64,000 bases of DNA from Pelagibacteraceae bacterium AG-426-E17. Its GTDB lineage: Bacteria > Pseudomonadota > Alphaproteobacteria > Pelagibacterales > Pelagibacteraceae. Below the pieces are notes generated by a model. It was not told the DNA's origin. It was given only the letters and a program-made list of their open reading frames with translations, and ran no database searches. This document shows, piece after piece, positions 1 to 64,000 of the stretch. Each line of letters opens with the position of its first letter. The stretch's first letter is position 1. Position numbers and translations under genes: made by a program. Location of the stretch: contig QCNP01000001.1 in the NCBI GenBank assembly GCA_003210095.1, positions 170,001 to 234,000 of the forward strand, given 5' to 3'.

Positions 1-1078
<1,078 letters not shown>

Positions 1079-1228
1079 TTATGCACAGAAAAAAATTCTG
1101 TGTTTGAATCAAATTTTGTTGGAATGTTCATCTATTCGAACATTCATGATTGTTCATCTATTCGAACAATCGGATATAGATATTGATAATATTGATAATA
1201 TTTACTTTTAAAATAACTAAGTGTTTCT

Positions 1229-1304
1229 TGGTGGAGGATAGCGGGATCGAACCGCTGACCTCCTGAATGCAAATCAGGCGCTCTCCCAGCTGAGCTAATC
1301 CCCC
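1229..1304 (-). tRNA. tRNA-Ala(TGC)
   Basis: Cloverleaf folds by eye; anticodon loop TTTGCAT, GGTTCGATCC T-arm, encoded CCA; in the rRNA spacer. Confidence 0.95.
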
Positions 1305-1313
1305 AGATAAGTT

Positions 1314-1390
1314 TGGTGGGCCGAGATAGACTCGAACTATCGACCCCACCCTTATCAAGGGTGTGCTCTAACCAACTGAGCTACCGGCCC
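1314..1390 (-). tRNA. tRNA-Ile(GAT)
   Basis: Cloverleaf gggccggtagctcagttggttagagcacacccttgataagggtgg...; anticodon GAT, encoded CCA. Confidence 0.95.
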
Positions 1391-1493
1391 TCATTGTATT
1401 TAAGAGAAACACAAAAAATTAAGAAGAGAAATGCGGACGGTCAACATTAACCTGTTAAATATTTAGAACAAAATCAAAGATTTTATTCATCCT

Positions 1494-2972
<1,479 letters not shown>

Positions 2973-3259
2973 AAAACGGCGCACACTAGCTTCCATATAA
3001 ATCTAAGAATAAATTTATATGTAGTTGAAGTGTGTACGACAAATTTCGGTAACCTTAACCGTCCACACTTCTCTTCTTAAAATTCACGTTTTAAATAGCT
3101 AATTAGGTAAAACCTAATAAACAACAATATTTTTATTGTTTGGAGAAAATGCTTATAGTACAAATTGCCCTTAAATCAAGAATTATGATTAATAAAATGA
3201 TCAAAAAAACAAGCATATTAAGGCTATTTTTCACTTACAAAATTTAAAATGGTAAACAT

Positions 3260-4561
3260 ATGAAATATATTCAACTGAAAATTGCTATTTTTTTCAAGAA
3301 AAACCTTGAAATATCTCTACTTTTTTTGCTTTTAGTTTTATCAGTTTTTATCACACAACTCTATAATTTTAACACAAAAAAAACTCAGGAAGACACTTTA
3401 AAAATCTTAAAAAATTCGTATTTCGAAAGTTCATTAAGTTATTTATTAGCAAATTTAAATCCTCGGTATGAAGATATTGAACATGTAGTTAAAAACAATC
3501 AAAGTATTGTTTCAATTTTAAATGGTCTATCCGTAGATAATAATGACATTAAGAAAATTTCTAAAATCTTTAATAAAAATAATCTGCAAATTCAAAAAAA
3601 TTTAAAAATTAATTTAACAATTGATAATGCTGGTAAAAATAAAAAGATATTAAAATTAATTATTCCAGTGTCAAAAACAAAAGAAATTAAAATTTCAAGA
3701 AATATTAAAAAAGATACATTTGATAAAAATGAAATTATTACAAATTTAAAAAGATTAATAGTTCTTAAGGAAGGAACAATTAAGTCTAGTTTATATAAAA
3801 GTGCAACTAAACAAAACATGAGTTCAGGTGTTATTGTTGAGTTTGCTAGATTATACGGTTTTCAAGTAGATTTTCAGAGAGACATAAGAAAAAACGATTC
3901 CTATCAAATAATTTATGAGAGCTTTGTTGACGAAAATGGAAAAGAATTTAAAAGTGGCAAAATTCTTTATGCAAATCTAGTGCTTCGCGGTCAATCAAAT
4001 CAACTTTACTTTTACCCAAATAAAAGATTTACAGGTCATTATGACGAAAATGGAAAAAGTATAAAAAAAGCCCTAATGAAAACGCCAGTTAATGGTGCAA
4101 GACTTTCATCTTCATTTGGAATGAGGAAACATCCTATATTGGGATTTAACAAAATGCACAAAGGAACAGATTTTGCAGCGCCAGAGGGAACCCCAATAAT
4201 GGCATCTGGTGATGGAACAATTGTTAAAGCTGGTTGGTGCGGTGGAGGTGGTAACTGTGTAAAAATAAAACACAATTCTACTTATCAAACAGTCTATGCA
4301 CACATGAAAAATTTTTCTAATCTTGCAATTCCAGGTTCTAGAGTAAAACAAGGTCAAATTATTGGCTACGTTGGTTCCACTGGTATGTCTACAGGACCAC
4401 ACCTTCATTATGAAGTCATAGAAAATGGAAGGAAAATTAATTCTCAAAAACTTAAACTTCCACCTGGAAGATCCCTAGAGGGTAATAACAGAAAGCAATT
4501 TGAAATTGTGAGAATTAAAACGGATGTTTTAAAATCAGATTTAATAGTTAAAAGTTATTAA
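3260..4561 (+). CDS. M23 family metallopeptidase (LytM/peptidoglycan endopeptidase type), membrane anchored
   Basis: N-terminal TM; HKGTDFAAPEGTPIMASGDGTI and GPHLHYEV motifs. Confidence 0.9.
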   Translation: MKYIQLKIAIFFKKNLEISLLFLLLVLSVFITQLYNFNTKKTQEDTLKILKNSYFESSLSYLLANLNPRYEDIEHVVKNNQSIVSILNGLSVDNNDIKKISKIFNKNNLQIQKNLKINLTIDNAGKNKKILKLIIPVSKTKEIKISRNIKKDTFDKNEIITNLKRLIVLKEGTIKSSLYKSATKQNMSSGVIVEFARLYGFQVDFQRDIRKNDSYQIIYESFVDENGKEFKSGKILYANLVLRGQSNQLYFYPNKRFTGHYDENGKSIKKALMKTPVNGARLSSSFGMRKHPILGFNKMHKGTDFAAPEGTPIMASGDGTIVKAGWCGGGGNCVKIKHNSTYQTVYAHMKNFSNLAIPGSRVKQGQIIGYVGSTGMSTGPHLHYEVIENGRKINSQKLKLPPGRSLEGNNRKQFEIVRIKTDVLKSDLIVKSY

Positions 4562-4563
4562 AT

Positions 4564-4881
4564 TTAACCAGAAATATTTTGAGTTTTTTCTTTTGTTCTT
4601 TCTTTTTGCTCTAAAGAAATTCTTAAAAAGTGGTCAGCATATTGATAATAATTTTCAGATAGAATTTTATCGCCATTTGAAAGTGCTTCCCTTGCAAGTT
4701 CGTTATATTTTATAATTAATTTTTCCACGTTACCATTGTTTCTATTTTGTTTTCTTCTAAAACCGTTTTCTCTATTGCCAAAATCTGAATTAAGCCTACT
4801 TATTTCATTAACTCTTTTGAAGGATCTGTCTTGTAAACCTCTATTTCTGTTTCTTTTTTGATTATTTTTAAATTGTCTCAT
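4564..4881 (-). CDS. DUF4167 domain-containing protein
   Basis: Small basic Arg/Asn-rich N-terminus followed by KYNELAREALSNGDKILSENYYQYADHFLR, adjacent to prmC as in other alphaproteobacteria. Confidence 0.75.
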   Translation of the reverse strand: MRQFKNNQKRNRNRGLQDRSFKRVNEISRLNSDFGNRENGFRRKQNRNNGNVEKLIIKYNELAREALSNGDKILSENYYQYADHFLRISLEQKERTKEKTQNISG

Positions 4882-4886
4882 TATAA

Positions 4887-5726
4887 TTAAATTAATTTAG
4901 TAGATAATATGCATCTATCAAGTTTACTTAAATCTTTTTTTACATAATTGATAAAATATTTATTTTTTTTTAAGAAATTAGTCACTTTGTATTTTTGATC
5001 ATATCCAATTTCAAGAATTAATTTTCCATTAATTTTTAAAAGTTTAGAGGAATTTAATATCACTTTCTTTATTATTTCAATTCCGTCAATACCACCATTT
5101 AAAGCCAAATCTGGCTCATAAGCGCTTACGCCCAAATATTTGAGTTTATGCTTATCAATATATGGAGGATTACTTATAATTAAATCATATTTACCTGATT
5201 TAAAATTGTCAACATCTGATTTAATAAAGTTAATTCTATTTATAACCTGATGCAAATTTGCATTATATTTTGCAACTTTTATTGCATTTTTTGATTTATC
5301 TATACCCACTCCAAAGCAAAACTTACGCTCTTTTAATATAGACAATATTAAAGAACCTGACCCAATACCAATTTCTAAAATTCTCTTTTTGTGGTTTTTA
5401 CCTATAAGTTTTAAACATTCTTCAACTATATGTTCTGTTTCTGGTCTAGGAATTAAAACATTCTTATTAACAAAAAACTCATTTCTCCAAAATTCTTTTT
5501 TGTTAATAATATAAGCAATTGGCTCTTTATTTTGTCTTCTTTTTATATAATTTATAAATTTAGAGTAAGTAAGTTTATTGATTTTTTTACTTAAGTTTAA
5601 TATTAATTCTTCTTTAGGTATCTTTAAACTATTTGAAAGTAGAATTTCAGCATCTAATTGATAACTATCAACATTATTTTGTTTTAATATTTGGTAACCC
5701 TTTTTAAGTGTTTGTATTAAATTCAT
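4887..5726 (-). CDS. prmC: Peptide chain release factor N5-glutamine methyltransferase
   Basis: ISNPPYI motif; adjacent to prfA. Confidence 0.92.
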   Translation of the reverse strand: MNLIQTLKKGYQILKQNNVDSYQLDAEILLSNSLKIPKEELILNLSKKINKLTYSKFINYIKRRQNKEPIAYIINKKEFWRNEFFVNKNVLIPRPETEHIVEECLKLIGKNHKKRILEIGIGSGSLILSILKERKFCFGVGIDKSKNAIKVAKYNANLHQVINRINFIKSDVDNFKSGKYDLIISNPPYIDKHKLKYLGVSAYEPDLALNGGIDGIEIIKKVILNSSKLLKINGKLILEIGYDQKYKVTNFLKKNKYFINYVKKDLSKLDRCILSTKLI

Positions 5727-6799
5727 TATTCAAGATTTTTTAATTCTAATTCTTGAGAATGAAGGCTTAAACTTTCAACAATTTCATCAAATATTTCACC
5801 TTCCATAAACTCATCTAACTTATGCAAAGTTAAATTTACTCTGTGGTCTGTAACTCTTCCTTGTGGAAAATTATATGTTCTAATTCTTTCAGATCTGTCA
5901 CCTGTGCCAATTTTATTTTTTCTATCTAATGATCTAGCCTGATCTCTTTTTTGTCTCTCCAATTCAAAAATTCTAGACCTTAGTATTTTTAATCCTTTTT
6001 CTTTATTCCTAATTTGTGATTTTTCGTCCTGCTGACTCACAACAATTCCTGTGGGTATATGTGTAATCCTTACTGCTGAGTCTGTGGTGTTTACACTCTG
6101 CCCCCCAGGTCCACTACTTCTAAATACATCAATTCTTAAATCTTTCTCTTCAATCTTTACATCAACTTCTTCAGCCTCAGGTAGCACCGCTACCGTTGCA
6201 GCAGAGGTATGAACCCTGCCTTGTGTTTCTGTGTCAGGAACTCTTTGAACTCTGTGGACTCCACTTTCAAATTTTAAGGACGAATAAATATTTTTTCCTT
6301 TAATAGTTGCAATTACCTCTTTTAGACCACCAGCATCACTTTTTGAAATACTTATAATTTCTAAAATCCAATTTTTTTTGTTACTTATTTTCTCGTACAT
6401 TTTAAACAAATCTGCAGCAAATAAACTCGCCTCGAGCCCACCTGTTCCAGCTCTTATTTCAATAATTGCATTTTTTGCATCAGCTTCATCTTTTGGTAAA
6501 AGAAAAAGTTTTAATTTTTTTTCATTTATATCTTTATTTTTTACTAATTCTCCTAGTTCTGATTTAGCCAAATTTATTATTTCGAAATCATTAACGCTAT
6601 CATTAATAATTTTTTCTAATTCAAGTTTATTATTATCAAAATCAATATATTGTTTTGCGTAAACTAATATTTCATTTAAATCTGAGTATTCCTTTGATAT
6701 TTTTGCAAATTTCTTTTTATCAATTTGGTCAGATGATAATTCTTTTTCTAATGTCTTATGTCTAGAGATAATTTCTCTTACCTTTTCTAAAGGAATCAT
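5726..6799 (-). CDS. prfA: Peptide chain release factor 1
   Basis: GGQ motif in [24 protein letters not shown]; full length. Confidence 0.96.
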
Positions 6800-6803
6800 A
6801 TTT

Positions 6804-7904
6804 TTAATTATTTTTTTTTAATTCTTTTTCTTTGGACTCAACTATTTCTACGACACGTGATATGATTTCTTCATTACTGATTTTTTTGTTTTGTATACCA
6901 TTTAAGTAAAGCATGCTACTATCTTTGCCGCCACCAGTAATTCCTATATCTGTATAAGAAGCCTCTCCAGGTCCATTAACAACACACCCAATAATAGACA
7001 AAGTGATAGGAGTTTTTATATGTGAAAGTTTTTTCTCTAATTTGTTTACGATTTCAATTACCTCAAAACCTTGCCTAGCACAGGAAGGACATGAGATAAT
7101 CTTTACACCTCTTGACCTTAAATTTAAAGATTTTAATATTTCGTTTCCAATTTTTATTTCTTTTACAGGGTCATCTGAGAGAGATACTCTAATTGTATCT
7201 CCAATGCCTTCATGTAGTAGCATACCTAAACCAATTGATGATTTAACACTTCCGGGGATGAAACTTCCAGACTCTGTGATACCTAGATGAAGAGGATAAT
7301 TAGTTTTTTTGGATAATAATCTATAGGCTGCAACGGATAAGAAAACATCAGAAGATTTAACACTTAATTTGAAATTAAAGAAATTATTATCTTCAATAAG
7401 TTTAATGTTTCGCATTGCACTTTCAACTAAAGCTTCAGGGCAGGGTTCTTTGAACTTTTCTAAAATGTCTTTTTCAAGTGATCCTGCATTAACTCCAATT
7501 CTAATCGAGCAATCATTATTTTTTGCTGCTTTGATTACTTCACTTAATTTTTCTCTATCACCAATATTTCCAGGATTTATTCTTAAACATTTTGCTCCAT
7601 TGTCTGCAGCCTCTAAAGCTCTCTTATAATGGAAGTGAATATCTGCAATAATTGGAACTGTAGTGTTTTTAACAATTTCCTTCAGTGCATTAGTTGAATC
7701 TTTATCTGGGCAAGATACTCTAACTAAGTCGGCGCCCTCATTTACTAAATCTTCTATCTGTTTTATTGTTCCTTTAATATCAGTCGTTAACGTATTCGTC
7801 ATTGATTGAACTGTTATTGGATTATCGCCGCCAATTTTTAACTTACCAACATTTATTACTCTCGTTTTTTTTCTTTTTATGTCTCTAAATGGTCTTAAGC
7901 TCAT
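6804..7904 (-). CDS. ispG: 4-hydroxy-3-methylbut-2-enyl diphosphate synthase
   Basis: GcpE/IspG motifs: [28 protein letters not shown]. Confidence 0.95.
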
Positions 7905-9121
7905 TGTGTTGAATTCAAATTAAATTCTTTATGGAGTATTTCAACAGATTTTTTTAAATATTTTTTATCTATTAAAACAGATATTTTTATTTCTGATGTT
8001 GAAATTACCTCGATATTAATATTTTTTTCTGCTAAAGCTTTAAACATTCGATATGTTACACCAGGGGTAGTAATCATACCAACTCCAACAATTGATACTT
8101 TTGAAACATTCTTGTTTATTAAAATTTTTTTGTATTTTATTTTTTTGTTACTGTTAATTAGTTTTTTTGTTTTTAATAAATCATCTAGTTTTATGGTAAA
8201 AGTTAAATCTGTCTCTTTACCACTAGCAGAAATATTTTGTACAACCATATCAACATTTACAGAATTTTGATATAGAGGTTTAAATATATTTGCTGCAACT
8301 CCTGGCTTATCCTTAACTCCAATCAGTGTAATCTTGGCATCATTTTTTGTAAAAGAAATACCTCTTATAACGTTGTTATTAAATATTTTATTTCTTCTTT
8401 TTATAGTTGTACCCTTTTTTTTATTAAATGATGATCTTACATCGACTTCTATCTTATTTAATCTTGCGTCTTGAATTGCGGCAGGTTGCATAACTTTAGA
8501 TCCAAGCGATGCCATTTCTAACATTTCGTCATAAGATATTTCTTTAATTTTTTTTGCTGAATTTAACAAATTTGGATCAGTGGTAAAGACTCCGTCAACA
8601 TCTGTATAAATTATACATTTATAAGCATTAAAAAATTTTGCACACATTATAGCGCTTGCGTCTGTTCCTCCTCTTTCTAACGTTGTAATTCTATTGTTAA
8701 TATTTATTCCTTGAAATCCTGTTATCACAGGTATTCCACCACCTTTGATATAATTTATTATTTTGGTTCTTTTTATTTTAATTATTCTGGATGCTGAATG
8801 TGCTCCATCAGTTAAAATTGGGATTTGCCAAGCCATCCAAGATCTCGAGGTATATCCCATTTCATTTAATTTGCCCGCAATTAGAGCGCATGAAATTTGT
8901 TCACCCACTGATAATAAAACATCTTTCTCAGAATTTGGGAAATTGTTTGATATTTGATTTGATTTTTTTATTAAGTCGTTTGTTACACCACTCATAGCAG
9001 AAGATACAACAACTACTTTATAATTTTTCTTGATATAAGAAATTATTATTTTACATACTTTTTTAATCCTGTTCAAAGATCCAACTGATGTTCCACCGAA
9101 TTTTAAAATAATTATTTTCAT
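7901..9121 (-). CDS. lysC: Aspartate kinase
   Basis: [10 protein letters not shown]-terminus, [10 protein letters not shown]-terminal ACT repeats. Confidence 0.94.
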
Positions 9122-9185
9122 TGAAAATTTTAATTTAATTTTTATAGTTAGATAAAATACATCTTATTTATAAAGTCAACAACCA

Positions 9186-9914
9186 ATGAAAAAAATCACA
9201 ATTAATAAAAAAGAAATAGATAAGTTTTCTAAACTAGCTGAAGAATGGTGGGACCCTAATGGAAAATTTAAACCATTACATAATTTTAACCCAGTTCGGC
9301 TAAAATATATTAAAGAAAGTATTTTAAAAAAATATAAAAATACTGATAAAAAACATCCACTTAAGAATATAAGAATATTAGATATTGGATGTGGTGGCGG
9401 TCTATTATGTGAGCCATTATCAAAATTAGGAGCTGAAGTTGTGGGTATTGATGCATCTGAAAAAAATATCAAAATTGCGAAATTACATTCTAGAGAAAAT
9501 AATTTAAAAATTAATTATTTTTGTGCATCGCCAGAGAATTTTAAAATTAAAGGAAAGTTTGATGTTATTTTAAATATGGAGATTGTTGAGCATGTAGAAA
9601 ATGTGAATTTTTTTTTAAATCAGAGCACAAAATTTTTAAAAAAAAAAGGTCTGATGTTTGTTGCGACTTTAAATAAAACTCTGAAATCTTTTTTTTTCGC
9701 AATAATAGGCGCTGAATATGTTTTGAAATGGCTGCCAATTGGAACTCATGATTGGAATATGTTTATTGAGCCTAAAAAATTAATAAATATATGCAAAAAT
9801 AATAATTTAATTTTACAAGATTTATTTGGAGTTAAATATAATTTAATTAATAATGACTGGGAAGTTTCAAAAGATACGTCTATTAATTACTTAGCAAAAT
9901 TTGAAAAATATTAA
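9186..9914 (+). CDS. ubiG: Ubiquinone biosynthesis O-methyltransferase
   Basis: EWWDPNGKFKPLHNFNPVRLKYI and LDIGCGGGLLCEPLSKLGA. Confidence 0.94.
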   Translation: MKKITINKKEIDKFSKLAEEWWDPNGKFKPLHNFNPVRLKYIKESILKKYKNTDKKHPLKNIRILDIGCGGGLLCEPLSKLGAEVVGIDASEKNIKIAKLHSRENNLKINYFCASPENFKIKGKFDVILNMEIVEHVENVNFFLNQSTKFLKKKGLMFVATLNKTLKSFFFAIIGAEYVLKWLPIGTHDWNMFIEPKKLINICKNNNLILQDLFGVKYNLINNDWEVSKDTSINYLAKFEKY

Positions 9915-10339
9915 TTATCTTTTTGATCAATCCAAGGGAATACCTGAGTTTCAATACCTTCTTCATTTAACTCCTTAATATCTTTTAATGAAGCGGTTCC
10001 AAATATTCCTTTTTGATCATCTTTAGCATCATAATGTAGAGATCTAGCTTTATAAGTAAAATTATCTCCTACATTTTCAAAATTTTTCTCTATAAATTTT
10101 TGAAATTCCAATATTTTTTTTCTAATTTCAATTTGTTTTTTATAGTTTTTACCATTATTAATTTTCTTTATTGAATTTGAAATATTAGGAGACATAATTG
10201 TTTTATCGATATTTTGTGAGCCGCATAAATGACATATTAAAAAATTTTTTTTTTTTAATTTTTCGTATTCTATTGATGAATTAAACCAGCTATCAAATTC
10301 CTTGTTACATTCTAAACATTTTAATTTATATTTAATCAT
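9911..10339 (-). CDS. DUF1178 family protein
   Basis: MIKYKLKCLECNKEFDSWFNSS with two CxxC-type motifs. Confidence 0.85.
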   Translation of the reverse strand: MIKYKLKCLECNKEFDSWFNSSIEYEKLKKKNFLICHLCGSQNIDKTIMSPNISNSIKKINNGKNYKKQIEIRKKILEFQKFIEKNFENVGDNFTYKARSLHYDAKDDQKGIFGTASLKDIKELNEEGIETQVFPWIDQKDN

Positions 10340-10345
10340 AATTTA

Positions 10346-11647
10346 TTAGGTTCTATAATCTGAATTAATTTCAATATACTTTTTTGTAAAATCCATTGTA
10401 TAACAAGTAAAATTTTTTTTTCCTGAGTTAATTTCAATATTGATATTAATCATATCGCTTTTCATATAATTATTTAGTTCTGTTTCAGAATAATTTTTTA
10501 TAATTTGACCTTTTTCTAATATTTTATTTTTTCCAAATGACAAATTAAGATTATCTAAATTTAAATCTAGTTCATTCTTGCCTATTGCCATCATTACTCT
10601 ACCCCAATTTGGATCCTCCCCAGCAATAGCAGTTTTTACAAGTGGTGAATTAGCTACAGAAAATGCAATTTTTTTTGCATCATCTTCACTTTTGCACTTT
10701 GTTACATCTACTTGTATAAACTTTGATGCTCCTTCTCCATCACTTACTACTCTCTTTGCCAAATTTAATAAAACATTATTTATAGCTTTATTAAAATCTC
10801 TCAATTTAGAATCATTGAAATCGTTAATTGTTTTATTTTTTGCTTTACCTGTTGAAAAGATAGTTATCATATCATTAGTGCTAGTATCACCATCACAAGT
10901 TATAGCATTAAAGGTATTAGTTATATTTTTTTTAAGTACTTTTTTTAGAATATTTGAAGACAAATCTGCATCCGTAAAAATATAAGCTAAAGTTGTACCC
11001 ATGTTAGGAAATATCATGCCAGATCCCTTTGCAATTCCATAAATTTTAATTTTAGTTTTGGCAATTTTACATTCTTCCATAGCTAATTTGGCTTTTAGGT
11101 CTGTTGTAATAATACTCATAGCAGCCTTTATCCATAAGTATTTATTTTGAGTATATTTTATTTTATCCACTAAGGTTTTAATAGATGATCTTATTTTTTC
11201 TAAAGGAAAAACCTCGCCTATAGTACCGGTGCAACCGAAAAGAATTTCGTTAGATTTTACTTTTTGCGGTTTATCTTCATCCAACTTTTGTTTCTCGGTA
11301 AGATGTCCAGAAGTTATTTCAGCAATTTGTTTTAAGGAGTTATATCCTTTTGGTCCTGTTAGACAATTAGCATTTCTAGCATTAACTATAAGAGCTTTTA
11401 CCTTGTTATTTTTAATGTTTTTATTCCACTTTATGTTTTCTGATACCACACTTGACTTTGTGTAAACAGACGCATGCTCTGCACCATTTCTAAAATAAAA
11501 CATGACCAAATCGTCCCTATTATGCTTATATAAATTTGCAGATGTAACTGATATTGATAGTCCATCTAAATGATCTAAATCTTGAAAGTCTGCCATTTTG
11601 GACTTTTCCTTTTTGGAAATCAAAAAATTGCTTAAATTTATCGCCAT
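10346..11647 (-). CDS. argJ: Bifunctional glutamate N-acetyltransferase/amino-acid acetyltransferase
   Basis: AKGSGMIFPNMGTTLAYIFTDA and CDGDTSTNDM. Confidence 0.95.
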   Translation of the reverse strand: MAINLSNFLISKKEKSKMADFQDLDHLDGLSISVTSANLYKHNRDDLVMFYFRNGAEHASVYTKSSVVSENIKWNKNIKNNKVKALIVNARNANCLTGPKGYNSLKQIAEITSGHLTEKQKLDEDKPQKVKSNEILFGCTGTIGEVFPLEKIRSSIKTLVDKIKYTQNKYLWIKAAMSIITTDLKAKLAMEECKIAKTKIKIYGIAKGSGMIFPNMGTTLAYIFTDADLSSNILKKVLKKNITNTFNAITCDGDTSTNDMITIFSTGKAKNKTINDFNDSKLRDFNKAINNVLLNLAKRVVSDGEGASKFIQVDVTKCKSEDDAKKIAFSVANSPLVKTAIAGEDPNWGRVMMAIGKNELDLNLDNLNLSFGKNKILEKGQIIKNYSETELNNYMKSDMININIEINSGKKNFTCYTMDFTKKYIEINSDYRT

Positions 11648-11695
11648 AATATTTAAAATTTAAAATTAATAACTATATAATTATTTATATATAAA

Positions 11696-14284
11696 TTGTA
11701 TATGAAAAATTTAAAAATGCTCAATCCACTAAATTTTATAAGCAAAATATTTAAAAGCAATAACCAATATGAAATAGACAAAATTAAACCTATTCTTGAA
11801 AAGGTCAATCATCTAGAGAAAGATTTTTCTACATTGCATGATGAAGAATTCCCAAAAAAAACTGCTGAATTTAAAAAAAGAATTATTGATGGAGAAACAT
11901 TAAACGAAATATTACCAGAGGCTTTTGCTTTAGTAAGAGAAGCATCAAGAAGAAAACGAGGTGAAAGACACTTCGATGTACAAATTATAGGCGGTATCGT
12001 TCTTCATCATGGTAAAATTTCAGAAATGAAAACTGGTGAAGGAAAAACTCTAACAATTGCATTAGCGGCTTATTTAAACTCTTTAACAGGAAATGGAGTC
12101 CATGTCGTAACAGTGAATGACTATTTAGCAAAAAGGGACTCTGAAGATATGTCAAAAATTTATAATTTTTTAGGAATAACTTGTGGATACATTAATAATT
12201 CCCAAAATGAATTAGAACGCCAAAAAAGTTACAATTGTGATATTACTTACGCAACAAACAGCGAATTAGGATTTGATTTTTTAAAAGATAATATGAAAGA
12301 TTCTTTAGATCAAATTTTACAAAAGAAACATTTTTTTGCTATTGTGGATGAAATAGACTCTTGTCTAATTGATGAAGCAAGAACACCGCTGGTTATTTCT
12401 GGACAAGCTGAAGATAATAGTAACCAATATAAGTCAATAAACAATTTAGTAAAAAAGCTAAATTCGGAAGATTATGAAATTGATGAAAAAGACAGACTTA
12501 TCACTTTAACAAACAAAGGAATAGATAAAGTCGAGAAGATTTTAAAAAACTCTGGTGTCACAAGTATAACTAATTTTTATGATCCATCAAACTTAAATAT
12601 AGTTCATCATGTTAATCAGGCGCTAAAAGCAAATTTTATTTTTAAAAAGGACAAGGACTATTTAGTTGAGAATAATAAAATAAAAATTGTTGATGAATTA
12701 TCTGGAAGAATTCTTGAGGGAAGAAGATATGGTGATGGTTTGCATCAAGCAATTGAGGCTAAGGAAAACGTTAAAATCGAGATAGAGAACCAAACTCTCG
12801 CATCCATTACTTACCAAAATTATTTTAGAATGTATGAAAAGCTAGCAGGTTGTACCGGAACTGCAATAACAGAAAGTCAGGAGTTTTTTGAAATTTACAA
12901 TTTGAAAGTTGTTGAAATTCCAACTAACAAAAAAATGATTAGAAAAGATTGGAATGACAAAATTTTTAGAACAGATAATGAAAAGCAGCAAGCAATTATT
13001 GAAAATATATTAGAATGTAACAAAAGAGGTCAACCAGTTTTAGTTTTTACATCTAGTGTTGATAAATCTGAAATTTACTCAAAACTATTAAATAAAAAAA
13101 ATATTAAACACACGGTGCTTAATGCTAAAAATCATGAAAAAGAGGCAGATATTATTGCCAATGCTGGAAAATTTGGTTCAGTAATTATAACTACTAGTAT
13201 ATCTGGAAGAGGTGTTGATATCAAACTTGGTGGAAAAAAATATAATAATAAAGGCACCAAAGATTTTGAAAACGAAAAAATTAAAGTCAAATCACTTGGT
13301 GGATTATTTGTTATAGGGACGGAGAGAATGGAATCCAGAAGAGTTGATAATCAAGCCAGAGGGAGATCAGGTAGACAGGGTGATGAGGGTAATTCAATCT
13401 TTTATGTAAGTTTAGAAGATGATTTAATGAGAATTTTTGGGTCAGACTCAATTAATACCATGTTAGAAAAACTAGGTTTAAAAGATGGCGAAAGTATTGA
13501 CCATCCATGGATAAATAAAGCATTAGAGAGAGCGCAACAAAAAGTTGAGTCTAGAAATTTTGATATAAGAAAATCTCTTTTAAAGTTTGATGATGTTTTG
13601 AATGATCAACGTAAGGTTATTTTTAGCCAAAGAAAGGAGGTGCTAGGAACTCAAAATATTTTTGAATTTACCGATAAACTACTAGATGATGAAATCGATG
13701 ATTTGTTAAATAAAAATGTCAAAAATTACAATTTTGCAAACGATAAAATTACGAAGAATAAACTTCAATCATTACTGTCAAACAATGATAGTGAATATAT
13801 TAATAAAGTTTTGTCAAGCGATAAAGATGAAATTAAAGGTGCCATTTTAGATTGTTTTTCTAAAAAAAGGGAAGAAAGAAATAATTATCTTTCTAAAAAA
13901 GGTAATCAAGATTTAGAAAAAAAAGTTCTACTTCAATCAATAGATATTAATTGGAAAAATCATGTTCAATATCTAGAACAATTAAGACAAGTTATAGGAT
14001 TGAGATCTTATGGACAAAGAGATCCGCTTGTTGAATATAAAAAAGAAACATTTGATCTTTTTGAGGAACTCTTAATTAAAATTAGACAAAATACTATTTT
14101 AATACTCCTTAATTTAAAAATCGTAGACAATCAAAATCAAGTTAAAAAAGAGAATCAATATTCTGAACATTCAAATGATCCTAAATGTCTTTTAAATTTA
14201 AAAAAAAATCAAAAGATATCCAGAAATGATAGATGTGAGGCCACTGGAAAAAAATACAAAAATTGTTGTGGAGCAACAATTTAA
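11696..14284 (+). CDS. secA: Preprotein translocase ATPase SecA
   Basis: MKTGEGKTL, DEIDSCLIDEARTPLVISG, GTERMESRRVDNQARGRSGRQGD. Confidence 0.97.
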   Translation: MYMKNLKMLNPLNFISKIFKSNNQYEIDKIKPILEKVNHLEKDFSTLHDEEFPKKTAEFKKRIIDGETLNEILPEAFALVREASRRKRGERHFDVQIIGGIVLHHGKISEMKTGEGKTLTIALAAYLNSLTGNGVHVVTVNDYLAKRDSEDMSKIYNFLGITCGYINNSQNELERQKSYNCDITYATNSELGFDFLKDNMKDSLDQILQKKHFFAIVDEIDSCLIDEARTPLVISGQAEDNSNQYKSINNLVKKLNSEDYEIDEKDRLITLTNKGIDKVEKILKNSGVTSITNFYDPSNLNIVHHVNQALKANFIFKKDKDYLVENNKIKIVDELSGRILEGRRYGDGLHQAIEAKENVKIEIENQTLASITYQNYFRMYEKLAGCTGTAITESQEFFEIYNLKVVEIPTNKKMIRKDWNDKIFRTDNEKQQAIIENILECNKRGQPVLVFTSSVDKSEIYSKLLNKKNIKHTVLNAKNHEKEADIIANAGKFGSVIITTSISGRGVDIKLGGKKYNNKGTKDFENEKIKVKSLGGLFVIGTERMESRRVDNQARGRSGRQGDEGNSIFYVSLEDDLMRIFGSDSINTMLEKLGLKDGESIDHPWINKALERAQQKVESRNFDIRKSLLKFDDVLNDQRKVIFSQRKEVLGTQNIFEFTDKLLDDEIDDLLNKNVKNYNFANDKITKNKLQSLLSNNDSEYINKVLSSDKDEIKGAILDCFSKKREERNNYLSKKGNQDLEKKVLLQSIDINWKNHVQYLEQLRQVIGLRSYGQRDPLVEYKKETFDLFEELLIKIRQNTILILLNLKIVDNQNQVKKENQYSEHSNDPKCLLNLKKNQKISRNDRCEATGKKYKNCCGATI

Positions 14285-14286
14285 AT

Positions 14287-15393
14287 TTAACTAAAATAAT
14301 TTATTGTTAATATTAACAAGAATAAAATAAATAATATTGCATATTTATTTTTTGATACGAAAAACTTTCCAGATTTTAAAACATCCAAAGTGTTATTTGT
14401 AAATAATTTATCTGAAGATAGAATATTATTTGACAGACCTTTATCCCTCCCAATATTTAAAAATTTGTCTTTTTTTAGAGAAATTATTTCATCTCTACTT
14501 TTGGTGGTTAAGTAATCTAAATTTTTTTGAATCGAGTCTTTTATATTAGATAAAATTAGACTTTTATCTCTATGCGCTCCTCCATTGGGCTCTGGAATTA
14601 TTTCATCAATAATTTTTAATTCTAGGAGATCTTTTGATGTTAATTTCATAGCAGTGGCTGCTTCTAGTGTTTTCTTTGGATCTCTCCATAATATTGAAGC
14701 ACAACCCTCTGGAGATATTACTGAGTATATTGCATTCTCGAGCATTAATACTTTATTAGTTGATGCTAAAGCAATTGCGCCACCCGAGCCTCCTTCACCA
14801 ATTATTATTGATATGGTAGGAGCTCCTAATGACATAGAGCATTCTATTGATCTAGCAATTGCCTCCGCCTGTCCTCTCTCCTCAGCACCTACTCCCGGAT
14901 ATGCGCCTGGAGTATCAATAAAAAAAATTATTGGTAAATTAAATTTATCTGCAAGTTTCATTAATCTTATAGATTTTCTATAACCCTCAGGGCGCATCAT
15001 CCCAAAATTCCTTTGTATTCTACTTTCAAGGTCATCACCTTTTTCTTGTCCTATAATCATTACAGAATAATTATCAAATTTTCCCAAACCAGCTATTAAC
15101 GATTTATCTTCCCCAAATAATCTATCACCATGTAACGGGAAGAAGTCAGTAAATAAATTATCAATAAAAAATTTAGTTTTTGGTCTTTCTTCATGTCTTG
15201 CGACTAATGTTGTTTGCCAAGGGTCCAGCTTAGAATAGATTTTTTTAATTTTGTATTCTAGGTCTTTTTCTAATTTATCGATTTTTTTAGTATCAACCTG
15301 CGATATTCCTTCCTTATTAAAAGGATCTTTCAACTTTTCAATCTCATTTTCTATATTTTTTATTTCAGTTTCAAAATTTAAATAATTTTTCAT
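14287..15393 (-). CDS. accA: Acetyl-CoA carboxylase carboxyltransferase subunit alpha, with C-terminal hydrophobic extension
   Basis: FFIDTPGAYPGVGAEERGQAEAIA, IGEGGSGGAIAL; ends KYAILFILFLLILTINYFS. Confidence 0.94.
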   Translation of the reverse strand: MKNYLNFETEIKNIENEIEKLKDPFNKEGISQVDTKKIDKLEKDLEYKIKKIYSKLDPWQTTLVARHEERPKTKFFIDNLFTDFFPLHGDRLFGEDKSLIAGLGKFDNYSVMIIGQEKGDDLESRIQRNFGMMRPEGYRKSIRLMKLADKFNLPIIFFIDTPGAYPGVGAEERGQAEAIARSIECSMSLGAPTISIIIGEGGSGGAIALASTNKVLMLENAIYSVISPEGCASILWRDPKKTLEAATAMKLTSKDLLELKIIDEIIPEPNGGAHRDKSLILSNIKDSIQKNLDYLTTKSRDEIISLKKDKFLNIGRDKGLSNNILSSDKLFTNNTLDVLKSGKFFVSKNKYAILFILFLLILTINYFS

Positions 15394-15499
15394 TGAACTT
15401 AATATTCATTATATTAAAAAAAAAGCAACAGAATCATAGAATAATTTAATATTACAAAAAATACTGTAAAAAAAATATATATTAAACTACAATAAAAGA

Positions 15500-17674
15500 A
15501 TGATTATAAATAATAATAATTACATTAAAAATGGAAAAATATTTGTAGAAAAATCATTATATAATTTTGTTAATAAGGAAATTCTCAAGAACACAAAAAT
15601 AACTCCTAAAAGATTTTGGAATGGCCTAGATAAGGCAATGAATATTTTAAAACCTAAAAATGAAGAATTGTTACAAAAAAGAGAGGAGATACAGTCTTTA
15701 ATAAACAATTGGCACATTAAAAATAGGGAAAAAGAATTTAATATTTATGATTACAAAAAATTCTTAATAAAAATTGGTTATTTAAAAAAAAACCCACCAA
15801 ACTTTATGATTGAAACTAAAAATGTTGACGAAGAAATATCTAGTATTGCAGGACCTCAGCTTGTTGTACCTATTTCAAATGCGAGATATGCTCTAAACGC
15901 GGCAAATGCAAGGTGGGGAAGTTTATATGATGCAATATATGGAACGGATGCGATTGGTTCAGTAAAGCTTGATAATAGATATAATCCTGTAAGAGGTGGT
16001 AAGGTAATTAGATACTGTAGAGATTTTCTGGATGAAATATTTCCTTTAAAGAATGGCTCATGGAAAAAAATTAATTATTTAAAGGTTATTAATAATAAAT
16101 TAATTTTGAAAATTGATAATAAAAAAACTCAATTGAAAAATAATAAACAATATAAAGGTTATAGATCTGATAATAAAAAACTAAAAGGAGTTCTACTTAT
16201 AAATAACAATTTGCATGTTGAATTAATAATCAATCCATATGCATTTAGTGCTAATAATGATCCGATTGGGTTGAGTGACTTAGTTATAGAGTCAGCCGTC
16301 TCAACGATTATTGATCACGAAGACAGTGTAGCTGCTGTTGATGCAGAGGATAAAGTTCTTGGTTATAGAAACTGGCTGGGTCTTATGAAAGGAGATCTTT
16401 CAGTAAAATTTGAAAAGTTAGGAAAAAAATTTAAAAGAGTTTTAAATTCTGACAGAAATTATATTTCATCCACTGGAAAAAAATTTAAACTTAAAGGAAG
16501 AGCCTTATTACTAAATAGAAATGTTGGACATCTAATGACAACACCATCTGTACTTTTAGCTGATAATAAGGAAGCACCAGAAGGTATTCTAGATGCATTT
16601 ATAACTTCAGCTGCATCTTTGCATGACTTAAAGAAAAAAGGTAATTCTAAAAAAGGATCAATTTATATAGTAAAACCAAAAATGCATGGACCAGATGAAG
16701 TTTTATTTTCTGATGAAATTTTTTCAAAAGTTGAGGAGGTTTTAAAACTAAAAAAAAATACAATTAAAATTGGTATTATGGATGAGGAGAGAAGAACCAG
16801 CGCTAATCTTAAAGAGTGTATTAGAATGGTAAAGAAAAGAGTTGTTTTTATTAATACAGGTTTTCTTGATAGAACCGGAGATGAAATGCATACATCCATG
16901 GAGGCTGGTCCAATGATAAAAAAAGGTGACATGAAAAATTCACATTGGATTAGTGCTTACGAAAAAAATAATGTTAATATCGGTTTAGCATGTGGATTTT
17001 CTGGTAAAGCTCAGATTGGAAAAGGTATGTGGGCTGCACCAGACAAAATGAAGGATATGTTAGACCAAAAAATAGGTCATCCAAAGTCAGGTGCTAATTG
17101 CGCATGGACACCTTCTCCAACCGCTGCAACACTTCATGCTATGCATTACCACAAAGTAAACGTCTTTAAGTTACAAAAGAAATTAAGTAAAAAAGGTAAA
17201 TTTGACTTGGATAATCTTTTAAATTTACCAATAATAATTAGACCAAACTGGTCTATTGACGAAATTAAAAATGAACTTGAAAACAATTGCCAGGGTATTC
17301 TGGGATATGTTGTAAGATGGATAAACAGTGGTGTTGGGTGCTCTAAAGTGCCAGATATAAATGACATTGGATTAATGGAAGATAGAGCAACATTAAGAAT
17401 ATCATCTCAACATATTGCGAACTGGCTGCATCACAACATTTGTACTCCAAATCAAGTTTTAGAAACGATGAAAAAAATGGCAAAAAAAGTTGATGAGCAA
17501 AATCAGGGTGATAAAAACTACGAAAAAATGTCAAATGATTTTGATAAATCTATTGCTTTTAAAACTGCTTGTGATTTAGTTTTTGAAGGTAAAAGCCAAC
17601 CATCTGGATATACTGAACCTTTGCTACATAAAAATAGATATATTAAAAAATCAAGCTCTATTTTTAAAAGCTGA
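15500..17674 (+). CDS. glcB: Malate synthase G
   Basis: 724 aa; DHEDSVAAVDAEDKVLGYRNWLGLMKG, MDEERRTSANLKECIR, FINTGFLDRTGDEMHTSMEAGPM. Confidence 0.95.
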   Translation: MIINNNNYIKNGKIFVEKSLYNFVNKEILKNTKITPKRFWNGLDKAMNILKPKNEELLQKREEIQSLINNWHIKNREKEFNIYDYKKFLIKIGYLKKNPPNFMIETKNVDEEISSIAGPQLVVPISNARYALNAANARWGSLYDAIYGTDAIGSVKLDNRYNPVRGGKVIRYCRDFLDEIFPLKNGSWKKINYLKVINNKLILKIDNKKTQLKNNKQYKGYRSDNKKLKGVLLINNNLHVELIINPYAFSANNDPIGLSDLVIESAVSTIIDHEDSVAAVDAEDKVLGYRNWLGLMKGDLSVKFEKLGKKFKRVLNSDRNYISSTGKKFKLKGRALLLNRNVGHLMTTPSVLLADNKEAPEGILDAFITSAASLHDLKKKGNSKKGSIYIVKPKMHGPDEVLFSDEIFSKVEEVLKLKKNTIKIGIMDEERRTSANLKECIRMVKKRVVFINTGFLDRTGDEMHTSMEAGPMIKKGDMKNSHWISAYEKNNVNIGLACGFSGKAQIGKGMWAAPDKMKDMLDQKIGHPKSGANCAWTPSPTAATLHAMHYHKVNVFKLQKKLSKKGKFDLDNLLNLPIIIRPNWSIDEIKNELENNCQGILGYVVRWINSGVGCSKVPDINDIGLMEDRATLRISSQHIANWLHHNICTPNQVLETMKKMAKKVDEQNQGDKNYEKMSNDFDKSIAFKTACDLVFEGKSQPSGYTEPLLHKNRYIKKSSSIFKS

Positions 17675-18250
17675 ATGTAAGGTGCCATCATCTAAATTTT
17701 CAATTTCACCTCCGACAGGAAGACCTTGTGCTAACTTAGATATTTTAGTTTTTGTATTTTTTAGGCTATCCTCTATATAAAATGCAGTAGTCTGTCCTTC
17801 GACTGTTGCACTCGTAGCAATAATTACTTCCTCAATTTTTTGTTTTTTTACTCTCTCAACCAGAGAATTGATTAATAACTCGTTATTTTTAGGTGCTGAC
17901 CCTGAAATTGTTCCACCAAGAATATGAAAATAACCACTAAATATCCTAGTATTTTCTATACTCCATTGATCAGCAATATTTTCAACAACACAAATTTTTG
18001 AAAATTTTGTTTGTAAGTTTTTACAACTGCTATATCCATTGCACCCATCCCTAGAGGACTTTAAAATTCCGCAATAATTACATCTTGATATATTCTTATA
18101 AACATTTGCTAAAACATTTATGGTTGGCTTCATTAATTCTTCTTTATTATTAATTAATTTAAGAATTATTCTTTTTGCAGACTTTGGCCCCAAACCTGGA
18201 AACTTTGAAACTACTCTAATTAATTCCTCTATTTCAACTAAATCTTTCAT
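17651..18250 (-). CDS. recR: Recombination protein RecR
   Basis: KFPGLGPKSAKRI, Zn-finger C..C, Toprim region; operon with ybaB-dnaX. Confidence 0.94.
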   Translation of the reverse strand: MKDLVEIEELIRVVSKFPGLGPKSAKRIILKLINNKEELMKPTINVLANVYKNISRCNYCGILKSSRDGCNGYSSCKNLQTKFSKICVVENIADQWSIENTRIFSGYFHILGGTISGSAPKNNELLINSLVERVKKQKIEEVIIATSATVEGQTTAFYIEDSLKNTKTKISKLAQGLPVGGEIENLDDGTLHSAFKNRA

Positions 18251-18253
18251 CTA

Positions 18254-18571
18254 TTATAAAGGCCATTTAAAACCAGGTATCCCAAACTCGCCGGTGGCTT
18301 TTGAAATTTCATCGTTTGTTTTTGACTTTAAATTTGTTTTTGCATTATTATGAGCAGCAACAATTAAATCAACTAGTATAGTTTTTTCCTCTTTATAAAC
18401 CTCATCCGCTATAACTAATTGAATTATTTCTCCTTCCCCATTTAAAACTACTTTTACAGATCCACCACCTGATGTTCCCTCGGCAGTAATATTTTTAATT
18501 TTTTTTTGACTTTCTTTAAACTTAGATTCAATTTCTTTTGCTTTTTCTAAAATTTTATTAAAATCAGTCAT
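18254..18571 (-). CDS. YbaB/EbfC family nucleoid-associated protein
   Basis: GTSGGGSVKVVLNGEGEI; between dnaX and recR. Confidence 0.92.
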   Translation of the reverse strand: MTDFNKILEKAKEIESKFKESQKKIKNITAEGTSGGGSVKVVLNGEGEIIQLVIADEVYKEEKTILVDLIVAAHNNAKTNLKSKTNDEISKATGEFGIPGFKWPL

Positions 18572-20222
18572 TATCCTCTAAATTGTTTACATTCAATATT
18601 TCTAGGTCTGGAAATACTTCTAATGCTTCTTCATATGTAGAACTTTTTTTCAAATCATCAATATATTTCTTTTCTAAATTTTTATTTTTTTGTTTTATAG
18701 ATTTAAAACCAATCTTTTTTGAAAACATTATAATCCATCTTTTACCAGTCCACTCCAACAATTTTTCAGATATATTTTTAATGAAATTTTTATTTAAGTT
18801 TTCATTAAAAGAAATTTCTATTTTTTTATCTTGGAAACTTACTAGGTTAACATTATTTTCAAGTTCAAATTTTAACTCTATTTCCTTTTTTGTTTTACAT
18901 ATATCAAGCAAATCTTCAAATGATTTTATTTCATGCTTTTTGTTTAATTTTTCATCTTTTATTAGATGATCTTGGACTTCTTGAGTGGAAAACTTGATTT
19001 GATTTACAGCCTGATTAACGTTTTTAGAACTATCATTATTGTTTTCATTTGGAAATTTAGTTTCAATATTGTTGGTATCAATTTTTTTTGGAATTTCCAT
19101 ATAACTAGAATTTTCGTCTTTAATATACATTAATCTTATTAAAAACATCTCGATTGATAAATTTTGATTAGAAACTAAATTAAGCTCTGTCATCGTCTCA
19201 ATAGAAAATTGCCAAAATAATAGTAAGGTTTTACTATCTATTCTTTCAGATAAGGATGATAATCTTGTAATTTCTATATCACCCATATTAAAAGATGAAT
19301 TAAAATTTTTCATGTTACTAAAGTTTTTTAAATAAAAAATAATTTCTAAGAAATTATTTAAAAATATTTTAGGCTCAATACCTTGGCTATAAATATTTCT
19401 ATATGTATCTAGAACATTCGTTTCTTCTCCTTTCAAGATATTCTCAATTAAATCTATAAGGTGAATCTTGTTTAAATATCCAAATATTTTTTGTGCTTGC
19501 TCCAAATTTAATAAGTTGCTATCATTTTTTTGATTTAATAATGCTCTATCAAGCAATGAAAGAGAATCTCTTACGGAACCCTCTGAAATTTTAACTATTA
19601 ACTTAAGAACATTTTCATCAATTTTTCTATCTTCTTTAGATACAATTTTTTTAAGATGGTCAAAAAGTATTTTAGATTGAATTCTCATAAGATCAAATCT
19701 TTGACATCTAGATAGTACTGTAATTGGTATTTTATTAACTTCTGTCGTTGCAAAAATAAATTTTAGATATGAGGGAGGTTCCTCAAGTGTTTTTAAAAGT
19801 GCATTAAATGCCTGCTTGCTAAGCATATGAACTTCATCAATTATAAAAATTTTATATTTAGCAGCAGTAGGTCCATATCTTGAAAAATCAATTAAATCTC
19901 TTACATCGTCTACTCCAGTTTTGCTTGCTGCATCCATTTCAAGTACGTCAATATGCCTTGATTCTGAAATTTCATTACAATTATTACATTTGTTTTCCAA
20001 ACAAGAAAATTCTTTTGAGTTTTCACAATTTAAAGATTTTGCTAAAATTCTTGCAACTGTTGTTTTTCCTACACCTCTTATGCCAGTAAACAAAAAAGCA
20101 TTTGGAATGTTGTTTGTTAAAATTGATTTTTCTATAGTCTCTATAATTATTTCTTGTCCTATAAGGTCTTTGAAAACCTGGGGTCTATATTTTAACGCTA
20201 ATACTTTATTATTTGTGCTCAT
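18564..20222 (-). CDS. dnaX: DNA polymerase III subunit gamma/tau
   Basis: MSTNNKVLALKYRPQVFKDLIGQE, GVGKTT, KIFIIDEVHMLSKQAFNALLKTLEEPP. Start placed at 20222 rather than the track's 20240, which runs into the SRP RNA. Confidence 0.94.
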   Translation of the reverse strand: MSTNNKVLALKYRPQVFKDLIGQEIIIETIEKSILTNNIPNAFLFTGIRGVGKTTVARILAKSLNCENSKEFSCLENKCNNCNEISESRHIDVLEMDAASKTGVDDVRDLIDFSRYGPTAAKYKIFIIDEVHMLSKQAFNALLKTLEEPPSYLKFIFATTEVNKIPITVLSRCQRFDLMRIQSKILFDHLKKIVSKEDRKIDENVLKLIVKISEGSVRDSLSLLDRALLNQKNDSNLLNLEQAQKIFGYLNKIHLIDLIENILKGEETNVLDTYRNIYSQGIEPKIFLNNFLEIIFYLKNFSNMKNFNSSFNMGDIEITRLSSLSERIDSKTLLLFWQFSIETMTELNLVSNQNLSIEMFLIRLMYIKDENSSYMEIPKKIDTNNIETKFPNENNNDSSKNVNQAVNQIKFSTQEVQDHLIKDEKLNKKHEIKSFEDLLDICKTKKEIELKFELENNVNLVSFQDKKIEISFNENLNKNFIKNISEKLLEWTGKRWIIMFSKKIGFKSIKQKNKNLEKKYIDDLKKSSTYEEALEVFPDLEILNVNNLEDND

Positions 20223-20227
20223 CTGTA

Positions 20228-20316
20228 GGAGACCAACCAACCTGGAAAATACTCATTACCCTTGCTCTTTTTCAAGCCTGGGGGAGTTTATGGTAACTCC
20301 ACCTGGTTGGCCCCCA
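20228..20316 (-). ncRNA. ffs: Bacterial signal recognition particle (4.5S-type) RNA
   Basis: RC folds as a long hairpin: GGGGGCCAACCAGG... pairs with ...GGTTGGTCTCC; apical CAGG-CTT-GAAA-AAG-AGCA retains a GNRA tetraloop and the SRP54-binding asymmetric loop pattern. Confidence 0.85.
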
Positions 20317-20363
20317 AATTATTATAACAGTTATATTTTCTAGTCCATAAGAAAAGTTTATTT

Positions 20364-21197
20364 TTATTTAATTTTTCTGAAAGGACTTGCTTCATAAACC
20401 CCTAAAATATCAAGGCTAACAGTGTGAAATGCTAGCTCCTCTAGAGATTTTTGTATTTTTGTATCTTCTATATGCCCATACATTTCGCAAATAAACAAGT
20501 ATTGCTCGAAACTGTTTTGATCTGAAAAACTTTCTAATTTACTTAAATTTACATTGTTAGTGGCAAAACCACCAAGACATTTGTAAAGAGCAGCGGGTTT
20601 ATTTTTAACTTTGAATATACAACTTGTAATATAATTTTTATCTTTGAATTCAGGATGTGAAGCTTTTTTTCCCATTATTAAAAAACGTGTTACGTTGCCT
20701 TTATTGTCCTCAATATTTTTTTTCAATATTTTAAGATTATAAATTCGTGCAGCTAACTCTGAAGCAATGGCAGCTTCGTTCTTAAGATTATTTTCTTTAA
20801 TATATCTTGCGCTACCAGCAGTGTCAGCAGCAATAATTGGTTCAAGTTTGTTTTGATTAATAATTTTTTGACATTGGGATATTGCCTGCGAATGAGATCT
20901 GACTGATTTAATATCTTCAAATTTGACATTTTCTAAAGCCATAAGATTATGTCTTATTTCTTGGAAATGCTCTGCGTAAATTTGTAATTTATATTTATTT
21001 ATAAGATATTGAATATCTGCTACTCTTCCAGCTATTGAATTTTCTACAGGTATTATTGTTTTATAATTATCATTTTCATAACAAAGTTTGAAACACTCCT
21101 CAAACGTTTTAGAGGGCAAATATTCATAATTTGGAAAAATTAATTCAGCAGCTAAATGTGAATAAGCTCCTGGAGATCCTTGATAAACAATTTTCAT
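20364..21197 (-). CDS. pheA: Prephenate dehydratase
   Basis: YQGSPGAYSHLAA, PVENSIAGRV, ACT domain NLSKLESF. Confidence 0.94.
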   Translation of the reverse strand: MKIVYQGSPGAYSHLAAELIFPNYEYLPSKTFEECFKLCYENDNYKTIIPVENSIAGRVADIQYLINKYKLQIYAEHFQEIRHNLMALENVKFEDIKSVRSHSQAISQCQKIINQNKLEPIIAADTAGSARYIKENNLKNEAAIASELAARIYNLKILKKNIEDNKGNVTRFLIMGKKASHPEFKDKNYITSCIFKVKNKPAALYKCLGGFATNNVNLSKLESFSDQNSFEQYLFICEMYGHIEDTKIQKSLEELAFHTVSLDILGVYEASPFRKIK

Positions 21198-21202
21198 AAA
21201 TA

Positions 21203-21946
21203 TTAAGACTTATATTCCATAATTTTTTTTATTTCTACATATTCATCCATAGTGTCAATGCCAATAGACATTTTTTTTGCCAAAACAACATCTATAAAAA
21301 TGTTATTATCAATTGCTCTATATTGTTCTAAGCTATATTTTAATTCATTTTTAGATTGCTTAAGATTTACATATTTAATTAAAGTAGACATTTTATATTG
21401 GTAAATTCCAATATGCTGAAATAAATTAATAGTATTTATTTTTGAACAATCTCTAAAAAATTTCAACGCTTTAGAAAATTTAATTTTTTTTAAGTCTTTT
21501 TCTGTTTTAACTTTAACTATATTTTTATTATTTAGAACTTTTTTGTCTTTGATATTATGAGCTAAAGTTCCAATTTTTGATTTATTCTCAATTACGTTTT
21601 TATTTAAATTAAATATATCATCTGGTGATATAAATGGCTCATCACCTTGTAAGTTTATAACATAATCAGGTTTATTTTTGTTGTCTAATATTTCTAATGC
21701 CTCATAAATTCTGTCTGTGCCAGTTAAGTGATTTTTTTTAGTAAGTATGACTTCTCCTTTTATAGATTTGATTTCTTCTGCTATTTCTTTATCTCCAGTA
21801 GCTACGATAACTTCACCAACTTTTGATTCTTTTGCTCTATGATAAACATGTTGTATTATTGAAATGCCATTTATTTTTAACAATGGTTTTGAAGGTAATC
21901 TTTTAGCATTTAATCTAGAAGGGATTAAAATGGACGTTTTTGTCAT
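21203..21946 (-). CDS. kdsB: 3-deoxy-manno-octulosonate cytidylyltransferase
   Basis: IPSRLNAKRLPSKPLLKINGISIIQHVY; NLQGDEPFI. Confidence 0.94.
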   Translation of the reverse strand: MTKTSILIPSRLNAKRLPSKPLLKINGISIIQHVYHRAKESKVGEVIVATGDKEIAEEIKSIKGEVILTKKNHLTGTDRIYEALEILDNKNKPDYVINLQGDEPFISPDDIFNLNKNVIENKSKIGTLAHNIKDKKVLNNKNIVKVKTEKDLKKIKFSKALKFFRDCSKINTINLFQHIGIYQYKMSTLIKYVNLKQSKNELKYSLEQYRAIDNNIFIDVVLAKKMSIGIDTMDEYVEIKKIMEYKS

Positions 21947-22046
21947 AATTAGTCTTGAAACTATGCGTCTATCAGACGCAAAAAATTTTTTAAATGTATT
22001 TTTTTAATATTAACATGTTATATACTTTTCTTAATATATAATAGTA

Positions 22047-22592
22047 ATGGATTCCTTTGAAATTAATAAAATTATTGCTTCTATTTTGTTAGTAGCTCTT
22101 TTAATTATTGGTATAAGTAAAGTATCAAATATCATTTTTGTTGTCGAAAAACCTGAAAGATCTGCATATAAAGTTGAAACTGTAGGTTCGGAACAAGCAA
22201 TGATAGAAAATGAAGTAAAATCAGAAACCGAAATTAAGGTTGATATTGCAGCTTTAATGGCTAAGGCAGATCTAGCTCATGGTGAAAAAGTATTTAAAAA
22301 GTGCTCAGCCTGTCATTCTATTGAGGCAGGTGGAGGTAACAAAATTGGTCCTGCGTTATATAATGTTGTAGGAAGAAAAGTCGCTGCTCTTGAGGATTAT
22401 AAATATTCTAAAGCTTTAGTAGAATATAAAAAAAATTGGTCTTTTGAGGAATTGAATGGGTTTTTGATTAAACCACAAAAATGGATAAAAGGAACTAAAA
22501 TGGCTTATGCTGGCCTGAGAAAAGAAAAAGATAGAGCATCTGTAATTTTATATCTTAATAATTACGCTGATAATCCACTTCCACTACCTTAA
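22047..22592 (+). CDS. Membrane-anchored class I cytochrome c (CycM-like)
   Basis: N-terminal TM; CSACHSIEAGGGNKIGPALYNVVGR heme-binding motif; distal Met. Confidence 0.9.
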   Translation: MDSFEINKIIASILLVALLIIGISKVSNIIFVVEKPERSAYKVETVGSEQAMIENEVKSETEIKVDIAALMAKADLAHGEKVFKKCSACHSIEAGGGNKIGPALYNVVGRKVAALEDYKYSKALVEYKKNWSFEELNGFLIKPQKWIKGTKMAYAGLRKEKDRASVILYLNNYADNPLPLP

Positions 22593-23513
22593 TTTTCCAA
22601 AACAGTACATCAAAATACTTTTTTGAACATGTACCCTGTTAGAAGCTTGTTGCCAAACATGAGATTTATTGCCTAAAAAAACTTCATCACTAACTTCGTC
22701 ACCCCTTGGTAAACAATGTAAAAAAATACAATCTTTTTTAGCAAAGTTAAATAACTTTTTATTAATTTTGAAATCTTTAAATGCTATTTTTTTTTTTATT
22801 TTATTAACTTTATCATTTATGGAAATTACCTTGTCAGAAAAAATTACATCGGCATCGATTGCTGCTTTTTTTGGATTATCGTAAATATGAATTTTTTTAT
22901 TATTTTTTTTCGCCCAAGCAGTAATACTTTTTTTTGGTTGAAATTTTTTTGGACATCCTATTTTTAACCTAAAAGAAAATTTTACAGAGGCTGTAATCAA
23001 ACTATTTAAAACATTGTTAGAGTCTCCTATCCAACAAATATTAAGTTTTGAAATAGACTTTTTTTTTATCTCCTCAACTGTAAAAATATCAGACAATACT
23101 TGCGTTGGATGTGATGAGGGACTTAGACCGTTTATAATGGGTATTGTTAAATATTTTTTAAAATTATTAACTTTTTCGTCACTATCAGTTCTAAGCATAA
23201 AACCGTCGCCATAAGTTGATAAGATTTTAGCTGTGTCTGCAATACTTTCCCCTCCTTGACCCAGGTGAAGTTCATTAGATCTAAGTGTGATAGTGCCGCC
23301 ACCCAATTGTTTAATAGCTAAATAAAAACTTAACCTTGTTCTTAAACTTGATTTCTCGAACATTTGTATTAATAACTTGCCTTTTAGAGGAGAACCTTTG
23401 TCAACTTCCAAAGTATTTAATTTATTTCTCATTTTTTTTCGTTTTTTAGCATCGAGAATTATTCTTTTTAAATCTTTAATTTTAATATCTTTTAAATCGA
23501 TAAAGTGTTTCAT
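22584..23513 (-). CDS. argF: Ornithine carbamoyltransferase
   Basis: FEKSSLRTRLSF (STRTR-like), HPTQVLSDIFT, FLHCLPR. Confidence 0.93.
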   Translation of the reverse strand: MKHFIDLKDIKIKDLKRIILDAKKRKKMRNKLNTLEVDKGSPLKGKLLIQMFEKSSLRTRLSFYLAIKQLGGGTITLRSNELHLGQGGESIADTAKILSTYGDGFMLRTDSDEKVNNFKKYLTIPIINGLSPSSHPTQVLSDIFTVEEIKKKSISKLNICWIGDSNNVLNSLITASVKFSFRLKIGCPKKFQPKKSITAWAKKNNKKIHIYDNPKKAAIDADVIFSDKVISINDKVNKIKKKIAFKDFKINKKLFNFAKKDCIFLHCLPRGDEVSDEVFLGNKSHVWQQASNRVHVQKSILMYCFGKLR

Positions 23514-23514
23514 T

Positions 23515-24681
23515 TTAATTCAAATCTTTGCAAACTTTAGAAATTATATTCAAACATACATCAATTTCTCTTTTCTTGACATTTAATGGGGGCAAAATTC
23601 GAATAACATTTTCAGCTGCACGTATTGTTAATAACTTATTATCCATTAATTTTTTAATAAATTTATTTGGATTTTCATAAAGTTGAATTCCTATTAGAAA
23701 GCCTTTGCCTCTTACTGCTTTAATAATTTTGGGATATTTATTTTTGAGTTTATCAAGATTTTTGAAAAAATATTTTGACAGGATTTTTATGTTATTCAAA
23801 AATTTTTTGCTAGAAACAATATCCATTACAGCGCTTCCTACAGACATGGCTAAAGGATTGCCTCCAAAAGTGGATCCATGAGAACCAGCGATCATTCCAG
23901 ATGCAACTTTTTTATTCATCAAAACTGCACCTATTGGAAATCCCCCGCCAATTCCTTTTGCAATAGGAACAATATCAGGTTTTATTTTTGAGCTTTCAAA
24001 AGCAAAGAAGTCTCCAGATCTTCCTACTCCGCATTGAACCTCATCAAGGATTAATAATATTTTCTTTTTATTGCATAATTTTCTTAATTCTCTCAAGCAC
24101 CAATCTGGTATTACTTTAATACCACCCTCTCCCATTACAGTTTCAATCATTATTGCAGCAGTATTTTTGTTTATTTTATTTTTTAGAGAGTCATGATTTC
24201 CAAATTTAAAATGATCAAACCCAGGTACTTTAGGACCAAAACCTTCTGTCATTTTTTTTGAACCGCTGGCGAAAATCGCAGCTAATGTTCTTCCATGAAA
24301 TGAATTCTTAACACATAAAATTCTATTTTTATTTGGTTTTCCTATTGAATAAAAGTATCTTCTTGCAACTTTAACGGCAGCCTCTGTTGCTTCAGCACCA
24401 CTATTTTGAAACATTACGAAATCAGCAAAAGTTTTTTTACATAACTTTTCAGCAAGTTTTTCACCTTCAGGAATTTGAAAAGCGTTGGAAACATGCCATA
24501 GTTTTTTTGATTGAAATTTAATAGTTTTTACAAGTTTAGGATGTGAATGACCCAAAGAGTTTACCGCTATGCCTTGAACAAAATCAAGATATTTTTTTTT
24601 ATCACTAGAAAACAAGTAACTTCCTTTACCGGATTTAAACGAAATTTTTTTTCTATTGTAGTTTTTGACTAAATAACTCAT
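23515..24681 (-). CDS. argD: Acetylornithine/aminotransferase class III
   Basis: FQNSGAEATEAAVKVAR, LILDEVQCGVGRSG, HGSTFGGNPLAMSVG; adjacent to argF. Confidence 0.93.
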   Translation of the reverse strand: MSYLVKNYNRKKISFKSGKGSYLFSSDKKKYLDFVQGIAVNSLGHSHPKLVKTIKFQSKKLWHVSNAFQIPEGEKLAEKLCKKTFADFVMFQNSGAEATEAAVKVARRYFYSIGKPNKNRILCVKNSFHGRTLAAIFASGSKKMTEGFGPKVPGFDHFKFGNHDSLKNKINKNTAAIMIETVMGEGGIKVIPDWCLRELRKLCNKKKILLILDEVQCGVGRSGDFFAFESSKIKPDIVPIAKGIGGGFPIGAVLMNKKVASGMIAGSHGSTFGGNPLAMSVGSAVMDIVSSKKFLNNIKILSKYFFKNLDKLKNKYPKIIKAVRGKGFLIGIQLYENPNKFIKKLMDNKLLTIRAAENVIRILPPLNVKKREIDVCLNIISKVCKDLN

Positions 24682-25490
24682 GATTTTATTTTATATCCTA
24701 TTTTATATAAATAATATGCAATAGACCACAAAACTAAACTAAAGGATGACAAATAAAATAATCCAAATAATGTAGATCCATCACTAATACCAATCATTGA
24801 AAACCTTAGGCCATCTATCATATGAAAAAAAGGATTGTAAAAACTCATTTCTTTCAATACGTTTGGAAGTCTATCTATTGAATAGAATGCACCTGATAAA
24901 AAAGATAATGGCACTATAACAAAATTAGTAACCGTTGCCATATTATCGTATCTATCAGCCCATATTCCTGCTACAAAGCCTAAAGCTCCCATTAAAAATG
25001 AAGAATTTATTAAGAAAAAGAAAAAATAATAATAATTTAATATTTTTATTTCTACAAATAAATTAAAACAAAAAATTGATACTAAACAAATTATAAATGC
25101 TCTTGTAACTGAAGCTAAGATAATTGCTAATGTAACTTCTTTTGACGAAAGTGGGCTTCCAATCAAATCTATAATATTTCCCATCATTTTGCCTCCTAAT
25201 AATGAGGAAGAGGAATGGGAAAAAGATTGTTGAATTACCTGCATTGATATAAGTCCTGGGGCTAAAAATTCTATAAAAGGTAAACCTAAAACTTCTCCTC
25301 TATCCTCGCCCCAAGCTATAGATAAGACAATTAAAAATAGAATGCCTGTAAGAACTGGACCTGCTATTGTTTGACCAAAAACAATAAGGAAGCGTAATGT
25401 TTCCTTTTTATAAAGTGTGTAAAAACCTACCCAATTAACTAAACCAAATCTTCTTTTTCCAATTTTATATTTTGTATTTAATTCAACCAT
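24678..25490 (-). CDS. ABC-2 type transporter permease
   Basis: Multiple TM segments; EFLAPGLISMQVIQQSF and PLSFLSGAFYSIDRLP typical of the family. Confidence 0.85.
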   Translation of the reverse strand: MVELNTKYKIGKRRFGLVNWVGFYTLYKKETLRFLIVFGQTIAGPVLTGILFLIVLSIAWGEDRGEVLGLPFIEFLAPGLISMQVIQQSFSHSSSSLLGGKMMGNIIDLIGSPLSSKEVTLAIILASVTRAFIICLVSIFCFNLFVEIKILNYYYFFFFLINSSFLMGALGFVAGIWADRYDNMATVTNFVIVPLSFLSGAFYSIDRLPNVLKEMSFYNPFFHMIDGLRFSMIGISDGSTLFGLFYLSSFSLVLWSIAYYLYKIGYKIKS

Positions 25491-25572
25491 TAATATATTT
25501 GTTAATATTTAAAAATAATTGTTAAGAAATAAAAAAATTAACTTGTTTTATATTATAATTTGAATAACCTAA

Positions 25573-25604
25573 ATATAGTATATTTTATTTAAAATATACT
25601 ATAT
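25573..25604. repeat. Perfect 32-bp palindrome (15-bp arms, TT centre) just upstream of gcrA
   Basis: ATATAGTATATTTTA TT TAAAATATACTATAT; right arm is the exact reverse complement of the left. Confidence 0.9.
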
Positions 25605-25610
25605 GTAGAT

Positions 25611-26102
25611 ATGAGTTGGACACCTGAGAAAGTAGCTAAACTTAAAGAACTTTGGGGAAAAGGAAGTACTGCTAGCCAGATCGCAGAAATACTTGGTGGT
25701 GTTAGTAGAAATGCGGTTATCGGTAAAGCACATAGATTAAATCTTTCGGGAAAAATAATTGCAAAAAAAGGTTCGTCATACTCGAAAGTAAACAGCTCTA
25801 AATTAACTTCAAATAATAGAAAGTTTAAAAAAGGGAAGTTTAAATCATTAGTTATAGAGAAAGATTTTGAGCCAGAAAATCCTAAACAATTAGAAGAGCT
25901 CGATGAAAATGTTTGTAAATGGCCAATAGGACATCCTGATCAAAAGGATTTTTATTTTTGTGGGAGAAAATCTTTAAAAGACTTTTCTTATTGTAAGTTG
26001 CATTTGCTATATGCTTTTCAACCTAAAAACAAAAAAGATGATCTGATAGATAAAGATTCAGAAGTACCTAAATTTATACAAAAGAAAATAAAATCAGCTT
26101 AA
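25611..26102 (+). CDS. gcrA: GcrA family cell cycle regulator
   Basis: MSWTPEKVAKLKELWGKGSTASQIAEILGGVSRNAVIGKAHRLNLSGK and C-terminal CKWPIGHP...FCGRKS..YC..H. Confidence 0.95.
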   Translation: MSWTPEKVAKLKELWGKGSTASQIAEILGGVSRNAVIGKAHRLNLSGKIIAKKGSSYSKVNSSKLTSNNRKFKKGKFKSLVIEKDFEPENPKQLEELDENVCKWPIGHPDQKDFYFCGRKSLKDFSYCKLHLLYAFQPKNKKDDLIDKDSEVPKFIQKKIKSA

Positions 26103-26351
26103 AATTTTCTTCTTTGCAGCCTGAAATTCTTTGCTTGATAAAATACCTTTTTCATGTAATTTTTTTAATTTTATTATTTCTTTTGTTAAGTTTTTTGATA
26201 AATTTTTATTAGTATTATTCAATGCTTTACTTTTAATATTCGATTTATTTGAATTTTTAGCATCAATTCCTCTACTAAGTGCTCTTGTGCCTAATGATAA
26301 GACAAAACACAATATTAAAAAAACAATTATGTAAATTAACCAAGAAATCAT
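26094..26351 (-). CDS. Small membrane protein with SHOCT-like C-terminus
   Basis: N-terminal TM; C-terminal IIKLKKLHEKGILSSKEFQAAKKKIL. Confidence 0.7.
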   Translation of the reverse strand: MISWLIYIIVFLILCFVLSLGTRALSRGIDAKNSNKSNIKSKALNNTNKNLSKNLTKEIIKLKKLHEKGILSSKEFQAAKKKILS

Positions 26352-26352
26352 T

Positions 26353-27309
26353 TTAATTTAAATTAGTTTTTTTTGAATATTCGCCTGACTCTTTCCACAT
26401 ATAACAATATTTTTCAACTTCACTTTCAAATTTAAGCTCAGTTTTTAAATCAATATCGAAATTGGTTTTATATTTTCCAGATGGAATATTATCAAAGTTT
26501 AATAGTCTAATTTGATCTCTAGTTATTAAGGGTTTGGGTAAAATTTGAAAAAAAGACGCAATAATATTTGCAAATATAATTGGTATAGGCATTAGAATTC
26601 TTTTTTTTTCAATTAATCTTAATAATTTTTCTAAAATTTCTTTAAAAGATAACTCCTCTGGTCCTATACATTCTATAATCTTTTCGTTAGTGTTTTTTTC
26701 TATAACAGTGGTTATTATTTTACAGAGTTCAGAACAATGTAAAGGCATAAACTTAGTTTTGCCACTGTAATACAAAGGGAAAATTGGGATTATATTTAAA
26801 AGGCTCATTAACATTGTGCTAAAATTATCTTGGGATGAATATACTATTGAAGGTCTTAAAACGACTGCATTTTCAAAATTTTTCAAAATTGCTTTTTCAC
26901 CACTAAGTTTACTAATAGCATAGGTCGAATTAGTAGCTTCCTCGATGCCAAGAGCAGAAACATGAATAAATTTTTTAACTTTATTTTTTGCACATAAGTT
27001 TGACAATATTTCTGGAAATTTTACGTGAATATTTTGAAAATTATTTTTGCCTTTTTCGTATAGTATTCCCACTAAATTAATGCACACATCAGCTTTCTTA
27101 ATTAATTTCTCTAGTTTGTTTAAATCAAAAATGTTAGCTTCTACCAAATCTAAATACCCCGGGTTTGCTTGCGTTTTCAATATGTAGCCCTTCTGATGTA
27201 AATTTCTAGTAACAGCAGTGATTTTGAAATTTTTTTGAGCAAGCCCCCTAATTAAATTTCGACCTATTTGACCGCTAGCGCCAAAAATTAGACAATTTTC
27301 TGGTTTCAT
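26353..27309 (-). CDS. NAD(P)-binding, complex I NDUFA9-like epimerase family protein
   Basis: IFGASGQIGRNLIRGLAQKNFKITAVTRN; KFIHVSALG; VVLRPSIVY. Confidence 0.85.
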   Translation of the reverse strand: MKPENCLIFGASGQIGRNLIRGLAQKNFKITAVTRNLHQKGYILKTQANPGYLDLVEANIFDLNKLEKLIKKADVCINLVGILYEKGKNNFQNIHVKFPEILSNLCAKNKVKKFIHVSALGIEEATNSTYAISKLSGEKAILKNFENAVVLRPSIVYSSQDNFSTMLMSLLNIIPIFPLYYSGKTKFMPLHCSELCKIITTVIEKNTNEKIIECIGPEELSFKEILEKLLRLIEKKRILMPIPIIFANIIASFFQILPKPLITRDQIRLLNFDNIPSGKYKTNFDIDLKTELKFESEVEKYCYMWKESGEYSKKTNLN

Positions 27310-27331
27310 ATATAAGTAAAATTAAAATAGC

Positions 27332-27937
27332 ATGGATATTAAACTCCACAAAAATGATTTACCAAAAGATTTAGAATTTGGCAATAAGATTGCTGTTGAT
27401 TGTGAATTTATGGGTTTAAATTTTATGAGAGATAAACTATGTGTAGTCCAAATTTCTTCAGGAAATTCAGATGCGCATATAATTCAACTCGACAGAGATA
27501 CCTATAATTGTCCAAATCTTAAAAAGTTATTATCAAATAATAATGTTACAAAAATATTCCATTACGCTAGAGCTGATTTAGCTTTTATAAATAAGTATTT
27601 AAATTTAGATATTTTAAATATTGAGGACACTAAACTTCAATCAAAATTAGCTAGATCCTATAGTGACAGGCATGGATTGAAAGATTTAATAAAAGAATTT
27701 ATAGGTATTGATATTAGCAAACAATACCAATCTTCTGACTTCGGTGGTGATTTATCAGCAGCTCAAATTAAATATTGTGCTAATGACGTATTATATCTAC
27801 ATAAAATAAATAGCACTTTGAATGGTATTCTTAAAAGAGAAAAAAGGCTGGATCTTTATAAAGAGTGTATAAAATTTCTAAATACAAGAGTGAAACTAGA
27901 TTTAGAAAGTTTCCCTGATGATATATGGTCTCATTAA
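27332..27937 (+). CDS. Ribonuclease D-like 3'-5' exonuclease
   Basis: AVDCEFMGLNFMRDKLCVVQIS; DTKLQSKLARS; YCANDVLYLHKI. Confidence 0.9.
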   Translation: MDIKLHKNDLPKDLEFGNKIAVDCEFMGLNFMRDKLCVVQISSGNSDAHIIQLDRDTYNCPNLKKLLSNNNVTKIFHYARADLAFINKYLNLDILNIEDTKLQSKLARSYSDRHGLKDLIKEFIGIDISKQYQSSDFGGDLSAAQIKYCANDVLYLHKINSTLNGILKREKRLDLYKECIKFLNTRVKLDLESFPDDIWSH

Positions 27938-28914
27938 TGATCAAAAGTAAATTTAAAAAAATTGCAAATGAAGTTATCAACATTGAGATCAATTCTCTAA
28001 AAAAATTAAAAAAATCCTTAGATGCAAGTTTCAATAAGACAATTGAAGTTATTTTAAATTGTAAAAAAGGTAAAGTAATTCTGTCAGGAGTAGGAAAGTC
28101 TGGAATTATTGCAAAAAAGATTTCATCAACACTCGCATCAGTTGGTACACCATCATTTTATGTAGATGCTAGTTCATGTTCACACGGGGATCTGGGTCAG
28201 ATCAGTTCAAATGATGTTCTAATATTAATTAGCAATAGTGGAGAGTCTTCAGAGTTAAAGAATATAATACAATATGCGAATAGAAATAAAAACATTACTC
28301 TTATTGGAATAGTTTCAAAAAAAAATTCTTTGCTGTACAAAGCCTCAGATATAAAAATACTTTTGCCAGAAGTTAAAGAAGCTGGACCAGGAAATATGGT
28401 GCCAACCTCATCTACAATTATGCAATTGGCTATTGGAGATGCAATTGCTATATCTACTATGCGAATAAAAAAATTCGGGGAAAAAGAATTCAAGAGATTT
28501 CATCCCTCAGGAAGTTTGGGGGCGAGATTAAAAACCGTAGAGGACTTAATGCTAACAGGGAAAAAAATACCATTTATAAATGAAAATTCTGGTATGAAGA
28601 CTGCTCTTAAAATTATAACTAAAAAAAAACTTGGTGTTCTTGTAGTTCAAAATTCAAAGAAAAAAACAAATGGTATAATTACAGATGGTCAGTTAAGAAG
28701 AGTTAGTGAAAAAGTTGATAACTTTAAAGATTTAAAAGTTAAAGATGTAATGACAAAGAATCCAATATCTATTGATATGCAGGTTTTAGCAGCAAAAGCT
28801 CTTTCTTTAATGAACGCAAAAAAAATTACATCACTGTGTGTACATAATAAAAATAAAAAAAAAACTGTGGGAATAATTCATATACATAATATTTTAGAGA
28901 GTAATATTCAATAA
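27937..28914 (+). CDS. kdsD: KpsF/GutQ family arabinose-5-phosphate isomerase
   Basis: SIS domain (SGVGKSGIIAKKISSTLASVGTPSFYVDA, ISNSGES) plus two CBS domains; start at MIKSKFKK. Confidence 0.93.
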   Translation: MIKSKFKKIANEVINIEINSLKKLKKSLDASFNKTIEVILNCKKGKVILSGVGKSGIIAKKISSTLASVGTPSFYVDASSCSHGDLGQISSNDVLILISNSGESSELKNIIQYANRNKNITLIGIVSKKNSLLYKASDIKILLPEVKEAGPGNMVPTSSTIMQLAIGDAIAISTMRIKKFGEKEFKRFHPSGSLGARLKTVEDLMLTGKKIPFINENSGMKTALKIITKKKLGVLVVQNSKKKTNGIITDGQLRRVSEKVDNFKDLKVKDVMTKNPISIDMQVLAAKALSLMNAKKITSLCVHNKNKKKTVGIIHIHNILESNIQ

Positions 28915-29504
28915 TGTTGAAAAAAATCTACTTACAGCTAATTTTAAGTTTATTAATATTATTAATCATTTTATTCACTTATTTTACATATTTCAGAAGT
29001 GACAATGAAATTAATGTTATAGAAAAAAATGATAACAAAATTTTGAAAGATACCCCTGAAAATCTTATTAGTGATTTATTATATCAATCAGAAGACAAGG
29101 ATGGAAATAAATATGAAATTAAGTCAAAAGACGGTAGTATAAAAGAAAGACCTAATCGGATTTTAATGAATAACGTTACCGCAACAGTTTTTTTAAATGA
29201 TGGTGGAAAGATACTTATTATATCAAATTCGGCAATATACAATAGTAATAACAATGATACCTTATTCGAAGGCTCTGTCAAAATGAATTATAATGACCAC
29301 ACTATAAAATCAAATTATATTGATTTATCATTCGAAGAAAATAGAGCAATCATATATGAAAACATTAATTACAATAGTAATTTATCTAAACTTAAAGCAG
29401 ATAAAATAATAGTAGATTTTGTAGAAAAGAAAGTCAAAATTCTTATGAATAATACAAATGATAAAGTGTTAGTAAAAACTATTTTAAAAAATGGCAATAA
29501 TTAA
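28914..29504 (+). CDS. lptC: LPS export periplasmic protein LptC
   Basis: N-terminal TM; position directly before lptB; beta-rich sequence. Confidence 0.78.
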   Translation: MLKKIYLQLILSLLILLIILFTYFTYFRSDNEINVIEKNDNKILKDTPENLISDLLYQSEDKDGNKYEIKSKDGSIKERPNRILMNNVTATVFLNDGGKILIISNSAIYNSNNNDTLFEGSVKMNYNDHTIKSNYIDLSFEENRAIIYENINYNSNLSKLKADKIIVDFVEKKVKILMNNTNDKVLVKTILKNGNN

Positions 29505-30267
29505 AAAATTTCGTATCAAAAGTTTTAAAAATAAAAAAACGTTATTAGAATTAAAAAATTTAAGCTTATCTTTTGGAGATAGGCAAGTTCTTGAGAACAT
29601 TAACATTGAGATAAATCAAGGGGAAATACTTGGTATGCTGGGACCAAATGGTGTTGGGAAATCTACAATATTCAACCTCATAACCGGTCTAATAAAACCA
29701 AATTCTGGAGATATATATATAAAAAATGAAAAAATAAATGATTATCCAATATTTGTAAGAACATCTAAGTTTAAAATAGGTTACGTTCCTCAGTATGGAG
29801 GTTTTTTTCACGATTTAACATTGGTAGATAATTTAAAAGCAGTGTCAGAGATTTTAATTAAAGACCCAAGAGATAGAATTGAAAAAATAAATTATTTAAT
29901 CTCTAAATTTGACCTTGGACAAATCAGCTCTATTAAAGCAAAATTTTTATCTGGTGGTCAAAAAAAAAAATTGGTCATAGCTATGGCTCTATTAGGAGAA
30001 CCAGAGTTATTACTTCTAGACGAATGTTTTGCAGCACTTGATGTAATGACTATTAAAATGTTGCAACAAATAATTGTTAATTTGCAATCTGAAAATAGAA
30101 TAACGATATGTATTTGTGATCATCAAGCTAGAGACCTGCTCACTTGTGTTGATGTTGCAATTGTATTATCTGATGGTAAGGTAATTGCAAAAGGAACGCC
30201 CTCCGAACTTGTCAAAAACCAAAATGCAATTAATGCATATTTTGGAGACTCATTTAAATTTAGTTAA
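29491..30267 (+). CDS. lptB: LPS export ABC transporter ATP-binding protein
   Basis: Walker A GPNGVGKST, LSGGQKKKLVIAMAL, LLLDECFAALD. Confidence 0.93.
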   Translation: MAIIKKFRIKSFKNKKTLLELKNLSLSFGDRQVLENINIEINQGEILGMLGPNGVGKSTIFNLITGLIKPNSGDIYIKNEKINDYPIFVRTSKFKIGYVPQYGGFFHDLTLVDNLKAVSEILIKDPRDRIEKINYLISKFDLGQISSIKAKFLSGGQKKKLVIAMALLGEPELLLLDECFAALDVMTIKMLQQIIVNLQSENRITICICDHQARDLLTCVDVAIVLSDGKVIAKGTPSELVKNQNAINAYFGDSFKFS

Positions 30268-30271
30268 GTAA

Positions 30272-31603
30272 ATGAAAAAATTAGTTATTAGTAATAAAAT
30301 TAATAATTACAATAAAACTATATCTGTTGATGGTGACAAAAGTATATCCATTAGATCTTTGCTTTTAGGCTCACAATCTTATGGAATTTGTAAAATAAAA
30401 AATTTACCAAATTCTGAGGATGTTTTGCATACTATTAATGGATTAAGAAAACTCGGAGTAAAAATAACTTTTAATAATAACATATGTTCTATCACAGGAA
30501 ATGGACTAGGAAGTTTCAAAATCAATAATAAAGTTACTATTGATGCTGGAAACTCAGGTACATTTGCAAGACTTTTGTTAGGTTTATTAATTAAAGGAAC
30601 GCATAAAGTTAAATTGATAGGTGACAAAAGTTTATCAAGAAGAGATTTCCTGAGAATTAGTGAACCCTTGCAAAAATTTGGTTCTAGTTTCAATTTAAAT
30701 AAAAAAGGTGGATTGCCAATTGAAATTCACGCTACTGAATTAATCAAACCAATTCAATACAAAGAGACCAGAGGTTCTGCACAGTGTAAAAGTTCTGTTA
30801 TGCTCGCAGCTTTAAATTCGCCGGGTAACACTATTATAGAGGCTAAAAAATCAAGGGATCACACAGAGCTATTTTTTAAATATCTTAAACTCCCAATCAA
30901 AATAAAAAGGAAAAAAGATTTTGATATAATCCATATTAAAGGAGAAAAACAGTTTCGTTCTTTCAAATATCAAATCCCGGGTGATATTAGTTCAAGTTCA
31001 TTCTTCGTAGTATTAACCATTTTGTCGAAAAAGTCAGAACTTAAAATTAAAAATGTAAATGTTAATCCGTCACGAATCGGTTTTATCAAAATAATTAATA
31101 AAATGGGAGGAAAAGTAAGAATAAAAAATAAGAGAAAAGTTTATGGAGAGTATGTTGCTGATTTACATATTAAAAGTCAAAAAAAAATTAAATCTATTAA
31201 TTGCCCAGTAAAATTTAATAGTAATGCTATAGACGAATTTTTGATTATTTTTTTATTGGCATCAAAAGCTAAGGGTGTTTCTAAATTTTCAAATCTTGGT
31301 GAGCTTAACAAAAAAGAAAGTCCAAGGTTAAAATTGGGCTCAAATATCCTAAATATGATGGGCATAAAGACAGTTTTAAAAGATAATACTTTGAAAATAT
31401 ACGGAAACCCTAACCTAAAAATAAAAAAAGAAATTAAAATAAAAAACTACTACAAAGACCACAGAATATTTATGACATCTGTCATCGGGGGGTTGGTTCT
31501 TGGCGGTAAATGGACTATTCACGATGTAAATTCTTATAAAAGTTCTTTTCCATCTTTTATGAATATTCTTCGTAAAATAGGCTTTAATGCTTCATATAAA
31601 TAG
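30272..31603 (+). CDS. aroA: 3-phosphoshikimate 1-carboxyvinyltransferase (EPSP synthase)
   Basis: DGDKSISIRSLLL, DAGNSGTFARLL, SAQCKSSVML, DHRI. Confidence 0.93.
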   Translation: MKKLVISNKINNYNKTISVDGDKSISIRSLLLGSQSYGICKIKNLPNSEDVLHTINGLRKLGVKITFNNNICSITGNGLGSFKINNKVTIDAGNSGTFARLLLGLLIKGTHKVKLIGDKSLSRRDFLRISEPLQKFGSSFNLNKKGGLPIEIHATELIKPIQYKETRGSAQCKSSVMLAALNSPGNTIIEAKKSRDHTELFFKYLKLPIKIKRKKDFDIIHIKGEKQFRSFKYQIPGDISSSSFFVVLTILSKKSELKIKNVNVNPSRIGFIKIINKMGGKVRIKNKRKVYGEYVADLHIKSQKKIKSINCPVKFNSNAIDEFLIIFLLASKAKGVSKFSNLGELNKKESPRLKLGSNILNMMGIKTVLKDNTLKIYGNPNLKIKKEIKIKNYYKDHRIFMTSVIGGLVLGGKWTIHDVNSYKSSFPSFMNILRKIGFNASYK

Positions 31604-31683
31604 AAAAGACCCTATAAGCAAAATAAATAATCTTGATTAATATAACAATTTTATCTAAAACCTCTAAAAAATAAAAACTATTA

Positions 31684-33411
31684 ATGGAAATTTATAAAGA
31701 AAGTAATTCATCGGCTTCAAAAGAATTTGAGAAATTGTTAGATAATCAGATTTCTAAAACAAAGAATTTAGTTGAAGGAAAAATCATAGAGGGAACTGTT
31801 ACTAAAATTGGTGAAAAATACATATTCCTTTTTATTGAAGGATTAAAGTCTGAACCGGTTGTAGATATAAATGAATTGAAAACTTTAGGACAAAGTGAAA
31901 AAGTTAAAATTGGGGAAAAAATTCAAGTTTTATTAGAGAGGATTGAAGATAAAAATGGTGAAGTTATTGTTTCAGCAAGTAAAGCTCAAAAAATTAAAGG
32001 ATGGGATATCTTAGTTAAAGCGTTCGAAAATAATCAACCTATAATGGGAAAGATAACTAGCAAATGTAAAGGAGGTGTAATAGTTGAACATATTGAAACT
32101 GGTTCTTTAATGTTTTGCCCAGGATCACAAATTTCTGATACCCCTCTAAAAGATATCTCTCATTTAATGAATGAACCTCAAAAATTTGCTTTAATAAAAA
32201 TGGATAAAGTAAGAGGAAATGCGTGTGTATCTAGACGTCAAATTATTTCAACAAACAAAAAAGAAGATAAATCTAAAATAGTTGAAAAATATAAGGTTGG
32301 GCAAATTATTAAAAATGCTGTTGTTAAAGGCTATAGTTCATTTGGATGTTTCTTTAATGTAAATAATGAATTAGATTGTTTAGTACATCTACAAGAAATA
32401 AGCTATTCAAGAGTAAACCATCCGGAAGAAGTATTTAACATTGGAGATAAACACGATTTATTGGTCATATCAGTTGATAAAGACAAACTGCAAATTGGAT
32501 GCTCGATAAAACAATTATCTCCTGACCCGTTCGAAAAAATTACTAATTATGAATTAAATAAAAAGTATGATGTCAAAGTAATTAAACTTATGGACTTTGG
32601 TGCCTTTTGTGAACTAGAACCAGGTTTAACTACGTTATTACATTCTAGCGAAATAAGCTGGACTAGAAAAAATGTATCCCCAAAAAAGTTTTTTAAAGTT
32701 GGAGATAACATAAGCTGTATAATAACAGAAATAGACAAAGAAAAAAGAAGAATAGCAATATCTTACAGGCTAACATCTGAAAATCCATATGATGCACTTG
32801 AAAAAAATCATCCTGTTGGAAGTGAAATAAATGGTTCTATTAGCAGTATGAATGATTATGCAATTTATTTAAAATTAGATAACTACGAAATTGATGCATT
32901 TCTTCACTTTAATGATTTAAGCTATACGGAAAATCCAGAGGAAGCATCAAAAAAATACAAACTAAAAGATAAACTAAAAGTAAAAATACTTGAAATTAAA
33001 AAAGATTCTCAAAAAGTGAGGGTTGGCTTAAAACAAACTATGAAGGATCCATTTGATTATTTTAAAGATAAAAAGATTAATGATACAATTACTGTTAAAG
33101 TTATTTCATCAGATAATAAAGGTTTAAAAGTTCAGCCAGAGGGGTCTGATATTACGCTTATGATAAAAAAATCCCAGATTGCACTTTCGTCTTCTGATGC
33201 AAGACCCTCTAGATTCGTTGGAGGTGAAAGGATAGATGCTGCAATTGCTGAAATAAATCTTGAAAAAAGAAAAGTAAATTTAAGTATTAAACTTCTTGAA
33301 GAAATTCATAACAAAGAGGCAGTTTCAAAATTTAGCTCACCTTTATCTGGAAAAAACTTACCTTTTTCATCATTGTCTGATAAGCTAAAATCAAAAAAAG
33401 AAAAAAAATAG
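31684..33411 (+). CDS. rpsA: 30S ribosomal protein S1
   Basis: Repeated S1/OB domains (e.g. GAFCELEPGLTTLLHSSEISW). Confidence 0.95.
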   Translation: MEIYKESNSSASKEFEKLLDNQISKTKNLVEGKIIEGTVTKIGEKYIFLFIEGLKSEPVVDINELKTLGQSEKVKIGEKIQVLLERIEDKNGEVIVSASKAQKIKGWDILVKAFENNQPIMGKITSKCKGGVIVEHIETGSLMFCPGSQISDTPLKDISHLMNEPQKFALIKMDKVRGNACVSRRQIISTNKKEDKSKIVEKYKVGQIIKNAVVKGYSSFGCFFNVNNELDCLVHLQEISYSRVNHPEEVFNIGDKHDLLVISVDKDKLQIGCSIKQLSPDPFEKITNYELNKKYDVKVIKLMDFGAFCELEPGLTTLLHSSEISWTRKNVSPKKFFKVGDNISCIITEIDKEKRRIAISYRLTSENPYDALEKNHPVGSEINGSISSMNDYAIYLKLDNYEIDAFLHFNDLSYTENPEEASKKYKLKDKLKVKILEIKKDSQKVRVGLKQTMKDPFDYFKDKKINDTITVKVISSDNKGLKVQPEGSDITLMIKKSQIALSSSDARPSRFVGGERIDAAIAEINLEKRKVNLSIKLLEEIHNKEAVSKFSSPLSGKNLPFSSLSDKLKSKKEKK

Positions 33412-33425
33412 TACTTTGAACTAAA

Positions 33426-33716
33426 TTGGCAGTATCGAAATCAGATATATTAAAAGAAATTTCAAGAAGCTATCCTAATTTATTAAAGAAAGATTTATTA
33501 AAATTTATTGATGTATTTTTAGATGAAATTAGAACTGCATTAAAAAAAGGTGAAAGAGTTGAGCTAAGAGGATGGGGGGTTTTTTTTGCCAAAAAACAGA
33601 TTAGTAGAAATTCAAGAAACCCTAAAACTGGTCAAATTATTTTTACTCCTGAAAAAAAAAGTATTAACTATAAAATGAGCAAAGAATTATTTAAAAAAAT
33701 AAATGAACAAAATTAA
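33426..33716 (+). CDS. ihfB: Integration host factor subunit beta / HU-family protein
   Basis: ERVELRGWGVFFAKKQISRNSRNPKTGQ; downstream of rpsA; apparent TTG start. Confidence 0.9.
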   Translation: MAVSKSDILKEISRSYPNLLKKDLLKFIDVFLDEIRTALKKGERVELRGWGVFFAKKQISRNSRNPKTGQIIFTPEKKSINYKMSKELFKKINEQN

Positions 33717-34380
33717 AAAAGTTTTTGTAGCAGTTGATACACAAAATTCAAAAAGAGCTAAATATATAATTAAACTGACTAAAGTAAAAAACTTAAAAAT
33801 AGGGTATAAATTTGGCTTAGAGTTTTTAAATTCTAAAAATGGGAGGAGCTTTATATCAAAAATTAAAAAAGAAACAATTTTCATTGACTTAAAACTTAAT
33901 GACATTCCAAATACAATGAAATCAACTTTACTTGCCTTGAGAGATCTAAAAATCAATTACTTCACAGTACATATATCTTCAGGTCTAAAAGCACTTCAAG
34001 AAGTTAAGAAAATAGCTAATAAAACTAAAATTGTTGGTGTGACAACCTTAACCTCTTTAAATAATCGTGATTTAAATGATATAGGATTCTCAACTACCTT
34101 AAATAATATAATTACAAAACAATCTAAATTAGCACAAAAAGCAAAACTAGATGCGTTGGTCTGTAGTCCAAGGGAAGTAAAAATTGCAAAAAAGTTTTTT
34201 AAAAAGGAAATAATAACACCTGGTATAAGAATTGGTGGTGATTACAATGATCAAAAAAGAGTTATGTCACCAAAAGATGCGTTTAAAAGTGGAAGTGACT
34301 GGCTAGTTATTGGTAGGGATATTACTAAAGGTAATATAAAAAAGAATATAAAAAAATTATTACATCATCTTAAAAGTTAA
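33703..34380 (+). CDS. pyrF: Orotidine 5'-phosphate decarboxylase
   Basis: FIDLKLNDIPNT catalytic motif; TPGIR. Confidence 0.92.
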   Translation: MNKIKKVFVAVDTQNSKRAKYIIKLTKVKNLKIGYKFGLEFLNSKNGRSFISKIKKETIFIDLKLNDIPNTMKSTLLALRDLKINYFTVHISSGLKALQEVKKIANKTKIVGVTTLTSLNNRDLNDIGFSTTLNNIITKQSKLAQKAKLDALVCSPREVKIAKKFFKKEIITPGIRIGGDYNDQKRVMSPKDAFKSGSDWLVIGRDITKGNIKKNIKKLLHHLKS

Positions 34381-34997
34381 TGGACTCAAAAATTTGTGGA
34401 GTTAAAGATATTTGTACTTTAAGTTATATTTTAAATCATAAATTTCCTCCTAAATTTATTGGATTTATAACTAATTATCCAAAATCAAAAAGAAATTTAA
34501 ATATTCAAACTTTAAGAGCGTTAACTAAAAAGAAAAGGGCTAATATAAATTACGTATCTGTATTAGTAAGACCTGATGACAAAATATTAGAAAAAATAAA
34601 AAATTTGAATTTTAAATATTATCAACTTTACGACGTTAAACCGAATAGAGCTTATTTTATAAAAAAAAAATATAGAAAAAAAATTATAAGTGTTATCACT
34701 GTAAAAAAAACTAGCGATGTAAAAAAATATAAATTGTATTTAAAAATTGCTGACATTATATTGTTTGATGGAAAGGGTTATGAAAAATCAATTGGGTTTA
34801 ACCACAATTATTTAAAAGGTGTACCTAGATCATTTAAATCTATGCTTGCTGGTAATATAAAATTCAATGATAATCTTGATAAATTTTCAAAAATAACTGA
34901 TATTATAGATATATCAGGAAGTTTGGAAACGTCTGGAAAAAAAGATAGATCAAAAATTGACATATTTTTAAAAAATATAAATAAAATTAGAAAATGA
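34380..34997 (+). CDS. trpF: Phosphoribosylanthranilate isomerase, divergent
   Basis: KICG, NYPKSKR, ILFDG, LAGN, DISGSLETSGKKD; position before trpB. Confidence 0.8.
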   Translation: MDSKICGVKDICTLSYILNHKFPPKFIGFITNYPKSKRNLNIQTLRALTKKKRANINYVSVLVRPDDKILEKIKNLNFKYYQLYDVKPNRAYFIKKKYRKKIISVITVKKTSDVKKYKLYLKIADIILFDGKGYEKSIGFNHNYLKGVPRSFKSMLAGNIKFNDNLDKFSKITDIIDISGSLETSGKKDRSKIDIFLKNINKIRK

Positions 34998-36217
34998 AAA
35001 TAAGAAAAAATATTCCCTTAATTGACCAACATGATAAATATGGGTTTTGGGGAGGAAAATTTGGTGGCAATTACGTTCCAGAAACTTTAAAAAAACCAAT
35101 TGAGGATCTTGCTTCTAACTTTAGCAAACTTAGAAAAAATAAAAGTTTTACTAAAAAAAAAAATTATTATTTTAAAAATTATGTGGGTGCGCCAACAAGG
35201 TTTATAAAACTAAATAATTTATCTAGAAATTTAAATGGAGCACAAATATGGGCTAAAGTAGTTTCAGACGCTAATGGTGGTGCACATAAAATATATAACG
35301 CCGTTGTGCATGCACTTATCTGCAAATACATGGGTAAAAAATATATCGTAGGAGACACAGGGGCAGGTTATGCTGGTAAAATGCTTAGCATGGCTGCAAA
35401 AAAATTTGGTCTTAAATGTAAAATATTTATGGGCGCAAAAGATATAAAAAGACAAAAACCCAACTGTGACGCAATAAGAAAAAATGGAGCTGAAATAGTG
35501 CCTGTTTTTACAGGAAGTCAAACGCTGGTCGATGCAGTGAGTGAGTGTATGAGGTATTGGGTATCAAATTGTGATACAACCCATATGTGTGTAGGATCAA
35601 CTGTTGGGCCTAATATTTTTGTAAAAATTTGTGGATATAGTACTTCACAAATATCAAAAGAACTTAAATTTCAATTAATAAACACTTTTAAAAAAATTCC
35701 AAAAAAAATTAAACTAATTAACTGTGTAGGTGGTGGAAGTTCTGCATACGGATTTTGGAGTGAATTCATTGACTATCCTAAATCACAAATTGAACTAATT
35801 GGTGTTGAAGCAGGAGGTCCAAAAAATTCAAAACTTCATGCAGCTCCTCTTACCCATAATGCAAAATTAGGAATACTACATGGGGCAGCATCTTACGTTT
35901 GCCAGAATAAAGAGGGCCAAATTAAGGAAACCGATTCAATTAGTGCTGGATTAGACTACCCAGGTGTAAGTCCTATTCATTGTTTTTTAAAAGATACAAG
36001 AAGGGCGAGATATACATCTGTGACTGATGAAGATGCGTTAAAAGCATACAAGATTGTTAGAAAATTTGAAAATTTGAACCCTAGCCTTGAACCTAGTCAT
36101 GCATTTGCAGAGGCAATTAAAATAGCACCAAAACTCAGTAAAGATACAATAATAATTGTAAACTCATGTGGAGATGCAATTAAGGATCGAGATATTTTAA
36201 AAAAATTTAATTTATGA
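34994..36217 (+). CDS. trpB: Tryptophan synthase subunit beta, divergent
   Basis: FGGNYVPETL, GGAHKIYNAV (PLP Lys), TGAG, CVGGGSSAYG, SISAGLDYPGVSP, PSLEPSHA. Confidence 0.88.
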   Translation: MKIRKNIPLIDQHDKYGFWGGKFGGNYVPETLKKPIEDLASNFSKLRKNKSFTKKKNYYFKNYVGAPTRFIKLNNLSRNLNGAQIWAKVVSDANGGAHKIYNAVVHALICKYMGKKYIVGDTGAGYAGKMLSMAAKKFGLKCKIFMGAKDIKRQKPNCDAIRKNGAEIVPVFTGSQTLVDAVSECMRYWVSNCDTTHMCVGSTVGPNIFVKICGYSTSQISKELKFQLINTFKKIPKKIKLINCVGGGSSAYGFWSEFIDYPKSQIELIGVEAGGPKNSKLHAAPLTHNAKLGILHGAASYVCQNKEGQIKETDSISAGLDYPGVSPIHCFLKDTRRARYTSVTDEDALKAYKIVRKFENLNPSLEPSHAFAEAIKIAPKLSKDTIIIVNSCGDAIKDRDILKKFNL

Positions 36218-37014
36218 AAAATTTAATCAGTCAAGCATTTACACAAGCAAAAAATCAGAGAAGACCTGCCCTTATTACCTATACAGTAGCAGGTGATAAT
36301 ACCAAAAAAAATTCACTGGAAATACTAAATTCTATTTCAAAACAAGTTGATATATGCGAGATAGGTTTTCCGCATAACACTCCAATCGCTGATGGAGGAC
36401 AAATTCAAACAAGTTCATATAGAGCGTTAAAAAATGGCATTAAAATTAATGATGTTTTTAAAATAGTTAAAAATTTTAAGAGAACAAAAAAAACTAAGCC
36501 AGTGATATTAATGGGATATTATAATATGGTTTTTCAGTTTGGTGAGATACGTTTTTTAGAAAAATGTAAAAAATCTGGAGTAGACGGCATTATAATAGTT
36601 GATTTGCCATGGCCCGAAAATAAAAAATTTTCCAAAAAATGTAAAAAAAGAGGCATTTGCTTTATTCAATTAATAGCCCCAACTACAGATAAAAAACGTT
36701 TAAAAAATATCATTAAAGATTCACATGATATGATATATTATATAAGCATGTTATCGACAACTGGAGGAAAGTTAAAAGTTTCTACTAACAAGATTCTAAA
36801 AAATTATTCCATGATAAAAAAAATTAATAAAGCTAAAAATTGTGTAATTGGTTTTGGTATTACCAAAAAAAATATATCAAAATTGAAAAAAGCAGATGGC
36901 CTAGTTGTTGGTAGTGCCATTTGCAGCGAAATAACTAATAGTTTAAAAAAAAAACAAAATATTGTCACAAATGTAAGTAAACTAGTAATGAATTTAAAAA
37001 TGAAAATTTTATGA
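36214..37014 (+). CDS. trpA: Tryptophan synthase subunit alpha, divergent
   Basis: CEIGFPHNTPIADGGQIQ, DGIIIVDLP, IAPTT, GFGI, VVGSAI. Confidence 0.88.
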   Translation: MKNLISQAFTQAKNQRRPALITYTVAGDNTKKNSLEILNSISKQVDICEIGFPHNTPIADGGQIQTSSYRALKNGIKINDVFKIVKNFKRTKKTKPVILMGYYNMVFQFGEIRFLEKCKKSGVDGIIIVDLPWPENKKFSKKCKKRGICFIQLIAPTTDKKRLKNIIKDSHDMIYYISMLSTTGGKLKVSTNKILKNYSMIKKINKAKNCVIGFGITKKNISKLKKADGLVVGSAICSEITNSLKKKQNIVTNVSKLVMNLKMKIL

Positions 37015-37940
37015 ATTGGTTAAAAAAAACTTTAAAGTTTGGCGAAAAAATAAAAAGATTAATTAAAAAAAGGCCATCTAAAGTAGATATACAAAATAGT
37101 GAATGGACTTCTTGTTGCAAGGGACCAATACTTAAAAAAGACTTAGAGGAAAATTTGTGGGTTTGCGACATATGTAATAAACATCATAGAATAGATTGTA
37201 AACAAAGATTTGATATTTTTTTTGGAAAAAATAATTATGAGATTTTAAAAACACCTACTCCTTCAGACGATCCTTTGGAATTTGTAGACTCTGGGCCTTA
37301 TATAAATAAACTTAGCAAAGCTAGAAAAACTACCGGTCAAAATTGTGCAGTTATGATTGCTAAGGGGAAGATAAATAATATTAATGTTACAGTTGGTGCG
37401 GTTAATTTTTTTTTTATGGGAGGTTCTATTGCAACAAGTGAAGGTGAAGCAATTATTTATGGAATTCAAAGTGCAATAGATAATAAAACACCATTTATTA
37501 TGTTTACATGTGGAGGCGGTCAAAGAATGCATGAAAGTCCTTTAGCTCTTGCACAGATGACTAGAACCACACTTGCAATAAATGAATTAAAAAAAAATAA
37601 TTTGCCTTACATAGTTTGTTTTACTGATCCTACTGCAGGTGGAATCACTGCATCCTTTGCAATGCTTGGGGACATCCAAATCTCTGAACCTGGTTGCCTA
37701 ATTGCATTTGCAGGTCGTAGAGTTATAGAAGGAACAGTAAAAGAAGAGCTGCCTGAAAATTTTCAAAAAGCAGAGCACGTACAATCTTGCGGTTTTGTTG
37801 ATTCTATTGTGCATAGAAAAGAACTTACAAATAGTATTGGAATGTTAATCTCTATATTGCTTAAGAACCAATCTGAGGTAAATAGTGATATAAACAATGA
37901 GACTCAAGGAAATAATATCCAAGATAGAGAAGCGTCATAG
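37011..37940 (+). CDS. accD: Acetyl-CoA carboxylase carboxyltransferase subunit beta
   Basis: N-terminal Zn-finger region and DPTAGGITASFAMLGDIQISEPGCLIAFAGRRVIEGT. Confidence 0.94.
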   Translation: MNWLKKTLKFGEKIKRLIKKRPSKVDIQNSEWTSCCKGPILKKDLEENLWVCDICNKHHRIDCKQRFDIFFGKNNYEILKTPTPSDDPLEFVDSGPYINKLSKARKTTGQNCAVMIAKGKINNINVTVGAVNFFFMGGSIATSEGEAIIYGIQSAIDNKTPFIMFTCGGGQRMHESPLALAQMTRTTLAINELKKNNLPYIVCFTDPTAGGITASFAMLGDIQISEPGCLIAFAGRRVIEGTVKEELPENFQKAEHVQSCGFVDSIVHRKELTNSIGMLISILLKNQSEVNSDINNETQGNNIQDREAS

Positions 37941-39156
37941 CAAAAAAATTGATCTTTCTCTAAATAGGACTTTCAATTTATTAAAAAAATTAGGTAACCC
38001 ACAAAACAAACTAAATAATGTTGTAACTGTAGTTGGTACAAACTCCAAAGCCTCTATGGCTACAGCTCTAAGCACAATTTTGAAAGAAGCTGGCTATAAA
38101 TATAATTTATATACATCTCCTCATTTACAATCTTATACTGAAAGATTTGTTTTTAATAACAAAGAAATAAATGAAAACGATCTTTCAGATCTTCTGGAAG
38201 GTATTGATAAAATATTAGGAGATGATAGTGCAACAGTTTTTGAAATTTTAACATGCGCTTTTATAAAATATGCTGAATATTTTAAAGATAACATAAACAT
38301 CATAGAAGCTGGTCTATTTCATAGATTTGATAGTACAAATGTATTTAAACAAAATTTGCTTACTCTTTTAGGAGTAATTCATTTAGATCATTTAAATTGG
38401 TTGAATGACAAAACAATTGATGGGGTTATTTATGAAAAAACTGTGTCACTACCAAAATCAAACATATTCATAAACAAACAAATAAATTCAGAAATAAAAA
38501 CAAAAATTGAAAAATCCTTAGTAGAAAATAAGTCAAAAAAATATTTTTTTGGTGATGATTTTAATGTCGCAAAACTGGAAAATGGTTTTACTCATTATCA
38601 AGATAATTTAGGTGAGATAATATTGCCTCAATCTAATTTAATTGGCGATCACCAAATTTTTAATATAAGCACTTCAATAGCTGCTTGTAGAAAAATATTT
38701 AATATATCTGATATTAATATAAAAAAAAGTATGAATAAAATGAGATTAAGAGGACGATTGGAAGAAATAAAGTCAGGTAAATTAAAAAGTTTAATAGGTA
38801 AAAATAGGCTTATAATAGATGGTGGGCATAACATTAATTCTGCAATTTCAATATCCAACTGGGTCAAGCAGCAAAATGAAAAAGTACATCTTATTTGCGG
38901 AATGATGAATGACAAACCTCACAAAGAGTTTGTTAATCAGTTTGAGAGTTTTGTAAATTCAATAACTCTTGTAGATATTCCAAATCAAGAAGGTTCGATA
39001 TCCAAAGAAGAATTTAAAAAGAAACTTGGTAACAAAAATGTTCATACTGCTGAAAGCATTGAAGAGTCTTTGATAATGAATAATAAAGATGAAAATTGTA
39101 TTTTTCTTTGTGCAGGAAGTCTTTATTTGGCTGGTGAAGTTTTAAATCTTAATTAA
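37897..39156 (+). CDS. folC: Folylpolyglutamate synthase / dihydrofolate synthase
   Basis: TVVGTNSKASMATALSTILKEAG, YTSPHL, LDGGHN-like IIDGGHN; accD-folC-trxA context. Confidence 0.92.
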   Translation: MRLKEIISKIEKRHSKKIDLSLNRTFNLLKKLGNPQNKLNNVVTVVGTNSKASMATALSTILKEAGYKYNLYTSPHLQSYTERFVFNNKEINENDLSDLLEGIDKILGDDSATVFEILTCAFIKYAEYFKDNINIIEAGLFHRFDSTNVFKQNLLTLLGVIHLDHLNWLNDKTIDGVIYEKTVSLPKSNIFINKQINSEIKTKIEKSLVENKSKKYFFGDDFNVAKLENGFTHYQDNLGEIILPQSNLIGDHQIFNISTSIAACRKIFNISDINIKKSMNKMRLRGRLEEIKSGKLKSLIGKNRLIIDGGHNINSAISISNWVKQQNEKVHLICGMMNDKPHKEFVNQFESFVNSITLVDIPNQEGSISKEEFKKKLGNKNVHTAESIEESLIMNNKDENCIFLCAGSLYLAGEVLNLN

Positions 39157-39470
39157 ATATTTTCTTTAATCCAAGATACAATATTAGATTTTGTGGTTGC
39201 TCCAACTTTAGTTGCTTTAAGCTCACCACCTGAAAATAGTAACATGGTAGGAATTCCTCTTACTCCATACTTAGTAGGGGTATTAGGTTCATTATCAATA
39301 TTATGTTTAGCAATTACCACTTCGGACATTTCGTTTGAAATTTCCTCTAATATGGGTCCGATCTGTTTACATGGTCCACACCACTCTGCCCAAAAATCAA
39401 CAATAACTGGCTTCCCAGCCTTGATAACTTCTGACTCAAAATTTTCATCTGTAACATTTACTGTTGCCAT
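39153..39470 (-). CDS. trxA: Thioredoxin
   Basis: VDFWAEWCGPCKQIGP. Confidence 0.97.
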   Translation of the reverse strand: MATVNVTDENFESEVIKAGKPVIVDFWAEWCGPCKQIGPILEEISNEMSEVVIAKHNIDNEPNTPTKYGVRGIPTMLLFSGGELKATKVGATTKSNIVSWIKENI

Positions 39471-39536
39471 ATATTTCTTATATAAAATTTTTTTTTATAT
39501 TCAAGTTCTTAAATAATTTAAACAGTTTTATCCACA

Positions 39537-40967
39537 TTAAATATTTTTATATTTTTTTTCAATTGACATTACGTAATTATTTAATTGATCGAGAAACTTT
39601 AAATTTGGCTCATTACCTTCATTAGTAAATTTATCTCTAAGATTGTCACATTCATGATAAAATTCTTTACAAGTCCACCATTTTTCCTTTTTTTCACTTA
39701 AAATTCTTTTAGCAATTTCCATCTTGATTTTCTTCAACATAGAGTCTGGTAAAACATGAGGCGCCTCTTGAAATATTATTTTTTTTCCAAATCCCACCAT
39801 TCTTTGATCTTCGAATTTATCTAGCAATCTTAACTTATCATTCCATGGTGCTTCATGCCATTTTTGAAATAAATTAGTATCTTTGTTAGGTGTAAATTTT
39901 ACATAAATACTTTCCTCTGGCTCTATATCTTCTTGAGATTTTGATTGCGCTTTTTCTTCTGCAATTTCTCTTAATGCAGTTAAGATATTCTCAGAAAATT
40001 TTTCATTTGTGTTTACAAGTTCTGCTCTTTTATTAATTAAAGAGACGTCCATAGCGCTATAAGGTTCAACCTTCATGCCATACTCCTTACCTATTATAAT
40101 TGGTGCTTTATTAGACCTAATAGTTCTTAAAAATTTTGGTGTTTTTTTCATCTCAGATTTTAGTTCATTGATAGACATTTTTAGGAGAGGTTCGACATCA
40201 ACTCTTAGATCGATAGCCTGCCCCCATTGATATATTGGATGAATACAAAATTTCTGATGAAGAGGAGTACAAAGATAAAGTCTTGATTTTCCATAAAAGT
40301 ACTCATTAAGAGTAATAATCTTTTCTTTTTTTATTATTGTTTCAGTATCAAGCTTATTTGAAGTCTTTAAAAAATTACCCCATGTGTCTTGTTGTTTGTT
40401 CTTTATTAAACCTAAAACTTTATGAGTAAGTTCTGCATCAAATAAAGCGCTATGAGCTCCTTTAGTCTCAAAACCGTTCATCCTAGCTAAAGACTCTAAT
40501 TTCATCACAGCGTTTCCTTTTTCATTAGTTTCAGTTTTCAATATGTTATTGTCTAAAGCAAAAGCACCACGAGCAATATTTAGTCCGTCATGTCTTTTGT
40601 TCGGGGATGAATTTGTAATGTATGGATATCTCAATCCTTTGAAAAACTCTTTTCTAATCATTTCATCATCAAAACCTATGTTAGACCAGCCTAAGAATAT
40701 AGCGGGGCTCCATTTTTTAAATATATTCTCAACTTGAGATAACATTTGATAATGACTTAAATTTGCTTTTGTAAGCATATTAACATCAGTTTTGTTAACC
40801 AGGAGTGCCATACATTGAGGAATTTCTCCTTCTGGAAGCCTACATCTTAAATTAAATCTTTCTTTTTCTACTAAGTTTTGATCTACTAAAATTCCACCTA
40901 TTTCAATAATACTTCCAAAGTCTGTACTAGAGCTTGAAGATTCTATATCCCAAATTACTATGTTCAT
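39537..40967 (-). CDS. sbcB: Exodeoxyribonuclease I
   Basis: WDIESSSSSTDFGSIIEIGGI (DEDD exonuclease N-terminus), LGWSNIGFDDEMIRKEFFKGLRYPYITNS, HSALFDAELT; start placed at MNIVIWD. Confidence 0.88.
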   Translation of the reverse strand: MNIVIWDIESSSSSTDFGSIIEIGGILVDQNLVEKERFNLRCRLPEGEIPQCMALLVNKTDVNMLTKANLSHYQMLSQVENIFKKWSPAIFLGWSNIGFDDEMIRKEFFKGLRYPYITNSSPNKRHDGLNIARGAFALDNNILKTETNEKGNAVMKLESLARMNGFETKGAHSALFDAELTHKVLGLIKNKQQDTWGNFLKTSNKLDTETIIKKEKIITLNEYFYGKSRLYLCTPLHQKFCIHPIYQWGQAIDLRVDVEPLLKMSINELKSEMKKTPKFLRTIRSNKAPIIIGKEYGMKVEPYSAMDVSLINKRAELVNTNEKFSENILTALREIAEEKAQSKSQEDIEPEESIYVKFTPNKDTNLFQKWHEAPWNDKLRLLDKFEDQRMVGFGKKIIFQEAPHVLPDSMLKKIKMEIAKRILSEKKEKWWTCKEFYHECDNLRDKFTNEGNEPNLKFLDQLNNYVMSIEKKYKNI

Positions 40968-41065
40968 AATTTTATAATTAATGCTAATTGGAAAGTGTAA
41001 AGGCTCGCATCTAAACAAGTAGCAAGTAAGTTTTTAGTACATTAATTTTTAACAAAGTCAAATAA

Positions 41066-41752
41066 TTATTTATTTATTAAGTGATAAAATTTTTCAACTC
41101 TCTCAAGAAATTTGTTTTGAAAATTTATTAGTTCATTGCCTTCAATTTTAAAATCTTGAAATAATCTATCTACAGTACACAATAAAATTACACCTTGTGT
41201 AATATTAGAATTATAAACAGTATTGTGGGCTAAAGAATAAGCTCCAATTTGTAAAAAGTAATCCTCTATGTATTCTTCTTTTTTTGGTTTATTGCTTTGT
41301 TTAAAATCTAGAATTGATTCTTTGCCTTCGTAAACTCCTATACAATCTGCAGTACCCGCATATTTGCCAGGATAATATATTGTAGCTTCTGACCCCCATA
41401 TCTCTAACAATTTATTTTTCAAACCATTATCAATAATTTCTTCTGCCATTTTTTTTGACTTATTGTTGTCTTCTAATAGTTCTTGATTTAGTTTTCCGTA
41501 TAAAAACTTTTCTATATAAGAATGCATAGAACTTCCTCTTGCTGAGGCTTCTTTCTTAATTCTTTCTGCTTCAACAGTCCCTACTCTTTGTTTCCAAGCA
41601 AGAATTGCAGCTTTGTCTTCTTCGCTTTTAGTGGCTGACAAAATTGTTGTCACAGAAGGCAAATTTGATCCATCTAGAGAGTAATGTCTTGAACCATTTA
41701 TCAAAGACCTTGTTGATTTTGGATAAGAAAATTTTGTGTTCCACTTCATCAA
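41066..41752 (-). CDS. PD-(D/E)XK nuclease superfamily protein (MGME1/phage-exonuclease-like)
   Basis: GTADCIGVYEGKESILDFKQSNKPKK matches a D-x(n)-D-x-K core; LPSVTTILS N-terminus. Confidence 0.75.
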   Translation of the reverse strand: MMKWNTKFSYPKSTRSLINGSRHYSLDGSNLPSVTTILSATKSEEDKAAILAWKQRVGTVEAERIKKEASARGSSMHSYIEKFLYGKLNQELLEDNNKSKKMAEEIIDNGLKNKLLEIWGSEATIYYPGKYAGTADCIGVYEGKESILDFKQSNKPKKEEYIEDYFLQIGAYSLAHNTVYNSNITQGVILLCTVDRLFQDFKIEGNELINFQNKFLERVEKFYHLINK

Positions 41753-41784
41753 GTCATTTATAGAGCTATTTAAAATAATTTAAA

Positions 41785-42834
41785 TTAGTTTTTAGCTTGT
41801 TTTGAAGTTGGTATATTTAATTTTTCAACATTCTCATTTTTTGACGCTATTTCAACTTGTTCGGGATCTTTAATATTTCCTAAGGTATTCATTATAGATC
41901 TTGCATCTCTTCCGAAACTATCAGTGGCTTGCATAGCTTGTTCTAGTTTTTTTCTAAGTTCTTTTATTCCATCAAAATGTTTTTCAAATCTTGAGCTTAT
42001 ATTTCTTAAATCATTATAAATTTGTGTAGCATGTTGCTGAACTTTTAGTGTTTGAAATCCTAAATGATAGGATTGTAATAAAGCAGACAAAGTGTTAGGG
42101 CCAGAAATTGTAACCTTATATTTGGTTCTTAATTCCTGTAAAAGCAGCTCTTTAGTTTTAGGGTCTCTGTAGCTAGAGAGTTCTGAGAATAATCCCTCAG
42201 TTGGAACATAAACTATTGCAAAATCTGTACTTTTCGGCGGTGCTATATATTTTGCGTTAACAGTTTTAGCTTTCAATCTAAACGCTGATGCTAAATCTTT
42301 TCTTGCCTCTGCTTGTGCGTCTTTGTCATTGGCATTATATGCGTCATCAATCGCTTTATATTTTTCAACAGGCCAGTGACTATCAATTGGCAACATTACA
42401 TCTTGAAGCTTAATAGCGAACTCTACTGTTTCTGAGGTGTCTTCTTTCATTTTAGCATTCGCGACATATTGAGATGCTGGTAACAAATCTTTTAGGAGTG
42501 CACCTAATCCAAATTCCGCAAGAGTTCCGTATGATTTTACCCCACTTAAAATTCTACTAAAGTTATCTTGGCTTTTATTTAATTCGCTTACTTGTTGATT
42601 AAAAACTGATACTTTTTCATCAACTTTTGTAAGAGCTCCTGTCATATCTTTTGCTATTTCTTTACTCATTGACCCAAAAGATTGACTAAATGTATTTTTT
42701 AAAGAACTTAATTCATCTTTAAAAAGTTGTTCATTATTTACTGGATCAGGATGTTTACGCTTGATTAGAAATAAAATTGCTAAAAAATTAGCAAGAAGCG
42801 AGATAATAACTAAAATTGTAAGTAACGAATCCAT
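41785..42834 (-). CDS. rmuC: DNA recombination protein RmuC
   Basis: N-terminal TM and coiled coil; LPIDSHWPVEKY, AIVYVPTEGLFSEL, GPNTLSALL. Confidence 0.9.
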   Translation of the reverse strand: MDSLLTILVIISLLANFLAILFLIKRKHPDPVNNEQLFKDELSSLKNTFSQSFGSMSKEIAKDMTGALTKVDEKVSVFNQQVSELNKSQDNFSRILSGVKSYGTLAEFGLGALLKDLLPASQYVANAKMKEDTSETVEFAIKLQDVMLPIDSHWPVEKYKAIDDAYNANDKDAQAEARKDLASAFRLKAKTVNAKYIAPPKSTDFAIVYVPTEGLFSELSSYRDPKTKELLLQELRTKYKVTISGPNTLSALLQSYHLGFQTLKVQQHATQIYNDLRNISSRFEKHFDGIKELRKKLEQAMQATDSFGRDARSIMNTLGNIKDPEQVEIASKNENVEKLNIPTSKQAKN

Positions 42835-42841
42835 GCCTATA

Positions 42842-43525
42842 CTATACAATTTTATCAAGTTTATTTATAATATTAAAAACACTTTTCTTTTTTTGGCTTT
42901 TTTGGGAAATCATTAAACATGCTTGAGATTTAAGTATAACTCCGTCTTTTAATATTCTTAAATTATTAGCTCTTAAAGTTTCACCTGTAGAGGTGATATC
43001 TGTTATAATTTCTGAAGAACCTGTGAATGGATATATTTCTGTTGCACCAAGACTTTTTACAATTTTAAATTGTGTAACACCCCTTTCAAACATAAAATTC
43101 GTTGTTAAATTTGGATACTTTGTTGCTACTCTTAATCTAGTTTTTTTTTTTTCTTTAAACTCGAATGCAATTTCCTCCAAATCAGCTATTGTTTGAACAT
43201 CAATCCAATCATCAGGAATAGCAATTACTAAATTGGCTTTACCAAAAGTATATTTTTTTTTCACTATTATTTTTTTTTGCACATTAATTGCACTTTCTTT
43301 TAATAAATCAAACCCTGAAAAACCAATATCCAAAGTTCCATCTCCTAATCTTTCAACAATTTCTCTTGCATGTAAGTAGGTAATATTTATATTTTTATAT
43401 CCTTTTAAAGATCCTAATAAGTCTCTTTCTCCTCTTTCGGATATAAGTTTTAAATTATTTTTAGAAAAAATATTTAATATATCTTTTCTTAATCTACCTT
43501 TACTGGGAATTCCAATATTAATCAT
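42842..43525 (-). CDS. hisG: ATP phosphoribosyltransferase, short (HisZ-dependent) form
   Basis: IGIPSKGRLRKDILNIF; DIGFSGFDLL; TGSSEIITDITSTGETLRANNL; about 227 aa. Confidence 0.94.
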   Translation of the reverse strand: MINIGIPSKGRLRKDILNIFSKNNLKLISERGERDLLGSLKGYKNINITYLHAREIVERLGDGTLDIGFSGFDLLKESAINVQKKIIVKKKYTFGKANLVIAIPDDWIDVQTIADLEEIAFEFKEKKKTRLRVATKYPNLTTNFMFERGVTQFKIVKSLGATEIYPFTGSSEIITDITSTGETLRANNLRILKDGVILKSQACLMISQKSQKKKSVFNIINKLDKIV

Positions 43526-44570
43526 TTAAGTTTATAGCTGCTCCAACTGCTGGTATTTTTTTATTCGATCCAAGATCACCAATAAGATTATCGTATCGTC
43601 CACCATTAATAATGTTAATTTTATTTGATTTAATTTTAATATCAATTTTGAAGACTAAACCTGTGTAATATTCTAATTGTCTTCCAAAAGAAGCTGAATA
43701 TTTTACGTTTAATCTTGAAAATTTATTTTTAGAGATTGGGAAATAATTTTTTTCTACTCTTAAATTAATTTTATATTTTTTAAAAAAAAGATTTAATTTG
43801 TTAAATGCTTCGCTGATTGGACAATCTATTTTAAGAAACTCTTTTATTATTTTTACGACATTTTTGCCTTTTTGTGGTCTTCTTGGATCATTTATCTTAT
43901 TATTAAATCTGTTTAGAATCTCATTTAGTGACCTTCCAGCAATAACTTTTGATTGTTTTTGTTTAAGCATTACTTCATATTTTTTTTTATCTATTTCAAC
44001 AATTGTTGGATCTACATCAGAATTAGTTTCTAGCCTTTTTAACAAATCGTTAAAATATTTTTCTCTCCAAAAATGTCTTTGTAGTCTCAATTTCCATCTT
44101 TTAGGAATATCCAATTTATTCAATAGAAGTTTAAATATTTCGATATTTCCGATAGTCAAAACACCCGATGAAAATTTTACTTTTGATAATGATTTAACTG
44201 CTGTGTTAATAATTTTTTTATCGTCATCTTTTTCTTTGTTAGAGCCTATAATTTCAAAACCAATTTGATTTCTTATTATATTATCTGATAATCTTTGAGT
44301 TTTTCTAAAAGCTTGTCCACTGTAGAAAACTTTTTTGGATGCTTTATTTTTCTCATTTAAATATTTTAGACATGATGCAATTGTTAAGTCTGGTCTAAGA
44401 CAAATTTCATTACCTTTCTGATCATTAAAAGAGAAAATGAAACGTCTAAATGACTCACCAGATCTTTCAACAATATGATTAGTTTCTATTACAGTATCTA
44501 AATTAATATACTTAAAACCTTCTGATTTTATCAATTTTAATATATTTTCAGATAATTTTTTTGATTTCAT
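43518..44570 (-). CDS. hisZ: ATP phosphoribosyltransferase regulatory subunit
   Basis: HisRS-like core (LRPDLTIA, GGRYDNLIGDLG); between hisS and hisG; start placed at MKSKKLSE. Confidence 0.88.
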   Translation of the reverse strand: MKSKKLSENILKLIKSEGFKYINLDTVIETNHIVERSGESFRRFIFSFNDQKGNEICLRPDLTIASCLKYLNEKNKASKKVFYSGQAFRKTQRLSDNIIRNQIGFEIIGSNKEKDDDKKIINTAVKSLSKVKFSSGVLTIGNIEIFKLLLNKLDIPKRWKLRLQRHFWREKYFNDLLKRLETNSDVDPTIVEIDKKKYEVMLKQKQSKVIAGRSLNEILNRFNNKINDPRRPQKGKNVVKIIKEFLKIDCPISEAFNKLNLFFKKYKINLRVEKNYFPISKNKFSRLNVKYSASFGRQLEYYTGLVFKIDIKIKSNKINIINGGRYDNLIGDLGSNKKIPAVGAAINLND

Positions 44571-45882
44571 TAACCATGTTCTCATATTTAATATTAGTTT
44601 CCTTCCCAGTTCTAAGATCTTTTATTTTGACTTCTGAGTTTTTAATTTCTTCTTCACCAGCGAAAATTACACATGGAGAACTAATTCTATTAGCGTATTC
44701 CATTTGTTTTTTTATTTTTCCCTCACCAGGATAAATCTCTGAACTGATATTTTCTGATCTAAGTTTCTTTAGTATTTCTATATATTTTTTCATATTATTT
44801 TGATCAAAGACACTAATCATTACAGGGCGCGTAACTTTTAAATCAAATTCTTTTTTTTGCATCAGTGCAAACACAAGTCTATCTATACCCACTGATATGC
44901 CAGTTGCTGGATAATCAAGATTACCAAATTTGCTTACTAAATTATCGTATCTACCTCCACCACCTATTGATCCAAATTGAATAACTTGTCCCTTTAAATT
45001 TTTTACACTAAAATTTAGATTAACTTCAAATATTGGGCCTGTGTAGTACTCTAAACCTCTTATTACCGAAGGATCAAATTTATAGTTATCAAATTTATAA
45101 TCTTCAAAGATTTTTATTATTTGTTTTAAATCCTCGCTCTGAGGTGAGTTAATATTTAAAGAGCTTTCAATAACTTCTATTTGTTTATCGTCTAATTCCG
45201 CCCCTTTTGTATAATCTCCTGATTTATCTTTTCTACCTTCGCCCAGTAATTTTTTTACCTCTGTCCACCCTAACCTATCTATTTTATCTAAAGCTCGAAG
45301 GATTATAGAAATCTTTTCCTGAGACTGAATTTTTAGTTTTTTAAATAATTCATCTGTAATTTTCCTAGATGATATTTTGACTGTGTAATCATCATTAGTT
45401 AAGCCACAATTTTCTAAAATTTCTGAAATCATTACGCACAGCTCTGCATCAGCTTGTAAATTTTTTGTACCAACATAATCAGCATCGAACTGAAGAAACT
45501 CTCTATATCTTCCTGGCCCAGGTTTTTCATTTCTCCAAACGGTTCCTAATTGATAACGTTTAAAAGGTTTTGGTATTTCATTAAAATTTTTTGCAACAAA
45601 TCTTGCCAAGGGTGCTGTTAAATCATAACGTAAAGACAACCACTTGTTTTCGTCTTTAAAAGAAAATACACCTTCTCCAGGTCTTTCTTTATCAGGTAAA
45701 AATTTACCTATACTTTCAGTATATTCAAAACTTGGAGTTTCAAGATATTGAAAGCCGTACTTAACCATTACCTCTTTAATCTTTGAAATTATGAGGTCTC
45801 TGATTAAAAGTTCTTTTTCTTTTCTATCTTCAAAACCTGAAGGTAATTCTTTTAGAGGTTTGATTTTTTTTTGTTTTTCCAT
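44548..45882 (-). CDS. hisS: Histidine--tRNA ligase
   Basis: LRYDLTAPLARFVA, VWRNEKPGPGRYREFLQFDADYVG, GGGGRYDNLV. Start set to MEKQKK (45882); the track ORF start (45948) lies inside tRNA-His. Confidence 0.94.
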   Translation of the reverse strand: MEKQKKIKPLKELPSGFEDRKEKELLIRDLIISKIKEVMVKYGFQYLETPSFEYTESIGKFLPDKERPGEGVFSFKDENKWLSLRYDLTAPLARFVAKNFNEIPKPFKRYQLGTVWRNEKPGPGRYREFLQFDADYVGTKNLQADAELCVMISEILENCGLTNDDYTVKISSRKITDELFKKLKIQSQEKISIILRALDKIDRLGWTEVKKLLGEGRKDKSGDYTKGAELDDKQIEVIESSLNINSPQSEDLKQIIKIFEDYKFDNYKFDPSVIRGLEYYTGPIFEVNLNFSVKNLKGQVIQFGSIGGGGRYDNLVSKFGNLDYPATGISVGIDRLVFALMQKKEFDLKVTRPVMISVFDQNNMKKYIEILKKLRSENISSEIYPGEGKIKKQMEYANRISSPCVIFAGEEEIKNSEVKIKDLRTGKETNIKYENMVNEIKKII

Positions 45883-45886
45883 TTTT

Positions 45887-45963
45887 TGGTACACGGGGAC
45901 AGATTCGAACTGTCGACCTTCGGTTCCACAAACCGCTGCTCTAACCAACTGAGCTACCCGTGC
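45887..45963 (-). tRNA. tRNA-His(GTG)
   Basis: RC GCACGGGTAGCTCAGTTGGTTAGAGCAGCGGTTTGTGGAACCGAAGGTCGACAGTTCGAATCTGTCCCCGTGTACCA. Confidence 0.95.
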
Positions 45964-46130
45964 TCCTATCTTTGTTTTATACTAATTGTGGATATTTTTA
46001 AATTTATATAATGATTAAATAGCTAGCGTGCAGCCAGCATGCAAATGGTGTCTGTGAGATAATGTTAAATTATTAATAATCTTAATCATTGCGATGTAAT
46101 TAACAGTTTAATCAAAAAAATCAACAATTG

Positions 46131-46179
46131 ATTGTATAGGAACAAAATCAGCTTTTAAGCTTGCTTATCCCTATACAAT
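46131..46179 (-). terminator. Long hairpin downstream of cspA (10-bp perfect outer stem, nested inner stem)
   Basis: ATTGTATAGG...CCTATACAAT arms with AGCTTaaAAGCT nested inside on the minus transcript; T-rich run shortly after. Confidence 0.6.
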
Positions 46180-46197
46180 TATTTTGATGAATTAGAA

Positions 46198-46407
46198 TTA
46201 AGAGGTTTTTTGCAGTTTTACTGCGGCAGGACCTTTTTCTCCGTCTTCAACTTCAAATGTAAGCTCGTCACCTTCGTTTAAGAATCTTAAACCTGCTTCT
46301 CTTACAGCTGAAGCATGTACGAATACATCTTTTTCTTTGTCTTCACGCTCAATGAAACCATACCCTTTTTTTCCATTGAACCACTTTACTTTACCTTTTA
46401 GACTCAT
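46198..46407 (-). CDS. cspA: Cold shock protein
   Basis: [32 protein letters not shown]. Confidence 0.97.
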
Positions 46408-46515
46408 TTTACTCTTTCGTTAGTTATTATACTTAAGCTTATTAAGCTTTAACGGGTTGTTATTAGATTTCTAAATTTAATGCAAGCAATTTAAATTGAC
46501 TTAATGTCACTTTGG

Positions 46516-46590
46516 TGGTGGCCTTGGTAAGAATCGCACTTACGACACATACCTTTTCAGGGTACTGCTCTACTACTGAGCTACAAGGCC
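46516..46590 (-). tRNA. tRNA-Phe(GAA) with atypical D- and T-loops
   Basis: GGCCTTG TA GCTC AGTAGTA GAGC A GTACC CTGAAAA GGTAT GTGTC GTAAG TGCGATT CTTAC CAAGGCC ACCA; all stems pair. Confidence 0.88.
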
Positions 46591-46591
46591 A

Positions 46592-46807
46592 TTAAAATCT
46601 AAATATGATACGCCCTTTTGTTAAATCGTAAGGGGTAACCTCTACTGTAACGTTGTCTCCTTGCAAAACTCTAATTCTATTTTTTCTTAGCTTTCCTGCA
46701 GTGTGAGCAGTTACAACATGGTTGTTTTCTAACTTTACTCTAAACATTGCATTAGGCAAAAGATCAATAACTTTTCCTTTAAATTCTAAAGAGTCTTGTT
46801 TTGACAA
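46592..46807 (-). CDS. infA: Translation initiation factor IF-1
   Basis: [66 protein letters not shown]. Confidence 0.97.
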
Positions 46808-46810
46808 ATA

Positions 46811-48091
46811 CTATTCTCCTATTCTTAATTTAACTGATTTAGCGTGTCCATCTAAACCTTCATAAGTTGCAAGATTTATAACTTTTTCACCGATAGTTTC
46901 AATACCCTTTTTTGATAAATTTATGTAAGAAATTCTTTTAAAAAAATCAAAAACAGATAGTCCACTAAAAAATTTTGCGGAAGAATGTGTTGGTAAAGTA
47001 TGATTGCTACCTGCGCAGTAATCCGTTACCGCCATTGCTGAGTACTTTCCTGTGCATATAGAGCCCGCATTTTTAATATTTTTTAAAATAGATTTATAAT
47101 TCTCCATGCTAAGTTCTAGATGCTCTGGTGCAATAATATTTATTATATCCGAAATTTTTTTGTCTGTGTTTGCAAAAATAAACAAACCATTCTTATTTAA
47201 ACTACCAGATGCAATTTTTTTGCGTGGTAAATTTTCTAATTGAATTTTTAATTCTTTTTGAACTTTATCAATTAACTCTTTATTTTTTGAAATAAGTATA
47301 CATTGAGCATTGATATCGTGTTCTGCTTGGCCTATTAAATCAGCTGCAACCCATTTCTCATTTGACTTTTTGTCTGCAACAACTGTTATTTCTGATGGAC
47401 CAGCTATCATATCGATTCCTACTTCTCCAAAAACTATTTTTTTTGCTGCAGCAACATAAATATTACCAGGTCCAACTATTTTATCTACGCGTTGAATTGT
47501 TTTTGTTCCATAAGCAAGAGCAGCTATAGCTTGAGCACCACCTATTCGATAAATTTCTTTTACACCACATTTTTTTGCTGCATATAAAACAGCTGCACTT
47601 TGGTTTTTATCTCTAACTGGATTTGCAATTACAATTCTTTTTACACCAGCAAGCATTGCGGGAATTGCATTCATCAAAACTGTTGAAGGAAAACTTGCAT
47701 TTCCGCCTGGAATATAAATTCCAACCGAGTTCAATGGTTTATACTTATAATCAATTTTATTATTTAAGTTATCTGAAAATTTTATATCTTTTGACTTTTG
47801 TTTTTTATGAAATTTTAAAATTCTTTGGTATGCAAAATCTATAGATTTTTTAACATTTGGATTTAAACTTTTTATAATTTTAGAAATACTACTATAATTA
47901 GAATTAATTCTTTTATTTTTATTAAATCTGAACTCATATTTCAGTACAGCTTTATCTCCATTTTTTTTTACATCCAGAACAATTTTTTTTGCTACATTGT
48001 AATCTTTATTAGAGAAAACCGATCTTTTGTTGATTTTTTTTAGTAATTCTTTTTGAAAATTTTTACCGTTTGCATTTAATCTAAGAATCAT
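46811..48091 (-). CDS. hisD: Histidinol dehydrogenase
   Basis: VGIYIPGGNASFPSTVLMNAIPA, GPSEITVVAD, AEHDINAQ. Confidence 0.96.
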   Translation of the reverse strand: MILRLNANGKNFQKELLKKINKRSVFSNKDYNVAKKIVLDVKKNGDKAVLKYEFRFNKNKRINSNYSSISKIIKSLNPNVKKSIDFAYQRILKFHKKQKSKDIKFSDNLNNKIDYKYKPLNSVGIYIPGGNASFPSTVLMNAIPAMLAGVKRIVIANPVRDKNQSAAVLYAAKKCGVKEIYRIGGAQAIAALAYGTKTIQRVDKIVGPGNIYVAAAKKIVFGEVGIDMIAGPSEITVVADKKSNEKWVAADLIGQAEHDINAQCILISKNKELIDKVQKELKIQLENLPRKKIASGSLNKNGLFIFANTDKKISDIINIIAPEHLELSMENYKSILKNIKNAGSICTGKYSAMAVTDYCAGSNHTLPTHSSAKFFSGLSVFDFFKRISYINLSKKGIETIGEKVINLATYEGLDGHAKSVKLRIGE

Positions 48092-48482
48092 TTTTAATTT
48101 CCTTCAAATCTTCAAGTGTAACTTCTATAATTTCTGAGGATAAGGTTATAAAGCCATTATCTGAAAATAACAAATTAAATTCGTAACCTTTTTTAGTTTT
48201 AATAGTATCGATAGCAAGGAGTGTTAAGCTCTCTTCGATTGAATATTGGTTTATATTTTTAGACTTTGCATTATCAATAAATTCAAATTTACAAATACTT
48301 AGTATTTTTTTCTTATTTTTGGCTTTAATTGAACTTCTCTCTAAAGATAATAGAAAAATCTTGTTTTTTTTTAGAAATTTAATGTCAGAAATTTTTAATT
48401 TAGATTTGTGACAATATAAAGAAATAAGATTTAATCCATTTAAATCTCTTGCTAATATTTTAGCTAAATATTTCTTAGACAT
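48081..48482 (-). CDS. DUF2948 family protein
   Basis: Position between murA and hisD and general sequence character, as in alphaproteobacteria. Confidence 0.65.
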   Translation of the reverse strand: MSKKYLAKILARDLNGLNLISLYCHKSKLKISDIKFLKKNKIFLLSLERSSIKAKNKKKILSICKFEFIDNAKSKNINQYSIEESLTLLAIDTIKTKKGYEFNLLFSDNGFITLSSEIIEVTLEDLKEIKNDS

Positions 48483-49749
48483 TATTTTTTAATTTAATTT
48501 TAATGCCTAATTTTTTTAATTTAGTTGACAAATTTTCATAACCTCTTAAGCCATGATAAATTCTTGAAATTGTTGAAGACCCCTCAGCTGATATTGCTCC
48601 TAGTATTATTGAAAAAGTGGTTCTTAAATCTGAAGAAATACAATCTGCTGATTTCAATTTTTTTTGACCAATAATAAAAGCTTTGTTTTTTTTTATAGAA
48701 ATTTTTGCACCCATTCGCTTTAACTCAGGCACAGCCATAAATCTATTAGAGAATATTGTTTCTTCAATCATACTTTTACCTGGTACCTGAGTTAAAACCG
48801 CAAGTAAAATTGGCATGTTATCTGTTGCAAATTGTGGCCAGGGGCCAGTTTTAATCGATACAGGTTTTAATCTTTTACCGTGTGAAAGTATTATAGAATT
48901 GTGATTCATTACTATTTTATATCCAATTTTTTTTAAGATGTTTAATTCCGCGTTTAAATAATTGGGATTAATATTTTTTACTTTAATCCTTCCATTAGTT
49001 GCAGCTCCTACACATAAATAACTAAAAGCTTCAATTCTGTCACCTATGATAGTATGCTCACCATCTATTAGATCATGAACCCCAATAATTTTTATTGACC
49101 TTTTGCCAATAAATTTTATTTTTGCTCCTGAATTATTTAAAAATTTAATCAAATCTTTTACCTCAGGCTCTATTGATATATTTTTAATTATATGCTCACC
49201 GCTTATTAATACTGAGGCCATTATCAAATTTGAGCTACCTGTAACAGTAACTTTTGGAAATTTGTAAATATTTCCTTTTAATCCATTCTTTGAGTAAATA
49301 TTCACATAACCCTTGCTTAAAGTATTCACAGCACCAAGACTTTTAAATCCTGAAAGATGCCATGATGTATCTCTAATACCAAGTGCACAACCCCCACCTA
49401 AAGCAACTTTAATTTTATTTTTTGGATATCTGGCTAATAGAGGTCCCATTGTCAAAACTCCTGCTCTCATTGTAGAAACTAAATTATAAGGAACAACTAA
49501 TTTATGTCTTTTATTATTTGTGATTTTTATAATTTTTTTTTCTCTTATAAGTTCAACTTTAGCACCCAAAGAAATTAATAGATCTTTCATAGTTAAAACA
49601 TCTTTTACAAAAGGAACATTTTTTAAAATAACTTTTCTTTTAAAAAGTATTGAGGCTGCCATTAAAGGTAGACAAGAATTTTTTGCACCACTAATGTTTA
49701 TTTCACCTTTAACAGCTTTATTAGGGCCATTGATTATATAACTTTTCAT
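48475..49749 (-). CDS. murA: UDP-N-acetylglucosamine 1-carboxyvinyltransferase
   Basis: GEINISGAKNSCLPLMAASIL; GGGCALGIRDTSWHLSG; TGPWPQFATDNMP. Confidence 0.95.
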   Translation of the reverse strand: MKSYIINGPNKAVKGEINISGAKNSCLPLMAASILFKRKVILKNVPFVKDVLTMKDLLISLGAKVELIREKKIIKITNNKRHKLVVPYNLVSTMRAGVLTMGPLLARYPKNKIKVALGGGCALGIRDTSWHLSGFKSLGAVNTLSKGYVNIYSKNGLKGNIYKFPKVTVTGSSNLIMASVLISGEHIIKNISIEPEVKDLIKFLNNSGAKIKFIGKRSIKIIGVHDLIDGEHTIIGDRIEAFSYLCVGAATNGRIKVKNINPNYLNAELNILKKIGYKIVMNHNSIILSHGKRLKPVSIKTGPWPQFATDNMPILLAVLTQVPGKSMIEETIFSNRFMAVPELKRMGAKISIKKNKAFIIGQKKLKSADCISSDLRTTFSIILGAISAEGSSTISRIYHGLRGYENLSTKLKKLGIKIKLKNNV

Positions 49750-50300
49750 TATTTAGATTTTGCAAGAGTAATTCCAACTTGACCTTGGTATTTCCCTTTT
49801 CTATCTGAGTAAGAAACCTCTGGTTGATCTCCTTTAAAAAATAATATTTGTGCAGCACCACTGTTCGCATACAATTTTATAGAATTACTCGTGTGGTTTG
49901 AGAATTCTAAGACTAAATTACCATGCCAACCAGCTTCTAAAACTGTAGGAGGCGTGCCAAGTCCACATCTTGCATAAGTTGATTTTGCAGTAACCAGCCC
50001 TGTAATATTTCTTGGCATTTTGAAATATTCTAGACTACTAGCCAGTGCAAAAGAATTTGGCGGTATGAGTATAAATTCTTCTCCTTTAACTGTAATAAAA
50101 TTATCCTCACTAAAATTTTTTGGATCTGCTGTAGCCCCTTTAATATTAGTGAAGATTTTAAATTCAGAACCACATCTTAAATCATACCCAAACGAATTAA
50201 GACCATGACTTATGCCTTTGGACACACTTTCATTAATAAAAGGGGAGATCATTTCCTCTTCTTCTGACAATTTTATTATTTGCTTATCATTTAGAATCAT
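49749..50300 (-). CDS. dcd: dCTP deaminase
   Basis: SYDLRCGSEFKIF-type motif, TAKSTYARCGL, PTVLEAGWHGNLVLEFSN. Confidence 0.94.
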   Translation of the reverse strand: MILNDKQIIKLSEEEEMISPFINESVSKGISHGLNSFGYDLRCGSEFKIFTNIKGATADPKNFSEDNFITVKGEEFILIPPNSFALASSLEYFKMPRNITGLVTAKSTYARCGLGTPPTVLEAGWHGNLVLEFSNHTSNSIKLYANSGAAQILFFKGDQPEVSYSDRKGKYQGQVGITLAKSK

Positions 50301-50397
50301 TTTTTTTCTTTGTTTTTTTTAAAATTTTTCTTTTTTTCAAATTTTGTCGTAATGCCCTTTCTAAATCAACCTTTGAGGGCTTCCTTTTACTGGTCAT
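50287..50397 (-). CDS. Very small basic protein (36 aa), hypothetical
   Basis: ORF MTSKRKPSKVDLERALRQNLKKRKILKKTKKKNDSK; absent from the track (too short); overlaps dcd start. Confidence 0.45.
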   Translation of the reverse strand: MTSKRKPSKVDLERALRQNLKKRKILKKTKKKNDSK

Positions 50398-50402
50398 TTT
50401 TT

Positions 50403-50600
50403 TTATTTTTTTTGAGGATTTGTTAAATGTTCAAGCGTTACTACTTGGTCTATAGGGATGGTCTTGTCTTCTTTTTTTTTATCTGAGCCAGACTTAAGTT
50501 GTTTTTTTGCTCTTTTCTCTGCAAGCTTTTTTTCTCTTTTAGCTTGCTTTTCCATTGCTTTAGCACTTCTTGTTGATTTATAGTCGTAGTGAATTCCCAT
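50403..50600 (-). CDS. Small Lys-rich conserved hypothetical protein
   Basis: MGIHYDYKSTRSAKAMEKQAKREKKLAEKRAKKQLKSGSDKKKEDKTIPIDQVVTLEHLTNPQKK; starts at a conserved-looking N-terminus. Confidence 0.65.
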   Translation of the reverse strand: MGIHYDYKSTRSAKAMEKQAKREKKLAEKRAKKQLKSGSDKKKEDKTIPIDQVVTLEHLTNPQKK

Positions 50601-50685
50601 AAATATTTTTAATTATAATGTAATAAAAAAAAAAATTAAGGCAATAATTTGAAAAATCTAAAGTTTTACACTATTTTAAATATAC

Positions 50686-50760
50686 GCCCTTGTAGTTTTA
50701 GTGTTAAAACAGGCCCTTGGTAAGGGTCAGTCATGAGTTAGATTCTCATCGAGGGCACCA
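50686..50760 (+). tRNA. tRNA-Thr(GGT) with highly atypical D- and T-loops
   Basis: GCCCTTG TA GTTT TAGTGTTA AAAC A GGCCC TTGGTAA GGGTC AGTC ATGAG TTAGATT CTCAT CGAGGGC A CCA; all four stems pair, anticodon arm matches bacterial tRNA-Thr(GGT). Confidence 0.82.
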
Positions 50761-51480
50761 TTATTTAGAATAAATTATTTTTTTCAAAAACAAGCCCATA
50801 ATTAACAAAATTATAAAAGCAACTATTGGTAAATAAATCTCTTTTGATAGTAGCATTTCAAAAAATGTAGGTGGTAGGCTATTTTCGTCGATTATTTTTT
50901 CTACACCACTTCCTAAAGAGACAACTATAAACAACTGTGGTGTCATTCCTATGATTGTGCCAAAGAAATAATTTTTATTTTTTACATTAAATATTGCAGG
51001 GATGGTATTAGCAATTGCAAAAGGTATTCCGCCAATAAACCTATATACTAAAAAATAAAAAAACTCATTTTTTTTAAATAAATCTTTCAAAAAGAACATT
51101 TTTTTTGGAAATTTACTCTCGATTAAATCCTTAAAAAAAAATTTAGTGATAGTATAAAGAATAAGAGCTCCTATTGAGATTGACACTACAACAACTAAAG
51201 TTCCTACCCATTTACCAAAAATAAATCCAGATAATAAGGCTACAGGTGAACCAAACCCAAGCAACATTACCCATAAAACAACGCCAAAGAAAAAAGTAAT
51301 TACAGTTATTAAATAGTTGTTATTTTTTAAATTTATTAAATAATCTCTATTATTTTTAATAAACTCATAACTAGTTAATTCATTTAAAGTAAATTTATTA
51401 AAGAAAATAATTAAAAATGCAGATATTAGGAATAGATAAGTAATTCCTAAAATAATTTTAATTTTTTTTGCTTTTTCCAT
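50761..51480 (-). CDS. TVP38/TMEM64 (VTT/DedA-like) family membrane protein
   Basis: GFGSPVALLSGFIFGKWVGTLVVVVSISIGA; VYRFIGGIPFAIANTIPAIFNVKNKNYFFGTIIGMTPQLFIVVSLG. Confidence 0.88.
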   Translation of the reverse strand: MEKAKKIKIILGITYLFLISAFLIIFFNKFTLNELTSYEFIKNNRDYLINLKNNNYLITVITFFFGVVLWVMLLGFGSPVALLSGFIFGKWVGTLVVVVSISIGALILYTITKFFFKDLIESKFPKKMFFLKDLFKKNEFFYFLVYRFIGGIPFAIANTIPAIFNVKNKNYFFGTIIGMTPQLFIVVSLGSGVEKIIDENSLPPTFFEMLLSKEIYLPIVAFIILLIMGLFLKKIIYSK

Positions 51481-51566
51481 TGTAATTAATGTAGTAAAAT
51501 TTTCTGTACTTATACATATATATTTTCTATAAATACCAAAATTTTAAAAAAATTTAAATACTATCT

Positions 51567-51701
51567 ATGAAAAGAACTTATCAACCTAGTAAACTTGTTC
51601 GAAAAAGAAGACACGGTTTCAGATCAAAAATGAAAACAAAAGGTGGTAGAAAACTTCTTGCTAGAAGAAGGAAAAAAGGCCGAAAAAAATTGACCGTTTA
51701 A
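51567..51701 (+). CDS. rpmH: 50S ribosomal protein L34
   Basis: [44 protein letters not shown]; 44 aa, not in the ORF track; stop overlaps the rnpA start (TAATG). Confidence 0.96.
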
Positions 51702-52042
51702 TGGATGTAAAAATCTTAAGCCTTTCAAAAAATTCTGATTTTCAAAATATTTTGACTGGAAAAAAAATTAACAATATTTTTTCAACAATTTTTTTTAAAA
51801 AAATATCTAATAAAAATAATAAAAAATTAAATCTAAGTATTGTCACCAAAAAAAAGCTCGGTAATGCCGTGGAAAGAAACAAGATAAAAAGGAGGATGAG
51901 AAATATAATGATTTTTATCGTTAAAAATATCAACATTAATTTAAATTACTCATATTTAATTATTGCCAAAAAAACAGTTTTAGAAAAAAAATATGATGAT
52001 ATTAAAGACAAAATACTTAATGATTTTAAAAAAATAATATGA
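51701..52042 (+). CDS. rnpA: Ribonuclease P protein component
   Basis: KKLGNAVERNKIKRRMRNI; between rpmH and yidD. Confidence 0.92.
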   Translation: MDVKILSLSKNSDFQNILTGKKINNIFSTIFFKKISNKNNKKLNLSIVTKKKLGNAVERNKIKRRMRNIMIFIVKNININLNYSYLIIAKKTVLEKKYDDIKDKILNDFKKII

Positions 52043-52275
52043 CCAGACTGTTTATTAAATTCTTAATTAAATTAATAAAAATGTATAAATATTTAATATC
52101 CCCGATATTGGGTAATAATTGTAGATATTTACCAACTTGTTCAGATTATTTTATAGATTGTTTAGAATATCATGGATTATTAAAAGGATTTTACATGGGA
52201 ATTAAACGATTGATAAGTTGTCATCCTATTAAATTTCTAGGTGGTGGTGAAGGTTATAAACCATTAAAAAAATAG
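52039..52275 (+). CDS. yidD: Membrane protein insertion efficiency factor YidD
   Basis: YKYLISPILGNNCRYLPTCSDYFIDCLEYHG; GGGEGYKPL. Confidence 0.93.
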   Translation: MTRLFIKFLIKLIKMYKYLISPILGNNCRYLPTCSDYFIDCLEYHGLLKGFYMGIKRLISCHPIKFLGGGEGYKPLKK

Positions 52276-52277
52276 TT

Positions 52278-53957
52278 ATGGACACAAAAAATATAATAGC
52301 AGCGATTTCACTAAGTATTGCAATAATAGTTCTTTGGAGCTTATTTTTTCAACCTGTGCCGGATGACTCAACGGGATTAAGTGAAAGTGAAAAGAAATTA
52401 CTTAATTCAAGTGATATGCCTACGATTGATAACGAAAAAAAAGATGAGATTTTATCACGAAATGATGCCTTGCAACTAAGTGAAAGGATTTATTTTGAGA
52501 ATGAGAGTATAAAAGGATCTATATCTTTAAAGGGTGCAGCTATTGATGATTTAACCTTTAAAAAATTTAAAGAAAAATTAGAGTCTGACGAAAAGGTAGT
52601 TTTATTGAATCCTAAAGATACATCTCTAGGTTATTATGTTGAGTCAGGTTGGGTTACAAGTAACAAAAATATTGATCTACCAGATAATAACTCTATGTGG
52701 ATGGTTGATGGTAACTCAAAACTTTCAGAAAAAAATGATGTAAAAATTATATGGGAAAATAAGCAAGGTTTAATATTTGAAAAAATTATTAGCATAGATA
52801 ACCAATACTTGTTTACTGTTAAACAAAATATTAAAAACAGAACAAGCAATATTTATAATTTGTATCCTTATGGGCAAATTATAAGAAAAGAATTACCAGA
52901 AATTATTGATTTTTTTATTTTGCATGAAGGCCCAATTGGAGTTTTTGATCAACAATTAGTAGAAAAAGACTATAAAGATATTATTGACAAAAAATTCTCA
53001 AAAAATGCAAACGAAGGATTTTTAGGTATCACAGATAAATATTGGTTGACAAGCTTAATACCAGAAAAAAATAAGAAATTTAGGGCAGACTTTGAATACA
53101 AAGAAAAATTTAAAGTCAATTTTGTAGAAACTGAGCCGATTGAAATTCAACCAAATGGACAAATAAATAGCGAGATAAAAATAATAATTGCTGCAAAAGA
53201 GGTTGGGGTAATAGATGGATATAATGACAGTTTAAATCTTAAGAAATTTGACCTTGTTATAGATTGGGGTTGGTTTTATTGGATTGTTAAACCACTTTTT
53301 TTTCTTAACGATTACTTTTTTAAACTTGCCGGTAATTACGGTATTGCAATTATATTGATTACTGTTTGCCTAAGACTGGCTTTCTTTCCTCTTAATAATT
53401 ACGCTTTTAAATCCATGTCTAAAATGAAAGTACTACAACCAGAGATGGCCAGATTAAAAGAAGTTCATAAAGATGATAAAATGAAACTACAGCAAGCGAT
53501 GATGCAATTATATAAGAAAGAAGGAGTAAATCCAGTCAGTGGTTGTTTACCAATACTTATATCAATACCTTTTTTCTTTGCAATTTACAAAATGCTTTTT
53601 GTCACAATTGAAATGAGACACCAGCCTTTTTTTGGTTGGATAAAAGATTTGTCAGAAAAAGACCCTACTTCAATATTTAATTTATTTGGTTTAATACCAT
53701 GGGACCCGCCTTCTTTTATGATTATTGGAGCTCTACCAATTTTGATGGGATTAACAATGTGGCTACAACAAAAATTAAATCCAGCACCACAAGATGAGAT
53801 ACAAAAAAAAATATTTATGTTCTTCCCCTTATTTTTGACAATTATACTAGCTCCTTTTCCATCAGGCCTTGTATTATACTGGACTGCAAATAATATTCTT
53901 ACCATGGCGCAACAGTATGTGATTATGAAAAAAACTACTGTGAAAACCGCTTCATAA
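52278..53957 (+). CDS. yidC: Membrane protein insertase YidC
   Basis: NYGIAIILITVCLRLAFFPLNNYAFKSMSKMKVLQPEMARLKE; C-terminal TM core. Confidence 0.95.
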   Translation: MDTKNIIAAISLSIAIIVLWSLFFQPVPDDSTGLSESEKKLLNSSDMPTIDNEKKDEILSRNDALQLSERIYFENESIKGSISLKGAAIDDLTFKKFKEKLESDEKVVLLNPKDTSLGYYVESGWVTSNKNIDLPDNNSMWMVDGNSKLSEKNDVKIIWENKQGLIFEKIISIDNQYLFTVKQNIKNRTSNIYNLYPYGQIIRKELPEIIDFFILHEGPIGVFDQQLVEKDYKDIIDKKFSKNANEGFLGITDKYWLTSLIPEKNKKFRADFEYKEKFKVNFVETEPIEIQPNGQINSEIKIIIAAKEVGVIDGYNDSLNLKKFDLVIDWGWFYWIVKPLFFLNDYFFKLAGNYGIAIILITVCLRLAFFPLNNYAFKSMSKMKVLQPEMARLKEVHKDDKMKLQQAMMQLYKKEGVNPVSGCLPILISIPFFFAIYKMLFVTIEMRHQPFFGWIKDLSEKDPTSIFNLFGLIPWDPPSFMIIGALPILMGLTMWLQQKLNPAPQDEIQKKIFMFFPLFLTIILAPFPSGLVLYWTANNILTMAQQYVIMKKTTVKTAS

Positions 53958-54806
53958 ATGGAAATAGAAAAAATCCTACCAAAAGATGGCCCTCCTTTAG
54001 ATGAGGTTAATAAATATATTGAGAAATATAAAGATGAATTAATAGTAATTAAATATGGAGGTAACGTATTTATCGATAGACAAATTTTTAATAATTTTAT
54101 AAATGACTTAAAAATATTAAATGAATTAAAACTTTCAGTTATAGTGGTTCATGGTGGAGGGCCAAGAATAAAAAGAGAGTTAGATAAATCTAAAATAGAG
54201 TCAAAATTTATCAGAGGCTTAAGAGTAACGGATGAAAAAATTATAAATATAGTTGAAAATGTTCTAATAGATTTTAATAGTGATATTGTTGATTCACTTA
54301 AAAAAAAAGGATCAAAAGCAATATCAATCAATACAAAAAATAATAACATTATTGATGTTGAGCCTGAGGCAAAAGAATTGGGTTTTGTAGGCATACCAAA
54401 AAAAATTAATATTGACTTTATTAATAAATTGCTAAGTGAAAATTTAATACCAATAATTTCTCCGTTAGGTTTGGGAAAAAACCGCCAAACTTATAATATT
54501 AATGGGGATACTGCAGCAGGAGCTATTGCAAAATCTCTAAAATCAAAAAGATTGCTTTTAATGACTAATGTTGAGGGAGTTTTGGATAAGAATAAAAAAC
54601 TTATACAAGAAATTTCCTCGTCTAAAATTTTGGAAATGATTAAGGATGAAACTATAACGGAAGGGATGATACCTAAGATCAACACTTGTCTAGACGCTGT
54701 AAATAATGGAGTAACAGCTGTAGCGATAATCGATGGTAGAAAAAAACACTCAATTTTATTTGAGATATTTTCAGATAAAGGATCTGGAACATTAATTAGA
54801 AAATGA
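53958..54806 (+). CDS. argB: Acetylglutamate kinase
   Basis: IKYGGNVF, VVHGGGPRIKREL, NINGDTAAGAIAKSLK. Confidence 0.95.
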   Translation: MEIEKILPKDGPPLDEVNKYIEKYKDELIVIKYGGNVFIDRQIFNNFINDLKILNELKLSVIVVHGGGPRIKRELDKSKIESKFIRGLRVTDEKIINIVENVLIDFNSDIVDSLKKKGSKAISINTKNNNIIDVEPEAKELGFVGIPKKINIDFINKLLSENLIPIISPLGLGKNRQTYNINGDTAAGAIAKSLKSKRLLLMTNVEGVLDKNKKLIQEISSSKILEMIKDETITEGMIPKINTCLDAVNNGVTAVAIIDGRKKHSILFEIFSDKGSGTLIRK

Positions 54807-55495
54807 AAAATTTGAATAAAATGAAATACTTATTACTAGATCTCGATGGAGTCTGTTATGGAAAACATAACAATTATTCATTGGAAAAAGTATTTGGTCA
54901 AGTATCAAATCGTATGACACAATTTATTTCTGAGCGATTAAATATTAATCGAGACAAAGCCAAAAAATTACAAACTGATTATTTTTACAAATATAATACA
55001 AGTTTAAATGGACTAATGATTCATCATGATATACCGCCTCAAGAATTTTTAAAATATGTACACACAATTGATCTATCTTTTATGAAAGAGGATAAAATAA
55101 TGAGAGAGGAACTTATCAAGTTAGATATGGAGAAATTTATATTTACCAATGGAAGTGCTGAACACGCAGAAAATATATTAACTCATTTAGGTGTGTATGA
55201 TCTTTTTGGAAGAGATAAAATATTTGATATACAAGATGCCGGATATGTACCAAAACCTGAGGCAAAAACTTTTGATATGATGCTTAATAAATTTAAGATA
55301 AATCCAGAGGAGACTATTTACATTGAAGATATTGCAAAAAATTTAGGTATTGGTCACGAAAGAGGATGTTATACAGTTTGGCTAATTAATGATGAACATT
55401 TTGGTAAAATGAACTCCGATAAAGATTATATTTCTCATAAAATTGAAAATCTGTCTTTATTTCTCAAGGAAATAAGGTTATTAAAAAACAAATAA
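54803..55495 (+). CDS. HAD-family pyrimidine 5'-nucleotidase-like hydrolase
   Basis: LLLDLDGVCYG, FTNGSAEHAENIL, KPEAKTFDMM, YIEDIAKNL. Confidence 0.85.
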   Translation: MKNLNKMKYLLLDLDGVCYGKHNNYSLEKVFGQVSNRMTQFISERLNINRDKAKKLQTDYFYKYNTSLNGLMIHHDIPPQEFLKYVHTIDLSFMKEDKIMREELIKLDMEKFIFTNGSAEHAENILTHLGVYDLFGRDKIFDIQDAGYVPKPEAKTFDMMLNKFKINPEETIYIEDIAKNLGIGHERGCYTVWLINDEHFGKMNSDKDYISHKIENLSLFLKEIRLLKNK

Positions 55496-55498
55496 ATT

Positions 55499-56326
55499 AT
55501 GTCTTTAGAAAAAATTATTAATGATGCATGGGAAAATAAGGATCAAATCAGCCCTAATGCAGATCAAGAACTTAAAGATGCAATAAATCAAATAATTGCA
55601 GACTTAGATAGTGGAGCAGTTAGAGCTGCTGAAAAAATAAATGATCAATGGATTGCTCATCAACACATTAAAAAAGCAATAATGCTAAGTTTTAGAATAT
55701 ATCCAATGGAAAATCTAAATGGCCCTTATAGTAGTTGGTATGACAAAGCTCATTTACTAAAAGGTAAAACTGCTGGTTGGACAAAAGAAGATCATGAAAA
55801 AGCTGGCTTTAGAATGGTTCCTAATTCTCCAGTAAGGAAAGGTTCTTTCGTTGGAAAAAATGCTGTGTTAATGCCTTGTTATGTAAATATAGGCGCTTAC
55901 ATTGATGAAGGAACGATGATAGATACATTTGCAAGAGCAGGCAGTTGTTGTCAAATTGGAAAAAATTGTCATATATCTGCAGGCTCTGGTGTTGGAGGTG
56001 TTTTGGAACCAGCCCAAGCATTACCCACAATAATTGAAGATAATGTTTTTTTAGGAGCAATGTCTGAAGTAGTTGAAGGTGTGATTGTTGGTGAAGGATC
56101 AGTTTTAAGTATGGGAATGTATATTGGTCAATCAACTAAAATTGTAGATCGTAAATCGGGAAAAATAACTTACGGTAAAATACCTCCTTATTCAGTTGTT
56201 GTGCCAGGGACTTTACCGGATAAAAATAATTCATCGACAGCATCCTTATATTGCGCAGTAATAATTAAACAGGTTGACGAAAAAACAAGATCCAAAACTT
56301 CAGTGAACGATCTTTTAAGAGAATAA
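55499..56326 (+). CDS. dapD: 2,3,4,5-tetrahydropyridine-2,6-dicarboxylate N-succinyltransferase
   Basis: Hexapeptide repeat; GAYIDEGTMIDTFARAGSCCQIGKNCHISAGSGVGGVLEP. Confidence 0.95.
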   Translation: MSLEKIINDAWENKDQISPNADQELKDAINQIIADLDSGAVRAAEKINDQWIAHQHIKKAIMLSFRIYPMENLNGPYSSWYDKAHLLKGKTAGWTKEDHEKAGFRMVPNSPVRKGSFVGKNAVLMPCYVNIGAYIDEGTMIDTFARAGSCCQIGKNCHISAGSGVGGVLEPAQALPTIIEDNVFLGAMSEVVEGVIVGEGSVLSMGMYIGQSTKIVDRKSGKITYGKIPPYSVVVPGTLPDKNNSSTASLYCAVIIKQVDEKTRSKTSVNDLLRE

Positions 56327-56329
56327 AAA

Positions 56330-57487
56330 ATGCAAAAAATAAACGAACTTAATTTAGCTAAAGAGCTAATTAGATTTCCATCAATAACACCAATTGATGC
56401 AGGCATTATGAATTTCCTTAAAAAAAAATTAATTAAACTAGGTTTTAAAACCAATGTAATCACATTTAAAGATAAAAAGCATAAACCAGTAAAAAATTTG
56501 TATGCAAGAATAGGGAATAGAAGTCCAAATTTTTGTTATGCCGGGCATTTAGATGTTGTGCCTCCAGGTAATTTAAATGACTGGACTGTGAACCCATTTG
56601 AACCAAAAGTTAAAAATGGTCATCTGGTTGGTAGGGGTGCTAATGATATGAAAAGTTCAATTGCGGCATTTGTATCTGCTGTAAGTGTTTTTCTAAATAA
56701 AAATAAGAATTTCAAAGGTTCAATAAGTTTTTTAATAACAGGAGATGAAGAAGGCGATGCAATAAATGGCACAAAAAAGGTAGTAGATTATTTAAAGAAA
56801 AAAAGAGAGAAAATAAACTTTTGCTTAGTTGGAGAGCCAACAAATCCTAATAAATTGGGTGAGATGATTAAAATTGGTAGAAGAGGTAGTTTGACTGGGA
56901 AAATAGTTATTTATGGTATCCAGGGACACGTTGCGTACCCTCAACGAGCAAATAATCCATCAACTACTATCGTAGAAATTTTAAAGAAATTAAAAGATAT
57001 TAAGTTTGATAACGGTACCAAAAATTTCCAAAAAACTAATTTAGAAGTGACCAGGATCAATATAAACAATCATATAGATAATGTTATTCCCTCTTACGCA
57101 GAAGCTACATTTAATATACGTTTTAATAATAAACATTCTTCTAATTCTTTAAAGAAAAAACTAAATGCTACTTTAAAAAGAATATGTAGAAAGAAAAAAA
57201 CTAAATATAAAATTGAATACAAAGTATCTGGGGAAGCATTTTTTTGTAAACCAAATAGTTTTGTCTATAAAATTCAGAATATAATTAAAAAAAATACTAA
57301 TATTAAACCTAAACTATCGACATCTGGTGGTACATCTGATGCAAGATTTATAAGAAAAATATCACCTTGCCTTGAATTTGGTTTAGTTGGTAAAACTATG
57401 CACAAAATTGATGAAGCAGTATCCTTAAAAGATTTAAAAAATTTAACTAAAATTTATTCAGAAATATTAGAAGAATATTTTAAGTGA
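56330..57487 (+). CDS. dapE: Succinyl-diaminopimelate desuccinylase
   Basis: AGHLDVVPPGNLNDWTVNPFEP, GRGANDMKSSIAAF, GDEEGDAINGTKKV. Confidence 0.94.
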   Translation: MQKINELNLAKELIRFPSITPIDAGIMNFLKKKLIKLGFKTNVITFKDKKHKPVKNLYARIGNRSPNFCYAGHLDVVPPGNLNDWTVNPFEPKVKNGHLVGRGANDMKSSIAAFVSAVSVFLNKNKNFKGSISFLITGDEEGDAINGTKKVVDYLKKKREKINFCLVGEPTNPNKLGEMIKIGRRGSLTGKIVIYGIQGHVAYPQRANNPSTTIVEILKKLKDIKFDNGTKNFQKTNLEVTRININNHIDNVIPSYAEATFNIRFNNKHSSNSLKKKLNATLKRICRKKKTKYKIEYKVSGEAFFCKPNSFVYKIQNIIKKNTNIKPKLSTSGGTSDARFIRKISPCLEFGLVGKTMHKIDEAVSLKDLKNLTKIYSEILEEYFK

Positions 57488-58407
57488 ATACAGCGATAGT
57501 AACTTCAGATTCCTCAGAAAATCATATCACTGGTGATGGTCACCCTGAACAACCAAAAAGAGTTTCAGCTGTCATTGATAAATTAAGGAAAAGAGATAAC
57601 CTTTTGTGGATTAAATCAGAAAAATTTGATCAAAAAATATTAAAAAAGGTACATGGATCAGATTATATTGAAAGTGTAGAGAGATCATTTCCATCTAATG
57701 GCTTAAAATTTTTGGACGGAGACACTATTATTTCTCCCGGAAGTAAGAAAGCAACATATGATGCTGTAGGTTCTATAATTAAAGCTGTAGACGGTGTGCA
57801 GTCAAAAAAATTCAAAAACGCATTTTGTGCTGTAAGGCCTCCTGGACATCACTCTGAAAAAAATAAAGCTATGGGTTTTTGTATTTTTAATAATGCAGCT
57901 ATAGGAGCTCAATACTTAATTGAAAAATACAAATATAATCGAATTGCTATAATAGACTTTGATGTTCATCATGGAAATGGTACTCAAGACATTTTTTACA
58001 ACAATAAAAAAGTTTTATATATCTCAACACATCAATATCCTTTCTATCCCGGTACGGGGTCTGAAAATGAGAAAGGTAAGTTTAATAATATATTTAATAT
58101 ACCTTTGCCAGCAGGTACATCGTCTGAAAATTATTTTGAAGCGTATAACCATGCACTAAAAAAAATTGATCAATTTAGACCCGAGTTTTTGATATTTTCA
58201 GCAGGTTTTGATGCGCACCAAGATGATCCCTTAGCACAATTCAAATTAAAATCAGGAGATTTTTATGAAATTACAAGAAGAACACTTCTTACAGCAAATA
58301 AATATATTAATAAAAAAGTAGTCTCTATTTTGGAAGGTGGTTACGATTTAAATGCTTTAGCAGAAAGCGCTGATGAACATATTAAGGCATTACAGCAAAA
58401 TAAATAA
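57484..58407 (+). CDS. Histone deacetylase family (acetoin utilization/acetylpolyamine amidohydrolase-like) protein
   Basis: RPPGHHSEKNKAMGFCIFNNAAIGA, IIDFDVHHGNGTQDIFY, FSAGFDAHQDDPL; GTG start. Confidence 0.92.
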   Translation: MNTAIVTSDSSENHITGDGHPEQPKRVSAVIDKLRKRDNLLWIKSEKFDQKILKKVHGSDYIESVERSFPSNGLKFLDGDTIISPGSKKATYDAVGSIIKAVDGVQSKKFKNAFCAVRPPGHHSEKNKAMGFCIFNNAAIGAQYLIEKYKYNRIAIIDFDVHHGNGTQDIFYNNKKVLYISTHQYPFYPGTGSENEKGKFNNIFNIPLPAGTSSENYFEAYNHALKKIDQFRPEFLIFSAGFDAHQDDPLAQFKLKSGDFYEITRRTLLTANKYINKKVVSILEGGYDLNALAESADEHIKALQQNK

Positions 58408-58451
58408 AATTACATATTGAAAATTAAAAAATAATAACCATATAAATTATC

Positions 58452-58500
58452 GTGTTGCCTAATGGGACACTAAAGTAACCTTGCTAACAAAGGAGGAAAA
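58452..58500 (+). promoter_or_regulatory. Candidate ROSE-like RNA thermometer in the hsp20 5' UTR
   Basis: GTGT..CC-taat-GG..ACAC hairpin followed by CCTTGCT-AACAA-AGGAGG; the UUGCU/AGGA pairing with one unpaired G is the ROSE signature. Confidence 0.65.
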
Positions 58501-58947
58501 ATGACAAGTAAGGACCTATCAATCTTTAACTCATTAAGACCATTTTCTGTAGGTTTTGATGATATGTTTGAGCAATTTGAAAATATGTTAGGTAATGGCG
58601 GTATGACAACACAGTCAAATTATCCACCATACAACATTAGAAAAACTGGTAAAGATAAGTACTCAATTGAGGTAGCTCTTGCAGGATTTAACAAAAAAGA
58701 TGTGGAAGTTGAATATGAAGACAATCTTTTAACTGTAAGAACTAAAAAAATTGAAAAATCTGATGACACTGTCAAAAATGGAGAGATCATCCATAAAGGA
58801 ATATCTCAAAGACAATTTACTAGATCATTCAAATTAGCTGAAGATGTAAAAGTTGGTGAGGCTAATTTAAAAGATGGGCTTTTAACTATTGATTGCGAAA
58901 AAATAGTTCCAGAGTTTAAGAAAAAAAAGCTTATACAAATTAAATAA
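58501..58947 (+). CDS. Small heat shock protein, Hsp20 (IbpA-type)
   Basis: YPPYNIRKTGKDKYSIEVALAGFNKKDVEVEYEDNLLTVRTKK; GISQRQFTRSFKLAEDVKV. Confidence 0.95.
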   Translation: MTSKDLSIFNSLRPFSVGFDDMFEQFENMLGNGGMTTQSNYPPYNIRKTGKDKYSIEVALAGFNKKDVEVEYEDNLLTVRTKKIEKSDDTVKNGEIIHKGISQRQFTRSFKLAEDVKVGEANLKDGLLTIDCEKIVPEFKKKKLIQIK

Positions 58948-58956
58948 GTCAACCTT

Positions 58957-58979
58957 GCTTGTGGGGGTCTACCCCACAA
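58957..58979. terminator. Hairpin between convergent hsp20 and lipoprotein genes
   Basis: CTTGTGGGG-GTCTA-CCCCACAAG, perfect 9-bp stem, GC-rich relative to surroundings. Confidence 0.75.
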
Positions 58980-58980
58980 G

Positions 58981-59292
58981 TTAAAAACATCCTTTTGTAG
59001 TATATCCTATCACAAAATCACTCTCATCAATTTCAAATTTTCTTTGACACTTAATCCCGTATTTTTTAGAAATATAGATCATAGTACCTGGTGCTTCGGG
59101 TTCTCCCTCATTTGGTCCGATTAAATCAGGATTTCCGAATTCAGCTATTAATAAATCTTTTTTTTTATTTAAAAATTTCTTTAAATATTCATCTTCTTTT
59201 TCAATTAATTTGTCGGCTTTGTTTTGAACGGTTGTGCAGTTAGAAAAAAAAATAAACAAAAAAAAAATAAATAGATTAATTATTTTTTTCAT
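58981..59292 (-). CDS. Putative lipoprotein, hypothetical
   Basis: MKKIINLFIFFLFIFFSNCTTVQNKADK signal/lipobox-like Cys. Confidence 0.65.
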   Translation of the reverse strand: MKKIINLFIFFLFIFFSNCTTVQNKADKLIEKEDEYLKKFLNKKKDLLIAEFGNPDLIGPNEGEPEAPGTMIYISKKYGIKCQRKFEIDESDFVIGYTTKGCF

Positions 59293-59411
59293 ATTTTAAT
59301 TTTATCACAACTGTGATTATAAAAAATAAACTTATAGTTGAATATTGTGAATAAAGAAAATTTAATTAAGGAATTATTTTATTATTCTGTTAGTTTTCGT
59401 TTGGAGGTAAA

Positions 59412-60722
59412 ATGTTAGACAAATATTTCGAATACAAAAAACATAAAACAAACTTTAAAACTGAGGTAATAGCGGGGATTACTACCTTTCTTACAATGGC
59501 CTATATCATGTTTTTAAATCCTTTTATTTTATCAGGAGAATTTGCTGGTCCAGAAAAAGGATTTTTTGATTTTGGCGCAGTGTTTACCGCTACAATTTTA
59601 GCGACAGCACTAGCCTGTTTTATAATGGCTTTTTATGGAAAAAGTTGGCCTATTGGTCTTGCGCCTGGAATGGGTATTAACGCATTTGTAGCTTTTGGGG
59701 TTGTTGCGGGTATGGGTTATACTCCGCAGGCTGCTTTAGGAGCAGTTTTGGTTGCTGGAGTATTGTTTTTAATTATATCTTTAACGCCTTTAAGAGCATG
59801 GCTGATAAATTCAATCCCTAAAAGTTTAAAGCTAGGTATCGGCGCAGGAATTGGATTATTTTTAGCTATAATAGGATTGGAAATTATGGGCGTTGTAGGG
59901 GATCATCCTGTTACGCTTGTAACACTTGGAGATTTAAAAAACCCTTTAGTACTTTTAGGATGTTTAGCTTTTGTAGTAATGGTCGTTCTTGAAAAATTAA
60001 AAGTAAAAGGAAATATTATAATTGGAATTATTGCATTTAGTGTAGTTGCATGGGTTACGGGTTTAGCAAAGTTTAATGGAGTAGTAAGTTCACCTCCTCC
60101 AATGACTTATTTGTTTGACTTTGATTTAAAAGCTGCACTATCAGCGAGCATGTCAACTGTAGTTTTTACATTATTATTTATTGATTTTTTTGACACCGCA
60201 GGAACCCTTACATCTGTAGCTAATGTAGCTGGAAAAGTAGATAGTAAAGGTAGAGTTACAGATATAAACAAAGCTATGATGTCAGATAGTGTTGCTACTG
60301 TAGCAGGTGCTATGATGGGTACTACGACAGTTACAAGTTATGTAGAGTCAGGAGCCGGTGTAAAAGCTGGTGGAAGAACTGGTATGACGTCTTTGGTGAT
60401 TGGAATTTTATTTTTATCGTGCTTATTTTTTTCACCTCTAGCAACAAGCTTACCTAAAGAAATCGATGGAGCTGCACTTTTATACGTAGCTGTTTTATTC
60501 GTAAAAAATATTACAGACATTGAATGGAATGATATCGCAGAATCTGCGCCTTCAATTGTAGCAATGATAACAATGCCACTTACTTATAGTATTAGTAACG
60601 GAATTGCTTTAGCTTTTATATCTTATGCTTTAATTAAAATATTTACTGGAAAAATATCTACAACTTCTCCTGCTATTTGGTTAATAGCAGTTTTGAGTGT
60701 AATAAGTTTTCTTGTAGCCTAG
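59412..60722 (+). CDS. NCS2-family (AzgA-like) purine permease
   Basis: EVIAGITTFLTMAYIMFLNPFIL, GMGINAFVAF, DFFDTAGTLTSVANVAG; many TM. Confidence 0.92.
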   Translation: MLDKYFEYKKHKTNFKTEVIAGITTFLTMAYIMFLNPFILSGEFAGPEKGFFDFGAVFTATILATALACFIMAFYGKSWPIGLAPGMGINAFVAFGVVAGMGYTPQAALGAVLVAGVLFLIISLTPLRAWLINSIPKSLKLGIGAGIGLFLAIIGLEIMGVVGDHPVTLVTLGDLKNPLVLLGCLAFVVMVVLEKLKVKGNIIIGIIAFSVVAWVTGLAKFNGVVSSPPPMTYLFDFDLKAALSASMSTVVFTLLFIDFFDTAGTLTSVANVAGKVDSKGRVTDINKAMMSDSVATVAGAMMGTTTVTSYVESGAGVKAGGRTGMTSLVIGILFLSCLFFSPLATSLPKEIDGAALLYVAVLFVKNITDIEWNDIAESAPSIVAMITMPLTYSISNGIALAFISYALIKIFTGKISTTSPAIWLIAVLSVISFLVA

Positions 60723-60731
60723 AATTTAGGA

Positions 60732-60755
60732 GGGGCTGGCCAATAAACTAGCCCC
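60732..60755. terminator. Bidirectional terminator hairpin between purine permease and PRT
   Basis: GGGGCTGG-CCAATAAA-CTAGCCCC, 8-bp stem with one G.T pair, followed by CTTT. Confidence 0.75.
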
Positions 60756-60757
60756 CT

Positions 60758-61288
60758 TTACTTCAATTCTTTTCTTAAATCTTCTATAGAAACTAATTCT
60801 CTTAATTCGTAAGGAAACACAATCCAAGGATTATCCTGTAAATTGTGAACTATATAATCTGATTTAAATTTAGATTTTTCTTTTTTATAAAGTACAGCTG
60901 ATTTGAAGTTAATTTTTTTATCTTTAAAGTCTTTATAATTTTCTAGCCATTTTAAAGTTTTTTTTAGAGTCACACCTGTATCAATTAGGTCATCAGTTAC
61001 TAATATATTTTCTCCATAACTCCTTGAGGTAGTGGATAAATCTCTTGCAAAAGTTAATTCATTTTGTTTATCAGCAATTTGATTGTGTTTTTCTGCTGAA
61101 TAACTCTCAACCCCTAAATATCCACACTTTATATTGAATATTCTACTTAAAATATCACCTACTCTAAGACCACCTCTTGCAATACATATTATAAAGCTAG
61201 GATTGAAACCGCTGTCACTAATTTGAACAGCTAGATTATCTATAGACCTATTGTATGTATCCCAATCAATAATAAGTTTTTTTGACAT
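60758..61288 (-). CDS. Purine phosphoribosyltransferase (Gpt/hypoxanthine-guanine type)
   Basis: FIICIARGGLRVGDILSR; ILVTDDLIDTGVTLKKTL (PRPP motif). Confidence 0.87.
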   Translation of the reverse strand: MSKKLIIDWDTYNRSIDNLAVQISDSGFNPSFIICIARGGLRVGDILSRIFNIKCGYLGVESYSAEKHNQIADKQNELTFARDLSTTSRSYGENILVTDDLIDTGVTLKKTLKWLENYKDFKDKKINFKSAVLYKKEKSKFKSDYIVHNLQDNPWIVFPYELRELVSIEDLRKELK

Positions 61289-61339
61289 TTAAATAAATTT
61301 TATTACATGAAAAAATTCAGAAAAAGTAAAGATATTTTT

Positions 61340-61966
61340 CTAATATTGTATTGGTTCGTCATCTATTGATCTCCATAAGTACCAGGTAGCTACAGTACAA
61401 TAAGGAGTAAATTTTTTATTTAGCTTATTTACAAAACTTTTTGGAGGATGATATTCTTTTTTATAGTTATTTGAAATGGCTCTTAAGAGACCAATGTCTT
61501 GTATGGGCCAAATGTTTGATCTATTTAAATTAAAAATTAATATCATTTCTGCAGACCATCTCCCAATTTGACGTAAATCTGAGAGATATTCAATTGCTTC
61601 TTCATCACTCATATATTTAATTTTTTTTGCATCAAAGGTTTTATTCTTAATTTTTTTTGCAAGTTCTTGAATACCTTTTATCTTTTGTCTACTTAAACCA
61701 CACTTTTTAAGTTTTAATTTATTTAATACGGTAACATTTCCAGGCTTTATTTTGCCTTTACATGCTTTTGAAAATTTTTTAAAAACTGAGTTGGCGGCTG
61801 CGACACTTATTTGTTGACCAATAATACTTTTACATAAAGAATAAAACAAATCTTTACGGGTTGTTAAGGTCTTATCAGGATATTTTAGAATTAAGCCTTT
61901 CATTATTTTATCTTTTTTAGATAAAACTTTTATCGCTTTATTCCAATAATAAGGTTTTTTAGTCAT
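61340..61966 (-). CDS. DNA-3-methyladenine glycosylase II family (HhH-GPD)
   Basis: SIIGQQISVAAANSVFKKFSK; EYLSDLRQIGRWSAEMILIF. Confidence 0.9.
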   Translation of the reverse strand: MTKKPYYWNKAIKVLSKKDKIMKGLILKYPDKTLTTRKDLFYSLCKSIIGQQISVAAANSVFKKFSKACKGKIKPGNVTVLNKLKLKKCGLSRQKIKGIQELAKKIKNKTFDAKKIKYMSDEEAIEYLSDLRQIGRWSAEMILIFNLNRSNIWPIQDIGLLRAISNNYKKEYHPPKSFVNKLNKKFTPYCTVATWYLWRSIDDEPIQY

Positions 61967-62840
61967 GTCTGTGTATTGTGGGTAATTTTTTAATTATTAT
62001 TTCACGTCTAAAAATTATTATTGAAGATAAGATTACTAACAACCCGCCAATTAATGATTTCAAAGATGGAACCTCACCCCATATTAAATAACCAAAAAAA
62101 ATAGCAAAAACTAATCCTAAATATTTTAATGGAGTAACCAAAGATACCTCCGAAAATTTATAAGATTGGCTAAGCCATAGGTTTGCAATACCACCAAACA
62201 AACCAACTAGAGATAAAACAAAAAAATCAATAAAGGAGGGTATTTTCCAACCATAAGGTAAAGTACATAACCCAGCAATTGTGATTGCAATTGAAAAATT
62301 TAATGAAATTAACCAAACTGGTTCAGTTGAGGAAAGCTGTCTTATTGCAATAGCAACATATGAAAGACCAATACAAAAAATTATTGGGAAGATATAATAA
62401 ATATTTAAACTTTCAAAACCTGGCTCTGTAATAATTAGAATACCCACAAATCCAATTACTACAGCGAGCCATCTATAAATACCAACCCTCTCACTTAAAA
62501 AAAATATTGAAAAAATAGTTGTAAATATAGGTGCAGCAAATGATATGCTAACTACGGTAGCTAAAGGTAAATTTCTTAGTGCAATAAATATTGCCACCAT
62601 TGCTATAAGACCTATGAAGCACCTTAAAAAATGTAAAAACGCTCTTTTTGTTTGATAAAAATCATTTATTCTATTTTTAGGTATTACAAATAAATAAAAT
62701 ACTATACCAAAAAAACCTCTAAAAAAAACAACTTGTCCAAGTGGGTAATCTGCAGTCCATTTTATTATTAAATCCATCAGTGAAAAAGCGCACACTGATA
62801 GAAACATGTACAAAAAACCTAATTGATTTTTACTGAGCAT
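61959..62840 (-). CDS. DMT superfamily (EamA) transporter
   Basis: Ten TM-type pattern; FFRGFFGIVFY, LTEPGFE-like, PLKYLGLVFAIFFGYLIWGEVP. Confidence 0.9.
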   Translation of the reverse strand: MLSKNQLGFLYMFLSVCAFSLMDLIIKWTADYPLGQVVFFRGFFGIVFYLFVIPKNRINDFYQTKRAFLHFLRCFIGLIAMVAIFIALRNLPLATVVSISFAAPIFTTIFSIFFLSERVGIYRWLAVVIGFVGILIITEPGFESLNIYYIFPIIFCIGLSYVAIAIRQLSSTEPVWLISLNFSIAITIAGLCTLPYGWKIPSFIDFFVLSLVGLFGGIANLWLSQSYKFSEVSLVTPLKYLGLVFAIFFGYLIWGEVPSLKSLIGGLLVILSSIIIFRREIIIKKLPTIHRHD

Positions 62841-62884
62841 ATGATTAACTCAATACACTATTAGATACTTTAATTTAATAATCA

Positions 62885-63331
62885 ATGGAAATAGCAATCT
62901 TAGGTTTGGGATGTTTTTGGGGACCAGAGAGAAAATTTGGTGAAATAGATGGTATAACTAATACTGAAGTAGGATACTGCGGCGGAAAAAATAAAAATAC
63001 AAATTATCAAGAAGTTTGCACTGGTACAACTGGACATGCTGAAGTAGTAAAAATTGAATTTGATGAAAATATCATTTCATACGAAAAAATAATAAATCTA
63101 TTTTTTGATTTTCATGATCCAACAACTCTTGACCGACAAGGTCCAGATATAGGAACCCAGTATAGAAGTGAAATTTTTTATTTAAATGATATCCAAAAAA
63201 AAGTAGCTGGAAAAGTGTTAGATGAGAGAAATTTAGATTTTAAAGGTAGGATCGTTACAAAAATAACTGAAGTTTTAAATTACTGTAAGGCTGAGGAATA
63301 TCATCAAAAATATCTTATGAAAAATCTATGA
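62885..63331 (+). CDS. msrA: Peptide methionine sulfoxide reductase A
   Basis: GLGCFWGPERKF, GTTGHAEVVKIEFD, DPTTLDRQGPDIGTQYRS. Confidence 0.95.
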   Translation: MEIAILGLGCFWGPERKFGEIDGITNTEVGYCGGKNKNTNYQEVCTGTTGHAEVVKIEFDENIISYEKIINLFFDFHDPTTLDRQGPDIGTQYRSEIFYLNDIQKKVAGKVLDERNLDFKGRIVTKITEVLNYCKAEEYHQKYLMKNL

Positions 63332-64000
63332 GTTTAATTTCAACAGACTTTGCAGAAAAAAATTTAAAAGAATTTAAAATTATTGATGCTTCATGGCATT
63401 TACCAAATGAAAATAGGGATCCTTATTTAGAATATAAGGTGAGTCATATTCCTAACTCAGTTTTTTTTGACCTAGACAACACATCTGAAAAAAATACTGA
63501 TCTCCCTCACATGTTACCCTCTGAGGATCAATGGAGCAAAAGTATTTCCAATTTGGGCATTTCCAACAATGAAAAAATTCTTATATACGATAACTCAAGA
63601 TTATATTCAGCTTGCAGATGCTGGTTTTCTTTATTGTATTTTGGGCATGATATTGAAAAATTATATATTTTAAATGGAGGATTGAAAAAATGGAAACAAG
63701 AGAATAAAGCTTTAACTAATGAGAAAACCAATATCGTAACTTCAAATTACAAAGCAATTAAAAAAGATAATTATGTTTTTAATATGAGCCAAATAAATGA
63801 AAATATTGATTCAAATAATTTTGTAGTAGTTGATGCAAGAAGCCTCAAAAGATTTAATGGAGAAATAGATGAGCCTAGAAAAGGATTAAGAAGAGGAAGT
63901 ATCAAAAACTCTTTATGTTTGCCTTATGGAGAATGTATAAATCAAATTACAAACGAATTAAAAACCAAAGACGAACTTAAGTTAATTTTTGAAAAAATAA
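63328..64000 (+). CDS. sseA: Thiosulfate/3-mercaptopyruvate sulfurtransferase (partial, runs off window)
   Basis: ATGA overlap with msrA; MSLISTDFAEKNLKEFKIIDASWHLPNENRDPYLEYKVSHIPNSVFFDLD..., open to the window edge; rhodanese-like VVVDARS. Confidence 0.88.
   Translation, partial: MSLISTDFAEKNLKEFKIIDASWHLPNENRDPYLEYKVSHIPNSVFFDLDNTSEKNTDLPHMLPSEDQWSKSISNLGISNNEKILIYDNSRLYSACRCWFSLLYFGHDIEKLYILNGGLKKWKQENKALTNEKTNIVTSNYKAIKKDNYVFNMSQINENIDSNNFVVVDARSLKRFNGEIDEPRKGLRRGSIKNSLCLPYGECINQITNELKTKDELKLIFEKI

Follow-up and report, generated by a model that had tools for sequence, protein, structure and literature searches.

The elbow of a single-copy tRNA-Phe

The window analysed here, a stretch of 64,000 nucleotides from the genome of Pelagibacteraceae bacterium AG-426-E17, contains five tRNAs. 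One of them, a tRNA-Phe(GAA) with an encoded CCA end, lies on the minus strand at 46516-46590 and was called by both ARAGORN and the Rfam model RF00005 (46516/46519-46590, minus). Covariance-model scoring, which an earlier sequence-only reading of this DNA had suggested, gives it 68.0 bits with RF00005 against a gathering score of 29, the top Rfam score among the five tRNAs. Just upstream is infA, coding for translation initiation factor IF-1 (46592-46807, minus); since this open reading frame ends at 46592, a single nucleotide separates its stop from the tRNA gene, exactly as that reading had noted. All 21 stem pairs form, and both the G19:C56 and U54-A58 pairs are possible, so that the earlier description of intact stems and an available G19:C56 holds.

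The numbering of the 7-nt D-loop (AGTAGTA, 46571-46577, minus) follows canonical loops of equal length in this genome, such as that of tRNA-Gly (AGTGGTA), with which it aligns base for base; this places the missing G at position 18 and not at 19. The D-loop then reads A14 G15 U16 A18 G19 U20 A21, with A18 at 46574 and G19 at 46573, and the T-loop (TGCGATT, 46532-46538, minus) reads U54 G55 C56 G57 A58 U59 U60, with G55 at 46537 and C56 at 46536. Sequence and loop alignment agree here with the first description of a D-loop with a single G and of a T-loop with G at position 55. Tested against the canonical elbow, this tRNA-Phe lacks G18 and U55 and has A18 and G55.

The genome (1.15 Mb, 99.3% complete) encodes 33 tRNAs, among which the search for another tRNA-Phe gene, also proposed at the outset, found no second copy. 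A tRNA with changes in both loops could conceivably be specialised for a non-ribosomal role, as is the staphylococcal peptidoglycan tRNA-Gly, whose D- and T-loops are likewise altered. This is very improbable for tRNA-Phe: as the sole gene it must decode Phe codons, it retains the G19:C56 and U54-A58 pairs, and its A18/G55 swap is found in most isotypes (see below). Its sequence is that of a probable functional elongator, the only tRNA-Phe of its cell.

Positions 18 and 55 change together within the order

We scanned 247 genomes of the order, and then 25 chosen ones, with a tRNA-Phe pattern in which positions 18 and 55 were left free; 150 listed matches and 22 further ones make up a tally of 172 genomes. 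Among these listed matches, 97 genomes combine A18 with G55 and 75 combine G18 with U55, and this order-wide pattern scan yielded no mixed state (0/172). By group, again among the matches listed, the A18/G55 version occurs in all 22 genomes of genus g8, in all three of genus g9 and in 72 genomes of the window's own genus (g1), in which a further 24 are canonical. The groups that bear TruB, the Psi55 synthase (genera g5, g6 and g7 and family f2), have canonical tRNA-Phe in all matches listed. Relatives with canonical loops, which the sequence-only reading had envisaged as grounds for refuting the change, therefore do exist (24 of the 96 listed g1 genomes), but each of them has both canonical bases, which speaks for covariation and against an error.

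Comparison of eight distinct sequences of the A18/G55 version shows differences at 11 of the 21 stem pairs with pairing kept at 100%, which indicates selection to preserve the fold. That the unusual loops might result from faulty sequencing or assembly deserves next to no credence, given that the same A18/G55 combination appears in 97 genomes of three genera (among the matches listed) together with compensated stem changes; the initial claim that the joint change is real was right in this respect. Its wording, that the tRNA had "lost both partners" of the pair, was not: the 18-55 pair is swapped, and in none of the cases examined within the order does one of the two bases change without the other.

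The swap extends to four isotypes within the order, Phe, Val, His and Thr, implying that the switch arose several times, each time on both sides of the pair. In the genome studied, tRNA-Val(GAC) combines the D-loop AATAGTA with the T-loop AGCGTAA, that is, A18/G55; among the relatives tested, its homologues have A18/G55 in g1, g7 and g8 and are canonical (AGTGGTA/TTCGATC) in family f2. The tRNA-His(GTG) of the window (45887-45963, minus) has a canonical elbow; its homologues have A18/G55 in some g1 genomes and one g5 genome, and are canonical in others. For tRNA-Thr(GGT), A18/G55 was found in two g1 genomes and the canonical version in others. The tRNA-Val(GAC), which lies outside the window (G000:C1:141249-141323), also has A54/U58 replacing U54-A58. 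Its D- and T-loops are identical across the window's genus, and its T-loop reads AGCGTTA in one g8 and one g7 relative.

A18/G55 tRNAs in other organisms and viruses

The same combination occurs well beyond this order. In IMG/VR contigs, the A18+G55 pattern with D-loops of 7-9 nt matched at least 120 stretches; with 7-nt D-loops, A18 was accompanied by another base at 55 in two cases and G55 by another base at 18 in none. In genome contigs, a version of the pattern with the V-loop RGGTC, leaving out the tRNA-Phe of this order, matched at least 119 stretches. Those listed belong largely to Micrarchaeota (tRNA-Ala, some tRNA-Thr) and to Patescibacteria such as Nomurabacteria (tRNA-Phe), and A18/G55 tRNAs also occur, among the matches listed, in tRNA arrays located on contigs of Planctomycetota, Chloroflexota and Verrucomicrobiota. 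For a count independent of the pattern, we classified only the other tRNAs on the matching viral and genome contigs, excluding those that the pattern had selected and setting aside ambiguous D-loops (e.g., AACAGGA, which can be read with G18 or with A18). The unselected tRNAs with unambiguous loops comprise 152 A18/G55, 235 G18/U55, one A18/U55 and no G18/G55, a result in which the choice of contigs outside the order for at least one A18/G55 tRNA inflates the apparent frequency of the state and leaves the absence of mixed states unaffected. On these viral and genome contigs, the A18/G55 state is found in most isotypes. Among tRNAs with G55, positions 54-58 are U-A in 340 of 354, and position 57 is always a purine. 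The statement that G18 and U55 pair in virtually all elongator tRNAs was consequently too strong, A18-G55 being a recurrent minority state.

The joint change in four isotypes and, with very few exceptions, in unrelated organisms and viruses looks like the compensated replacement of one pair by another and, judging from the tight covariation with stems and G19:C56 intact, A18-G55 is probably such a replacement pair. One might instead imagine that, after genome reduction and the loss of TruB, constraint on the elbow relaxed and A18 and G55 accumulated as independent, tolerated losses. TruB is indeed absent from this genome, and the genus has several tRNAs that deviate from the consensus. However, such decay predicts A18/U55 and G18/G55 intermediates, of which there are 0 in 172 tRNA-Phe among the matches listed and one in the 388 unselected, resolved tRNAs; the bases that take the place of G18 and U55 are nearly always A and G, respectively; and genera that bear TruB have A18/G55 in tRNA-Val or tRNA-His. 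We consider relaxed constraint highly improbable.

Several viral and bacterial tRNA arrays (L156, L117, L199, L201, L231 and L246) have A18/G55 in most or all of their tRNAs, covering most isotypes; in two of them the state is complete, with 17/17 tRNAs in L156 and 19/19 in L199. It is also absent from other arrays. No G55 tRNA was found in the stretches read of Xanthomonas phage XacN1 and Mesorhizobium phage Cp1R7A-A1, nor in those of Mycobacterium phage Alice and Aeromonas phage PX29, so that the idea of A18/G55 as a common feature of all phage tRNA arrays is ruled out by four tRNA-rich named phages. Among 289 genomes sampled evenly across the class, true matches were confined to the window's genus, the only match outside it not being a tRNA. 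Together with the four phages, this makes the distribution of the A18/G55 state patchy. Wholesale conversion of arrays counts in favour of a swap selected to escape an enzyme that recognises the elbow, be it a nuclease, a toxin or a modification enzyme, and viral tRNA arrays would fit this idea. We nonetheless deem it unlikely as a separate explanation, given that the analysis identified no such enzyme and that the four tRNA-rich phages have no G55 tRNA; moreover, escape is compatible with a replacement pair rather than an alternative to it.

Relationship with the loss of TruB

A search for the TruB domain PF01509 found no match in the genome studied, nor in two further members of its genus whose near-complete genomes consist of one contig each. 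Across the order, the domain was detected in 0 of 186 genomes sampled from g1, g8 and g9 and in 50 of 61 elsewhere, many of these 61 being incomplete. The operon infB-rbfA-truB-rpsO-pnp tells the same story at the level of gene order: truB sits between rbfA and rpsO in g5, and rbfA is followed directly by rpsO in the genome studied and in examples from g1, g8 and g9. In the genome studied, the operon (G000:C1:430010-433258; L346) shows a clean deletion of truB with no remnant.

In a four-protein tree, g1, g8 and g9 form a single clade, whose sister group comprises g5, g6 and g7. Combined with the distributions of tRNA-Phe versions and of truB, this tree places the switch of tRNA-Phe and the deletion of truB on the same branch. 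The canonical g1 genomes are nested inside g1 (with partly weak support within the genus, 51-73), and part of g1 would then have either returned later to the canonical pair or acquired it by gene replacement. The T-stem of the canonical tRNA-Phe genes found in part of g1 (L006, L007, L008, L329, L330 and L331) has a U-C mismatch (GCTGG/CCCGC); these mismatch-bearing genes, surrounded by A18/G55 relatives, may be reversions or replacements.

The association with TruB is not strict. Both tRNA-Val(GAC) in g7 and tRNA-His in g5 have A18/G55 in genomes that bear TruB, so that its loss is not required for the switch, and one TruB-less subclade of g1 carries the canonical version of tRNA-Phe. The switched Val and His tRNAs of TruB-bearing genera rule out the idea that the loss of TruB was the only cause. 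TruB loss is a correlate of the switch and not a prerequisite, the link between them resting on one branch. Outside the order, PF01509 matched in 7 of 20 genomes with such tRNAs and was not found in 13, most of which are small, with completeness not given and without a matched baseline. Two complete genomes with A18/G55 tRNA-Ala, Micrarchaeum A_DKE and Micrarchaeota ARM-1 (L205 and L242), have no TruB_N match; in archaea, this domain should detect Cbf5. In a Nomurabacteria genome with A18/G55 tRNA-Phe (L223), TruB_N is present only as two pieces (G569:C37:4095-4359), one of them with an internal stop, which looks like a decaying truB.

A proposed second solution for the tRNA elbow

In the canonical elbow, built from G18-Psi55 and G19-C56, residue 18 lies between residues 57 and 58 and is bonded to Psi55 (PMC4810234). 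According to the literature, Psi55 is universally conserved and fast translocation requires the 18-55 pair (PMC4810234, PMC7912444), the importance of the pair in this step having been reported by Pan et al. (2006), as cited in PMC4810234. The tRNA-Phe studied here shares with this elbow U54-A58, the purine at 57, C56 with G19, all stems and, presumably, a residue 18 inserted between 57 and 58. It differs in that 18-55 is A-G, not G-U/Psi, and in that G55 cannot be pseudouridylated, in a genome from which TruB is absent.

A structural precedent exists outside tRNAs. In UGNRA lone-pair triloops (type R1), T-loop-like motifs of riboswitches, the G commonly pairs with an A from outside the loop, and the result is a composite GNRA tetraloop (PMC2258182); in the FMN riboswitch an outside A intercalates in the triloop in the same manner (PMC12550061). 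The UGCGA of tRNA-Phe (46534-46538, minus) fits this consensus, and A18 is available as the outside A; it differs from the riboswitch motif in lying in a tRNA T-loop and in that C56 additionally pairs with G19. On this basis, we propose that U54-G55-C56-G57-A58 would fold as a UGNRA lone-pair triloop closed by U54-A58, with G55 making the U-turn. A18 would slide between 57 and 58, the usual site of G18, and form a sheared pair (trans sugar-edge/Hoogsteen) with G55, so that G55-C56-R57 and A18 would make up a composite GNRA tetraloop and the L shape would be kept without Psi55. This sheared geometry is likely by analogy, although other A-G pairings would covary too.

In evolutionary terms, tRNA-Phe would have switched from G18-U(Psi)55 to A18-G55 in the ancestor of the genus and its two sister genera, on the branch that also saw the deletion of truB. 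Without Psi55, U55 probably conferred less of an advantage, although Val and His switched in genera where TruB is still present. We hold this TruB-linked pair swap, taken as a whole, to be quite likely. Whether A18-G55 can be generalised as a so far unrecognised second elbow pair, with GNRA-like sheared geometry, independent of Psi55 and with many separate origins among bacteria, archaea and viruses, is in our opinion evenly balanced; if so, lineages losing TruB would drift towards it, and the "universal" G18-Psi55 would be one of two workable solutions.

Other tRNAs are known to depart from the conserved elbow bases, such as tRNA-Pyl and mitochondrial tRNAs without the GG and TPsiC motifs (PMC7609411). 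They either lack the elbow or rebuild it with other contacts, whereas tRNA-Phe has a standard cloverleaf in which a replacement pair that covaries would preserve the elbow. A single-copy and presumably essential A18-G55 tRNA-Phe in a lineage without Psi55 synthase offers a direct means of telling the role of the pair from that of the modification. From the 18-55 covariation follows a precise expectation for double mutants, open to testing in Escherichia coli, and quality filters or models of tRNAs that treat U55 as obligatory are affected. We found no report of natural A18-G55 tRNAs in the open-access literature, subscription journals being outside the scope of our search. Steinberg and colleagues (2003-2007) reportedly randomised the D- and T-loops of suppressor tRNAs and discussed residue 18 in the T-loop; their work may already include the A18-G55 combination.

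Further variation in the tRNAs of the window and its genome

The neighbouring elbow pair varies as well. In the tRNA-Thr(GGT) of the window (50686-50760, plus; D-loop TAGTGTTA, T-loop TTAGATT), U19 (50704) and A56 (50740) replace G19:C56, and G18 and U55 are kept. The same U19 with A56 was found in the tRNA-Thr(GGT) of three g1 relatives; homologues in relatives include canonical, A18/G55 and G54/G58 versions. Scanning for tRNAs with G18 and U55 that have neither G19 nor C56 gave 109 distinct matches, 106 of them Watson-Crick (96 A19:U56, six U19:A56 and four C19:G56). By its bases, the U19:A56 of the window belongs among these Watson-Crick swaps, analogous to A18-G55. One-sided changes at 19:56 also occur, which implies that this pair covaries less strictly than 18-55.

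The tRNA-His of the window (45887-45963, minus) has A73 and a G1 opposite U72, and the predicted tRNA has no encoded extra G at -1; tRNA-His with such features is on record for some Alphaproteobacteria. Elsewhere in the genome, a CAT-anticodon tRNA has a second copy of degenerate appearance (G000:C1:830528-830601, 44.9 bits), perhaps a pseudogene, about 2 kb from an intact one.

Follow-up and report, generated by a model that had tools for sequence, protein, structure and literature searches.

Probable matched U19-A56 swap in the elbow of a single-copy tRNA-Thr(GGT) from Pelagibacterales

Introduction

In bacterial tRNAs, almost no variation is expected at the bases G18, G19, U55 and C56, and TruB is the synthase of Psi55. 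Alternative combinations such as G54-G58 were reportedly functional in selected clones of the suppressor tRNAs that the Steinberg laboratory obtained from randomised D and T loops, and a three-pair helix between the two loops is also said to occur in selected suppressor tRNAs. The 19-56 pair forms the flat face that is read by RNase P, the L1 stalk of the ribosome and other partners (PMC4810234). In the UGNRA lonepair triloop, a loop G contacts an outside A, which gives a GNRA-like fold (PMC2258182). Our literature search, made in open papers, returned no report of A18-G55 or of a rewired 19-56 pair in SAR11. In the present study, we analysed the elbow of a tRNA-Thr(GGT) encoded in a stretch of 64,000 nucleotides from a Pelagibacteraceae genome (the window), together with related tRNAs of Pelagibacterales.

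Results

The tRNA-Thr(GGT) gene with its CCA end is located at 50686..50760 on the + strand, where it was called by ARAGORN as tRNA-Thr(ggt) and matched the Rfam tRNA family (RF00005) with 54.3 bits (gathering 29). The 7/4/5/5 bp cloverleaf arms, the GGT anticodon (50719..50721, +; ARAGORN) and the CCA end are all present, as in a member of RF00005, and the secondary-structure model gave the cloverleaf an MFE of -26.7 kcal/mol (z -3.8). The position, the anticodon, the T-loop TTAGATT and the D-loop TAGTGTTA given in the original prediction were thus confirmed by the sequence, ARAGORN and Rfam. The prediction had also raised the question whether this is the only GGT gene; the tRNA search of the genome, which is 99.3% complete, gave 33 matches and no second Thr(GGT) gene among them. 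In this genome Thr(TGT) is canonical, and ACU and ACC make up about half of the Thr codons of the 53 window ORFs. Judged from its sequence, Thr(GGT) is a single-copy tRNA that would read ACU and ACC and is probably functional.

The gene is flanked by dcd on one side and by a gene for a VTT-type membrane protein on the other, and hisS, hisD, murA, rnpA and yidC are close to it, these names being taken from reading of the translations and not from a family-library search. The gene and its position are conserved in nearly all loci of relatives. A promoter-like element, TTGAAA-17-TATTTT, was found at 50649..50677 (+) as a consensus match, and its -35 side falls in a block that is conserved between the Thr alleles. 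In the neighbouring region (window 48475-50300), MurA and Dcd share about 45% and about 53% identity with their counterparts in many other Pelagibacter loci, against about 66% for YidC and about 78% for ArgB, and the murA-dcd pair of this lineage is possibly an old replacement. Elsewhere in the genome, at G000:C1:830528-830601 (L039), an additional tRNA of the Met(CAT) type, whose T-stem is mismatched, scores lowest in the genome (44.9 bits) and is possibly a degenerate copy. A match to the small SRP RNA was also observed at window 20221-20318 (-), with 46.9 bits.

The numbering of the loops was derived from a gapless alignment of 8 distinct homologues that share the D-arm GTTTTARTGNYAAAAC. 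As RNA, the D-loop is UAGUGUUA and the T-loop is UUAGAUU. Since the third base of the D-loop covaries with the last base of the variable loop (G/C in 4 homologues and A/U in 4), it is nucleotide 15 (G at 50701, +), the Levitt partner of C48 (50732, +); the R15-Y48 pair is present in all 8 homologues. It follows that the preceding A is A14 and that one U is inserted after nucleotide 13, so the D-loop reads U-A14-G15-U16-G18-U19-U20-A21 (50699..50706, +). The T-loop, placed by the sequence and the cmscan alignment, reads U54 U55 A56 G57 A58 U59 U60 (50738..50744, +; A56 at 50740). The claimed loss of A14 and G15 was an artefact of gapless alignment to a standard D-loop, and the cmscan alignment makes the same misplacement; both bases are in place, with a purine kept at 15. 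An alignment that takes the elbow bases as fixed will put the loops of such tRNAs out of place. G18 and U55 are invariant in the 8 homologues. The suggestion that the D-arm could close to a 6-bp stem held in part: the energy model favours this form, a point against the reading preferred here, and the sixth pair is broken by C20 in two relatives (L049 and L055).

The canonical G19-C56 pair is replaced in the window Thr tRNA by U19 (50704, +) and A56. Among the distinct homologues this pair is U-A in 5, G-C in 2 and A-U in 1, with no mismatch. All structure cells of the alignment (192/192) are standard pairs, compared with at most 57% in a control with partners slid, and changes on both sides occur at 19:56, at 15:48 and in the stems, such as alignment columns 49:63, which are C-G or U-A. 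In a wider count, 18 of 348 Pelagibacterales genomes carry this Thr D-arm, and 19/56 is U/A in 14, G/C in 3, A/U in 1 and mismatched in none; these genomes are not independent events, as the U/A genomes mostly carry one or the other of two near-identical alleles. Because 19:56 was never mismatched in relatives with the same D-arm, the tertiary pair is preserved through compensation. The original prediction had proposed this for U19 and A56, and the alignment across SAR11 that it called for shows that the two positions do not vary independently. That only three 19:56 states occur among the homologues counts against the preferred reading. The G/C form carries the T-loop GUCAGUA, in which 54:58 becomes G-G; Thr(GGT) alleles with this T-loop, where G-G replaces U-A, were observed at L036, L193 and L194.

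The compensated pairs and stems argue for a folded and selected Thr tRNA, and they bear directly on the idea that the gene is a decaying pseudogene whose ACN codons are all read by Thr(TGT). Such decay would agree with the Rfam score of 54.3 bits, which is below that of most tRNAs of the genome, and with the presence of a U34 tRNA-Thr; it has to face the facts that every stem is paired, with compensatory changes from allele to allele, that the gene has stayed in its place in almost all relatives and that identical copies occur across many species. We regard the pseudogene as barely credible, the compensatory stems being the main point against it. A different contact between the loops was also considered, namely a helix of three pairs between UAG or UAA in the D-loop and UUA in the T-loop. 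UAA and UUA are fully complementary in the A' allele, and the UAG/UUA of the window Thr contains one G-U, but the pairing is broken in the alleles of G228 (UAA with UUU) and G033 (UAA with GUC), where 19:56 and 15:48 stay paired. This double helix was rejected for the family and is very unlikely. The most likely reading of the window Thr(GGT) is that the tRNA works and that its elbow is compensated. On this reading its elbow would be held by the usual contacts: G18-U55, U54-A58, A14 and the 15-48 pair would be retained, and the outermost Watson-Crick tertiary pair would have changed from G19-C56 to U19-A56.

Unusual elbows were also found in other tRNAs, in line with the earlier suggestion, which had included Phe, that the lineage has an unusual elbow architecture. 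The tRNA-Phe(GAA) of the window (46516..46590, -; ARAGORN and Rfam) has the D-loop AGTAGTA and the T-loop TGCGATT, with A18 and G55; in the same genome, A18 with G55 also occurs in a Val(GAC) outside the window. This tRNA-Val(GAC) (L037, G000:C1:141252-141323; T-loop AGCGUAA) was observed to combine A18-G55 with an inverted A54/U58, and it is identical in G012. A pattern of A18 in the GCTC D-arm, with nucleotide 55 left free, matched 181 of 348 Pelagibacterales genomes in 3 of 12 genera; among the matches listed, all were Phe with G55 and C56. G18 with G55 was found for that D-arm in 0 of 348 Pelagibacterales genomes. The A18 pattern, which covers one D-arm form, was also run against the class sample and matched none of its genomes outside SAR11.

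Among 145 distinct tRNA strings, a few of which differ solely by a clipped 3' end, 115 have G18 G19 with U55 C56 and 21 have A18 G19 with G55 C56, the latter in four isoacceptor families (Phe, Val(GAC), Thr and His). A further 7, which carry U19-A56 or A19-U56, are alleles of Thr, and the remaining 2 are canonical tRNAs whose strings were read with a one-base shift. The 18:55 states were never mixed, with A18-G55 in 21 and the other state in 122 of the 145 strings. In the closed genome G012, the deviating elbows are those of Phe, Thr(GGT) and Val(GAC) only. In G061, which belongs to another genus and carries TruB, 30 tRNA types were read and all were canonical except His, where the D-loop AGTTAGTTA and the T-loop TGCAACT give A18-G55. 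In sequence, the Phe, Thr-B and His variants fit the UGNRA pattern (U54 G55 N R57 A58 with an outside A at nucleotide 18), and the Val variant has A54/U58 instead of U54/A58. In these tRNAs, G55-A18 may take the geometry of the UGNRA lonepair triloop. Taken together, the matched swaps in Pelagibacterales would comprise U:A, A:U and G:C at 19:56, G:U and A:G at 18:55, and U:A, A:U and G:G at 54:58. We consider it quite probable that Thr(GGT) is a working single-copy tRNA with one swap, U19-A56, which forms part of these matched elbow swaps.

Discussion

Loci for the comparison of alleles were found through MurA. The Thr gene alternates between unlike, discrete alleles, and the flanks are more alike within groups. 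The tRNA identity is 54-57% between A and B and 73% between A' and C, compared with 77-95% for flanks more than 50 bases away, and it is 100% within one allele in the pairs compared. The alleles differ over a block that starts near the -10 region and closes with the CCA end. On a quick tree of flank proteins from 57 loci, with many weak branches, at least 11 changes of state were counted for Thr and at least 5 for Phe, and whole-allele exchange looks like the usual route by which the elbow state changes. We also observed, between close relatives, that Thr(GGT) (window 50686-50760; loci L040-L108) is less conserved than its flanks and occurs as discrete alleles; diversifying selection or an imported cassette is possible.

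If the Thr allele had been imported from a phage or a distant donor, its elbow would reflect the translation system of the donor and not compensation inside SAR11. The discrete alleles in similar flanks (tRNA 54-73% and flanks 77-95% identical) and the state changes on the flank-protein tree agree with such import. On the other hand, the phage collection contained no match for the A' allele, and close forms (G228 and G033) are present inside the same genus. For the B allele, the collection gave only 79% identity, to unannotated records that carry a Listeria phage label, and 90% over 31 bases of a tRNA-Thr from a Ruegeria phage. We consider import unlikely. Somewhat less doubtful, and still tentative, is the proposal that a major SAR11 lineage lost the Psi55 synthase and then rebuilt several tRNA elbows, as A18-G55 of the UGNRA type and as U19-A56 or A19-U56, with the alleles exchanged among close relatives. 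If this is true, the keeping of rebuilt elbows as exchanged alleles would be a sign that tRNA bodies are under diversifying selection.

TruB was not found in the genome of the window by a search that detected 14/14 controls, so Psi55 is not expected in the window Thr tRNA. The family was found in 27 of 128 sampled Pelagibacterales, in 6 of 9 genera; it was missing from the genome of the window and 100 others of this sample, and absent from 3 of the 9 genera. By comparison, among good alphaproteobacterial genomes it occurs in 230 of 236 (~97%), and 2 of the 6 without it are SAR11. The A18-type Phe occurs in the genera g1, g5 and g6, and from the tallies these appear to be the three genera without TruB. 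The elbow variants could then follow directly from TruB loss: in a tRNA lacking Psi55, G18-U55 would be no better than A18-G55, and the pairs would drift. This reading, which falls a little short of an even chance, draws on the overlap of genera and on the finding that TruB is widespread in the class and no GCTC-stem tRNA of the A18 type was found outside SAR11. It is weakened by the fact that the three genera are identified from the tally, and that they would stand for a single event if they form one clade. In addition, the loss is not necessary for A18-G55, which occurs in the His tRNA of the TruB-positive G061, and not sufficient, since in many Pelagibacter that lack TruB the Phe and Thr tRNAs are still canonical; the window Thr itself retains U55. 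A causal link between TruB loss and the elbow variants is thus only suggested. The genus to which the window belongs has no TruB, and this may have made departures from the canonical elbow less costly. The folding, charging and use in translation of Thr(GGT), and the part that TruB loss played, are matters on which we infer from sequence.

These elbow contacts involve bases that are taught as fixed in bacterial tRNAs, and they are exchanged as matched pairs in SAR11 relatives. Natural matched swaps in a TruB-less lineage of a highly abundant bacterial group offer a way to test the need for the elbow contacts and for Psi55. Compared with the type R1 UGNRA lonepair triloop, or T-loop motif, of riboswitches and other RNAs (PMC2258182), the Phe, Thr-B and His variants share U54-G55-C56-R57-A58 and the outside A at nucleotide 18, as in the composite GNRA form, but here the motif would occur in tRNAs; Val differs (A54 and U58), and the window Thr, which keeps U55, is outside this form. 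The window Thr has the same layout as the canonical bacterial elbow (G18-Psi55, G19-C56, U54-A58 and R15-Y48), with 15:48, 18:55 and 54:58 kept, and differs from it by U-A at 19:56, by an extra U before A14 and by the expected lack of Psi55, TruB being missing. Alternative loop combinations are common to the suppressor tRNAs of the Steinberg laboratory and to the SAR11 tRNAs, the latter being natural chromosomal genes with covariation. The published natural, isoacceptor-specific changes of tertiary pairs (15/48 and 54/58) are of the same kind; the pairs described there were reported as unobserved in bacteria, whereas the SAR11 tRNAs change 19:56 and 18:55.
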